Below, one piece after another: positions 1-46,801 of a stretch of 46,801 bases of DNA. Below the pieces are notes generated by a model that saw only the letters and a list, made by a program, of their open reading frames with translations, had not been told where the DNA came from and searched no databases. The translations under genes and the position numbers were made by a program. Position 1 is the first letter of the stretch. Every line of letters begins with the position of its first letter. The DNA comes from Bacillota bacterium (GTDB lineage: Bacteria; Bacillota; Clostridia; Lachnospirales; Lachnospiraceae). The stretch covers positions 1,367 through 48,167 of the forward strand of contig JAUNDN010000019.1 of NCBI GenBank assembly GCA_030526045.1. Direction: 5' to 3'.

Positions 1-2
1 AA

Positions 3-2573
3 AAGGAAAAAAAGGAGCAAAAGGAAAACGGCGTAAGTAAGAAGAAAAAGCGTCGGGGCGGCGGGAATTTGTTACTGCATATTACCCAGCACACAGCAAT
101 TGTAGTGGCAGCAATTCTAATCACAATCGTGTTTCTGGGCTCTTATGTCATGATTGAAAGCAGAAACGGAACGCAGCTATACTCTTTAAGTGAAGAGAAG
201 AAAGGCATTTCCTTTGAGGATTCAAAGCTGTTTTCGAAGCTGCTTGGGAATAATGCCTACGATATTATTGGCTACGGTGCAATCAGGGGACAGCTCGAAA
301 CCAATGGCAGATATGATGCACAGAAGGTCATTGATGTTACCGCATATGCAAACCGCTATAGAAATATAGAATCGGAATATATAACAGCGGAATATTATCT
401 GGAGGATCTGATTAAGTGGTCCAGAGGCGGATTTGAATATAAAGACGTCTATATGACCGGAGAAGAAGCAGATCAGTTTTTAAGCAGATTCAATACCGTT
501 ACCAAGGTGGATCTGTCCTCCGGAAATTATGGTGGCGGAACGGTAACGTATCTTAACTCGGATTTATCAGGTATTACACAGAAACGGGATGTATCAGCCA
601 ATGAATTTGAAACGGGAGAGTATGTGCGTGAGGATATTAATGCTACTGTTCTGAGCAACAGATATCATTCCGCTGACGGTAAAAACCTTGAAAATTATGT
701 TGCCACATGGGAAGATTATTATGCCTTATGTGAGAACCTCAAAAAAGCAGCTGATGATCTGGCAACAGTATATGAAGAATATTTGCATTATGATGAGATA
801 TACCGAAACGGGAATTCCAATGTCATTTATTTTATTCGTAAAACAGTGGGAGATGATGTGCAGGTATATACCAATCTGAAACTTGAAGGGAATACGAAGG
901 AGCTTAAAGCCTTAAAAGAAGCACTTCTTTCTCAGTGTAGCAGATATCTGTATTATGATCCTTCCAATATGGAATACGAGACAAATACCCTGATCGAGGA
1001 GTCAACCCTTCGATATATTCTGAATGGTTACGAATATGCTTATCCGGAAGAAACGCAGGTTATGATAGGCGTTGACAGAATCTATGCTGCACAGGATGAA
1101 TTTAGTCAGGCAAAAAATGAATTTGGCAAGTATGTGCCCTACTACTGGCAGTATATAGCTGCCGCAATTTTCTTCATTGCTTTGTATCTGTTTCTTCTTG
1201 TAGTATTAACCATGCGGGAGGGAAGAGCCGGAAGAAAAGAGAGTGGTGAAATCATCATAAGGCTGAAAAAGGAAGACCGTATTCTGACGGAAATAATGAT
1301 TCTTGCTACAGTTTGCATAGGATTTGGCTTCATAAAAATGGTATCATGGGCAATTAACAGCTTTTGGACAGAAGCAGAAAACTTAACCATGATCGTATTT
1401 ATAGGAGTAACTGCGCTTGCCGGGAGTCTTCTGTTTTCCTTCTTCTATTATAGCTTTGTGAGAAGAGTAAAGGCAGGAACTCTCTTTAGAGACTCATTGA
1501 TAAGGCGCGTAGGCTTGCTGTTCTTGAAATGGACGAAATTTATATATCAGCATTCAGATATTGTTATGAGAGTCTGGGTACCATTTGGCCTGTTTGTATT
1601 TCTGAACTTTGTACTGGTATATGTATCCGTCATCAGTCGGAAAATGCTGATAGTAGCTGTTTTGCTGCTGGTTTTCATGGATGCAGGGGTTGGAATCCTA
1701 TTATTCCGCTCAGCAAAAGCAAGACAGTTGATTTTAGAGGGAATCCGTAAAATCAGTGACGGAGATTTCGCACATAAGGTTGCTGAAAAGGGAATGTATG
1801 GTGATGACCTGATCATGGTCAGGGCCGTGAACAGTATCGGTGACAGCGTCAGGACGGCGGTGGAGACCAGTATGAAGGATGAGCGTCTGAAGGCAGATCT
1901 GATTACGAACGTATCCCATGACATTAAGACACCGCTTACGTCCATTATCAATTATATTGATCTGATTAAGAGGGAAAATGTAAAGGATCAGAAAGTTCTG
2001 GAGTATATTGAGGTACTTGATGCTAAATCACAGCGTTTAAAACAGCTTACGGATGATTTGGTGGAAGCATCTAAAATTTCCTCCGGTAACATTGTACTTC
2101 AATGGGAAAGGATTAATCTGATAGAGCTGTTGAATCAGACGATCGGTGAATTCTCCGAGAAATTTGAACAAAAATCTCTTTATCCTGTATTACGGGCAAC
2201 CCAAAACAGTGTATATATCAATGCTGACAGCAGAAGAATCTGGAGAGTGATGGAAAACCTCTTCAATAATATCTTTAAATATGCACTTCCGGGAACCAGA
2301 GTCTATATTGATACGGAAATTGTTGAAAATCCTGAGAACCAGGAAAAATGGGTGATTCTATCCCTTAAGAATATCTCAGCAAATCCGCTTAAGGTAAAGC
2401 CGGAGGAACTGACTGAACGGTTTATCCGCGGAGATGAATCCAGAACAACAGAAGGAAGCGGTTTGGGCTTGTCCATAGCAAAGAACCTGACGGAAATTCA
2501 AAACGGTTACTTTGAAATAGTGATGGATGGAGATTTGTTTAAGGTAAATCTCTCCTTCCCGATAATGGAATAA
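3..2573 (+). CDS. Membrane sensor histidine kinase, 5' end outside window
   Basis: This is a two-component sensor kinase that autophosphorylates on histidine and passes the phosphate to a response regulator, probably encoded upstream of the window. From the TTG at 69 the protein has 834 residues. It shows a first membrane helix (about 10-30), a long extracytoplasmic region to about 355, a block of further helices (about 360-550), then a dimerisation and phosphoacceptor domain with VSHDIKTPLTS (His617), and an ATPase domain with an N-box (MENLFNNIFKYA) and G-box (GSGLGLSIAKNL). The frame is open without a stop back to base 3 and reads as a Lys/Arg-rich cytoplasmic tail. TTG 69 is therefore probably not the start, and the gene begins before the window. 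The ligand cannot be told from sequence. Transcription ends at the hairpin at 2575-2604. Confidence 0.9.
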   Translation, partial: KEKKEQKENGVSKKKKRRGGGNLLLHITQHTAIVVAAILITIVFLGSYVMIESRNGTQLYSLSEEKKGISFEDSKLFSKLLGNNAYDIIGYGAIRGQLETNGRYDAQKVIDVTAYANRYRNIESEYITAEYYLEDLIKWSRGGFEYKDVYMTGEEADQFLSRFNTVTKVDLSSGNYGGGTVTYLNSDLSGITQKRDVSANEFETGEYVREDINATVLSNRYHSADGKNLENYVATWEDYYALCENLKKAADDLATVYEEYLHYDEIYRNGNSNVIYFIRKTVGDDVQVYTNLKLEGNTKELKALKEALLSQCSRYLYYDPSNMEYETNTLIEESTLRYILNGYEYAYPEETQVMIGVDRIYAAQDEFSQAKNEFGKYVPYYWQYIAAAIFFIALYLFLLVVLTMREGRAGRKESGEIIIRLKKEDRILTEIMILATVCIGFGFIKMVSWAINSFWTEAENLTMIVFIGVTALAGSLLFSFFYYSFVRRVKAGTLFRDSLIRRVGLLFLKWTKFIYQHSDIVMRVWVPFGLFVFLNFVLVYVSVISRKMLIVAVLLLVFMDAGVGILLFRSAKARQLILEGIRKISDGDFAHKVAEKGMYGDDLIMVRAVNSIGDSVRTAVETSMKDERLKADLITNVSHDIKTPLTSIINYIDLIKRENVKDQKVLEYIEVLDAKSQRLKQLTDDLVEASKISSGNIVLQWERINLIELLNQTIGEFSEKFEQKSLYPVLRATQNSVYINADSRRIWRVMENLFNNIFKYALPGTRVYIDTEIVENPENQEKWVILSLKNISANPLKVKPEELTERFIRGDESRTTEGSGLGLSIAKNLTEIQNGYFEIVMDGDLFKVNLSFPIME

Positions 2574-2574
2574 T

Positions 2575-2604
2575 AAAAGAGTTCCGCTTGCGGAACTCTT
2601 TTTT
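2575..2604. terminator. Bidirectional intrinsic terminator (kinase / prs)
   Basis: A perfect 13-bp inverted repeat (2575-2587 and 2590-2602) with a 2-base gap contains GAGTTCCGC/GCGGAACTC. It carries an A-run on one side and a T-run on the other, so it can work in both directions. It sits between the stop codons of the convergent kinase and prs genes. Confidence 0.9.
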
Positions 2605-2609
2605 GCGGA

Positions 2610-3806
2610 TTATTCGCTGAGCGGATAATCTGTCTCACGGTTATTATATTTGGCAAGGATTTCATGAATCTTTTCAGTAGGAGTATAAACATTTGACATA
2701 GAAGAGTCATGATTCATAAAATCAATGATCGATGCTAGGAATTTACTCATATCAGCCTCCACATAATAAGGACGTGATTTCAATTCAGGAATCTGATAGG
2801 TCAGGTTCGTGGTTACGACTTTGTCGAAATAGCATTTTTCGTAAGCATCATCAAAACGTTCAAGTCCATCCGTAAAAAGACCGAAGGTACAACAGATATA
2901 GACACGTTTGGCATTCATTGCCTTAAGCTGCCTTGCTGTATCAATCATACTTCCACCGGAAGAGATCATGTCATCGATGATAATAACGTCCTTGCCGTCA
3001 ATATTATCGCCTAAAAATTCATGGGCAACAATAGGATTCTTACCGTTCACGATTGTTGAGTAATCACGGCGTTTGTAGAACATACCGGTATCAACACCAA
3101 GAACATTTGCAAAATAAACAGCTCTGTCCAAAGCTCCTTCATCGGGACTGATGACAATGAGATGCTCCTTATCGATCAGGAGGCTGTCCTCTGTACGAAG
3201 AAGCGCACGGATGAACTGATAGGGGGGTGTAAAATTATCGAAGCCGCATAAAGGCTCAGCGTTTTGTACTCTGGGATCATGAGCGTCAAAGGTAATAAAA
3301 TTACTTACACCCATGTTACTGAGTTCTTCGATCGCATACGCACAGTCAAGAGATTCCCTGCCGTTCCGTTTATGCTGCCTACCTTCGTAAAGGAAGGGCA
3401 TAATCACATTGATTCGGTGTGCTTTTCCATTGACGGCAGAAATGATGCGCTTCAGATCCTGATAATGATCATCCGGTGATTTATAGTTGGTATAACCATT
3501 CATTGTGTACGAAATGCTATGATTACAAATATCAACCAGAATAAAGAGGTCCTTTCCGCGCACAGATTCGGAAATGACAGCTTTTCCTTCTCCGGTGCCG
3601 AAACGGTAGCAGGTACTGTCGAGAATATAATTATCAGAAACATATCCTTCAAAAGCAGGATCATTTTTGATTATATTTTTTACATCTCTTCTGAAACTTA
3701 CAAGATGATTATTGACACTGTTACCCAGCCTTTCGGCTGATTTAAGAACCACGAGCTTGAGCGGTGCAACCGGAATGGCTGCCTCGAGTTCGGATAAGTT
3801 TGGCAT
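2610..3806 (-). CDS. prs: Ribose-phosphate pyrophosphokinase (long form)
   Basis: PRPP synthetase transfers pyrophosphate from ATP to ribose 5-phosphate, giving PRPP for purine, pyrimidine, His and Trp synthesis. The 398-residue protein is longer than the usual form of about 315. Visible landmarks are the ATP-loop-like segment EGRQHKRNGRES, the catalytic-His region FDAHDPRVQ, the flexible-loop motif YKRRD (about residue 245) and the PRPP-binding segment IIIDDMISSGGSM (about 275-285). The last differs from the classical DDMIDTGGT in having Ser for the fifth residue. Extra sequence lies at the N terminus and near the C terminus. A GGAGG ribosome binding site precedes the ATG, and a near-consensus promoter lies at 3847-3875. 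The gene is monocistronic here and ends at the shared terminator. The family assignment is firm; the biochemical class of this long variant is less certain. Confidence 0.9.
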   Translation of the reverse strand: MPNLSELEAAIPVAPLKLVVLKSAERLGNSVNNHLVSFRRDVKNIIKNDPAFEGYVSDNYILDSTCYRFGTGEGKAVISESVRGKDLFILVDICNHSISYTMNGYTNYKSPDDHYQDLKRIISAVNGKAHRINVIMPFLYEGRQHKRNGRESLDCAYAIEELSNMGVSNFITFDAHDPRVQNAEPLCGFDNFTPPYQFIRALLRTEDSLLIDKEHLIVISPDEGALDRAVYFANVLGVDTGMFYKRRDYSTIVNGKNPIVAHEFLGDNIDGKDVIIIDDMISSGGSMIDTARQLKAMNAKRVYICCTFGLFTDGLERFDDAYEKCYFDKVVTTNLTYQIPELKSRPYYVEADMSKFLASIIDFMNHDSSMSNVYTPTEKIHEILAKYNNRETDYPLSE

Positions 3807-3846
3807 GACAAACCTCCAGAATTATTATAGTGGAACATCAATTTAT

Positions 3847-3875
3847 TTTATATCATTATGATAGTGACACGTCAA
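3847..3875 (-). promoter_or_regulatory. Sigma-A promoter of prs
   Basis: On the minus strand a -35 TTGACG (3870-3875) and -10 TATAAA (3847-3852) are separated by exactly 17 bases, about 40 bases upstream of the prs ATG. It lies in the short divergent region shared with the DUF512 gene. Confidence 0.8.
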
Positions 3876-3942
3876 GAAATTTCTTGTAAAATAAAAGATA
3901 AGTGATTTTTTAAAATGAATTTGAAATTTTAAGAGGAAACAG

Positions 3943-5298
3943 ATGGAAAATAAAAAGCAGAAGGGGCATATCATTAAGGAAGTGCGGAAGAACAGTATCG
4001 CAATGGAACTTGAAATTGAGCCCGGAGACAAGCTGCTTGCAATTAGCGGTCAGGAAATCGAAGATATCTTTGATTATCAATACTATATTGAAGATGAATA
4101 TATTGAAGTGTTGGTTGAAAAGTCAAATGGAGAGCAGTGGCTTTTAGAAGTCGATAAGGATGAAGATGAGGATCTGGGAATTGTCTTTGAAAATGGACTG
4201 ATGGATGATTACCGTTCCTGTCATAATAAATGTATTTTTTGTTTCATTGATCAGATGCCGAAGGGAATGCGTGAAACACTGTATTTTAAGGATGATGATT
4301 CCAGACTCTCTTTTTTACAGGGAAATTATGTGACGCTTACCAATATGTCGGATCATGAACTTGATAAGATTATTAAGTATCATCTCTCGCCTATTAATAT
4401 TTCTTTTCAGACCATGAACCCCAAGCTGCGTTGCATGATGCTGAATAACCGTTTCGCAGGCGAGGCGCTCAATAAGGTAGACAAGCTGTTTGAAGCTGGC
4501 ATTTCCATGAACGGTCAGATTGTACTTTGTAAAGGAGTCAATGACGGAAAGGAACTGGAATATAGTATCAGAAAATTGATGGATTACATTCCGCTTCTTG
4601 AAAGTGTATCGGTAGTACCTGTTGGACTATCGAAATTCAGAGAGGGCTTGTATCCGCTTGAACCGTTTACAGGTGCTGATGCGGCAGAAGTTCTTACCAT
4701 GATTCATAGCTTCCAACAGGAATGCATGCAAAAATACGGTACGCACTTTATTCATGCAAGTGATGAGTGGTATATTCTCGCAGGGCAGGAACTTCCTATG
4801 GAGGAAAATTATGATGGCTATTTACAGCTTGAAAACGGAGTCGGAATGCTTCGGCTTATGATAAATGAGTTTGAGGATGCACTACGAAATCTGCCCTCCA
4901 AATTGAAAGTGGAAAATAGTACCGGTATGGGGACGCAAGGTTCCGCTACGCTTTCCATGGCAACAGGTAAACTGGCATATCCGTATATCTGTCAGATGGC
5001 AGAAGCTTTAATGGAAGTTGTGGAAGGGTTGCAGATTCATGTTTATGAGATTATCAATGAATTTTTCGGCGAAATGATAACGGTTTCCGGCCTTCTGACC
5101 GGGCAGGATATTATCAGGCAGCTTAAGGACAAATCTCTTGGCGAAAGACTTCTTCTTCCTGAGAATTTATTACGAAGTGGGGAGGAAGTTTTGCTGGATG
5201 ATGTAACGGTTACAGATTTGGAAAAGGCTTTACAAGTAAAAATAGATATTGTAAAATCAAGCGGATATGATTTTGTGGATACAGTTTTGAAAGGATAG
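3943..5298 (+). CDS. DUF512 / PDZ-containing radical SAM protein
   Basis: This is a conserved protein of unknown function found in many Clostridia, often next to der. The N-terminal ~70 residues resemble a PDZ-like domain (EPGDKLLAISGQEI). They are followed by a radical-SAM-type cluster motif Cys93-x3-Cys97-x2-Cys100 and by the DUF512 C-terminal region. A [4Fe-4S] cluster that cleaves S-adenosylmethionine is the likely cofactor; the substrate is unknown. The start ATG has an AGAGGA ribosome binding site. It is the first gene of a tight run with der (7-base gap), plsY and gpsA, which suggests a link to ribosome or membrane housekeeping. Family recognition is from motif and context, and function is not established. 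Confidence 0.85.
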   Translation: MENKKQKGHIIKEVRKNSIAMELEIEPGDKLLAISGQEIEDIFDYQYYIEDEYIEVLVEKSNGEQWLLEVDKDEDEDLGIVFENGLMDDYRSCHNKCIFCFIDQMPKGMRETLYFKDDDSRLSFLQGNYVTLTNMSDHELDKIIKYHLSPINISFQTMNPKLRCMMLNNRFAGEALNKVDKLFEAGISMNGQIVLCKGVNDGKELEYSIRKLMDYIPLLESVSVVPVGLSKFREGLYPLEPFTGADAAEVLTMIHSFQQECMQKYGTHFIHASDEWYILAGQELPMEENYDGYLQLENGVGMLRLMINEFEDALRNLPSKLKVENSTGMGTQGSATLSMATGKLAYPYICQMAEALMEVVEGLQIHVYEIINEFFGEMITVSGLLTGQDIIRQLKDKSLGERLLLPENLLRSGEEVLLDDVTVTDLEKALQVKIDIVKSSGYDFVDTVLKG

Positions 5299-5305
5299 GA
5301 GAATC

Positions 5306-6640
5306 ATGAGTAAGAAAAGAAAACCTATCGTTGCAGTTGTAGGAAGACCGAACGTTGGAAAGTCTACCTTGTTCAATGCACTGGCAGGGCAGAGAATCTC
5401 AATTGTGAAGGATACGCCGGGAATTACAAGAGACAGAATCTATGCGGATGTAACCTGGCTGGACAAACAGTTTACCATGATCGACACCGGCGGTATCGAG
5501 CCTGACAGCAGGGATATCATTTTATCTCAGATGCGTGAGCAGGCACAGATTGCAATCGATACAGCAGATGTGATCCTGTTTATGGTGGATGTTAAGCAAG
5601 GACTTGTGGATGCAGATTCTAAGGTTGCTGATATGCTTAGACGTTCACAGAAACCGGTTGTTCTTGTAGTAAATAAGGTTGATAATTTTGAGAAATACAT
5701 GGCGGATACCTATGAGTTTTATAATCTGGGAATTGGTGAACCGCATCCTATTTCAGCAGCAAATCAGCTTGGAATCGGTGATATGCTGGATGAAGTGATA
5801 CAGTATTTTGGAGACAGTGGTGATATTGATGAGGAGGATGACAGAATCAGGGTTGCAATCGTAGGAAAGCCCAATGTAGGGAAATCCTCTCTGATTAATA
5901 AACTGATTGGAGAAAACAGATTGATTGTTTCCGATATTGCCGGAACCACAAGGGATGCTGTCGATACACCGGTGCGTCATAATGGAAAAGATTATGTTTT
6001 TATTGACACTGCAGGTCTTAGACGTAAGAATAAGATTAAAGAAGAACTGGAACGTTTTATGATTGTGCGTACCGTCAGTGCCGTGGAACGGGCTGATATT
6101 GTTATTCTGCTGATTGATGCGGTAGAGGGGGTAACAGAACAGGATGCAAAAATTGCAGGAATCGCACATGAACGTGGAAAGGCAGTTATCATTGCCGTTA
6201 ATAAATGGGATGCCATTGAGAAGAACAATAAAACGGTCAATGAATATACCAATAAGATAAGAAATGTCTTATCGTATATGCCTTATGCAGAGATTACATT
6301 TATTTCCGCGCAGACAGGACAGCGTCTGCCAAAGCTTTATGATCTGATTGATACGGTGAGTGAAAATCACTCCTTAAGAATTGCAACAGGGGTGCTAAAT
6401 GAAATAATGAGTGAGGCAGTTGCCCTGCAGCAGCCTCCTTCCGATAAGGGAAAACGTCTGCGTCTGTACTATATTACACAGGTCGGAGTGAAACCGCCAA
6501 CCTTTGTGATCTTTGTAAATGATAAGGAACTGATGCATTTTTCCTATACCAGATATATAGAGAACAAAATCAGAGAGGCATTCGGGTTTAGGGGTACGCC
6601 GCTCAAATTTATCATAAGAGAAAGAAATGAGGATAAGTAA
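5306..6640 (+). CDS. der: Ribosome biogenesis GTPase Der (EngA)
   Basis: Der is an essential GTPase with two tandem G domains that acts in maturation of the 50S ribosomal subunit. Both P-loops are visible (GRPNVGKS near residue 12 and GKPNVGKS near 187), with switch II motifs DTGGI and DTAGLRRK and guanine-specificity motifs NKVD and NKWD. A C-terminal KH-like domain follows, containing RLYYITQVGVKPPTF. The length of 444 residues is typical. The gene follows the DUF512 gene by 7 bases and overlaps plsY, so the four genes are probably cotranscribed. Confidence 0.98.
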   Translation: MSKKRKPIVAVVGRPNVGKSTLFNALAGQRISIVKDTPGITRDRIYADVTWLDKQFTMIDTGGIEPDSRDIILSQMREQAQIAIDTADVILFMVDVKQGLVDADSKVADMLRRSQKPVVLVVNKVDNFEKYMADTYEFYNLGIGEPHPISAANQLGIGDMLDEVIQYFGDSGDIDEEDDRIRVAIVGKPNVGKSSLINKLIGENRLIVSDIAGTTRDAVDTPVRHNGKDYVFIDTAGLRRKNKIKEELERFMIVRTVSAVERADIVILLIDAVEGVTEQDAKIAGIAHERGKAVIIAVNKWDAIEKNNKTVNEYTNKIRNVLSYMPYAEITFISAQTGQRLPKLYDLIDTVSENHSLRIATGVLNEIMSEAVALQQPPSDKGKRLRLYYITQVGVKPPTFVIFVNDKELMHFSYTRYIENKIREAFGFRGTPLKFIIRERNEDK

Positions 6641-7289
6641 AGTGGAACGAATAGCTTGTTTGATCATTGGTTATGTGTTTGGACTGTTCCAGTCAGCATT
6701 TATTTACGGTAAGCTTCATGGAATTGATATCAGGGAGCATGGAAGCGGAAATGCAGGAACCACCAATACATTAAGGGTTCTCGGAACGAAAGCGGGACTC
6801 ATTGTTCTTGCAGGAGATATTATCAAATGTATTCTGGCAATTGTACTGTGTGGAATGCTGTTTGGAAAATCAAATCCGGATGAAATTTATTTATTAAAAC
6901 TATATGCGGCAGCCGGGGCGATTCTGGGACATAATTTCCCCTTTTATCTTCATTTTAAAGGGGGGAAAGGAATTGCGGCAACAGCAGGACTGATACTTGC
7001 CTTTCATCCCTATTTTATCGTGGTCGGTGTGATTCTCTTTTTCGGCGCATTTCTGATTACGCATTATGTTTCGCTTGGTTCTCTGTTAGTATATGCGGGC
7101 TTAATGATTCAGATGGTGGTGTGCGGACAAATGGGGCTTTTTAGTACCTCACAGGCTATATTGAATGAAATGTATGTGATTACCGCACTGCTTACCATCC
7201 TCGCCTATTATAAGCATCGTGAGAATATAGCAAGGCTTCTTAAGGGAGAAGAAAGAAAGACATATCTTACCAAGAAAAATAAACAGTAG
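6627..7289 (+). CDS. plsY: Acyl-phosphate glycerol-3-phosphate acyltransferase PlsY
   Basis: PlsY is a membrane enzyme that moves an acyl group from acyl-phosphate to sn-glycerol 3-phosphate, the first step of phospholipid synthesis in most bacteria. The family signatures are clear: GSGNAGTTNTLRVLG, GHNFPFYLHFKGGKGIA and a hydrophobic profile of about five helices. ATG 6627 overlaps the end of der by 14 bases. A GTG at 6642, preceded by GAGG at 6629-6632, is an equally plausible start and would give a 215-residue protein. The next gene, gpsA, makes its substrate, so the pair forms a lipid-synthesis unit. Confidence 0.96.
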   Translation: MRISKVERIACLIIGYVFGLFQSAFIYGKLHGIDIREHGSGNAGTTNTLRVLGTKAGLIVLAGDIIKCILAIVLCGMLFGKSNPDEIYLLKLYAAAGAILGHNFPFYLHFKGGKGIAATAGLILAFHPYFIVVGVILFFGAFLITHYVSLGSLLVYAGLMIQMVVCGQMGLFSTSQAILNEMYVITALLTILAYYKHRENIARLLKGEERKTYLTKKNKQ

Positions 7290-7302
7290 GAAGGTTAGAC
7301 AA

Positions 7303-8340
7303 ATGGCTAATATAGGAGTTATCGGAGCCGGAAGCTGGGGAACGGCACTGGCATTATTGCTTTACAACAATGGAAACAGGGTGACAGTCTGGTCTATTGT
7401 ACCGGAAGAAATTAAAATGCTGAAGGAATTTCATGAGCAGAAGGATAAGCTCCCGGGTGTACTCCTTCCGAATGACATGGAGTTCACCACAGATCTTGAG
7501 GCTTCCATAATAGATAAGGACGTACTGGTGCTTGCGGTACCTTCTCCGTATACCAGAAGTACTTCATCAAAAATGGCACCTTTCGTTAAGGAAGGGCAAA
7601 AGATTATTAATGTAGCCAAGGGAATTGAAGAGAATTCATTAATGACTCTTTCTGAAATTATTGAGCAAGAGATTCCGCAGGCTGATGTGTCGGTACTTTC
7701 CGGGCCTTCCCATGCGGAGGAGGTTGGAAAGGGTCTTCCTACAACTATTGTGGTGGGATCAAAGAAACAGGAAACTGCCGAGTATCTACAAAACCTTTTT
7801 ATGAGTCCTGTTTTCCGTGTGTATACCAGTTCTGATGTACTTGGTATTGAACTTGGAGCTGCTCTTAAGAACGTTGTAGCACTTGCTGCCGGCATTGCAG
7901 ATGGCTTGGGATATGGAGACAATACAAAGGCGGCACTGATTACCAGAGGGATTGCAGAAATTGCAAGACTTGGTATCAGCATGGGAGGCAGAATCGAAAC
8001 CTTTTATGGCCTCACGGGTATTGGAGACCTGATCGTCACTTGTGCATCCATGCATTCCAGAAACCGCCGTGCCGGAATTCTGATCGGAAAGGGAGCTACA
8101 ATGGAAGAGGCAATGAAAGAAGTGAAAATGGTGGTTGAGGGCGTCTATTCCGCAAAAGCAGGTTATGCACTTTCCAAGAAGTATCACGTGAGTATGCCGA
8201 TAATCGAACAGGTAAATAAGGTGCTTTTTGAAGGAAAATCTGCATCGGAAGCAGTCGGGGAATTGATGCTTCGCGATAAGAAGGTAGAAAATATTGATTT
8301 ACGGCAGCTTTACCAGAATGATGTAGAGGTGCCCTGGTAA
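7303..8340 (+). CDS. gpsA: Glycerol-3-phosphate dehydrogenase [NAD(P)+]
   Basis: GpsA reduces dihydroxyacetone phosphate to sn-glycerol 3-phosphate for phospholipid synthesis. The N-terminal Rossmann motif is IGVIGAGSWGTALA. The family's catalytic-region motifs follow: GPSHAEEV, ELGAALKNVVALAAG with the conserved Lys, and the segment around GLTGIGDLIVTC. The length of 345 residues is standard. The gene lies 13 bases after plsY, with an AAGG-type ribosome binding site. In many spore-formers spoIVA lies close downstream of gpsA; here it is about 12 kb further on. Confidence 0.98.
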   Translation: MANIGVIGAGSWGTALALLLYNNGNRVTVWSIVPEEIKMLKEFHEQKDKLPGVLLPNDMEFTTDLEASIIDKDVLVLAVPSPYTRSTSSKMAPFVKEGQKIINVAKGIEENSLMTLSEIIEQEIPQADVSVLSGPSHAEEVGKGLPTTIVVGSKKQETAEYLQNLFMSPVFRVYTSSDVLGIELGAALKNVVALAAGIADGLGYGDNTKAALITRGIAEIARLGISMGGRIETFYGLTGIGDLIVTCASMHSRNRRAGILIGKGATMEEAMKEVKMVVEGVYSAKAGYALSKKYHVSMPIIEQVNKVLFEGKSASEAVGELMLRDKKVENIDLRQLYQNDVEVPW

Positions 8341-8377
8341 AATCTTAAGCACGGGAAGGTGCGGAAATGAGGTATTT

Positions 8378-9193
8378 ATGAGCAATCAACAATTTACAAG
8401 TACGCAGGAATATGTGGCATCCGAGCAGCTGATGGCAAGTGTGAATGTTGCCATCGCGCTTCAGAAGCCTCTTCTTATTAAAGGAGAGCCGGGAACCGGT
8501 AAAACGATGCTGGCAGAGGCGGTTGCCAAGTCCCTTGGGAAAAAACTGATCATCTGGAATATTAAATCTACAACCAAGGCGCAGGACGGTCTTTATATGT
8601 ATGATACCATTCAGCGTCTTTATGACGGTCAGTTCGGAGAAGAGGGAGTAGATGATATTGCCCATTATATTAAGCTCGGGAAGCTGGGGGAAGCATTTGA
8701 CAGCGAGGAACAGGTGATTCTTCTGATTGACGAAATTGACAAGGCTGATCTGGAATTCCCCAATGACCTCCTCTGGGAGCTTGATCAGATGGAGTTCTAT
8801 ATTCACGAAACAAAAAGGACAGTAAAAGCAAAGCAACGGCCGATCGTAATCATAACCTCCAATGCAGAAAAGGAGCTTCCTGATGCATTTTTGCGCAGAT
8901 GTATTTTCCATTACATTGATTTCCCGGATGAAGCACTGATGGAAGAAATTGTGAGAACCCATTATCCGAATGTGGAGGAAAATCTTCTGAAAAATGCAAT
9001 GGAGGTATTTTATCAGATCCGCAGTCTTCGCGATATCCGCAAAAAACCCAGCACTTCAGAATTGATCGACTGGATCAATGCCCTGCAAATAGGAGGAATC
9101 AGTGCGGACAGGATAAAGGCGGAGCTTCCTTTTGTGGGAGTGATCGTGAAAAAGGATGAGGATCTTGAGATTGTAAGACAGAAACTGGATTGA
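8378..9193 (+). CDS. MoxR-type AAA+ ATPase
   Basis: This ATPase has the MoxR layout: Walker A GEPGTGKT (residues 36-43), Walker B LLIDEID (about 115), a sensor segment IITSNAEKELPD followed by LRRC (arginine-finger region, about 161-176), and a C-terminal lid. MoxR ATPases usually act with a von Willebrand A (VWA) protein as a chaperone that activates or inserts cofactors into a target. The VWA partner is the next gene, overlapping or abutting by a few bases, which strongly supports a working pair. The ATG is preceded by GAGGT. No metal enzyme lies directly beside the pair, so the client is unknown. Confidence 0.88.
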   Translation: MSNQQFTSTQEYVASEQLMASVNVAIALQKPLLIKGEPGTGKTMLAEAVAKSLGKKLIIWNIKSTTKAQDGLYMYDTIQRLYDGQFGEEGVDDIAHYIKLGKLGEAFDSEEQVILLIDEIDKADLEFPNDLLWELDQMEFYIHETKRTVKAKQRPIVIITSNAEKELPDAFLRRCIFHYIDFPDEALMEEIVRTHYPNVEENLLKNAMEVFYQIRSLRDIRKKPSTSELIDWINALQIGGISADRIKAELPFVGVIVKKDEDLEIVRQKLD

Positions 9194-9222
9194 TTAAGAC
9201 CCTTACTACTAAGAGGTGTGAT

Positions 9223-10431
9223 ATGTTTACGAACTTTTTTTATACCTGCAAAGCAAAGGGGCTGAATATCACCTTGAGTGAGTGGCTTACGTTGCAACAG
9301 GCCCTTGATCAAGGACTTGCCGGGGGCAGCCTGACACAGTTTTATTATCTTGCAAGAATGATTCTTGTAAAGAGTGAGACGGACTTTGATAAGTTTGATA
9401 TGGCATTTGAAGAAACCTTTAAGGGCATCCAGTCTGAAAATGAGATATCCAAAAATATGATGCGTTGGCTTGATAAGTCAGAACTTATTGATATGGTGGA
9501 TGAAGAGGACCGCTTCCGGATGAATGAGCAGGACGGATTATTCCATGATCTTGATAAGGACGAGGTGGAAGCGAAATTTAAAGAAAGATTGAGGGATCAG
9601 GACAGCGAGCACAATGGAGGAAGCTTTTGGATCGGCTCTATGGGAAAGACTTCCTTCGGCAATGCAGGGGGTAATATGGGTGGTATCCGTGTTGGAGGAC
9701 AGACCGGTTATCAAAGTGCCTTTCAAGTGATTGGTGCGCGCAAGTACAGAGATTTCCGTGATGACAGAATGCTGGATAACAGGCAGTTTCAGCTTGCTTT
9801 CAGGAAACTTCGCCAATTCTCCACAAAACTTGATATTCCAAAAACGGAGCTTGATATTGACGGTACGATTGACAAGACCTGTAACAATGGTGGGTGTCTG
9901 CAGATCGTCATGGATAAACCCAGAAAGAACGCAGTCAAGCTGTTGCTTTTGATGGACTCTGGCGGAACAATGATTCCCTTCAGCAGTCTTCTCAATGAAC
10001 TGTTTCAGGCAGTTCATAAGTCCAATCACTATAAGGATGTTAAGACCTATTATTTTCATAACTGTATCTATTCCAAGCTCTATAAGACGCCTGAGTGTGA
10101 AAATGGAGAATGGATCGATACGGAGTGGATGTTCCGTAATCTGGACAGCGATTACAAGGTTATTATTGTCGGAGATGCAGCAATGGCACCGGAGGAGCTT
10201 TACTCTACAACCGGAAATTACAGAGGACCAAATGGCGGACTGTCCGGCTGGGACTGGTTGCTCTTACTGAAACGGCACTATAAAAAGATCGTATGGATGA
10301 ATCCCAAAATGGCACCTGGGAATGCACCATGGCGGGAAGCAGAAACTGCAATTAAGGGACTATTTCCCATGTATAAGCTGACAGTGGATGGACTGAATCA
10401 GGCAATGATAAAATTGATGCTCAATAAATAA
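9223..10431 (+). CDS. VWA (CoxE-like) domain protein, partner of MoxR ATPase
   Basis: This is a 402-residue protein with a helical N-terminal half and a VWA domain in the C-terminal half. The metal-site motif reads MDSGGTM (Asp245), that is DxGGT rather than the classical DxSxS. A similar DxGGS form occurs, as I recall, in other CoxE-like VWA proteins. I chose ATG 9223 because AAGAGG lies 6 bases upstream. The TTG at 9190, which overlaps the ATPase gene, has no better signal. A Gly-rich stretch sits near residues 134-155 (FWIGSMGKTSFGNAGGN). The role is probably to present the MoxR ATPase to a client protein; the client is not evident. Confidence 0.82.
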   Translation: MFTNFFYTCKAKGLNITLSEWLTLQQALDQGLAGGSLTQFYYLARMILVKSETDFDKFDMAFEETFKGIQSENEISKNMMRWLDKSELIDMVDEEDRFRMNEQDGLFHDLDKDEVEAKFKERLRDQDSEHNGGSFWIGSMGKTSFGNAGGNMGGIRVGGQTGYQSAFQVIGARKYRDFRDDRMLDNRQFQLAFRKLRQFSTKLDIPKTELDIDGTIDKTCNNGGCLQIVMDKPRKNAVKLLLLMDSGGTMIPFSSLLNELFQAVHKSNHYKDVKTYYFHNCIYSKLYKTPECENGEWIDTEWMFRNLDSDYKVIIVGDAAMAPEELYSTTGNYRGPNGGLSGWDWLLLLKRHYKKIVWMNPKMAPGNAPWREAETAIKGLFPMYKLTVDGLNQAMIKLMLNK

Positions 10432-10456
10432 AAATAACAACCATCAAAAATAAATG

Positions 10457-10485
10457 TTGAACTTTACAAGAAATTGTTATAAAGT
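10457..10485 (+). promoter_or_regulatory. Putative sigma-A promoter of the nucleoside importer
   Basis: A -35 TTGAAC (10457-10462) and -10 TAAAGT (10480-10485) with 17-base spacing lie 80-110 bases upstream of the binding-protein ATG. A hairpin with a T-run lies between this promoter and the gene. Confidence 0.45.
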
Positions 10486-10511
10486 AAAAAAGTCAAATAA
10501 CTTTATTCAGC

Positions 10512-10543
10512 AAGGGGCAAAATTTTGAGAGTTTTGCCTTTTT
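10512..10543 (+). terminator. Hairpin with T-run in the BMP gene leader
   Basis: The arms AAGGGGCAAAA (10512-10522) and TTTTGCCTTTT (10532-10542) pair over 11 positions, two of them G-U, around a 9-base loop. The 3' arm itself runs into five T residues. It may end the MoxR/VWA transcript, or, if the promoter at 10457 is real, act as a leader attenuator. Confidence 0.65.
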
Positions 10544-10567
10544 GCGTGAAAAGCAAGGAGGAGAAAA

Positions 10568-11779
10568 ATGAAAAAGTTAGTAAGCCTTTTGACAGTATCT
10601 GCCATGGTTATTTCTTTGTGTGCTTGTGGAAGCACAAAGCCTGAAAAGCCCGCAGAAACTACCGAAGCAACCGAAACAGAAGCCGAAGAGACAGTGAAGG
10701 AAGCAGATGCTTCTGCAGAAACTACGGAAGCTGCCGAAGGCGTTATGCCGGCAATTGCAAAAGAAGATATTAAAGTAGGTGTTATTCATATTACAGACCC
10801 TGCAGAGGGAAGCGGATATACCTACACACATGATCTTGGTATTCAGGGAATGCAGAAGAATCTCGGTCTTGACGATTCCCAGATTGTTCGTAAGAACAAT
10901 GTAAACGACTCCGATGCAACCGCAATTGAAAATGCAATGCGTGAATGCGTGGAAGAGGGATGTAACATCATCTTTGCAACCAGCTGGGGATTTATGGATA
11001 CCTGCGAAGCACTTGCTGAGGAATTCCCGGATGTGATCTTTTCTCACGGTACCGGATATAAATCAAACGGTAAAAATTTCAACAATTATTTCGGAAGAAT
11101 CTATCAGGCCAGATACCTTGCAGGTATTGCTGCAGGACTTAAGACTGAAAGCAACAAGCTTGGTTATGTAGCAGCAATGGGTCAGGAGAATTCAGAGGTA
11201 ACAGGTGGTATTAACGCATTTGCTATGGGAGCATACTCAGTAAATCCTGATTGCGAGGTTTATGTAAAGGTTACAAACAGCTGGTTTGATCCCGAAGGAG
11301 AAACACAGGCTGCACAGGCTCTTGTAGATCTCGGATGTGATGTGATCGCACAGCACTGTGATACACCGAATCCTCAGACTGTAGCAGAGCAGAATGGTGT
11401 GTGGGGTGTCGGATATAACTCTGATATGTCCAAGGATGCACCCGGTGCAGTTCTTACCTCTGTTATGTGGGATTGGTCCGTATACTATACTCAGGCTGTA
11501 CAGTCAGTGATTGACGGTACCTGGTCAGGAGAAAACTACTTTGGTGGTATGGTTGACGGTCTTGTTGATATTGCACCTCTTTCCGATCTGTGTGCAGATG
11601 GAACGCAGGAAGCTGTAGATGCTGCAAGAAAGCAGATTATCGAGGAAGGCTTCAATGTATTTGACGGTGTGATTGAAACTAACGACGGAAGCACAGTCGG
11701 AGCTGAAGGTTCAACCTTAAGTGATGCTGATATTACAGGCAGCATGAACTGGTATTTTAAGAACGTAGTAGTTAAATAA
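10568..11779 (+). CDS. BMP-family nucleoside-binding lipoprotein (ABC importer)
   Basis: This is the extracellular substrate-binding protein of an ABC importer of the basic membrane protein (BMP/PnrA) family, which typically binds purine nucleosides. A lipoprotein signal peptide is clear: MKKL, a hydrophobic core, then the lipobox LCAC with the lipidated Cys20. An acidic Glu/Thr-rich linker (about 22-60) tethers the binding domain, which carries family segments such as VGVIHI, YLAGIAAGL and VAAMGQE. A strong AAGGAGGAG ribosome binding site precedes the ATG. The ATPase and two permease genes follow after a terminator. The downstream nucleoside phosphorylase and cytidine deaminase genes fit a nucleoside substrate. 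Confidence 0.93.
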   Translation: MKKLVSLLTVSAMVISLCACGSTKPEKPAETTEATETEAEETVKEADASAETTEAAEGVMPAIAKEDIKVGVIHITDPAEGSGYTYTHDLGIQGMQKNLGLDDSQIVRKNNVNDSDATAIENAMRECVEEGCNIIFATSWGFMDTCEALAEEFPDVIFSHGTGYKSNGKNFNNYFGRIYQARYLAGIAAGLKTESNKLGYVAAMGQENSEVTGGINAFAMGAYSVNPDCEVYVKVTNSWFDPEGETQAAQALVDLGCDVIAQHCDTPNPQTVAEQNGVWGVGYNSDMSKDAPGAVLTSVMWDWSVYYTQAVQSVIDGTWSGENYFGGMVDGLVDIAPLSDLCADGTQEAVDAARKQIIEEGFNVFDGVIETNDGSTVGAEGSTLSDADITGSMNWYFKNVVVK

Positions 11780-11798
11780 TTGATGTAAAGCTTCATAC

Positions 11799-11827
11799 CG
11801 GGCGGCCATTTTATGACCGCCCGTTTT
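11799..11827 (+). terminator. Intercistronic terminator after the binding-protein gene
   Basis: The arms CGGGCGG (11799-11805) and CCGCCCG (11817-11823), extended by CAT/ATG, are followed by TTTT. It lies between the binding-protein and ATPase genes. Partial termination here would give excess binding protein over transporter, as known for other ABC operons. Confidence 0.8.
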
Positions 11828-11862
11828 GCTCTTTGAGAGAATGATACCCTCGGAGGTTTACT

Positions 11863-13404
11863 ATGGCGCAGCAGCAAAAAACACAATATGCAATCGAATG
11901 CAGAAAAATCACCAAGATGTTTGGTCAGGTGGTTGCAAATGACGAAATTGACTTAAATGTGAAATATGGTGAAATTCTTGCATTATTGGGAGAAAACGGT
12001 TCAGGAAAGACAACACTTATGAATATGCTGTCAGGTATTTATCATCCTGATGGCGGACAGATATTTATCGGCGGCAGGGAGGTAAAGATCAATTCTCCAG
12101 TGGATGCCATGAATTTAGGAATCGGAATGATTCACCAGCATTTTAAGCTGGTAGAAGCCTTTCGGGCAATGGACAATATCGTTCTCGGTACAAAAGGGAA
12201 AAAAGAAAAGAGTAAAGTAACAAGTGAAAAGATCAGACAGATCAGTGAAATCTATGGACTTGAAATTGAACCTGAAAAATATGTTTCTGATATGAGTGTA
12301 TCAGAAAAGCAGACAGTTGAAATTTTGAAGGTATTATATAAAGGTGCTGAAATTCTGATTCTGGATGAGCCTACAGCGGTTCTGACACCTCAGGAGACAG
12401 AAAAGCTTTTTGCAATCCTGCGCAAAATGAAAGAAAATGGATGTGCAATCATTATTATTACTCATAAGCTCCAGGAGGTTCTATCAATCAGTGACCGTGT
12501 TACCATTCTGAGGAAGGGTAAGAGCATTGAAACGGTAAACACAGCAGATTGTGATACCCGAAAATTGACGGAGCTTATGGTTGGAAGACCGGTCAGCCTT
12601 GAGATTGAGCGGCCTATCATGCCGGAAAGAGAGACGATTTTGAAGATTGTGGACCTTTCCGTAAATAAACCCGACGGAAGTAAAGCAATTGATGATATTT
12701 CCTTTGATATCAAGAAGGGAGAAATTCTTGGTGTTGCCGGAGTTGCAGGGAGCGGTCAGAAAGAGCTTTGTGAAGCGATTGCCGGTCTTTTACCGGCACA
12801 AAAAGGAGCGATTCTTTTTCAGAAGGAGAACCTTCTTGGAAAAACACCATCGGAAATTATTGAAAAAGGCGTCAGCATGAGTTTTGTACCCGAAGATCGT
12901 CTGGGTATGGGACTCGTGGCATCCATGGGGATGACGGACAATATGCTTCTTAAGAGCTATCAGAAGGGAAATAGCCCCTTCGTGAACAGAAAACCGGCAA
13001 AAGAACTGGCAGAAAAACTAATTAAAAAGCTTGGAATCATTACACCGGGAACAGAGACACCTGTGCGCCTGTTAAGCGGAGGTAATGTCCAGAAGGTGCT
13101 TCTTGGAAGAGAAATTGAGACTTCGCCCACGGTACTGATCACTGCTTATCCGGTAAGAGGATTGGACATCAATTCTTCCTACACGGTGTATGACCTTCTG
13201 AATGAGCAGAAAAAAAAGAATGTTGCGGTTATGTACATCGGAGAGGATTTAGATGTACTTCTCGAGCTTTCGGACAGGATTATGGTACTGTGTCACGGCA
13301 GAATAACCGGTGTCGTTGATGCCAGGGAGACTACAAAAGAAGAAATCGGTATGATGATGACAGGTGAAAACATTGTTAAAGAAGAAAAGGAGGCACTGCG
13401 ATGA
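11863..13404 (+). CDS. Nucleoside ABC importer, double ATPase subunit
   Basis: This protein has two fused ABC domains, the arrangement found in BMP/NupO-type and sugar importers. The first has a canonical Walker A, GENGSGKTT (about residue 44), Walker B ILILDEPTA and an unusual signature (MSVSEKQTVE). The second is degenerate at Walker A (GVAGSGQKEL) but has a good signature (LLSGGNVQKV) and a Walker-B region lacking the normal Glu (VLITAYPVRGLD). This asymmetry is usual for the family. The length of 513 residues is typical. The stop overlaps the next start by 4 bases (ATGA), so translation with the permease is coupled. Confidence 0.95.
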   Translation: MAQQQKTQYAIECRKITKMFGQVVANDEIDLNVKYGEILALLGENGSGKTTLMNMLSGIYHPDGGQIFIGGREVKINSPVDAMNLGIGMIHQHFKLVEAFRAMDNIVLGTKGKKEKSKVTSEKIRQISEIYGLEIEPEKYVSDMSVSEKQTVEILKVLYKGAEILILDEPTAVLTPQETEKLFAILRKMKENGCAIIIITHKLQEVLSISDRVTILRKGKSIETVNTADCDTRKLTELMVGRPVSLEIERPIMPERETILKIVDLSVNKPDGSKAIDDISFDIKKGEILGVAGVAGSGQKELCEAIAGLLPAQKGAILFQKENLLGKTPSEIIEKGVSMSFVPEDRLGMGLVASMGMTDNMLLKSYQKGNSPFVNRKPAKELAEKLIKKLGIITPGTETPVRLLSGGNVQKVLLGREIETSPTVLITAYPVRGLDINSSYTVYDLLNEQKKKNVAVMYIGEDLDVLLELSDRIMVLCHGRITGVVDARETTKEEIGMMMTGENIVKEEKEALR

Positions 13405-14525
13405 GCAATTCTACAGGTAACGTACAAAGCGAACCTTTCGTCAGAGTCGTCAAACGTGCCGAGCTTCCGGCAGGAAAAACGACACTTCTTCGTTTGTTGG
13501 CGGTTCTTTTGTCATTGATTGCCGGCGGCGTTTTTATCGCCTGCGTGGGGCAGAATCCTTTTGTTATTTACGGCACAATTTTATCAGGAGCATTTCGAAG
13601 TGTCATGGCTTTTCAGGGAACTGTCAAGGTAATGATTCCTCTTTTGATCAGTTCTCTCGGTGTTACATTGGCATTTAAAATGAAATTTTGGAACATTGGA
13701 GCAGAGGGACAGATTATTTTTGGCGCTACATGTGCAACTTTTTTTGCACTGTTCTGTTCGGAAATGAATCATGTACTTTTGATTATTGTTATGTTTCTTG
13801 CAGGCTTTATCGGTGGAGGCTTATGGGGGCTGATCCCGGCAGTCTTTAAAGTGAAATATAATACGAATGAAACATTGTTTACTTTGATGCTGAATTATAT
13901 CGCACTTCACATTGTTTCCTACTTAAGGGATGGTCCCTGGATGGATCCGGAATCTCAGGGGTTCCCGAAGATAGCAAGGTTCGAAAAGAATGCTTCCCTG
14001 GACAAGCTGTTTGGAATCCAGTTCGGATGGCTGATTGCTTTGATCCTGGTGGTTCTTGTATTAATTTATTTAAAATTCTGCAAACAGGGATATGAAATCA
14101 GCGTTGTCGGAGAAAGTCAGGATACTGCGAGATACGCCGGAATGAATGTAAAAAGGATTATACTGCGTACAATGTTTTTAAGTGGTGGCATCTGTGGAAT
14201 GGCAGGTATGATACAGGCAACCGGGTCTGATATTACACTGACTACATCTGTAGCGGGAGGTGTTGGATTTACGGCAATTATCATAGCATGGCTTGCACAG
14301 TTAAATCCAATTTCAATCCTGGTTGTATCCTTCCTTTTTAGCGTTCTGGAAAAGGGGAGCAGCGTGGTCCAGTCCAACTTTGGCCTTTCTACCGATTGTG
14401 CTGATGTATTACAGGGGATTATTTTATTTTTCATTCTGGGATGTGAATTTTTTGTAAGATATCGTTTTGTTTTCTCCAATAAGAATTCATCATTGAAATC
14501 AGATAAGAAAGAAATGGAGGGCTAG
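13401..14525 (+). CDS. Nucleoside ABC importer, permease 1
   Basis: This is a hydrophobic 374-residue membrane subunit of the BPD_transp_2 class with about 8-10 helices. Conserved segments include FWNIGAEGQIIFGA near residue 95 and YNTNETLFTLMLNYIA near 152. The domain resembles B. subtilis NupP/YufP and forms the translocation channel with the next gene. Its start overlaps the ATPase stop (ATGA), and it lies 3 bases before the second permease gene. Confidence 0.94.
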   Translation: MSNSTGNVQSEPFVRVVKRAELPAGKTTLLRLLAVLLSLIAGGVFIACVGQNPFVIYGTILSGAFRSVMAFQGTVKVMIPLLISSLGVTLAFKMKFWNIGAEGQIIFGATCATFFALFCSEMNHVLLIIVMFLAGFIGGGLWGLIPAVFKVKYNTNETLFTLMLNYIALHIVSYLRDGPWMDPESQGFPKIARFEKNASLDKLFGIQFGWLIALILVVLVLIYLKFCKQGYEISVVGESQDTARYAGMNVKRIILRTMFLSGGICGMAGMIQATGSDITLTTSVAGGVGFTAIIIAWLAQLNPISILVVSFLFSVLEKGSSVVQSNFGLSTDCADVLQGIILFFILGCEFFVRYRFVFSNKNSSLKSDKKEMEG

Positions 14526-14528
14526 GAG

Positions 14529-15485
14529 ATGGATATTTTTATTAAATTTCTCGTTGCGGCAGTGGGAGCCGGAACACCTCTGTTATTCGGAACGGTGGGT
14601 GAAATTCTTACCGAAAAAACCGGTCATTTGAATCTGGGAGTGGAAGGAATGATGTCAATTGGTGCCTGTATTGGATTTATGGTTGGCTATTACACTGATA
14701 ATTTTTTCCTTGCTCTCTTATTTGCAGCGGTTTCCGGAGCGTTAAGTGCACTGATTTATGCTGTATTGACGGTAACCTTTATGGCAAATCAAAACGTAAC
14801 CGGTCTTACACTTACAATTTTCGGAATCGGGTTTGCAAATTTTATCGGGATTTTTGTCTTAAATAAAAGTCCGGAAGGAACCTTGAAGCTTCCCGAAAGG
14901 ATAACGGCGGCAATGAGAGGAATCCATATACCGGGACTGAGTGATATCCCTGTACTTGGTGAATTACTTTTCTCTTACAGTCCGTTTGTTTATATCGGTG
15001 TTTTTATCGCAGTGGTCTGTGCTTATTATCTGAACCGTACAAAAGTGGGTCTTAATTTAAAAGCAGTGGGTGAAAATCCCGGTGCTGCAGATGCTGCAGG
15101 GATCCGTATAACGAAAGTAAAGTACCTGAATATCATTCTGGGTGGTGCGATCTGTGGAATCGGAGGAGTTTACTGTTCCATGATTATCAATGGTGGTGTG
15201 TGGATCAGTAACAATGTGGGGGGCCTTGGATGGATTGCTGTAGCACTGGTAATCTTTGCAAACTGGCAGCCTTCTTACGCAATTTTGGGTTCCTTTGTGT
15301 TTGGCGCGCTGAGAGTTCTAAAATATTATATACCACAGAATGTCTTCCCGTTTCCGATTGCATTTTACGATATGCTCCCGTTTTTGATGACGGCTCTTGT
15401 TCTGGTAATCAGCTCCATGCGCAAGTCCGGAAGAATTAATCTTCCCGCCGCTTTGGGACTTAACTATTATAGAGAAGAAAGATAA
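14529..15485 (+). CDS. Nucleoside ABC importer, permease 2
   Basis: This is the second permease of the importer, with 318 residues and about 8-10 membrane helices. It has the paired family signature GTVGEILTEKTGHLNLGVEG near the N terminus and AVGENPGAADAAGIRI in a cytoplasmic loop (about residues 179-194). It resembles NupQ/YufQ. An AGGGCTAGGAG stretch precedes the ATG. Only 31 bases separate it from tyrS and no terminator is visible, so tyrS may receive read-through transcription. Confidence 0.94.
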   Translation: MDIFIKFLVAAVGAGTPLLFGTVGEILTEKTGHLNLGVEGMMSIGACIGFMVGYYTDNFFLALLFAAVSGALSALIYAVLTVTFMANQNVTGLTLTIFGIGFANFIGIFVLNKSPEGTLKLPERITAAMRGIHIPGLSDIPVLGELLFSYSPFVYIGVFIAVVCAYYLNRTKVGLNLKAVGENPGAADAAGIRITKVKYLNIILGGAICGIGGVYCSMIINGGVWISNNVGGLGWIAVALVIFANWQPSYAILGSFVFGALRVLKYYIPQNVFPFPIAFYDMLPFLMTALVLVISSMRKSGRINLPAALGLNYYREER

Positions 15486-15516
15486 GGAAAAATAAAAGGA
15501 AAGTAGAGGAATAGAA

Positions 15517-16740
15517 ATGACTATTTTTGACGAATTAAAAGCCAGAGGTCTTTTGGCGCAGCTCACAGATGAAGAAGAGATCAAGGAATTGATCAACAAT
15601 GGAAAGGCAACTTTTTATATCGGTTTTGATCCTACTGCAGATTCTTTGCATGTAGGACATTTCATGGCGCTTTGTCTTATGAAACGACTTCAGATGGCAG
15701 GAAATAAACCGATTGCCCTGATTGGCGGCGGCACTGCAATGATCGGAGATCCATCCGGCAGAACAGACATGAGAAGCATGATGACGAAGGAGACCATTCA
15801 GCACAATTGTGACTGTTTTAAGGAGCAGATGAGTAAATTCATTGATTTTTCAGAAGGAAAAGCAATGATGGTCAACAATGCCGACTGGTTGCTTGATCTG
15901 AATTATGTAGAATTCTTGCGTGAAATCGGCCCGCACTTTTCTGTTAACAACATGCTTCGTGCTGAATGTTATAAGCAGAGAATGGAAAAGGGATTAAGTT
16001 TTCTGGAGTTCAACTATATGCTGATGCAAAGCTATGATTTCTTTGAATTATATCAAAGATATGGCTGTAACATGCAGTTTGGTGGCGACGATCAGTGGAG
16101 TAATATGCTTGGCGGTACAGAGCTGATCAGAAGAAAGCTGGGTAAAGATGCTTATGCAATGACGATTACCCTGCTTCTTAACTCTGAAGGAAAGAAAATG
16201 GGGAAGACACAAAAGGGTGCTGTATGGCTTGATCCCCAAAAAACGACTCCGTTTGAATTTTATCAGTACTGGAGAAACGTTGCGGATGCGGATGTGCTGA
16301 AATGTCTTCGTATGTTGACCTTCCTGCCCCTTGAACAGATTGATGAAATGGATAAGTGGGAAGGAAGTCAGCTGAATCAGGCTAAGGAAATCCTTGCATT
16401 TGAGCTAACCAAGCTGGTACATGGAGAAGAAGAAGCCACAAAATCACAAGAGAGCGCAAGAGCTTTATTCAGTGCAGGTGTTGCTGCAGATATGCCTACA
16501 TCAGAGCTTTCAGAAGAAGATTTTATTGACGGAAATATTGATCTTATTTCTGTTCTATGTAAAGCAGGACTGGTTCAGACACGTTCAGAGGGAAGAAGAG
16601 CAATTGAACAGGGCGGTGTAACGTTCGGGAGTGATAAAATTACAGATGTAAAGGCGGCTTTCGGAAAGGATGCTTTTACAGGTGAGGGTGTTGTTGTAAA
16701 AAGAGGCAAGAAAAACTTCCGTAAAGTAATTTTAAAATAA
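15517..16740 (+). CDS. tyrS: Tyrosyl-tRNA synthetase
   Basis: TyrRS charges tRNA-Tyr with tyrosine. The class I motifs are present: LHVGHF (HIGH-type, near residue 45) and KKMGKT (KMSKS-type, near 228). A C-terminal S4-like RNA-binding domain ends in [13 protein letters not shown]. The length of 407 residues is normal. The upstream gap of 31 bases is too short for a T-box leader, so the gene depends on the importer transcript or on an unseen promoter inside the upstream gene. Confidence 0.98.
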
Positions 16741-16771
16741 TTCACCGAATGCCGATGAGGATTCATAGTAA

Positions 16772-19138
16772 ATGAAAGAAACAGCATATACTTACAAAAA
16801 TCTGCCGATTCCGGGAGGCGGATATGTGACGGGCTTTTTGTTTCATCCGGAAAAGGAAGATATTCTATATATCAGAACGGATATTGGTGGTTGTTATCGA
16901 TTTGATTATAAGGATAGACATTGGAATTCACTGAGTGAATCAGTTAATATGTTTGATCTTAGCGAGACCTATCCCATTGCAATTGCGGTGGACCCGAAAA
17001 AGCCGGAAAGACTGTATATCGCCAGCGGGACGGATCAAAGCAGTGATGAGAATGGAAAACCGTGGGGAAAGCTTTCTGTTTCCGAAGATTACGGAAACAG
17101 CTTTACCCATCAAAAAATCCCCTTTTATGTACATGGAAACATGAATGGAAGAGGAACCGGTTTTCGTCTTGTTCGGGATCCTTCTACAGAAAATACCCTG
17201 TATTTTGCAAGCCAGAAGGACGGACTCTGGCGAACGGATGATTTGGGCAAATCCTGGGAAAGACTGGAAACAGGTGGTGAAGCCTACATGACCTTTGTGT
17301 GGTGCTCCGAAAATGGGAAAACGCTGATTGCAGGAAGCGCCGGAGTTACTACCGGGAATGAACGGTTTCGCGGTCACAGTCTTTATATTTCTTATGATCG
17401 GGGAGAGCACTTTGAGCGGATGCCAATGCCGGAAAGCATTGAAATGGAAGGCTCTAAATGGAGCGGTTATGTGGCACAACGATACGATTACGACGGCCAT
17501 TATTTTTATTGTACGCTTTCAAATACCGGAAGACATTCCTATGTTACCCAAACAGGCTACAGCTGTGATTCCGGTGATGTGGTCGGCGGAAGAGTAATCC
17601 GTTATGAATTCGGAAATGACGGATACATCAGCGGCTATGAGGACATCACACCTAATTGCGCTGCAGATGAAAGTGGTGTTTATGTCTTTGACAGAGAGGA
17701 TGTTCTTGATTACGGTTTTGGAGGAATTTCCAGCTGCAAGTCGATGCCGGGATTACTGGCTGTCAGTACTCTTTGCCGTAATGAAGGAGATATTTTATAT
17801 ATTTCCCATGATTACGGAAAAAACTGGGAAGTGGCGATGTTTGATTTATCCATCGGAAATCTGCATTTTAAAACCTCCTATATGAAACCCCAATTTAATG
17901 GCGGACATTCACTGCTTCACTGGATGAGTGATGTGAAGATTAATCCCTTTCATCCGGATGAAGTATGGTTTAATAGTGGCACCGGTGTTTTTGTCGGTCA
18001 GAACTTTACGAGGAATGACAGAAGCTTTTGCGACTGCTGTCAAGGAATTGAGGAAACAGTACATCTGAATGTATACAGTCCCGTGGACGGTCCGGTGCAG
18101 GCGCTCGATATTGTAGGAGATTTGGGGGGATTTGCCTTCCAGTCATTTAATGCTCCCTGCGAAAACTCTTTTGCGGACGAAGAGGGGAATAGGTATATAA
18201 CATGTATCAATGCAGATTTTTCTGATCTGCACCCTGATGCTGTAATCGTAACACCTCGTGGAAACTGGACAGGGAAGACGAAGGGAGGCTTGATTCTTTC
18301 AAACGATTACGGACGTACCTTTCATAGAATTCCGCTCCCTTTTGGTATATCAGATTATCTTGATGAGAGATTCAGGATGATTGAATGTCCGAATGTCAAT
18401 TCCGGATGGGTGGCTCTTAGCAGTGACGCAAAGTCTGTTGTGTATTGTGTGGCTGAAGGTATTGATCTTTTTGCTAAGGGCGTGATTGCAAGTAATGACA
18501 GCGGGAAGAATTTTTATAAAGTAAGAATTTATAATCTGGAAAAGGAAGATATATCAAATTCCGCAGAACATTTCAAGGTGTATTCCGATCGGTTAAACCC
18601 CAATGTGTTCTATGGTTTTGGTGATGGCCTGAAATTATTTTTTAGCAGTGACCAGGGAAAAAGCTTTTTTCAGATTACAAAGCCTTATTTTGCCGAACAG
18701 GAATTATGCCTTGGCTTAATTGATTGTGCAAATAAGACAGAAATCCGCGGTGATGGCGGAAAAGAAGGAATCTTTTATGTCGCCTTAGGAAAATTCGGAT
18801 TGTACAAGCTGATATTTTCAAAAAACGCTGAAAAGGAAAATGAAGTAAAGCTTCAAAGGCTATCTGAAAGTGGGGATCAAGTGTATAGAGTCGGTCTGGG
18901 GCTTCTCTCGTCCGAAAGCGGTTACCTTGGCTGTGATAAGGCATTGTACATATGCGGAAGACTGGAAGGTATTTACGGATTCTTTCGGTCCTTCGATGAT
19001 GGACATACATGGGAGAAAATTAATGATGAGCGTCAGCAGTTCGGTGATATCAACAGTATTGACGGTGACAGCAGATGCTTCGGAAGATTTTTTATCGCAA
19101 CAGGCTCCTTTGGACTAAAGTATGGCGAACCGGTGTAG
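16772..19138 (+). CDS. GH74-type beta-glucanase (xyloglucanase-like), no signal peptide
   Basis: This is a 788-residue beta-propeller glycosidase of the GH74 type. At least eight Asp-box motifs of form SxDxGxxW/F are visible, among them SEDYGNSF, TDDLGKSW, SHDYGKNW, SNDYGRTF, SSDQGKSF and SFDDGHTW. The N-terminal segment YIRTDIGGCYRF (Asp37) and the central IVGDLGGF (Asp450) align with the two catalytic aspartates described for GH74 xyloglucanases, so activity is likely. There is no signal peptide, which implies a cytoplasmic enzyme acting on imported oligosaccharides. No sugar transporter or other glycosidase is adjacent. Substrate assignment (xyloglucan or another beta-glucan) is inference. 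Confidence 0.85.
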   Translation: MKETAYTYKNLPIPGGGYVTGFLFHPEKEDILYIRTDIGGCYRFDYKDRHWNSLSESVNMFDLSETYPIAIAVDPKKPERLYIASGTDQSSDENGKPWGKLSVSEDYGNSFTHQKIPFYVHGNMNGRGTGFRLVRDPSTENTLYFASQKDGLWRTDDLGKSWERLETGGEAYMTFVWCSENGKTLIAGSAGVTTGNERFRGHSLYISYDRGEHFERMPMPESIEMEGSKWSGYVAQRYDYDGHYFYCTLSNTGRHSYVTQTGYSCDSGDVVGGRVIRYEFGNDGYISGYEDITPNCAADESGVYVFDREDVLDYGFGGISSCKSMPGLLAVSTLCRNEGDILYISHDYGKNWEVAMFDLSIGNLHFKTSYMKPQFNGGHSLLHWMSDVKINPFHPDEVWFNSGTGVFVGQNFTRNDRSFCDCCQGIEETVHLNVYSPVDGPVQALDIVGDLGGFAFQSFNAPCENSFADEEGNRYITCINADFSDLHPDAVIVTPRGNWTGKTKGGLILSNDYGRTFHRIPLPFGISDYLDERFRMIECPNVNSGWVALSSDAKSVVYCVAEGIDLFAKGVIASNDSGKNFYKVRIYNLEKEDISNSAEHFKVYSDRLNPNVFYGFGDGLKLFFSSDQGKSFFQITKPYFAEQELCLGLIDCANKTEIRGDGGKEGIFYVALGKFGLYKLIFSKNAEKENEVKLQRLSESGDQVYRVGLGLLSSESGYLGCDKALYICGRLEGIYGFFRSFDDGHTWEKINDERQQFGDINSIDGDSRCFGRFFIATGSFGLKYGEPV

Positions 19139-19835
19139 AGAAATGCTGCAATATCAATTGTTAAGAAGTAAGAGAAAAACCATTTCCATTTCTTTTGATC
19201 AAAATATCAATCTGATTGTCAAGGCACCTATGTGGGTGCGTAGAAAGGATATCGACGCTTTTCTGACAGAAAAGGAAGAATGGATTACAGCAACAAAGAA
19301 ACGCTTGAACACTGCAAGGCAAAAAGAACTTTTAACGCGCCTGAAACTGGAAAACGGAGATGTATTAAAGTATCTTGGAGAAAAACTGTCTCTCACAGTG
19401 ATCAGAGAGGAAAGAACGAGGTCAAAGATCAAACGCTTTGAAAATCGTCTTCTTTTCTGGGTTCCCTATGACGCAGATTATGAATATCGCCAAAAACAGT
19501 TGGAGAAATGGTATCGAAAGGAAGCATTTTCTGTAATCAGCAGAAAAGCTGCAGAATATGCCGACATGTTGGGAGTTTCCTTTGAAGGAATCTCTATTAA
19601 GGATCAAAAAAGCCGATGGGGAAGCTGCAGCGGCATGAAAAATCTGAATTTTAATTGGCGTATCATTATGGCACCGGAGGAAGTCTGCGATTATGTAATT
19701 ATTCATGAGCTCTGTCATTTGCGGTTTATGGATCATTCGGTGAACTTTTGGAAACTGGTGTCAGAATTTTGTCCTGAATATCAGCAACGAAAAGCATGGC
19801 TGAAGGAGCATGGTAAAGAATTATATGTGTTTTAG
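19122..19835 (+). CDS. YgjP-like (M48-type) metallopeptidase domain protein
   Basis: This protein carries the YgjP-like metallopeptidase domain. The zinc motif HELCHLRFMDHSVNFW (HExxH plus a downstream His) lies near residue 195, after the typical DQKSRWGSCS segment. The N terminus YQLLRSKRKTISI is the family hallmark. ATG 19122 overlaps the preceding gene by 17 bases. ATG 19143 is the better fit to the family start, with GGTG seven bases upstream. It is a likely cytoplasmic protein, and its substrate is unknown. Confidence 0.85.
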   Translation: MANRCREMLQYQLLRSKRKTISISFDQNINLIVKAPMWVRRKDIDAFLTEKEEWITATKKRLNTARQKELLTRLKLENGDVLKYLGEKLSLTVIREERTRSKIKRFENRLLFWVPYDADYEYRQKQLEKWYRKEAFSVISRKAAEYADMLGVSFEGISIKDQKSRWGSCSGMKNLNFNWRIIMAPEEVCDYVIIHELCHLRFMDHSVNFWKLVSEFCPEYQQRKAWLKEHGKELYVF

Positions 19836-19864
19836 TCATTTCAATTGACGGAATGAGAGGAAAT

Positions 19865-20416
19865 ATGGAGGGATTTGTACCGGGACCTGAATGTGCCTTG
19901 TGTAAGGGAAAATGCTGTAAAGAAAAGGGATGTTCCCTTTCCCCAAAGGATATGTTAAGAACCTTACAGGAAAGAAATAGACTACGGCAAATTGATGAAG
20001 GCAACTTGCGTAAGTTACTTCTTGAACTATTAAAAGAGAATGAAATACAGCCTCTTTATGCAATTGATTATTTTACCACAGAAAATGGCCCCCTTTTTTA
20101 CCTGAGAATGCGTCATAAATGCTACACCTTTATTGGGGTGGATGCTATGGGAGAGTGCTGTGCGCTTACTCCAAAAGGGTGCAGTCTGTCAGAAGAAAAA
20201 AGGCCCAAAGGTGGCCGTTTCTTAAAAAGTATGCCGGATAAACAATGTATCCAGTATTATTCAAGAGAAATGATGATTGATGACTGGACACCCTATCAGG
20301 ATGTTCTTTCTTCCATCTGGAAGGAATTTGAGCCTGAATTTCGCGAAAACGGAACCTTTGACCGTTGTGATGCAGAATATTTCAAATGGATGCGGATACA
20401 GCGAGAAGGAAAATGA
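19865..20416 (+). CDS. Cys-cluster (YkgJ-like) hypothetical protein
   Basis: This is a 183-residue protein with a Cys-rich N terminus (CALCKGKCCKEKGC) and further Cys residues at CYTF, ECCALTPKGC and KQC. The pattern resembles YkgJ-type putative zinc or iron-sulfur binding proteins, and no enzymatic function is known. I chose ATG 19865 because GAGAGG lies just upstream; ATG 19853 is possible and adds four residues. It follows the metallopeptidase by about 30 bases. It lies just upstream of spoIVA, so its transcript may run into that gene. Confidence 0.7.
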   Translation: MEGFVPGPECALCKGKCCKEKGCSLSPKDMLRTLQERNRLRQIDEGNLRKLLLELLKENEIQPLYAIDYFTTENGPLFYLRMRHKCYTFIGVDAMGECCALTPKGCSLSEEKRPKGGRFLKSMPDKQCIQYYSREMMIDDWTPYQDVLSSIWKEFEPEFRENGTFDRCDAEYFKWMRIQREGK

Positions 20417-20426
20417 TATACCAAAG

Positions 20427-20455
20427 TCATAAATAATACCCCTTATACATACATT
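20427..20455 (+). promoter_or_regulatory. Sigma-E promoter of spoIVA
   Basis: A -35 TCATAAA (20427-20433) and -10 CATACATT (20448-20455) are 14 bases apart. The -10 matches the known sigma-E consensus CATACAnT completely, and the -35 fits its ATA core. spoIVA is a classic mother-cell sigma-E gene. The expected start site is near 20462. Confidence 0.85.
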
Positions 20456-20476
20456 GAACTAAGTATGGAAGGGGTA
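20437..20476 (+). promoter_or_regulatory. Inverted repeat that can hide the spoIVA ribosome binding site
   Basis: Outer arms TACCCCTT (20437-20444) and AAGGGGTA (20469-20476) and inner arms CATAC (20448-20452) and GTATG (20463-20467) pair across a 10-base loop. The 3' arm contains the AAGGGG ribosome binding site. The 5' arm overlaps the sigma-E promoter. A transcript starting near 20462 would lack the 5' arm, whereas read-through RNA would contain both. Confidence 0.65.
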
Positions 20477-20481
20477 ATTTT

Positions 20482-21969
20482 ATGGATTTGAATACAAAGA
20501 AAGAATATGATTTATACAAGGATATTCAGCTAAGATGTGGCGGCGAAATCTACATAGGCGTGGTAGGACCGGTAAGAACCGGAAAATCCACCTTCATTAA
20601 GCGTTTCATGGATTTAATGGTACTCCCAAATATGCTTGACGTTTATGAAAAAGAACGTGCTGTTGATGAACTTCCCCAAAGTGCAGGAGGAAAGACTGTT
20701 ACCACAACAGAACCCAAGTTCATTCCAAAAGAGGCGGCTAAACTGACTTTGGGGGAAGGAATGGAGGCAAAGGTTCGGCTAATTGACTGCGTTGGCTATA
20801 TGGTGGAAGGGGCCGGCGGACATATGGAAAATGATGCAGAACGAATGGTAAAGACTCCCTGGCTTTCCGAAGAGATCCCGTTTACTCAAGCTGCCGAAAT
20901 CGGAACCAGGAAGGTGATCAACGATCATTCTACGATTGGTATTGTGGTTACTTGTGATGGAAGTTTCGGAGAAATACCAAGGGCAAATTATGTTCCGGCA
21001 GAGGAGCGCACCGTGAAAGAACTAAAGCAGCTCAGAAAGCCCTTTGTACTTTTAATGAATACTGCAAAGCCCTACAGTGATGAAGCTATAAAGCTTTCAG
21101 AAGAGCTTTCGGCAAAATATGAGGTGCCAGTCATCCCAATCAATTGTGACCAGATGAAAAAGGATGATATTCACCAGATTTTTGAAAAAATCCTCTGTGA
21201 ATTTCCGCTTACCATGATTGAGTTTTATATGCCAAAGTGGGTAGAAATGCTCCCGGCAAATCATAAGATGAAGCTCGATATTATTGAAAGAGTAAAGGAA
21301 ATCATGAAGCAGTATAACTGTATTCGCGATGTCAGGAATCATCCAATATCCGTAGACGGACCATTTATTAAAAAATGTAAGATGGACAGTATTGATATGG
21401 CAGACGGATGCATTAAGGTCTGGCTTGAGGTGGATGATACCTATTACTACGAAATGCTCAGTGAAATGGTAGGTGAATCCATTGACAATGAATACCAGCT
21501 ACTCTCCGTTTTGAAAAATATGGCAAAAATGAAAAAGGAGTATGTAAAAGTACTTCATGCCATTGAATCTGTCAGGCAGAAAGGATATGGCGTTGTAACA
21601 CCGGAGCGGGACGAAATTCGTCTTGATAAGCCTGAGGTTATCAAACATGGAAATAAATTCGGTGTAAAAATACGTGCGGAAAGTCCCAGCATTCATATGA
21701 TACGCGCTAATATCGAAACAGAAATTTCTCCCATTGTAGGTTCACAGGAGCAGGCTCAGGATCTGATTCGTTTTATCACCGACTCCAGTAAAAAGGAAGA
21801 TGGCATCTGGGAAACAAATATATTCGGCAAGTCTGTTGAACAACTTGTTAATGACGGAATTACAGGAAAACTTACGATGATCGGAGACGAAAGTCAGCTG
21901 AAGCTGCAGGAGACCATGCAGAAAATTGTGAATGACTCTAACGGCGGAATGGTATGCATCATTATTTAA
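20482..21969 (+). CDS. spoIVA: Stage IV sporulation protein A
   Basis: SpoIVA is the ATP-hydrolysing protein that polymerises on the outer forespore membrane and forms the basement layer of the spore coat. The Walker A motif GPVRTGKST is near residue 30. The segment RLIDCVGYMVEGAGGH and the C-terminal GGMVCIII are characteristic. The length of 495 residues agrees with the family. The ATG is 7 bases after AAGGGG. Transcription is expected in the mother cell from the sigma-E promoter at 20427, and ends at 21998-22034. Presence of this gene means the organism, or a recent ancestor, forms endospores. Confidence 0.98.
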   Translation: MDLNTKKEYDLYKDIQLRCGGEIYIGVVGPVRTGKSTFIKRFMDLMVLPNMLDVYEKERAVDELPQSAGGKTVTTTEPKFIPKEAAKLTLGEGMEAKVRLIDCVGYMVEGAGGHMENDAERMVKTPWLSEEIPFTQAAEIGTRKVINDHSTIGIVVTCDGSFGEIPRANYVPAEERTVKELKQLRKPFVLLMNTAKPYSDEAIKLSEELSAKYEVPVIPINCDQMKKDDIHQIFEKILCEFPLTMIEFYMPKWVEMLPANHKMKLDIIERVKEIMKQYNCIRDVRNHPISVDGPFIKKCKMDSIDMADGCIKVWLEVDDTYYYEMLSEMVGESIDNEYQLLSVLKNMAKMKKEYVKVLHAIESVRQKGYGVVTPERDEIRLDKPEVIKHGNKFGVKIRAESPSIHMIRANIETEISPIVGSQEQAQDLIRFITDSSKKEDGIWETNIFGKSVEQLVNDGITGKLTMIGDESQLKLQETMQKIVNDSNGGMVCIII

Positions 21970-21997
21970 AATCAAATTTACCCGGAAGGTTTATGAG

Positions 21998-22034
21998 GGG
22001 CAGTAAAGCTTTCATAGGTTTACTGCCCTTTTTT
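21998..22034 (+). terminator. Intrinsic terminator after spoIVA
   Basis: A perfect 10-bp stem GGGCAGTAAA (21998-22007) and TTTACTGCCC (22019-22028) is followed by six T residues. Confidence 0.92.
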
Positions 22035-22041
22035 GTCAACG

Positions 22042-22070
22042 TTGCTATAATATAGTATCTGTGGTATGAT
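22042..22070 (+). promoter_or_regulatory. Putative promoter of the punA operon
   Basis: A -35 TTGCTA (22042-22047) and -10 TATGAT (22065-22070) with a 17-base spacer lie directly after the spoIVA terminator. No purine riboswitch-like fold was recognised in the 40-base leader. Confidence 0.5.
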
Positions 22071-22114
22071 AAATATAATTGTATGACAAAATATTAAATT
22101 GGGGGTAGACAATT

Positions 22115-22936
22115 ATGAATCAGGTATTTCAAAAGGTTTCAGATTGCCATGAAAGCATTAAGGACAAGATTCCCTTTAAACCCAAGGTTGCCCTGGTGTT
22201 GGGGTCAGGTCTCGGAAATTATGCAGACACGATTAAGATTGAGGCTGAGATTTCCTATCATGATATTGCTAATTTTCCGGTTTCAACGGTACCAGGACAT
22301 GAAGGAAAATTTATTTTTGGTTATGTCAATGATATTCCGATTGTCTGTATGAAGGGAAGAGTTCATTACTATGAGGGTTATCCTATTACAGATGTAGTAC
22401 TTCCAGTAAGACTGATGAAGATGATGGGGGCTGAGATTTTATTTCTGACCAATGCATCCGGTGGTATTAATCCTCAATTCGGTGCAGGAAGTTTTATGCT
22501 GATTACGGATCATATTTCATGCTTTGCTCCCAATCCGCTGATTGGACAGAATATTGACGAGCTTGGATGCAGATTCCCGGATATGAGCAAAATTTATGAT
22601 CCGGAGTTAAATCAGATTATTCGGGATACTGCAAAAAGGTGTGAAATTCCGTTAAAAGAGGGAATTTATGTTCAGTTGACAGGACCGTCCTTTGAATCCC
22701 CCGCAGAAATCAGAATGTTGAAGACCCTCGGTGCTGATGCAGTCGGTATGAGTACGGTAGTAGAAGCAATTGCAGCAAACCACATGGGAATGAAAATCTG
22801 CGGAATTTCCTGTGTAGCAAATCTTGCTGCCGGAATGACGGATCAGCCGCTTACACATGATGAGGTACAGGAGGCGGCCAATAAAGCAGCACCTCTTTTC
22901 CGAAAACTAATCACAGAATCCATTTCGGCATTTTGA
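22115..22936 (+). CDS. punA: Purine nucleoside phosphorylase (trimeric type)
   Basis: The enzyme splits guanosine, inosine and their deoxy forms with phosphate, giving a base and (deoxy)ribose 1-phosphate. Family motifs are VALVLGSGLGNYAD (phosphate loop), VCMKGRVHYYEGY, TNASGGIN, QLTGPSFESPAEIRM and GMSTVVEAIAANHMG. The length of 273 residues is normal for the trimeric class. It is first in the operon with cdd and an amidohydrolase. The upstream nucleoside importer would supply its substrates. Confidence 0.96.
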   Translation: MNQVFQKVSDCHESIKDKIPFKPKVALVLGSGLGNYADTIKIEAEISYHDIANFPVSTVPGHEGKFIFGYVNDIPIVCMKGRVHYYEGYPITDVVLPVRLMKMMGAEILFLTNASGGINPQFGAGSFMLITDHISCFAPNPLIGQNIDELGCRFPDMSKIYDPELNQIIRDTAKRCEIPLKEGIYVQLTGPSFESPAEIRMLKTLGADAVGMSTVVEAIAANHMGMKICGISCVANLAAGMTDQPLTHDEVQEAANKAAPLFRKLITESISAF

Positions 22937-22948
22937 GAAAGGAAGGTT

Positions 22949-23407
22949 ATGGAACAGACGATATATGAAGGTGAACTTCCGGTTAATGAAATGATCCGCA
23001 GTGCAATTGAGGCAAGAAAGAAAGCATATGCCCCCTATTCAGGCTACATGGTCGGAGCGGCTGTTCTTACCAACGAACTTAGGATTTATACGGGTTGTAA
23101 TATTGAAAATGCCTCCTACACTCCCAGTATCTGTGCAGAGAGAACTGCAATCAGTAAAGCGGTCAGTGAGGGATGGCGCAGGCTTAAGGCAATTGCAATT
23201 GTCGGAAGCCCCAAAGGAGATACAATCAGTCAGTATGCTTTTCCCTGTGGCGTATGCAGACAGGTTATGCGGGAATTTGCTGATCCAGAGGAGTTTGTTG
23301 TAATTACAGCAAGAAGTGAACAGGATTATAAGCTGTACAGATTATATGAGCTGTTACCGGAAAGCTTCGGACCGGATAATTTAAGAAATCAGGAGTGCTG
23401 CAAATGA
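22949..23407 (+). CDS. cdd: Cytidine deaminase
   Basis: Cdd converts cytidine and deoxycytidine to uridine and deoxyuridine in pyrimidine salvage. The zinc-site signatures are ICAERTA (catalytic Glu) and FPCGVCRQVMREF. The CNIENASY substrate-binding segment is also present. The protein has 152 residues, with an extended C terminus relative to the ~135-residue core. The gene is 12 bases after punA, and its stop overlaps the next start (ATGA). Confidence 0.95.
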   Translation: MEQTIYEGELPVNEMIRSAIEARKKAYAPYSGYMVGAAVLTNELRIYTGCNIENASYTPSICAERTAISKAVSEGWRRLKAIAIVGSPKGDTISQYAFPCGVCRQVMREFADPEEFVVITARSEQDYKLYRLYELLPESFGPDNLRNQECCK

Positions 23408-24714
23408 ACATAAGACTATATAATGCCAGAATCCTTACCATGGAGGAAGGAAAGGATATTTTTTTCGGTGAGATATGGATTGAGGAAGACAGAATTATCT
23501 ATATTGGTGATGGCACCGACATAGACTTAATTTTTGACAAGCTCGGAAAACCCTGTATGATCTGGGATAGGGAAATTGACTGCAAGGCAAATCTTCTGAT
23601 GCCGGGCTTTAAAAATGCCCATACGCATTCGGGAATGACGTTACTGAGATCTTATGCCGACGATCTTCCCCTTAATGAATGGTTAAATAACCAGATCTTT
23701 CCGGTGGAAGCCCAAATGACTGCTGAGGATATTTATCATCTTTCCAGATTGGCAGTTCTTGAATATCTGACAAGTGGAATTACTGCAGTTTTTGATATGT
23801 ACCTGACCCCGCTGTCCATTGCGGATGCCTTCGATGACATGGGCATGCGATGTGTTCAGGTTGGCGCGGTCAACAATTTCAGCCAATCTCTTGAACTTGT
23901 GGAGGAAATGTACAATAAGCTGAACAACAGGAGTCCGCTTCAATCCTACATAATCGGTTTTCACGCGGAATACACCTGCAAAGAGGCGCTTCTAAAAGGA
24001 ATTTCCGAACTGGCCCATAAATACAAGGCGCCTGTTTTTACGCATCTTGCGGAGACGAAAGCAGAGGTTTTAGGTTGTGCGGAAAGGCATGGTATGACAC
24101 CAATGGCATACCTTGATTCTCTGGGAATCTTTGATTATGGCGGAGGCGGTTACCATTGTGTTCATATGACGGCGGAAGATATTGCTATCATGAAAAAGCG
24201 CGGACTTTATGCCGTAACCAATCCGGCATCCAACATGAAGCTTGCGAGCGGTATAGCTCCGATATCGGAATACTTAAACGCAGGTGTGCCGGTGGCAATC
24301 GGAACAGACGGACCGGCAAGCAATAATTGCCTGGATATGTTCAGGGAAATGTTTCTGGTAACAGGGCTTGCAAAGCTTAAAGAAGATGATGCTTCCGCAG
24401 TGGATGCGACAGAGGTCCTTAAAATGGCAACAGTAAACGGTGCAAGGGCTATGGGACTTAAGGATGCAGATGTGCTCTCAGTGGGGAAACTGGCAGACAT
24501 CATTATGATTGATCTTAATCAGCCGAATATGCAGCCGTTAAATCACATTCCTAAAAACATCGTATACAGTGGAAGTAAACAGAATATTGCCATGACAATG
24601 ATTGGTGGCAAAATTCTCTATGAAAGAGGTCAATTTTGTGTGAATGACTCACCGGAATTGATTTACCAAAAGGCAGACGAAATTATGAAACGTATTACCG
24701 GTGAAGTAAAATAA
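23404..24714 (+). CDS. Amidohydrolase, MTA/SAH deaminase-like
   Basis: This is a metal-dependent amidohydrolase of the MtaD/TrzN-like group that deaminates 5'-methylthioadenosine, S-adenosylhomocysteine or adenosine. The metal-site motifs in order are NAHTHSGM, GFHAEYTC, FTHLAETKAE, CVHMTAEDI and IGTDGPASNN. I start it at ATG 23404, 8 bases after AGGAG and overlapping the cdd stop (436 residues); an upstream GTG at 23395 is less likely. With punA and cdd it forms a nucleoside-salvage operon. The exact substrate is not fixed by sequence. Confidence 0.88.
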   Translation: MNIRLYNARILTMEEGKDIFFGEIWIEEDRIIYIGDGTDIDLIFDKLGKPCMIWDREIDCKANLLMPGFKNAHTHSGMTLLRSYADDLPLNEWLNNQIFPVEAQMTAEDIYHLSRLAVLEYLTSGITAVFDMYLTPLSIADAFDDMGMRCVQVGAVNNFSQSLELVEEMYNKLNNRSPLQSYIIGFHAEYTCKEALLKGISELAHKYKAPVFTHLAETKAEVLGCAERHGMTPMAYLDSLGIFDYGGGGYHCVHMTAEDIAIMKKRGLYAVTNPASNMKLASGIAPISEYLNAGVPVAIGTDGPASNNCLDMFREMFLVTGLAKLKEDDASAVDATEVLKMATVNGARAMGLKDADVLSVGKLADIIMIDLNQPNMQPLNHIPKNIVYSGSKQNIAMTMIGGKILYERGQFCVNDSPELIYQKADEIMKRITGEVK

Positions 24715-24753
24715 TTTATTTTATTATAATAATCAAAGGATGAGGGTGAGTTT

Positions 24754-26478
24754 ATGAGTAAAGAAAATCAAAGCAAGAAAAAAACAATTTCATTTATGAA
24801 TTCCATTAAGACAAAAATATTATTGCTGGTTGTCTTTGTGATTATTGCGACTGCAGGTATTAGTCTCTGGACCAGCGTCCCGTTGATCAACGAAAATGTT
24901 ACAACATTAACACAGAACTACATGAAGGATGCTGCAACACTGACAGGGCAGTCTATCGAAAATGAAATTGAGTATCTGGGTGCAGAAGCAGTTCTTACGC
25001 CGGACTGCCTTGCTAAAATTGCTAAGGATATCAAAATTTCCGGCATGGATTCCAGCTATGCTTATGTTGTAGCAGCAGACGGTACGATGATGTATCATCC
25101 GACACCTGAGAAAATCGGTCAGCCGGTTGAAAATGCAGCGGTAAAACAGCTTCTTGCCGAAATTGAAAAAGGAAATAAACCGGAGCCAGATGTGATTTCT
25201 TACTTGTTTAAGGGAGTCACCAAATATGCATCCTACTATATTGGCTCAAATATGGATTATATTGTTATTGTAACAGCAGATGAAAAAGAAGCTCTTTCAA
25301 GCATTAATGATATGGTTATCAGAAATATTTGGGGTGCCGGTTTTGCTTTGGTAGTTTGCGGAGTCATCGGACTTATCCTTGCCACAATAATTGTCAGGCC
25401 GATATCCAGAACAACAGGAATGCTTATTAAGCTTTCAGAACTTGATTTTACGGATAAGGAACAAATACAGGCTACTCTTGAAAAGAGAAAAGATGAGACC
25501 GGTGTTATGGGGAAGGCAATCGGTACCTTGAGAGAAGAGCTTTCAGAAATCATTAAGAATATTACCGGTCAAAGTAAAGAGATTTATGAAGCCTCCAATG
25601 CGATGAGCCAAAGTGCTTTTGAGACAAGTCAATCTGTTGAACAGGTTGAAAAGGCAATTAATGAAATTGCGCAGGGTGCGAATTCACAGGCACAGGAAAC
25701 CCAGACAGCGACAGAAGATGTAATTGTTATGGGGAATATGATCGAAGAGACGAATATTGAGGTTGAGAATCTACGCAATAATGCACGTTCCATGAGCGAT
25801 GCCGGTGATAAGGCCATAACAATTCTTTCAGAGCTTAATGAGATTAATCTGAAGACGAAGGAAGCGATTCAGATCATCTATGAACAGACGAATACAACCA
25901 ATGCCTCCGTGCTGAAAATTAAAGATGCGACAGATATCATTTCAGACATTGCAGAAGAAACCAATCTGTTATCCCTGAATGCTTCCATTGAAGCTGCAAG
26001 AGCAGGAGAGCAGGGAAGAGGATTTGCAGTTGTTGCTTCACAGATTCAGAAGCTGGCAGAGCAATCAAATGAATCAGCAAGACAGATTGCCGAAATCATC
26101 GGACTACTGATTTCTGACTCCGAAAAGACGGTCGAAACGATGGAAGATGTTAAAAACGTTATTGAGAAGCAGAATGAAAATGTCATGCATACAGAGAAGG
26201 CCTTTAGGGATGTAAAGCAAGGAATTGATCAGTCAATTGAAAGTGTACGTTCCATAGCGGTAAAAACAGAACAGCTTGATGAAGCAAGAGTCAGGGTTGT
26301 TGATGTAGTTCAGAACCTCCGGGCAATAGCAGAGGAAAATGCCGCAAGTACACAGGAGACTTCTGCGTCTGTAGAAGAGGTAGGGGCTATCATGGAAACC
26401 ATCAATGATAATGCGAAACAGCTTCACACAATTGCGGATGAATTGAATTGCAGCGTTAAGAAATTTATCACGGAATAA
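24754..26478 (+). CDS. Methyl-accepting chemotaxis protein
   Basis: This is a membrane chemoreceptor. It has a first helix (about 20-42), an extracellular Cache-like sensor domain (about 45-185, including [15 protein letters not shown]), a second helix (about 190-215), a HAMP region and a long coiled-coil signalling domain. The highly conserved tip [20 protein letters not shown] lies near residues 400-425. The protein has 574 residues. The ATG is preceded by GAGGGTGAG. No other chemotaxis gene is nearby. The ligand is unknown, although Cache domains often bind small organic molecules. Confidence 0.95.
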
Positions 26479-26495
26479 AGGATTCAGGAGTAACT

Positions 26496-28181
26496 ATGGA
26501 ATATCTTATTTTTGCGGTAGCGATTATTCTCTTTATAGCCCTTTTGATGCTGAAGGGCTATATCGACTATAAAAGAAGCGAAAAGCACTTTGTTAAAAGA
26601 CTTTATGACGAATATGGCACGCTACCGCAAAAAGAGTATAAGCCGGAACAGTTTGCATCCATTTCCCATTACTTTCAAAATCATCCCGAAAAATTTATTG
26701 TGGATGATATCACCTGGAATGATCTCAACATGGATGAGATGTTTAAAATGCTTAATAGCACCTATTCTGCGGCCGGCGAAGAGTATTTGTATTATATGCT
26801 AAGAACTCCCTGTATGCAGCAGGAGGAACTTTTAAAGAGAGAAGAAATTATTTCATGGTTTCAGGAAAATCAGGATGAACGTGTAGCATATCAGTTCATT
26901 TTTTCCAAACTGGGAAGCTGTGGTAAGTTTTCCATCTATGATTATCTTGGCTTCCTTGATAATCTTGGTACAAGAAGCAATTTGGGACATTACCTGTCAA
27001 TTCTGGGTATTTTTGTTTCGATCGTTATTTTGTTTGTAAATATACCGATCGGTCTTGTTGTATTGGTGACAATACTGATATACAATAATTTGTCCTATTT
27101 CAAAATAAAAAGTGAGATTGAACCCTATATTACAAGCTTTGCCTATGTATTCCGTCTTTTGGATACTGCAGAGCGACTGAAAAAGCATCAGGTTACACTT
27201 TTGGAGGATGAATTCAAAGAATTGATTCATTGCAGTAATAGCATGAACAGCTTTAAAGCAGGATCTTATCTTGTTATGTCAGGTGCAAGAATGTCAGGAT
27301 CTGGAAATCCGCTTGAAATGTTTTTAGATTTCATTAGAATGGGCTTTCATATTGACTTGATCAAGTTTAATCAAATGCTGTCACAGGTCAGAAAGCATAT
27401 TAATGAAATTGATCGGATGATTACAATCCTCGGCAGGATTGATGCCCTGATTGCAGTCGGCGCATACAGGGCCGCTAAGCCCTACTGTGTACCGGAATTT
27501 ACGGATAAGCTAGAAATTACGGCAAAACAAATATATCATCCTTTAATTGATAATCCTGTTAAAAATGATATAGCAACTGATTGTTGCGTGTTGATTACCG
27601 GATCTAATGCTTCCGGAAAATCTACCTTTTTGAAAACAGCAGCACTTAATGCCATTTTAGCCCAGACAATTCACACCTGTCCTGCTAAATACTATAGAGC
27701 ATCCATGTTCAGAATCTATTCTTCCATGAGTCTTCGGGATGATGTGCAGGGGGGCGATAGCTATTATATGGTAGAGATTAAGTCCTTAAAGCGCATATTA
27801 GCTGCAGCTTCAAACACAGAAACACAGCCTGTACTTTGCTTTGTGGATGAAGTGCTGCGGGGAACAAATACAGTAGAACGAATTGCTGCCTCCACGGAAA
27901 TATTGAGAAGCCTTTCAGGAGGAAACTGTATCTGTTTCGCAGCCACGCATGATATTGAACTGACGCATCTTTTGGAAAATATCTATCATAATTATCATTT
28001 TGCGGAGGAAATCGCTGAGGATGATATTTTCTTCAGCTATAAAATTATGAATGGCCGTGCAACCACCAGAAATGCCATAAGACTTCTTGGAATCATGGGA
28101 TATGATCAGAAAATCATAAAAGAGGCGGAACAGATGGCAGACCATTTCATGAAAACCGGAAAGTGGCACGGACTTGACTAA
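26496..28181 (+). CDS. Membrane-anchored MutS-like ATPase
   Basis: The C-terminal half is a MutS-type ATPase with Walker A GSNASGKST (about 369-377), the ST-like segment DDVQGGDSYYMVEI, Walker B CFVDEVLRGTNT (about 449-460) and ATHDIEL. The N-terminal half lacks the mismatch-recognition domain. It carries one helix at residues 2-20 and a pair of helices near 168-205. It is therefore not the repair protein MutS but one of the shorter MutS-related membrane proteins of unknown role. It sits 17 bases after the chemoreceptor, with a TCAGGAG ribosome binding site. Confidence 0.88.
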   Translation: MEYLIFAVAIILFIALLMLKGYIDYKRSEKHFVKRLYDEYGTLPQKEYKPEQFASISHYFQNHPEKFIVDDITWNDLNMDEMFKMLNSTYSAAGEEYLYYMLRTPCMQQEELLKREEIISWFQENQDERVAYQFIFSKLGSCGKFSIYDYLGFLDNLGTRSNLGHYLSILGIFVSIVILFVNIPIGLVVLVTILIYNNLSYFKIKSEIEPYITSFAYVFRLLDTAERLKKHQVTLLEDEFKELIHCSNSMNSFKAGSYLVMSGARMSGSGNPLEMFLDFIRMGFHIDLIKFNQMLSQVRKHINEIDRMITILGRIDALIAVGAYRAAKPYCVPEFTDKLEITAKQIYHPLIDNPVKNDIATDCCVLITGSNASGKSTFLKTAALNAILAQTIHTCPAKYYRASMFRIYSSMSLRDDVQGGDSYYMVEIKSLKRILAAASNTETQPVLCFVDEVLRGTNTVERIAASTEILRSLSGGNCICFAATHDIELTHLLENIYHNYHFAEEIAEDDIFFSYKIMNGRATTRNAIRLLGIMGYDQKIIKEAEQMADHFMKTGKWHGLD

Positions 28182-28234
28182 CAAAAAACGGAATGATATG
28201 ATGATACAAGAAATTGGAAATGCGAGGTTTTGAA

Positions 28235-28405
28235 ATGAACAATCTGATTTTGTTTGTAAATTCTTTTTTATCTTATCTTTTATTGATGGCAGTAATTGTA
28301 ATTCTGGCTGGAATTGCAGTTTTTATTGGCATTAAGCTGAGAAAGAATAAAAATGCAAAAGTTGAACAAATGAAGGCTGCTACAGAGCAGGAACAGAAAG
28401 CATAA
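28235..28405 (+). CDS. Small single-pass membrane protein
   Basis: This is a 56-residue protein with one strong membrane helix (about 5-35) followed by a Lys-rich then Glu/Gln-rich tail (LRKNKNAKVEQ). ATG 28235 is chosen because GAGG lies 7 bases upstream. It follows the MutS-like gene by about 50 bases and is closed by a good terminator, so it is probably cotranscribed with it. I recognise no family. Confidence 0.7.
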   Translation: MNNLILFVNSFLSYLLLMAVIVILAGIAVFIGIKLRKNKNAKVEQMKAATEQEQKA

Positions 28406-28434
28406 TTGATTGTAAATTGAATGAAAGAGTTCAT

Positions 28435-28462
28435 AAAGCGCAAAGATGCCTTTGCGCTTTTT
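28435..28462 (+). terminator. Intrinsic terminator
   Basis: A perfect 11-bp stem AAAGCGCAAAG (28435-28445) and CTTTGCGCTTT (28450-28460) with a 4-base loop ends in a T-run. Confidence 0.9.
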
Positions 28463-28530
28463 ATATCGTATAGAGGCTGCGAAATTGATTATGAGATCCG
28501 GAATTTATGGGAAGTGGAGGAGATTCTTAC

Positions 28531-29523
28531 ATGGCAAAATCCGCAAACCAAAAACTAAAGCCTATTTATCTAATAAAAATATTAAATGAAAAGACAGATG
28601 AGAATCATTGCCTTTCTGCACAGGAGCTGATTACGGAGCTTTCTGCTTACGGAATTTCTGCGGAAAGAAAGAGTATTTATGATGATATCGAATGTCTGAC
28701 TCAGCTTGGCTTTGATATCGTAAATAACAAATCCAGGACAAACGGTGGATATTACCTGGCAAGTCGTGATTTTGAACTTCCGGAATTAAAACTTCTTGTA
28801 GATGCGGTTCAGTCTTCCCGATTTATCACTCAGAAGAAATCAAGAGAACTGATTTCCAAAATTGAGAAGCTGGCAGGACCATATGACGGAAAGCAGCTTC
28901 AGCGTCAGGTATTCGTGGCAGGCAGAGTGAAAACAGAAAACGAAAGCATTTACTACAACGTAGACCGTATTCATCATGCCATTCAGGAGAATGCTCCGAT
29001 CACCTTCACTTATCTTGAGTGGAATTTAAAAAAGGAACTTCACCCGAGAAGGGATGGAAAAGCATATCGTGTCAGCCCTTGGGCATTGACCTGGCAGGAT
29101 GAAAATTATTATTTGATCGCTTATGATGATGAGGAGGAAAAAATTAAGCATTTCCGCGTAGATAAGATGAATCGGATTACGGAGCTTGAGAATCAGCAAC
29201 GAAAAGGGATAGAGGCATTTCGCGAATTTGATATTGCAGAATATACCAACCGTACCTTTGGGATGTTTGGCGGAGAACCGGAAACTGTAACATTAAAGCT
29301 TCCTGCCACTATGGTGGGCATTATCCTTGATCGATTCGGACGAGAAACCGATATCAGAACGTTAGATGACGAATTTATCAGTGTAAGGGTAAAGGCAGCG
29401 GTAAGCGGCCAATTTTTCGGCTGGGTTACAGGTCTTGGTGAAAGAGTCAGTATTTTGGCCCCGGAGCATGTAAAAGAAGATTATTTGAAATTTATGAACC
29501 ATATTATTCAAAACTATAGCTGA
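28531..29523 (+). CDS. WYL-domain transcriptional regulator
   Basis: This protein has an N-terminal winged helix (about 10-75, with YLIKILNEKTDENHCLSAQE and ERKSIYDDIECL) and a WYL domain in the middle and C-terminal part (about 140-215, with WALTWQDENYYLIAYDD and HFRVDKM). A C-terminal extension follows. Such proteins regulate nearby genes and often bind nucleic acids or nucleotides. ATG 28531 follows GGAGGAG by 8-10 bases. ATG 28507 upstream lacks a signal. The aminotransferase follows 30 bases later and may be its target. Confidence 0.88.
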   Translation: MAKSANQKLKPIYLIKILNEKTDENHCLSAQELITELSAYGISAERKSIYDDIECLTQLGFDIVNNKSRTNGGYYLASRDFELPELKLLVDAVQSSRFITQKKSRELISKIEKLAGPYDGKQLQRQVFVAGRVKTENESIYYNVDRIHHAIQENAPITFTYLEWNLKKELHPRRDGKAYRVSPWALTWQDENYYLIAYDDEEEKIKHFRVDKMNRITELENQQRKGIEAFREFDIAEYTNRTFGMFGGEPETVTLKLPATMVGIILDRFGRETDIRTLDDEFISVRVKAAVSGQFFGWVTGLGERVSILAPEHVKEDYLKFMNHIIQNYS

Positions 29524-29538
29524 AGCATGAGATGCTTC
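29522..29538 (+). other. Small perfect hairpin between regulator and aminotransferase
   Basis: GAAGCAT and ATGCTTC flank a 3-base loop directly at the regulator stop codon and 6 bases before the GGAGG of the next gene. There is no T-run, so it is not a terminator. It may tune translation or mRNA stability. Confidence 0.45.
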
Positions 29539-29553
29539 GGATTGGAGGAAAAG

Positions 29554-30726
29554 ATGAAATTACAGGTTGCAGACAGAATGAAGGATTATGAGGAAGGAAT
29601 ATTTCAAATTCTGAATGAGAAAAAGGAAGAGGTAGAGAAGAAAGGGAAAAAAGTATATAATTTATCCGTTGGAACACCGGATTTTCCTACTGATACGCAT
29701 ATCATGGATGCAGTGATAAAGGCAGCTCAAAACTCCGACAATTACAAATATGCGCTTAAAATGATTCCTGAACTGATGGAGGCTGTTATTGCACGCTTTC
29801 AAAAGCGATACCATGTCACCTTAACAGAAAAGGAAGTTACGGATGTATATGGTTCCCAGGAAGGAATTGCACATATTGGATTATCCTTGTGCAATCCGGG
29901 AGACATTGTCCTGGTACCGAATCCCGGTTATCCAATCTTTTCGATAGGACCCTCCTTAGCACAAGCAGATGTACGCACTTATGATCTGGTACCTGAAAAC
30001 AACTATTTACCGGATTTAAAGGCATTAGATGATAAGCTTCTTAAAAAGACAAAATTCATGATTGTTTCTTACCCCTTAAATCCGGTTTGTAAAATTGCGC
30101 CTGATAGTTTTTATGAAGAATTAATACCCTGGGCAAAAGAGCATAATATTATTATTCTTCATGATAATGCATATTCCGACATTGTTTTTGACGGTCACAT
30201 TGGGAAATCAATTCTTCAGTTTCCGGGTGCAAAGGAAGTGTGCATTGAATTTTATTCTCTTTCCAAGAGCTATAACTATACCGGCGCAAGAGTCGGATTC
30301 CTGGTTGGTAACGAATATCTGGTACAAAATTTTAAGAAGCTTCGCTCACAAATTGATTACGGAACCTTTTTGCCGGTACAATATGGTGCGGTTGCAGCGT
30401 TAAATGGTCCGGATACAAATATAAAAAAGCGCTGTAAGGAATATCAGAAGAGAAGAGATGCATTGTGTGGTGGTTTAAGAAGTATCGGATGGGATATACC
30501 GGATAGTCAGGGAAGTATGTTTGCATGGGGGAAAATCCCGGAGGGATATACGGATGATGTAGCATTTGTTATGGAACTTTTAGATAGATCCGGTGTGCTT
30601 TGTACACCGGGAAGCAGTTTTGGAAGCCTTGGCAAGGGCCATGTACGATTCGCACTTACGATGCCGGTGGAACAGATCAATGAGGCTGTGAAAGCCGTTG
30701 CGGATTCCGGTATCATTAAGAGATAG
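29554..30726 (+). CDS. PLP-dependent class I/II aminotransferase
   Basis: This is a fold-type I aminotransferase of 390 residues. The Schiff-base region reads SLSKSYNYTGARVGFLVG, with the PLP-binding Lys in SLSK and the GARVG pattern. Other conserved parts are NLSVGTPDFPT, GSQEGIAH, VPNPGYPIF, SYPLNPVCK and LHDNAYSDI. The pattern resembles the LL-diaminopimelate/aspartate aminotransferase group, but the amino acid substrate cannot be told. ATG 29554 is five bases after GGAGG and is preferred to ATG 29527. The gene lies behind the WYL regulator and ends at a terminator. Confidence 0.9.
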   Translation: MKLQVADRMKDYEEGIFQILNEKKEEVEKKGKKVYNLSVGTPDFPTDTHIMDAVIKAAQNSDNYKYALKMIPELMEAVIARFQKRYHVTLTEKEVTDVYGSQEGIAHIGLSLCNPGDIVLVPNPGYPIFSIGPSLAQADVRTYDLVPENNYLPDLKALDDKLLKKTKFMIVSYPLNPVCKIAPDSFYEELIPWAKEHNIIILHDNAYSDIVFDGHIGKSILQFPGAKEVCIEFYSLSKSYNYTGARVGFLVGNEYLVQNFKKLRSQIDYGTFLPVQYGAVAALNGPDTNIKKRCKEYQKRRDALCGGLRSIGWDIPDSQGSMFAWGKIPEGYTDDVAFVMELLDRSGVLCTPGSSFGSLGKGHVRFALTMPVEQINEAVKAVADSGIIKR

Positions 30727-30733
30727 GACTTTA

Positions 30734-30776
30734 GGGCAGCTCGGTAAAATTCTACTAAAACCAGGCTGCCCTTTTT
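30734..30776 (+). terminator. Intrinsic terminator after the aminotransferase
   Basis: GGGCAGC (30734-30740) pairs with GCTGCCC (30765-30771), followed by TTTTT. Inner GGT/ACC pairing extends the stem. Confidence 0.82.
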
Positions 30777-30800
30777 GTATATTTTTCTGGCGATTATGAA

Positions 30801-30829
30801 TTGACATCCTGATGTAGTTTTAATATACT
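30801..30829 (+). promoter_or_regulatory. Consensus sigma-A promoter of the nrd operon
   Basis: A perfect -35 TTGACA (30801-30806) and a -10 TATACT (30824-30829) lie 17 bases apart, about 90 bases before nrdD. Two NrdR-like boxes follow immediately. Confidence 0.9.
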
Positions 30830-30834
30830 TATAA

Positions 30835-30850
30835 ATACAACATCTTGTGA
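30835..30850 (+). promoter_or_regulatory. NrdR-like box 1
   Basis: ATACAACATCTTGTGA matches the published 16-base NrdR box (ACACTATATATTGTGT-like) at 11 of 16 positions by my hand alignment. It lies just downstream of the -10, where a bound repressor would block initiation. Its partner starts 30 bases later. Confidence 0.55.
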
Positions 30851-30864
30851 TTGGCGAAAATGCC

Positions 30865-30880
30865 ATACAATATTTTGCGT
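30865..30880 (+). promoter_or_regulatory. NrdR-like box 2
   Basis: ATACAATATTTTGCGT matches the NrdR box at 12 of 16 positions and closely resembles box 1. The 30-base start-to-start distance equals about three helical turns, as is usual for paired NrdR boxes. Confidence 0.6.
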
Positions 30881-30918
30881 TTGTTTTTATGTGAGTGGGG
30901 ATGAATGGAGGATATGAA

Positions 30919-33096
30919 ATGAGCAACGAACAGGAAAATGCCATTATTTATGGTGAAATCTATCAACCGGCCAGAAAAGTAATGGTTATCAAAAAGGATG
31001 GAAGTCTGGAGGCCTTCAATGTGCAGAAAGTCATTGATGCTGTCGGAAAAAGCGCATACAGGGCTTTAACGAAGTTTACACCGGAAGAGAAGAAGCATAT
31101 ATGTCAATATGTGGTGGATAAGGTGAATGAGCTTGATCAGGATCAGATTCCGATTCCTATTATGCATAATATTGTGGAAAGTGCTCTTGAGGATGTTAAG
31201 CCGATTGTTGCTAAAAGCTATCGTGATTATAGAAACTACAAACAGGACTTTGTACGCATGATGGATGATGTTTACAAAAAGAGTCAGTCTATCATGTATG
31301 TAGGGGACAAGGAAAATGCGAATACGGACAGTGCCCTTGTTTCAACGAAAAGAAGCCTTATTTTTAACCAATTCAATAAAGAATTGTATCAAAAATTTTT
31401 CATGACCACAGAAGAAATCCAGGCATGTCGTGACGGCTATATTTATGTTCATGATATGTCTGCAAGACGTGACACCATGAATTGCTGTCTTTTTGATGTG
31501 TCAAATGTACTGACCGGTGGCTTTGAAATGGGGAATATCTGGTATAACGAGCCCAAAACCCTTGACGTGGCATTTGATGTGATCGGAGATATTGTTTTAA
31601 GCGCAGCAAGCCAGCAATATGGTGGGTTTACAGTGCCTGAGGTAGATAAGATTCTTGAACCCTATGCAGAGAAAACCTTTCAGAAGAGTCTTGAAAAATA
31701 CACCAGACTGGGAATTGATGAGGAAACAGCGCAGGCAGAGGCACTTGCGGATGTAAAGAGAGAATTTGAACAGGGATTTCAGGGGTGGGAATATAAGTTT
31801 AACACCGTTGCATCCAGCCGTGGCGATTACCCGTTTATTACAGTTACAGCAGGTATTGGAACAGGCAGATTTGCTAAGCTTGCTACAATTTCACTTTTAA
31901 ATGTCAGAAGAAAAGGGCAGGGAAAGAAAGAATTCAAAAAACCTGTGCTTTTCCCTAAAATCGTATTTCTTTATGATGAGAACCTTCATGGCCCCGGTAA
32001 GGAGCTGGAGGATGTGTTTGAAGCAGGAGTTAAGTGTTCAGCAAAGACAATGTATCCTGACTGGCTGTCCTTAACAGGAAAGGGATATATTGCAAGTATG
32101 TACAAGCAGTACGGCAAGGTTATTTCTCCTATGGGCTGTCGTGCGTTCCTTTCTCCATGGTATGAAAGAGGAGGTATGCATCCTGCGGATGATGATGATG
32201 TTCCTGTATTTGTTGGAAGATTTAATATTGGTGCGGTTTCGCTTCATCTTCCTATGATCCTTGCAAAAGCAAGGCAGGAAAGCCGTGATTTTTATGAGGT
32301 GCTCGATTATTATTTAAATCTGATCCGGCAGCTACATATCAGAACCTATGCTTATCTGGGAGAAATGCGTGCATCCACAAATCCGCTTGCATACTGCGAG
32401 GGTGGTTTTCTTGGCGGAAATTTAAAGCTTTCCGATAAGATCAAACCAATTTTAAAGACTGCTACGGCAAGCTTCGGAATCACTGCATTTAATGAACTGC
32501 AGGAGCTTTATAACGGCAAATCGTTGGTAGAAGACGGTCAATTTGCACTTGAAGTATTAGAGCATATTAACCAGAAGATCAATGAATTTAAAGAAGAGGA
32601 TGGAAATCTTTATGCGATTTACGGAACACCTGCCGAAAGTCTTTGTGGTTTGCAGGTAAAGCAGTTCCGCGCAAAATATGGCATTATTGAAGGTGTTTCC
32701 GATCGTGAATATGTCTCAAACAGCTTCCACTGCCATGTTACTGAGGATATTACACCGATTCAGAAGCAGGATCTGGAATATCGTTTCTGGGAGCTTAGCA
32801 ACGGAGGTAAAATTCAGTACGTTAAGTACCCGATTGACTATAACATCGAAGCCATTAAGACATTGATCAGAAGAGCAATGGACATGGGCTTTTATGAAGG
32901 TGTAAACCTTTCCCTTGCGTATTGTGATGACTGTGGTCACCAGGAGCTTGAAATGGATGTATGTCCAGTATGCGGAAGCAAAAATCTTACTAAGATTGAC
33001 CGTATGAATGGGTATCTTTCATACTCCCGCGTACACGGAGATACCAGATTGAATGAAGCAAAAATGGCAGAAATTGCAGAAAGGAAGAGCATGTAG
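30919..33096 (+). CDS. nrdD: Anaerobic ribonucleoside-triphosphate reductase
   Basis: This is a class III reductase that makes dNTPs from NTPs under anaerobic conditions using a glycyl radical. An N-terminal ATP-cone (about 15-105, allosteric control) precedes the barrel, which carries NCCLFDVSNVL and the active-site-type segment MGCRAFLSPW. The C terminus has the zinc site Cys669-x2-Cys672 and Cys682-x2-Cys685, and the radical site RMNGYLS (Gly698). ATG 30919 lies 7 bases after GGAGG, giving 725 residues. The activase gene nrdG follows after 3 bases. The upstream promoter and NrdR-like boxes suggest dATP/ATP-responsive repression. Confidence 0.96.
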   Translation: MSNEQENAIIYGEIYQPARKVMVIKKDGSLEAFNVQKVIDAVGKSAYRALTKFTPEEKKHICQYVVDKVNELDQDQIPIPIMHNIVESALEDVKPIVAKSYRDYRNYKQDFVRMMDDVYKKSQSIMYVGDKENANTDSALVSTKRSLIFNQFNKELYQKFFMTTEEIQACRDGYIYVHDMSARRDTMNCCLFDVSNVLTGGFEMGNIWYNEPKTLDVAFDVIGDIVLSAASQQYGGFTVPEVDKILEPYAEKTFQKSLEKYTRLGIDEETAQAEALADVKREFEQGFQGWEYKFNTVASSRGDYPFITVTAGIGTGRFAKLATISLLNVRRKGQGKKEFKKPVLFPKIVFLYDENLHGPGKELEDVFEAGVKCSAKTMYPDWLSLTGKGYIASMYKQYGKVISPMGCRAFLSPWYERGGMHPADDDDVPVFVGRFNIGAVSLHLPMILAKARQESRDFYEVLDYYLNLIRQLHIRTYAYLGEMRASTNPLAYCEGGFLGGNLKLSDKIKPILKTATASFGITAFNELQELYNGKSLVEDGQFALEVLEHINQKINEFKEEDGNLYAIYGTPAESLCGLQVKQFRAKYGIIEGVSDREYVSNSFHCHVTEDITPIQKQDLEYRFWELSNGGKIQYVKYPIDYNIEAIKTLIRRAMDMGFYEGVNLSLAYCDDCGHQELEMDVCPVCGSKNLTKIDRMNGYLSYSRVHGDTRLNEAKMAEIAERKSM

Positions 33097-33099
33097 GCA

Positions 33100-33609
33100 A
33101 TGAGATATCACAATATAACCAAAGATGATATGTTAAATGGTGACGGCCTTCGCGTTGTATTATGGGTAGCCGGCTGCTCTCATTGCTGCAAAGAATGCCA
33201 AAATCCAATCACCTGGGATCCGGCAGGAGGGTTGCTTTTTGATGAAGCTGCCAAACAGGAAATATTTGAACAACTGGATAAACCCTATATTTCCGGTGTT
33301 ACCTTTTCCGGAGGAGATCCGCTACATGCAGCAAATCGCCTGGATGTAAGAAATCTGATGGCGGAAATCAAACAGAAATATCCGAATAAGACCATATGGC
33401 TATATACCGGAGATGTGTGGGAAAACATCATGCATTATGCAATCATGCAGTATGTTGATGTGCTTGTGGACGGAGAATTTGAGATTGACAAAAAGGATAA
33501 CAAGCTGTTATGGAAGGGAAGCAGTAATCAGCGTGTCATCGATGTACAGAAAACACTGAAACAGACGGATCCTTCTGTTCCGATTCTTCATTGTGGCGAT
33601 TATGCATAG
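33100..33609 (+). CDS. nrdG: Anaerobic ribonucleotide reductase activating protein
   Basis: NrdG is the radical SAM enzyme that installs the glycyl radical on NrdD. The cluster motif is Cys26-x3-Cys30-x2-Cys33 ([11 protein letters not shown]), with one extra Cys at 29. It is followed by the SAM-binding segment [10 protein letters not shown] and [11 protein letters not shown]. The length of 169 residues is typical. It is cotranscribed with nrdD and leads into dut. Confidence 0.96.
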
Positions 33610-33628
33610 CAGAAAGGATACTTCTGAA

Positions 33629-34063
33629 ATGGAAACAATAAAGATTAAATATTTTACGGATAAGATAGATAAGCTGACCTATATTGACGGTAAGTCAGAC
33701 TGGATCGACTTAAGAGCTGCAGAGGATGTGGATTTAAAACAGGGTGAATTTAAACTGATTCCCTTGGGGGTTGCTATGGAGCTACCCAAGGGTTATGAGG
33801 CACATATTGTTCCCAGAAGCTCAACCTTCAAAAATTTCGGAATAATTCAGACGAATCACCAGGGGGTTGTAGATTGCTCTTATTGTGGTGATAATGATCA
33901 GTGGTTTATGCCTGTTTATGCAATGAGAGATACGCATATTTCCTGTAATGACAGAATCTGCCAATTTAGAATTGTTGAAAATCAGCCGAAGATTGTGTTT
34001 GATGAGGTGGAAACGCTAAATGGCGTCGATCGGGGCGGTTTTGGAAGCACCGGTAAACAATAA
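33629..34063 (+). CDS. dut: dUTP diphosphatase (dUTPase)
   Basis: dUTPase hydrolyses dUTP to dUMP, keeping uracil out of DNA and feeding dTMP synthesis. The trimeric-family motifs can be followed in order: [39 protein letters not shown] and the C-terminal GGFGSTG. ATG 33629 (144 residues) follows AAAGGA by 10 bases. An earlier ATG at 33593 overlaps nrdG and adds no conserved sequence. Placement behind nrdDG makes a compact dNTP-supply operon. Confidence 0.93.
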
Positions 34064-34078
34064 AATCTTGTATAAAAG

Positions 34079-34131
34079 AGCTCCTTTTGCCACATAATGC
34101 TAATAAATGCTTTGTGTGTGCGGAAGGAGCT
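34079..34131 (+). promoter_or_regulatory. Long hairpin covering the GerA-family gene's ribosome binding site
   Basis: AGCTCCTT (34079-34086) pairs with AAGGAGCT (34124-34131). Two U-G pairs, GC/GC and CACA/TGTG with one bulge extend this to roughly 18 bp. The AAGGAG ribosome binding site of the next gene is in the 3' arm. The arm is followed by TTCTTT, so a terminator function for dut is an alternative. Confidence 0.65.
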
Positions 34132-34137
34132 TTCTTT

Positions 34138-35556
34138 ATGAATTCAAATACAATGAGTACATCTCTTTCAGAAAATATGAACTATCTGAACAAGGAACTT
34201 TCAGTTGATACTAATTTTGATGTTGTATACCGTGTAATCAAGGTGGGAGGCCGTAGTGCCTGCATCTACTTTATAGACGGCTTTTGCAAAGATGAGCTGA
34301 TGCAGAAGATGCTCCAATATTTTATGGATATCAAGGATGAAGAAATGCCAAAGGATGCCCATGAAATGTCTAAGACCAGTATGCCCTATGTAGAAGTGGA
34401 CCTGCAGGATGAATGGGAGAAGATCACTTACTTTATTATGTCCGGAGTGTTTGCTCTCTTTATTGACGGATATGACAGGTGTATTCTCATTGACTCCAGA
34501 ACCTATCCTGCCAGAAATGTTTCAGAACCGGAAAAGGATAAGGTCCTTAGAGGCTCCAAGGACGGCTTTGTTGAAACAATTGTCTTTAATACTGCACTGA
34601 TACGAAGAAGAATCAGAAGCACAGAACTTCGGATGGAAATGCTTCATGCCGGTAACAGCTCACAGACCGATATTGTGTTGTGTTATATGGACAGTCGTGT
34701 AGATCATGACTTCCTTAATAAGATAAAGGAGCGTATCAATCAGATAGAGGTAGATGCGCTTACCATGAATCAGGAAAGCCTTGCAGAATGCCTCTATAAG
34801 AAAAAATGGTATAATCCGTTTCCCAAATTTAAATTTACTGAACGTCCTGATACGGCATCCGCACAAATCTTGGAAGGTGATATCGTCATTCTTGTAGACA
34901 ATTCTCCTTCGGCTATGATTACACCAACCTCAATTTTTGATGTTGTTGAAGAGGCGGATGACTATTATTTTCCGCCAATAACAGGAACCTACCTGAGACT
35001 GTCAAGATTTCTCATCGCATTATTAACTTATTTTGTTACGCCAACCTTTCTTTTGCTTATGAAAAATCCGGAATGGATTCCTGCAGGTTTTGAATTTATT
35101 CAGGTTAAGGATACCCAGAATGTACCACTCATCTGGCAATTTCTGATTCTTGAACTTGCCCTGGACGGACTGCGGCTTGCTGCAGTCAATACCCCTAATA
35201 TGCTGAGTACGCCTTTAAGTGTTATGGCAGCGCTGGTACTTGGTGAGTTTTCAGTCAACAGCGGCTGGTTTAACAGTGAGGTCATGCTCTATATGGCATT
35301 TGTGGCAATTGCAAACTATACCCAGGCAAGCTATGAGCTTAGTTATGCCATTAAATTTATGCGTATCCTCAACCTGATCCTGACGGCAATGTTTGGTATC
35401 TGGGGATACATTGCGGGAGTAATTCTATTTATTCTTGCAATTGTAACGAACAGAACCGTATCCGGTAAGAGTTATATCTATCCACTGTTTCCGTTTAACT
35501 TAAAGCAATTGTCCAAAAGGCTTATTCGCTACAGACTGCCGGGAGCGAGAGAGTAA
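34138..35556 (+). CDS. GerA-family spore germination protein (SpoVAF-like)
   Basis: This is a 472-residue spore membrane protein of the GerA family. The N-terminal soluble part carries a domain with VETIVFNTALIRRRIR and DIVLCYMDSRVD. The C-terminal half has about 4-6 helices beginning after the conserved EADDYYFPPITGTYLRLSRF. Its length and start fit SpoVAF-type proteins better than full GerA germinant receptors, and no gerB or gerC partner follows. ATG 34138 is 8 bases after AAGGAG. Upstream in-frame TTG 34087 would lie within the hairpin and is rejected. It lies behind dut on the same strand and ends at a strong terminator. Confidence 0.88.
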   Translation: MNSNTMSTSLSENMNYLNKELSVDTNFDVVYRVIKVGGRSACIYFIDGFCKDELMQKMLQYFMDIKDEEMPKDAHEMSKTSMPYVEVDLQDEWEKITYFIMSGVFALFIDGYDRCILIDSRTYPARNVSEPEKDKVLRGSKDGFVETIVFNTALIRRRIRSTELRMEMLHAGNSSQTDIVLCYMDSRVDHDFLNKIKERINQIEVDALTMNQESLAECLYKKKWYNPFPKFKFTERPDTASAQILEGDIVILVDNSPSAMITPTSIFDVVEEADDYYFPPITGTYLRLSRFLIALLTYFVTPTFLLLMKNPEWIPAGFEFIQVKDTQNVPLIWQFLILELALDGLRLAAVNTPNMLSTPLSVMAALVLGEFSVNSGWFNSEVMLYMAFVAIANYTQASYELSYAIKFMRILNLILTAMFGIWGYIAGVILFILAIVTNRTVSGKSYIYPLFPFNLKQLSKRLIRYRLPGARE

Positions 35557-35567
35557 TTGTTATTGTG

Positions 35568-35597
35568 AAACCCGGCAGAAATGCCGGGTTTCCTTTT
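35568..35597 (+). terminator. Intrinsic terminator with GAAA tetraloop
   Basis: A perfect 10-bp stem AAACCCGGCA (35568-35577) and TGCCGGGTTT (35582-35591) closes on a GAAA loop and is followed by CCTTTT. It ends the germination gene, and it faces the cotJ operon, for which it has a poorer T-run. Confidence 0.9.
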
Positions 35598-35633
35598 AAC
35601 AATATATACTTTTCATTTTGTTTTCGAATAATA

Positions 35634-36242
35634 TTATGATTTACATCTGTCAAATTCCGGGTTAAAGGCATAGAAGTTCTTGGAGTCCAGTTTATCCTGT
35701 ACAATTCTCAATGCCTCGCCAAATCTCTGATAATGGACAATCTCGCGAGCTCTTAAAAACTTAATCGGTTCATAAACATCCGGGTAATCACGGACAAGTC
35801 TTAAGATATTGTCATAAGTGGATCTGGCTTTTTGTTCGGCAGCCATGTCCTCGTGAAGATCCGTAATGGCATCGCCTTTGGATTGAAATTCCGTGCTGGA
35901 GAAGGGAATACCGCCTGCTGCCATAGGCCAGATGCCTACCGTATGGTCCGTATAATAATTTGCGAAACCGGAATTTTCAATTTCTTCCATGGACAAATTT
36001 CTGGTTAACTGGTGGACAATTGTGGATACCATTTCCAGGTGTGCCAGTTCTTCCGTACCGATATCCGTAAGGACAGCAGCTACTTCACGGTAGGGCATTG
36101 TATAACGCTGGGAAATATAACGCATGGATGCACCAAGCTCTCCATCAGGACCACCGTACTGACTCATAATCGACTGTGCAAGCTTTGCATTGGGTTCCTT
36201 GATATTAACAGGGAACTGTAGTCTTTTTTCATAATTCCACAT
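35634..36242 (-). CDS. cotJC: Spore coat protein CotJC (manganese-catalase family)
   Basis: CotJC is an inner-coat protein related to manganese catalases. The di-metal ligand pattern is visible as TEELAHLEM, AEQKARSTYD and REIVHYQRF, so peroxide-removing activity is possible. The length of 202 residues is normal. It is the last gene of cotJABC, 3 bases after cotJB, with GGAGAA upstream of the ATG. It is expressed in the mother cell in other spore-formers. Confidence 0.95.
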   Translation of the reverse strand: MWNYEKRLQFPVNIKEPNAKLAQSIMSQYGGPDGELGASMRYISQRYTMPYREVAAVLTDIGTEELAHLEMVSTIVHQLTRNLSMEEIENSGFANYYTDHTVGIWPMAAGGIPFSSTEFQSKGDAITDLHEDMAAEQKARSTYDNILRLVRDYPDVYEPIKFLRAREIVHYQRFGEALRIVQDKLDSKNFYAFNPEFDRCKS

Positions 36243-36245
36243 AAA

Positions 36246-36515
36246 CTAACATTCTCCTTCCCATGGCCAAGGCTGCGTTGCCCATTTCCATTCATTATTG
36301 CTGCAATTATCTGCATCTGATATTCTAAGAGGTCCATATTTCATGGCAAATTCTTTCATCGCTTGATTCTTCATACGTACGTAATGAGCCAGGTAATCCA
36401 TGGCATCCTTATCCGTAGGATGGGTATCCAGGTATTCGATCATTTCTACAATCACAAACCCCATAACCCCGATATCATGCAACATACGCATTCTGTCGTT
36501 ACCGTGTGCCATCAT
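36246..36515 (-). CDS. cotJB: Spore coat protein CotJB
   Basis: This is a small coat component of 89 residues that works with CotJA and CotJC. Recognised by the segments HDIGVMGFVIVEMIEYLDTHP and the aromatic C terminus WKWATQPWPWEG. The start at 36515 overlaps the cotJA stop as ATGA and follows GGAAGGAG by about 9 bases. The ATG nine bases earlier lies directly against that ribosome binding site and is less likely. Confidence 0.9.
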   Translation of the reverse strand: MMAHGNDRMRMLHDIGVMGFVIVEMIEYLDTHPTDKDAMDYLAHYVRMKNQAMKEFAMKYGPLRISDADNCSNNEWKWATQPWPWEGEC

Positions 36516-36682
36516 TTTACGCATCTCCTTCCTGTAAAAGGTTTTTCCAGTTCCGGGAAAATTGTGCCTGTTTTATAGGCTTCATCAAGATTTTCAAAAA
36601 TGCTGGTCAACTGCTGCCACGGAACATATGCCATCGCAATCGGAAAACGATCAAAATATTCGTTAAAGCTGTAATCCTGCAT
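36512..36682 (-). CDS. cotJA: Spore coat protein CotJA
   Basis: This is the first gene of the cotJ operon, encoding 56 residues with the family segment AMAYVPWQQL followed by an acidic helix. The start at 36682 follows AGGAG well; a longer open frame to 36769 has no start signal. A sigma-E-like -10, CATACTAT on the minus strand (36720-36727), lies about 40 bases upstream, but I find no convincing -35. Confidence 0.88.
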   Translation of the reverse strand: MQDYSFNEYFDRFPIAMAYVPWQQLTSIFENLDEAYKTGTIFPELEKPFTGRRCVK

Positions 36683-36806
36683 AATTCTCCTCTTATAAAA
36701 ATACAGTAATTTTAATAGTATAGTATGATAAGAGTATTTGTCTGTTCCGTTTGAACACATATTTTTCACACTTTTTTCAATTTTGGTAAATTTGATTTAT
36801 GCCTTG

Positions 36807-36857
36807 ATTTCCTTGCGGGTTTGTGTGAAAATAGACACGTAAAACCTGCAAGGAAAT
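36807..36857 (+). promoter_or_regulatory. Large palindrome with T-run in the hydrogenase leader
   Basis: Two 16-base arms (36807-36822 and 36842-36857) are complementary at 15 positions, with the sixteenth a G-U pair. An inner GTGT/ACAC pair extends the stem. The 3' arm runs into TTTTT. It lies in the divergent cotJA/hydrogenase region, where no terminator is needed, so a leader attenuator or an operator is more likely. Confidence 0.7.
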
Positions 36858-36889
36858 TTTTATACACAAGGAGTATAGTCTGAAATAAT

Positions 36890-38374
36890 ATGAGAGGAAT
36901 CGATACCCAGGTTCGTAAAAATAGAAGACGTATTTTTAAAGAAGTATCAAATCTTGCCTATCATTCCCAGAATCTAAAAGATGATATGGAGGCTTTGCCT
37001 TACAAGATTGTCGACTATGATGAGTCGGAATATGAAAGTATTTATAGGGAACGTGCAATTGTAAGAGAGCAGCTTCGTCTGGCAATGGGACTTTCTCTTC
37101 GTCCTGAAAATGCTCCGGTTCATGTTACACAGGGAGTAGAGGAAAGTAACATTGACGAAAAGTATTATGAGCCGCCGCTTATGCAGGTGATTCCATCGGC
37201 TTGTAACGCGTGTCCTGAGAACCGATATGAAGTAACCAATAAGTGTATGGGTTGTGTCGCTCATCCCTGCAAGGAGGTTTGCCCTAAAGGTGCAATCTCC
37301 ATGAAAAATGGTCATTCAGTCATTGACCAAGAGAAGTGCATTAAATGCGGTAAATGTAAATCAGTATGTCCATATGATGCAATTTCTCATCAGGTACGTC
37401 CCTGTCTTGCACATTGCGGTGTGAACGCAATTAAGAGTGATAAGAAGGGCAGAGCTTATATTGACACAGAACTTTGTGTTTCCTGTGGACAATGCATGGT
37501 CAGCTGTCCTTTTGGAGCAATTGCTGATAAGTCACAGATTTTCCAGCTGATAAAAGCCATGCAGTCAGGAAGAAAAATCATTGCGCAGGTGGCACCTGCT
37601 TTTGTAGGTCAGTTTGGAAAGGATGCAACACCGGATAAAATAAAAGAAGCTTTAAAGAAGCTTGGATTTTTTGACGTGTATGAAACAGCTATCGGCGCTG
37701 ATATGGGTGCAATGGCGGAAGCAGAGCATTATGTAAAAGAAGTTGCGACAGGTAAATTACCGTTTCTTCTCACCTCCTGCTGTCCTTCGTGGTCCATGCT
37801 TGCTAAGAAGTTCTTTCCGGAAACGATTGATAAGATTTCCAATGCACTTACACCTATGGTGGCTACGGCACGCAAAATCAAAGAGGATCATCCGGATGCA
37901 AGCGTGGTCTTTATCGGACCTTGTGCATCCAAGAAGCTGGAGGCTTCAAGAAGAACGGTTCGCTCTGATGTAGATTTTGTTATTACATTTGAAGAGCTTG
38001 CAGGGATGTTTGAAGCAAAAGGCCTACTCCCCGAAGCAATTGAAACATCCGATAAAATGAACGATGCAACCGGCGCCGGAAGAGGCTATGGTGTTGCCGG
38101 TGGTGTTGCAAGTGCCATAGAAGAATGTATTATGGAGTATTATCCTGATGTGGATGTTAACATAGAACATGCTGAAAGCCTTACAGAATGTAAGAAAATG
38201 CTTATGCTTGCCAAGGCCGGTAAGAAAAACGGATGCCTGATAGAAGGAATGGCCTGCCCCGGCGGTTGTGTAGCTGGTGCGGGTACCAATATTCCAATTC
38301 CCCAGGCAATGAAAGAAGTTGCAGGATTTAAGGCGATGGCCGATAAAAAGATTCCTGATATGGAGGAGAAATAA
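36890..38374 (+). CDS. [FeFe] hydrogenase (group B-type, monomeric)
   Basis: The enzyme reduces protons to H2 (or the reverse), probably with ferredoxin. An N-terminal domain (1-100) without clear motif precedes a Cys-rich block (CNACPENRYE, KCMGC, HPCKEVCPKGAI) and ferredoxin-like 4Fe-4S motifs CIKCGKCKSVCP and CVSCGQCMVSCP. The H-cluster signatures are TSCCPSW (295-301), GPCASKK and MACPGGCVAGAG. The loop variants fit group B rather than the classical group A. The only in-frame ATG, at 36890, lies an unusual 16 bases after AAGGAG, so translation control may be special. gltX follows directly after the stop. Confidence 0.93.
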   Translation: MRGIDTQVRKNRRRIFKEVSNLAYHSQNLKDDMEALPYKIVDYDESEYESIYRERAIVREQLRLAMGLSLRPENAPVHVTQGVEESNIDEKYYEPPLMQVIPSACNACPENRYEVTNKCMGCVAHPCKEVCPKGAISMKNGHSVIDQEKCIKCGKCKSVCPYDAISHQVRPCLAHCGVNAIKSDKKGRAYIDTELCVSCGQCMVSCPFGAIADKSQIFQLIKAMQSGRKIIAQVAPAFVGQFGKDATPDKIKEALKKLGFFDVYETAIGADMGAMAEAEHYVKEVATGKLPFLLTSCCPSWSMLAKKFFPETIDKISNALTPMVATARKIKEDHPDASVVFIGPCASKKLEASRRTVRSDVDFVITFEELAGMFEAKGLLPEAIETSDKMNDATGAGRGYGVAGGVASAIEECIMEYYPDVDVNIEHAESLTECKKMLMLAKAGKKNGCLIEGMACPGGCVAGAGTNIPIPQAMKEVAGFKAMADKKIPDMEEK

Positions 38375-39838
38375 ATGACAAAGATCAGAACAAGATTTGC
38401 ACCCAGTCCGACCGGAAGGATGCATGTCGGGAATTTAAGAACAGCTCTATATGCTTATCTGATTGCAAAACATGAAAACGGAGATTTCATTCTCAGAATT
38501 GAGGACACAGACCAGGAACGCTATGTGGAAGGCGCAGTCGATATTATTTACAGAACCCTTGCAAAGACAGGGTTGGTTCATGATGAAGGCCCTGACAAGG
38601 ATGGAGGAGTAGGACCTTATGTTCAGTCAGAAAGACAAAAGGCCGGTATTTATCTAAAGTATGCAAAACAATTAATAGAAAAAGGAGAAGCCTATTATTG
38701 TTTCTGCGACAAGGAACGTCTTGCCGGCTTAAAAACCCAGATTGTGGAGGGAAAGGAAATCACTGTTTATGATAAACACTGTCTGTCACTTTCTAAAGAA
38801 GAAGTGGAAGAAAAGCTGAAGGCAGGGATTCCCTATGTAATCAGGCAAAACAATCCCACGGAGGGAACTACTACCTTTCAAGATGAGATATACGGAGATA
38901 TCACTGTGGACAATTCAGAGCTCGATGATATGATTCTGATCAAGTCTGACGGATATCCGACCTATAACTTTGCAAATGTGGTAGACGATCATCTAATGGG
39001 AATTACCCATGTAGTAAGAGGAAACGAATATCTTTCTTCTTCTCCGAAATATAACAGACTCTATGAAGCCTTTGGCTGGGAAGTTCCTGTATACGTACAT
39101 TGTCCATTGATCACGGATGAGGAGCATCATAAGCTAAGCAAAAGGTGCGGTCATTCCTCCTATGAAGACTTGATCGACCAGGGATTCTTGACGGAGGCGG
39201 TAGTGAATTTCGTTGCGCTCCTTGGCTGGAGTCCTTCAGATTCCAATCAAGAGATTTTCTCCCTTGAGGAGCTTGCAAAGAGTTTTGATTATCATCACAT
39301 GTCAAAGTCGCCTGCAGTGTTTGACTATACCAAATTAAAATGGATGAATGGTGAATATATTAAAGCTATGGGGGATGAAGCCTTTTTTGAGAAGGCTGAG
39401 CCTTTTTTGAAGGATACAATTCACAAGGATATGGATCTTCATAAGATAGCTGCAATGGTCAAAACAAGAATTGAAATTTTCCCCGATATTCCGGAACTGA
39501 TCGACTTTTTTGAGGAGCTTCCGGAATATGATCCTTCTATGTATGAGCACAAAAAAATGAAGACCAACAAAGAGTCTTCTCTCACGGTATTAAAAGATCT
39601 TCTACCGCTTCTTGAAGAACAGGATGATTACTCAAATGATGCGCTCTATCAATTCCTTGTTTCTTATGCGGAAAAGAAGGGGTACAAGAACGGTTATGTG
39701 CTCTGGCCGGTGAGAACTGCTGTTTCAGGAAAGCAGATGACTCCGGCAGGGGCTACGGAAATTATGGAGCTTCTCGGCAAGGAAGAATCCTTAAATCGTA
39801 TCAGAAAGGGCATTGAAATTCTTGAGGGAGCCCAGTAA
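38375..39838 (+). CDS. gltX: Glutamyl-tRNA synthetase
   Basis: GltX charges tRNA-Glu. The class I motifs are [16 protein letters not shown] near the N terminus and HKLSKRCGH near residue 250. The length of 487 residues is normal. The ATG immediately follows the hydrogenase stop codon, and GGAGGAG lies inside the end of the hydrogenase gene, so translation is likely coupled. No T-box fits in this space. Confidence 0.97.
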
Positions 39839-41645
39839 AATTCAACAACAGGCAATTATGCATCTGCATGGACCGGCAGAAATTATAGCCGGTCCCGGCA
39901 GTGGCAAAACATTCACGATCATTCATCGAATTCTGTATCTAATCAAGCAGTGTCATATTTCACCTGAGAAAATCCTCGTAATCACTTATACCAAAGCAGC
40001 AGCACGGGAGATGAAGGAACGCTACGAGCGAGAAATCAAGAATCTATCATTCCCGATAAACAATCCGGTTAACTTCGGAACCTTTCATAGTATCTGTTAC
40101 CACATTTTACTAAAGGCAGGTGTAATTACCCCCTCCTCGCTAATCAAAGAAGCAGACAGACGACGATTCATACAGACTCTTCTACAAAATCAAGGAATAG
40201 CTTCTGCAAATGATTTTGAAACCGTTTCCAATATATTAAATGAAATCAGTAGAAAAAAGAATCTTGTAAAAAGTGAAGCGCCGGATAAAATTGAAATCGC
40301 AAATGTGGATTTTCAAACCATGATCAGAAAGTATGATAATTACCTAAGTGAACAGGGTTTGATTGATTTTGATGATATGATAACCGAATGCCTGAGACTC
40401 TTAAGAAACAAGTCCTCTGTACGCAAAAGGTATCAAGAGCAGTTTTCTTATCTACTTGCCGATGAGTTTCAGGACATTAACCTCCCCCAATATGAAATAT
40501 TAAAGCTTCTTGCATACCCTGAAAACAATTTATTTGTGGTGGGTGATGATGATCAGGCAATCTATGGATTTCGTGGAGCAACACCGGGGATCATGAAACA
40601 ATTTCCTGCTGACTTTCAGGGATGTAAACGGATCATGCTGACTGAAAATTATAGAAGCGGAAGTAAAATAATTAATCTTGCAGGGGAAGTCATAAAAGGA
40701 AATACAGATCGTTTTGAAAAGCAGTTTCTTTCAATGAGGGATGGCGGTCGCATTGAATGTACCTGTTTTGATAACAGAACGGAGGAAGAACAGGCTCTTG
40801 TTAACAGCCTGAAGAAATTAGAAAATAAAGAGATTTTCAATACGGCAATTATATTACGAACAAATCTTGAAGCCCTGATATATGAAGAACTTCTCATGAA
40901 GGAACAGATTCCGGTTAACGGGAAAAAGCAGAGCACCAATTTATGGAACAGCGTTGTCCTTAACGATTTTATTTCTTTTTTATCCTTCATTTACCTTGGA
41001 CATAAGCGAGCCGATTTATTCGGATTTATGAATAAACCAAATCGTTTTCTCCTTCGGGAGGCTTTCCCGTTTGAAAAGGTCTCGAGGGATCATCCAATGA
41101 ACTATTACCAAAAAAATCATGACATGCAAAATGTACTGGAACGTTTTTTCTCAATGCTTTCACTCGCTGAAAAATTGTGTCCACAGCTCGCAATATCATT
41201 ATTTCGGGAAAAGCTTGGATATGATGCTTATTTAAAGGAAAAGGCAATCACTAAGGAAAATGGAAATATCTATTTAAGACAAGCAAATGAACTACAGTCA
41301 TTTTTTGGAAATTATATTCCGGGAACAGACCTTTATACATTTGTTCGAAAGGAAGAGGAGAGATATGAAAAAGAAAAAGTCGGGAATATTAAGGGAAGCG
41401 GGGTTGCAGTGATTACGATGCATGCAGCTAAGGGACTTGAATTTGATCATGTATATCTTCCTGATGTGAATGAGGGCATAATTCCCGGGAAAAAATGTCT
41501 GACAAAGGAAGCCTTTGAGGAAGAAAGAAGGCTCTTGTATGTAGCCATTACAAGAGCCCGAAATACACTTAGTATTTATTATACGAAAGAGCGTAACAGA
41601 AAGCTGTCACGTTTCCTTTCGGAAATTAATCATCCTCTTCCATAA
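39813..41645 (+). CDS. UvrD/PcrA-type DNA helicase
   Basis: This superfamily I helicase has 610 residues: motif I AGPGSGKT, motif [10 protein letters not shown], motif [24 protein letters not shown], motif [18 protein letters not shown] and motif [15 protein letters not shown]. It is shorter than PcrA/UvrD, lacking most of the C-terminal extension. The start is a TTG (39813 or 39822) inside the end of gltX. ATG 39858 would remove part of the conserved Q-motif region. The 3' end overlaps the convergent DUF1292 gene by 20 bases with no terminator between. Confidence 0.9.
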
Positions 41646-41985
41646 TTTCATCAAATTCAACGTTATCAAGATATTCGTCGAAGGCATCTGATACAATTTC
41701 GTATTCCTCGTCATCTTCAATATACGCAAGCTCCGGCTCTTCATTGGGGTCATTTTCGTTCTCATGATAGCGGTAGAACCATACCATACCGTCATGATTT
41801 TCTCCGTCTTCTTCAAGGGGAAGAAGCACGATATAGTCCTGATTTTGTACTGTTAGAATTGTGACGATGGAGCAGGTCACGGAAGTTCCATCTTCAAGAT
41901 CCAGTGTTACAGTCATTTCTTCATCATCCTCTTCAGGCTGTTGACAGAAGCCGTTTGAATTCTCCTTGCGGTTGTCTTTGCTCAT
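41626..41985 (-). CDS. DUF1292 family acidic protein
   Basis: This is a 119-residue, strongly acidic protein (EEDDEEMTVTLDLEDGT near the N terminus and an acidic C terminus). The beta-strand core matches DUF1292 (IVTILTVQNQDYIVLLPLEE, VWFYRY, YEIVSDAFDEYL). Function is unknown in this family. The start at 41985 follows AAGGAG by 6 bases; the longer open frame to 42021 has no signal. It is transcribed against the helicase gene, and their ends overlap. Confidence 0.85.
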   Translation of the reverse strand: MSKDNRKENSNGFCQQPEEDDEEMTVTLDLEDGTSVTCSIVTILTVQNQDYIVLLPLEEDGENHDGMVWFYRYHENENDPNEEPELAYIEDDEEYEIVSDAFDEYLDNVEFDEIMEEDD

Positions 41986-42038
41986 TTTAGTCTCCTTCCT
42001 GATTATGAAGTATATGCACAAAATGTCTGCACAAGCTT

Positions 42039-42067
42039 ATTTTACTAGGTATACGGATCGGTTGCAA
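42039..42067 (-). promoter_or_regulatory. Putative promoter of the DUF1292 gene
   Basis: On the minus strand a -35 TTGCAA (42062-42067) and -10 TAAAAT (42039-42044) with a 17-base spacer lie about 55 bases before the start codon. Confidence 0.55.
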
Positions 42068-42084
42068 GATGAAGGATAAGTTTT

Positions 42085-42114
42085 TTACACATGCAAAGGG
42101 ATTTATGTTATGAT
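42085..42114 (+). promoter_or_regulatory. Putative extended -10 promoter of the GH13-like gene
   Basis: A -35 TTACAC (42085-42090), an 18-base spacer and -10 TATGAT (42109-42114) with a TG one base before it (42106-42107) make an extended -10 promoter, 43 bases before the start codon. Confidence 0.5.
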
Positions 42115-42156
42115 AATATATATTTGTAAGGCGAACCTGCTTTACCGGGAGGACTC

Positions 42157-44061
42157 ATGATATCAGACTTAAAAATAACCTTCTTTAAACCGGATGTACC
42201 CGGCATTTTTCACGAGTCAAACAAAATAAAGTTTGCTGCCTGTTTCACGGGATGTGAGGAATGCGGCATTGTGCTATACACACCAGATGGAACAGAAACC
42301 AAACTCCCTTTTTCTTCAAAAGGTAAAAGAGGAGCTCTTTATGGAATGCAGATAGAAGGCAGTAATTTGACGGAATGCCGATATCATTACTATCAGGGAG
42401 ATAAATTATTTACAGATCCGTATGCAACTGCAATTTACGGCCTTGAGAAATGGGGATGTATGTCAGATTCATTCCGAAGGACCTATGGTGGTTTTGTAAA
42501 CGATCATTTTGACTGGGAGAATGATCAATCACCGGAAATACCTTATGCAGACACCATTCTTTACGGACTGAACGTGAGGGCATTTACCGCTCATAAAAGC
42601 TCCGGTGTCAAGCACAAGGGTACTTTTGAAGGCATTATCGAAAAAATTCCATATTTAAAAGGGCTTGGCATTACTGCAGTTGAATTGATGCCATGCTATG
42701 AATATGAGGAATGCATGCCCTGTTTTCTGACACAAGAAAACGGAAATCAACAGACATCACTTCACAAGAATACCTCCGATCCGATTCGGCTCAATTGCTG
42801 GGGGTTTTGTCAAGGTAATTATTTTTCACCCAAGGCTTCCTACAGTGCCGGTAAATCACCGGCTGTTTCTTTTAAAAGTATGGTCAAAGAACTGCATCAA
42901 AACAGACTGGAAGTCATGATGCATTTTTATTTTCCACCACAGACAGAGCAGATGTATATCCTTGATGTACTGAAATACTGGGCAAAGGAATATCATGTTG
43001 ACGGATTTCGTGTAAGCGGCTTTCAAATTCCCATTCGTCTGATTGCAGAGGATGCTGCTTTAAAAAGTACGAAAATCTGGATCGGTCATCTTTCAGATGA
43101 GGAATTAAGTACGGCCGGAGATATAAAGTATCGGAATTTTGCAACGGATAACGGAAATTTCAGAAATGCGATGCGACGTTTTCTGAAGGGAGATGAGGGC
43201 TTAATTAATGAAGTGCTGAAGCTTCATCGATCAAATCCCGCAGAGAATGCTGTTATCAACTATTTTGCGGATTATGATGGCTTTTCGCTGTATGATTGCG
43301 TTTCCTATGAGAGAAAGCACAATGAGGCAAACCGGGAAGATAATTGTGACGGTACGGATATCAATTATACCTGGAATTGCGGCGTGGAAGGAGAAACACG
43401 CAAAAAGGCAGTTATGGAGCTTCGTATGAAGCAGATGAAGAATGCGCTGACCTTTCTGTTCCTATCACAGGGAACACCTTTCCTGTTTAGTGGAGATGAA
43501 TTTGCCAATACACGCTTTGGAAATAATAATGCATATTGTCAGGATAACGATGCAGGCTGGGTCAAATGGAAGCATAATCATTTTTCAAAAGAAATTCTTA
43601 CCTACACAAGATTCCTGATATCTCTTCGGAAATCAAACAGGGTTCTACACATGAAGAAACCCTTTAAAGTAATGGATTCTATAGGATGTGGCTATCCGGA
43701 CATTTCCTATCACGGAACGGAGGCATGGAGACCAGATTTAAGCTATATCAGTAGGATGGTGGGAATCATGCTGTGTGGACAGTATGCTGATAAAGACGCA
43801 GAATCCCTGTATCTGGTCTATAACATGCATTGGGAAGCCCATAGACTTGCACTTCCAAAGCTTCCGAAAGGATATGCCTGGGTAAAGGTTACTGATACTT
43901 TACACACACAACAAAAGGATGAGAACATCGTCACAGAAAATTTTGAGAAGGATACGTTGATTGAAATTGAAGGAAGGACAATTGCCGTTTATCAATCCTT
44001 AAAGCTATCAAAGAATGAAACCATCAAAAAGAAAAAATTGCGAAAAGAGCCGAATAAATGA
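42157..44061 (+). CDS. GH13 debranching-enzyme homologue, probably catalytically inactive
   Basis: The 634-residue protein has the plan of glycogen debranching enzymes: an N-terminal CBM48-like domain (about 1-115), a GH13 barrel with VRAFTAHKSSGV and LKGLGITAVELMPCYEYEE, and a C-terminal beta domain. FLFSGDEFANTRFGNNNAYC is the hallmark of this group. The catalytic regions are altered: region I DVVxNH becomes HFYFPP (256-261), nucleophile Asp becomes Ser287 in DGFRVSGF, the acid/base Glu position is His311, and region IV His is Tyr373 (Asp374 kept). The segment between regions I and II is also shortened. The frame is intact, so this looks like a conserved pseudo-enzyme. GGGAGGA precedes the ATG, and the stop overlaps the next start. 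Confidence 0.85.
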   Translation: MISDLKITFFKPDVPGIFHESNKIKFAACFTGCEECGIVLYTPDGTETKLPFSSKGKRGALYGMQIEGSNLTECRYHYYQGDKLFTDPYATAIYGLEKWGCMSDSFRRTYGGFVNDHFDWENDQSPEIPYADTILYGLNVRAFTAHKSSGVKHKGTFEGIIEKIPYLKGLGITAVELMPCYEYEECMPCFLTQENGNQQTSLHKNTSDPIRLNCWGFCQGNYFSPKASYSAGKSPAVSFKSMVKELHQNRLEVMMHFYFPPQTEQMYILDVLKYWAKEYHVDGFRVSGFQIPIRLIAEDAALKSTKIWIGHLSDEELSTAGDIKYRNFATDNGNFRNAMRRFLKGDEGLINEVLKLHRSNPAENAVINYFADYDGFSLYDCVSYERKHNEANREDNCDGTDINYTWNCGVEGETRKKAVMELRMKQMKNALTFLFLSQGTPFLFSGDEFANTRFGNNNAYCQDNDAGWVKWKHNHFSKEILTYTRFLISLRKSNRVLHMKKPFKVMDSIGCGYPDISYHGTEAWRPDLSYISRMVGIMLCGQYADKDAESLYLVYNMHWEAHRLALPKLPKGYAWVKVTDTLHTQQKDENIVTENFEKDTLIEIEGRTIAVYQSLKLSKNETIKKKKLRKEPNK

Positions 44062-44591
44062 AAGCGTGGAAACATTTTAAAACCATCACATATCATAAAT
44101 ATCTCGTTATGAAAGGCTGCTTTCAAGTTGGCTTGTATAAACAGGGACTGTTGCATGATCTTTCAAAATACAGTCCCAGTGAATTTCTGGTTGGGGTAAA
44201 ATACTATCAGGGTGACAGAAGTCCCAATAATGCAGAAAGAGAAGCTATCGGATATTCCTCGGCATGGCTTCACCACAAAGGCAGAAACCGACATCATTAT
44301 GAATATTGGATTGATTACAGTACTAAGGAAATAAAGGGCGGAATGGCACCTGCACCTATGCCGGAGAAATATATTGTTGAAATGCTGATGGATAGAATTG
44401 CCGCCTGCAAGGTATATAATGGTGCAAACTATACAGATGCCGCTCCTCTTACCTATTATTCCAAGGGGCGTGAGAATGCCCCCATTCATCCCAAGACAAG
44501 GGAGCTTCTTGAAAGTCTTCTTACTATGCTGGCCCAAAAGGGAGAGTCGGAGACTTTCAATTATATTCGACGAGAAGTGCTTCATAAATAG
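44058..44591 (+). CDS. DUF5662 family protein (HD-like His/Asp motif)
   Basis: This is a 177-residue protein with LLHDLSKYSPSEF near residue 33 and WLHHKGRNRHHYEYW near 70. The arrangement recalls metal-binding HD-type hydrolases. The family is DUF5662, to my recognition, with no established function. The ATG overlaps the GH13-like stop (ATGA), so translation of the two is coupled. Confidence 0.75.
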   Translation: MKAWKHFKTITYHKYLVMKGCFQVGLYKQGLLHDLSKYSPSEFLVGVKYYQGDRSPNNAEREAIGYSSAWLHHKGRNRHHYEYWIDYSTKEIKGGMAPAPMPEKYIVEMLMDRIAACKVYNGANYTDAAPLTYYSKGRENAPIHPKTRELLESLLTMLAQKGESETFNYIRREVLHK

Positions 44592-44604
44592 TGTCTTAGG
44601 AATA

Positions 44605-44631
44605 ACTCTTTTTTCATTTCTGCATATGATA
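44605..44631 (+). promoter_or_regulatory. Sigma-K-like promoter of the Cys/Arg repeat gene
   Basis: An AC at 44605-44606 and CATATGATA at 44623-44631 are separated by 16 bases, matching the published mother-cell sigma-K form AC-N16-CATAnnnTA. A 6-bp inverted repeat (TTCTGC/GCAGAA) surrounds the -10. The -35 part is very short, so chance is possible. Confidence 0.5.
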
Positions 44632-44658
44632 TAGCAGAATAAAAAGGAGTGAAAACAT

Positions 44659-45006
44659 ATGAATTGTGTGATTTTAGTATTATTATTGCTGTGTTGCGGA
44701 AATAACGGAATATGCCATCATGATTGTGATGACGGATGCAGCAGGCGCGACAGAGAAAGAGACTGTGATTGCAACAGCAGGGGAAGAGACAGAGACTGTG
44801 GCTGCTCCGGAAGAGAAAGAGATCGTGATAGGGATTGCGGATGCCAGGATAGAGATCGGGATCGTGACAGGGATTGTGGATGCCAGGATAGAGATCGAGA
44901 TCGCGACAGAGATTGCGGATGCAGAAACGAATCACGTTTAGAGCCAAGACCGTTCCTGTCATTTTCCGGATCAACGTGCGGATGTGAGGAATCCCAGAAG
45001 AACTAA
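44659..45006 (+). CDS. Cys/Arg/Asp-repeat protein, possible spore surface protein
   Basis: The 115-residue protein starts with a short hydrophobic segment (VILVLLLLCC) and continues with low-complexity sequence built of DRDRD units ending in CGC. It holds 18 Cys residues, six of them as CxC pairs, and four RDCGC units. A good AAGGAG lies 9 bases before the ATG, so the frame is probably translated. No family is recognised. Cys-rich repeat proteins are common in spore coat and exosporium. With the sigma-K-like promoter upstream, a disulfide-crosslinked spore-surface role is a reasonable hypothesis. Metal binding is an alternative. Confidence 0.6.
   Translation: MNCVILVLLLLCCGNNGICHHDCDDGCSRRDRERDCDCNSRGRDRDCGCSGRERDRDRDCGCQDRDRDRDRDCGCQDRDRDRDRDCGCRNESRLEPRPFLSFSGSTCGCEESQKN
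44815..44931 (+). repeat. Three tandem 39-bp coding repeats
   Basis: Units begin at about 44815, 44854 and 44893, each 39 bases and encoding 13 residues of the form DRDRDRDCGCQDR. They differ at a few third positions. Such repeats can change copy number by slippage without breaking the frame. Confidence 0.75.
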
Positions 45007-45035
45007 GCGAAAAAAGAAATAAATTTATAGATGAA

Positions 45036-45083
45036 AAAAGTGGAACTGTCATGTATAATACACTATGTGGCAATTCCGCTTTT
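45036..45083 (+). terminator. Hairpin after the Cys/Arg repeat gene
   Basis: AAAAGTGGAA (45036-45045) pairs with TTCCGCTTTT (45074-45083), including one G-U pair, and is followed by ATTTTA. The loop is long and contains TATAAT (45054-45059) without a recognisable -35. It is a possible terminator of moderate quality. Confidence 0.5.
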
Positions 45084-45106
45084 ATTTTATGTAAGGAGCA
45101 TATATT

Positions 45107-45532
45107 ATGAAACAATTAATTAATCAAATTATTAAATTTGGAATCGTTGGAGTATTTTGTTTTTTTATTGATTTTGGTATTACTACCGGATTTACAAATT
45201 TTTTGGGAGTACATTATCTGATTTCCAAATTTCTTGGATTTGTAGTATCCGCGATTGTGAATTATCTCTTAAGTATTAAATTTGTATTTACGAATAAGAA
45301 AGAGATGGACAAGAAGAAGGAGTTCTCCGTCTTTTTGATTTTATCTGCATTCGGTCTTCTGATCAATGAAGCAGTCATGTATGCATGCTTTGACGGTGCC
45401 TATAAGCACATTGCGCTTTTACAGGAAATGATTTCAGAATCAAACATGGTTTCGTTAAGTGCAATCGTTGCAACAGGTGTTACAATGATCTATAACTTTA
45501 TTTCCAGAAAGCTTTTCCTTGAAAGGAAATAA
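45107..45532 (+). CDS. GtrA family membrane protein
   Basis: This is a 141-residue protein with four predicted membrane helices (about 9-30, 35-57, 70-92, 112-132). It begins with FGIVGVFCFFIDFGIT and contains the GtrA-type VNYLLSIKFVFTNKK segment and ends in FISRKLFLERK. GtrA proteins are thought to flip or carry lipid-linked sugars for cell-surface glycosylation. No glycosyltransferase is adjacent. AAGGAG lies 8 bases before the ATG. Confidence 0.9.
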   Translation: MKQLINQIIKFGIVGVFCFFIDFGITTGFTNFLGVHYLISKFLGFVVSAIVNYLLSIKFVFTNKKEMDKKKEFSVFLILSAFGLLINEAVMYACFDGAYKHIALLQEMISESNMVSLSAIVATGVTMIYNFISRKLFLERK

Positions 45533-45538
45533 TTGCAG

Positions 45539-46279
45539 ATGGATGTGAAACGCTTTGAAGAAATAAGAGACAAAGTGATAAGCGCTGAAAGGGCAAGGTA
45601 TGGTATAGGTACTCTTCAAGAAAAGACACTTCATGCTATTTTAAAGGATTACTATGCACCTTTAAAGGATATGCAGGAAATACCTGTTGACGGATATGTT
45701 GCAGATATCTATACTGGAACAGAAATCATAGAAATTCAGACGGCACAATTTAACAGGATGCGCAGTAAACTTGAGTGCTTTCTTCCTAACTATCCTGTGA
45801 CGATAGTGTATCCTGTTCCCAAAATCAAATACTTATTATGGATCGATGAAGAAACCGGAGAATGCTCCAAACCAAGAAAAAGTACTGTGAAAGGCTCTGT
45901 TTACAGAGCTTTTTATGAGTTGTACAAAATTAAGCAATATCTTCCGGATAAAAATCTCAAGCTGTGCTTTCCGATTCTGGAAATAGAAGAGTACAGACTG
46001 TTAAATGGCTGGAGTCTTGATAAAAAGAAAGGTTCATCCAGATATGACAGGATCCCGAAGACACTTTTGGGAGAAGTAAGGTTCGAACGGATTGAGGACT
46101 ATGTTCAGCTGATTCCGTATGATCTTGAGGAGCCTTTTACAGCAAAGGATTTTGCCGGCGCAATCGGCGAGCGTAAGGATATTGCAGGTAATGTGCTTCA
46201 CGTATTGAATTACCTGCATGTTGTTAAGCGATGCGGGAAAAAGGGAAATGCATACCTTTATAAAGTAGTTGAATTTTAG
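45539..46279 (+). CDS. Unrecognised protein, PD-(D/E)xK nuclease-like with winged-helix tail
   Basis: This is a 246-residue protein that I do not recognise as a named family. The N-terminal half has the order of a PD-(D/E)xK nuclease core: a helix with Glu28 (LQEKTLHAIL), Asp56 in VDGYVADIY, then Glu65-x-Gln67 (IIEIQT), and a following helix. ExQ in place of ExK is known in some nucleases of this fold. The C terminus (about 190-245, FTAKDFAGAIG and VLNYLHVVKRCG) looks like a winged helix. The start could be TTG 45533 (5 bases after AAAGGA) or ATG 45539. It lies between gtrA and miaB. Nuclease activity is inference. Confidence 0.7.
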   Translation: MDVKRFEEIRDKVISAERARYGIGTLQEKTLHAILKDYYAPLKDMQEIPVDGYVADIYTGTEIIEIQTAQFNRMRSKLECFLPNYPVTIVYPVPKIKYLLWIDEETGECSKPRKSTVKGSVYRAFYELYKIKQYLPDKNLKLCFPILEIEEYRLLNGWSLDKKKGSSRYDRIPKTLLGEVRFERIEDYVQLIPYDLEEPFTAKDFAGAIGERKDIAGNVLHVLNYLHVVKRCGKKGNAYLYKVVEF

Positions 46280-46299
46280 ACAGTTTACGGAGATAAAAT

Positions 46300-46801
46300 A
46301 TGAGGATCACAGACAAATTTACGGGAGCGGAGGAAACCTCCCGACAGTTTGAATATATTGAAAAAGCAAGAAAATATGTGACAAAGCTCGGAGAACAGCT
46401 TGGTCACAAACCGACCTGCTGTGTAACTACCTTTGGGTGTCAAATGAATGCTAGAGATTCCGAAAAGCTTGCGGGAATATTGGAGCAGGCTGGTTATGAG
46501 TTAACCGTGAATGAGGACGCGGATTTTGTTATCTACAATACCTGTACCGTAAGGGATAATGCTAATCAGCGTGTTTACGGACGACTTGGTCATTTGAACA
46601 GTTTAAAAAAGAAAAAACCTTACAAAAAAATTGCGCTGTGCGGTTGTATGATGCAGGAGCCGTCTGTTATTGAGAAAATTAAAAAGAGCTACCGTTTTGT
46701 TGATTTGATTTTCGGCACTCACAACATCTATAAATTTGCAGAACTTTTAACGGCAATGTTTGAAAGTGATGAAATGATCATTGATATCTGGGAGGATACG
46801 G
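46300..46801 (+). CDS. miaB: tRNA-2-methylthio-N6-dimethylallyladenosine synthase MiaB, 3' end outside window
   Basis: MiaB is a radical SAM methylthiotransferase that modifies A37 of tRNAs reading U-initial codons. The visible 167 residues cover the N-terminal MTTase domain with its three cluster Cys motifs: TFGCQMNARDSE, YNTCTVRDNANQRV and ALCGCMMQE. The radical SAM and TRAM domains lie beyond the window. ATG 46300 follows ACGGAG by 7 bases. The N-terminal extension of about 40 residues before the first motif is common in Clostridia. Confidence 0.95.
   Translation, partial: MRITDKFTGAEETSRQFEYIEKARKYVTKLGEQLGHKPTCCVTTFGCQMNARDSEKLAGILEQAGYELTVNEDADFVIYNTCTVRDNANQRVYGRLGHLNSLKKKKPYKKIALCGCMMQEPSVIEKIKKSYRFVDLIFGTHNIYKFAELLTAMFESDEMIIDIWEDT

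Follow-up and report, generated by a model that had tools for sequence, protein, structure and literature searches.

In phage T4, the long early RNA of the lysozyme gene e hides the ribosome-binding site of that gene, an effect measured at 100-fold; the late promoters are located within the DNA that encodes the 5′ strand, and late RNA therefore escapes the hairpin (PMC3014915). In Bacillus subtilis, a hairpin of 20+ pairs has been proposed to block translation of sigG from RNA that reads through from spoIIG, and this hairpin cannot form in RNA made from the sigG promoter (PMC5942855). Also in B. subtilis, usd has been described as necessary for translation of spoIIID (PMC4474612), and the stem-loop of cmpA works in a way that differs from a read-through lock (PMC13317604).

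We analysed a stretch of 46,801 nucleotides from a Lachnospiraceae genome, here called the window, and in it the leader of spoIVA, a sporulation gene of the spore coat (Table 1). An earlier, sequence-only reading had assigned this gene, and profile matches bore the assignment out. The cysteine-rich gene upstream, for which no Pfam or NCBIfam match was found at E 0.001, stops 65 bp ahead of the spoIVA start codon. No plus-strand terminator between the two genes was listed by a simple scan for loops of 3–8 only. An Rfam search of 20300–20600 gave no family; its sole match was to a miRNA on the other strand, at chance level (E 0.36, 18.9 vs 80 bits). Ahead of spoIVA stand TCATAAA, 14 nt and CATACATT, a spacing within the 14–15 nt of a sigma-E-type promoter. 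We take this to be such a promoter by its consensus, the sigma factor being a prediction, and the start site is presumed from the usual spacing to lie 7 bases past the −10 element.

The letters contain the inverted repeat that the sequence-only reading had described, with AAGGGG in its 3′ arm and CATAC/GTATG as an additional pairing. The two sides of the repeat, AATAATACCCCTT and AAGGGGTAATTTT, are 85% complementary, and the hairpin arms are separated by 24 nt. The upper stem, TACCCCTT (20437–20444) paired with AAGGGGTA (20469–20476), is as had been claimed; overlooked was a lower stem that extends to the start codon, formed by CAAAGTCATAAA (20422–20433) and TTTATGGATTTG (20479–20490), which are 83% complementary. 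Because the lower stem spans these two segments, the spoIVA start codon is paired with the −35 element as well. From these pairings and CATAC/GTATG together it follows that a large part of the promoter has its complement in the spoIVA translation start region. The 5′ arm had further been said to overlap a sigma-E consensus promoter; in agreement, the motif match and the predicted start put the entire arm outside the sigma-E RNA.

Table 1. Features of the spoIVA and gerA-type leaders and their surroundings, in coordinates of the window
Feature	Position	Strand	Remarks
YgjP-type metallopeptidase gene	19122–19835	+	upstream of the cysteine-rich gene, same strand
Upstream gene, 187 aa, cysteine-rich	19853–20416	+	co-directional with spoIVA; presumed source of read-through RNA; from the list of open reading frames
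Whole predicted hairpin of read-through RNA	20422–20490	+	lower stem covers start codon 20482–20484
−35 element TCATAAA	20427–20433	+	sigma-E-type promoter (predicted); second role in pairing with the start codon region
5′ arm TACCCCTT	20437–20444	+	within the promoter spacer; complement of the ribosome-binding site
−10 element CATACATT	20448–20455	+	its CATAC (20448–20452) pairs with GTATG (20463–20467)
Predicted sigma-E start site	20462	+	between the arms; predicted from −10 spacing
3′ arm GTATGGAAGGGGTA	20463–20476	+	includes ribosome-binding site AAGGGG (20469–20474)
spoIVA, stage IV sporulation protein A, 495 aa	20482–21969	+	TIGR02836, 642 bits (NCBIfam); PF09547 (Pfam)
Sigma-G-like promoter of the gerA-type gene (presumed)	TGTATA 34069–34074, 18 nt, CATAATG 34093–34099	+	overlaps the 5′ arm
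Hairpin of the GerA-family germination gene	34071–34140	+	covers ribosome-binding site and start codon

The stretch 20418–20500 was predicted to fold at −22.7 kcal/mol, compared with −11.6 (s.d. 2.7) for its shuffles (z −4.04; 0 of 200 as low). A wider stretch of 161 nt around the leader gave a weaker signal (z −1.83; 9 of 200 shuffles as low), and RNA beginning at 20462 folded weakly, at −4.0 kcal/mol (z −0.56). The predicted cost of opening the ribosome-binding site was 18.0 kcal/mol in read-through RNA vs 2.1 kcal/mol in RNA from ∼20462; shuffles of the leader cost 6.5 (s.d. 2.1), and none of 50 reached 18.0 kcal/mol. By energy prediction, the ribosome-binding site sits in a stable hairpin of the read-through RNA.

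Sequence and computation make it likely, in our judgement, that the leader locks spoIVA against expression by read-through. RNA entering from the upstream genes would have both arms and would fold, burying the ribosome-binding site; the lower stem would bury the start codon as well, and SpoIVA would not be made from this RNA. Sigma-E polymerase would use a promoter that is the DNA of the 5′ arm, and transcription would begin between the arms. The resulting mRNA, with a leader of ∼20 nt, could not form the hairpin and would be translated. We infer the start site, the read-through RNA, the vegetative status of the upstream genes and the effect on translation from the sequence; since the 5′ end and the read-through RNA rest on prediction, so does the mechanism that we infer from them.

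A contig search for spoIVA relatives yielded 266 stretches, the best 80 of which were kept. The spoIVA model found a match in 194 of 299 Lachnospiraceae genomes, and 90 of these were taken with their leaders unseen: the 30 best-scoring and 60 more down the score ranking. The genome from the window's own genus was dropped, leaving 89. Of 172 sequences, 171 allowed a start codon to be placed; one of their leaders was too short, which left 170 for analysis, a set that contains near relatives and counts the window twice (as W and L001). Over these 170, opening the site took a mean of 14.05 kcal/mol for RNA that reads through, 2.81 for the RNA predicted from the sigma-E start and 5.91 for shuffles, and 114 leaders exceeded all 50 of their shuffles.

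A leader was called hairpin-positive when at most 1 of 50 shuffles reached its opening cost and this cost exceeded that of the short RNA by 5 kcal/mol, both thresholds having been set after the energies were seen. By this rule 56 of the 89 other Lachnospiraceae genera were positive and 33 were not. Control genes, with the start of the short RNA assumed at −20, were positive in 7 of 143 cases (one being the gerA-type gene of the window), and gene starts from the window and a 400-kb sample of its genome in 13 of 368. Among spoIVA leaders from other families of the same order, 11 of 50 were positive, some with quite different arms; these 50 include one Lachnospiraceae leader, which was not positive. 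Other Clostridia gave 4 of 50, with a mean opening cost of 4.8 vs 4.4 in shuffles. Each of the latter two sets comprised the 30 best-scoring leaders and 20 for spread, rather than one per genus. The hairpin is therefore common in Lachnospiraceae and sporadic nearby. Four leaders from other families of the order (L200, L191, L183 and L246) had strong hairpins with quite different arms, and with such differences the hairpin may have arisen repeatedly. In three of the 27 aligned close relatives (L018, L024 and L026) the ribosome-binding site was changed and the C-rich spacer arm was gone, and they were still positive by way of other pairing; the rule therefore measures occlusion and not the exact stem. 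Four close relatives (L012, L023, L025 and L134) carried an extra stretch, with another ribosome-binding site, between spoIVA and the usual leader, whose own ribosome-binding site could still be recognised.

Covariation of the arms, which the sequence-only reading had proposed to look for in relatives, proved strong across genera. Because related sequences share history, we chose a swap test, in which the promoter block of a leader was paired with its own ribosome-binding-site block or with that of another genus; all 89 leaders entered, with no selection. Pairing with the own arm came to −15.63 kcal/mol, and permuted pairing to −10.90 (s.d. 0.31); the lowest of 10,000 permutations was −12.04, and 0 of 10,000 were as low as the own arms. 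By this test the arms are maintained by matched changes across the 89 genera. Versions found among genera include TACCCCTT/AAGGGGTA, CAGCCTCTT/AAGGGGCTG and TCCTCCTGC/GCAGGAGGA, and some are longer. A pair count in fixed columns over 27 close relatives gave 83.2% paired vs 82.1% shuffled, with slides of +1 and +2 covarying more; this count does not discriminate, since the 5′ arm shifts relative to the −10 element, and the swap test was used in its place.

These results bear on two other readings of the repeat. The complementarity might be incidental and functionless, a C-rich spacer facing a G-rich ribosome-binding site: such sites are G-rich, and CATAC/GTATG uses the fixed −10 element. We find this scarcely credible, given the matched changes across 89 genera and the low rate in control genes, and given that the segment just upstream of the promoter block paired at only −5.77 kcal/mol (60 leaders, those from which it could be extracted). 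Being a palindrome that spans a promoter, the repeat might instead serve at the DNA level, as an operator bound by a repressor or an activator. This we reject as highly improbable, because the sequence changes between genera while the matching of the arms, as the swap test detects it, persists, behaviour not expected of a sequence-specific DNA site.

The position of the pairing segments was followed in 57 predicted folds, those of the window and the 56 positive genera. Partners of the G run lay at a median of 4–8 nt upstream of the −10 element, inside the spacer. Among close relatives the C block varies in position within the spacer while the −35 and −10 elements stay fixed, and it is therefore not a promoter element. 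Of 27 aligned sequences, the window and its close relatives, 26 keep the −35 element as [AC]ATAA, and a perfect −10 element was present in 56 of 89 genus-level leaders vs 4 of 143 control genes. These promoter data weigh on the idea that all spoIVA mRNA starts further upstream and carries the hairpin, which would then be a general damper of translation. Damper stem-loops do exist in sporulation genes, as at cmpA and in the small sigG hairpin of B. subtilis; given that the hairpins of the window and its aligned relatives contain a sigma-E-type promoter, and given the −10 counts above, we judge a damper very unlikely at spoIVA.

A live rival to the translation lock is termination. The hairpin could be mainly an intrinsic terminator of the upstream gene, which sigma-E RNA would escape for want of the 5′ arm, with the hiding of the ribosome-binding site as a by-product. 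The stem is rich in T at its base, which makes termination conceivable and which a pure translation lock does not need: T made up 0.73 of the bases between ribosome-binding site and start codon where the hairpin was called, compared with 0.42 in the Lachnospiraceae leaders that lack it and 0.31 in controls, and T runs of at least 4 occurred in the same stretch in 37 of 56, 7 of 29 and 6 of 143, respectively. Terminator scores, which are indicative only, had medians of −31 in genus-level and −20 in near hairpin leaders, compared with −91 in control genes (0 of 81 positive). Yet few hairpin leaders scored above zero (3 of 55 at genus level, 10 of 66 among near relatives), and the window scored −42. 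The window does not have a GC-rich stem followed directly by an unpaired U-tract; it has TAATTTTATG after the G run. On average 71% of the T bases in question were paired in the predicted folds, and the start codon was paired in 38 of 57, counts that are conditional on the fold. Moreover, the arms stand 24 nt apart, and a terminator has no need to overlap a ribosome-binding site. Ordinary terminators were seen as well: one lies just upstream of spoIIIAA in the genome of the window, and two leaders not called positive (L029 and L033) have one, GACGGG...CCCGTC TTTTT, just upstream of the −10 element, as if one device took the other's place. We regard termination as the main role of the hairpin as unlikely. 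Lock and termination could also operate jointly, and under either one spoIVA would not respond to transcription from upstream.

A guard against read-through is expected where the upstream gene is co-directional and terminator-free. This association was tested at the 81 of 89 genus-level loci where length-based and homology-based calls of the upstream gene agree, the other 8 being dropped; homology-based calls alone were rejected, as they picked antisense reading frames in near loci. Where the upstream gene was co-directional and terminator-free, 48 spoIVA leaders had the hairpin and 15 did not; where it was reversed or a terminator was present, 2 did and 16 did not (Fisher 8e-7). We also simulated the trait, independently of context, on a FastTree tree of the first 225 residues: 0 of 5000 simulations reached the odds ratio (two-sided, 1 of 5000). 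A stricter tree-based paired test found only 2 pairs on supported branches and hence had no power.

The proposed layout was indeed present at spoIVA; it is not peculiar to this gene, since we saw it at three further sporulation genes. In the window, the gerA-type gene (start 34138; GerA, PF03323) lies 74 bp behind a dUTPase-like gene, and its hairpin, stronger than that of spoIVA, folds at −37.1 kcal/mol (z −7.0; 0 of 200 shuffles). Its promoter we take to be sigma-G-like by consensus. Half of the gerA leaders were positive (15 of 30). The gene spoVT was found among the 13 positives of 368 gene starts; the leader in the window's own genome (L344, 8786–8868) has a sigma-G-like promoter, and 15 of 29 spoVT leaders were positive, one more being too short. 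At spoIIID of the same genome (L382, 1400–1500), with a sigma-E-like promoter and a TTG start, the 5′ arm fills the spacer; together with its 30 relatives, 20 of 31 leaders were positive. For each of gerA, spoVT and spoIIID the swap test gave 0 of 10,000. Own-genome copies are part of these counts, and the relatives were taken from the top of the search ranking.

No such hairpin was found at spoIIIAA, a SASP gene or gpr of the window's genome, the start of gpr being uncertain. A pattern search of this genome, for a sigma-E −10 element with a ribosome-binding site and ATG, gave 30 sites, and only spoIVA among them was positive by the hairpin rule. Many of the other sites open very short frames and hence are probably no real promoters; spoIIID, which begins with TTG, escaped the pattern for that reason. 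Other positives among the 368 gene starts resembled ordinary attenuators, terminators or mis-called starts, and one, recognised by eye, is presumably the carbamoyl-phosphate synthase small subunit. At one minus-strand leader (L343, 8611–8690) a strong hairpin lay over the ribosome-binding site and no sporulation promoter was recognised. Its product resembles an oxidative stress defence family (NF008299; 96 bits, below the cut-off), which we take to be of SIMPL/YggE type.

The link with orientation was absent at gerA, spoVT and spoIIID, where 42 of 71 leaders with a co-directional neighbour and 8 of 16 with a reversed one were positive (p 0.58; three leaders without neighbour left out). At some of these loci, L354 and L389 for example, the reversed neighbour is a long frame.

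We lean towards a regulon-wide device in Lachnospiraceae, in which sporulation promoters double as anti-ribosome-binding-site sequences: sigma-E-type promoters at spoIVA and spoIIID, sigma-G-type promoters at the gerA-type gene and spoVT. If this is true, a sporulation gene that stands behind others would be translated only from RNA made by its own sigma factor, and the device would act as a control on the polymerase from which a message stems. Spore formers must silence sporulation proteins during growth even behind an upstream gene that lacks a terminator, and the layout would be a compact answer, predicting clearly which RNA gets translated. Leader hairpins may also serve as markers for sporulation genes, and for where their transcripts start, in Lachnospiraceae genomes for which there are no RNA data.

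In the open-licence literature we found no report of a read-through lock at spoIVA, spoIIID or spoVT, nor did a broader search of open-licence papers find one of such a lock. In usd–spoIIID, as predicted here, translation depends on RNA upstream of the gene; there a small upstream reading frame is required, whereas here none is invoked and the sigma-E RNA would simply be without the 5′ arm. With sigG the spoIVA leader shares the proposed arrangement of a locked read-through RNA and a free RNA from the gene's own promoter. It differs in that read-through into sigG comes from a sporulation operon, while that into spoIVA would presumably come from genes not known as sporulation genes, and in that sigG is one gene, whereas four genes and two promoter types show the same layout here, across a family. 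T4 gene e, whose late promoters overlap one side of the hairpin and whose late RNA evades the hiding of the ribosome-binding site, has the arrangement predicted for spoIVA; it is a phage gene served by phage late promoters, whereas spoIVA is a cellular development gene for which the effect is predicted. The analysis supports counting the spoIVA leader hairpin with the read-through locks known at T4 gene e and B. subtilis sigG.
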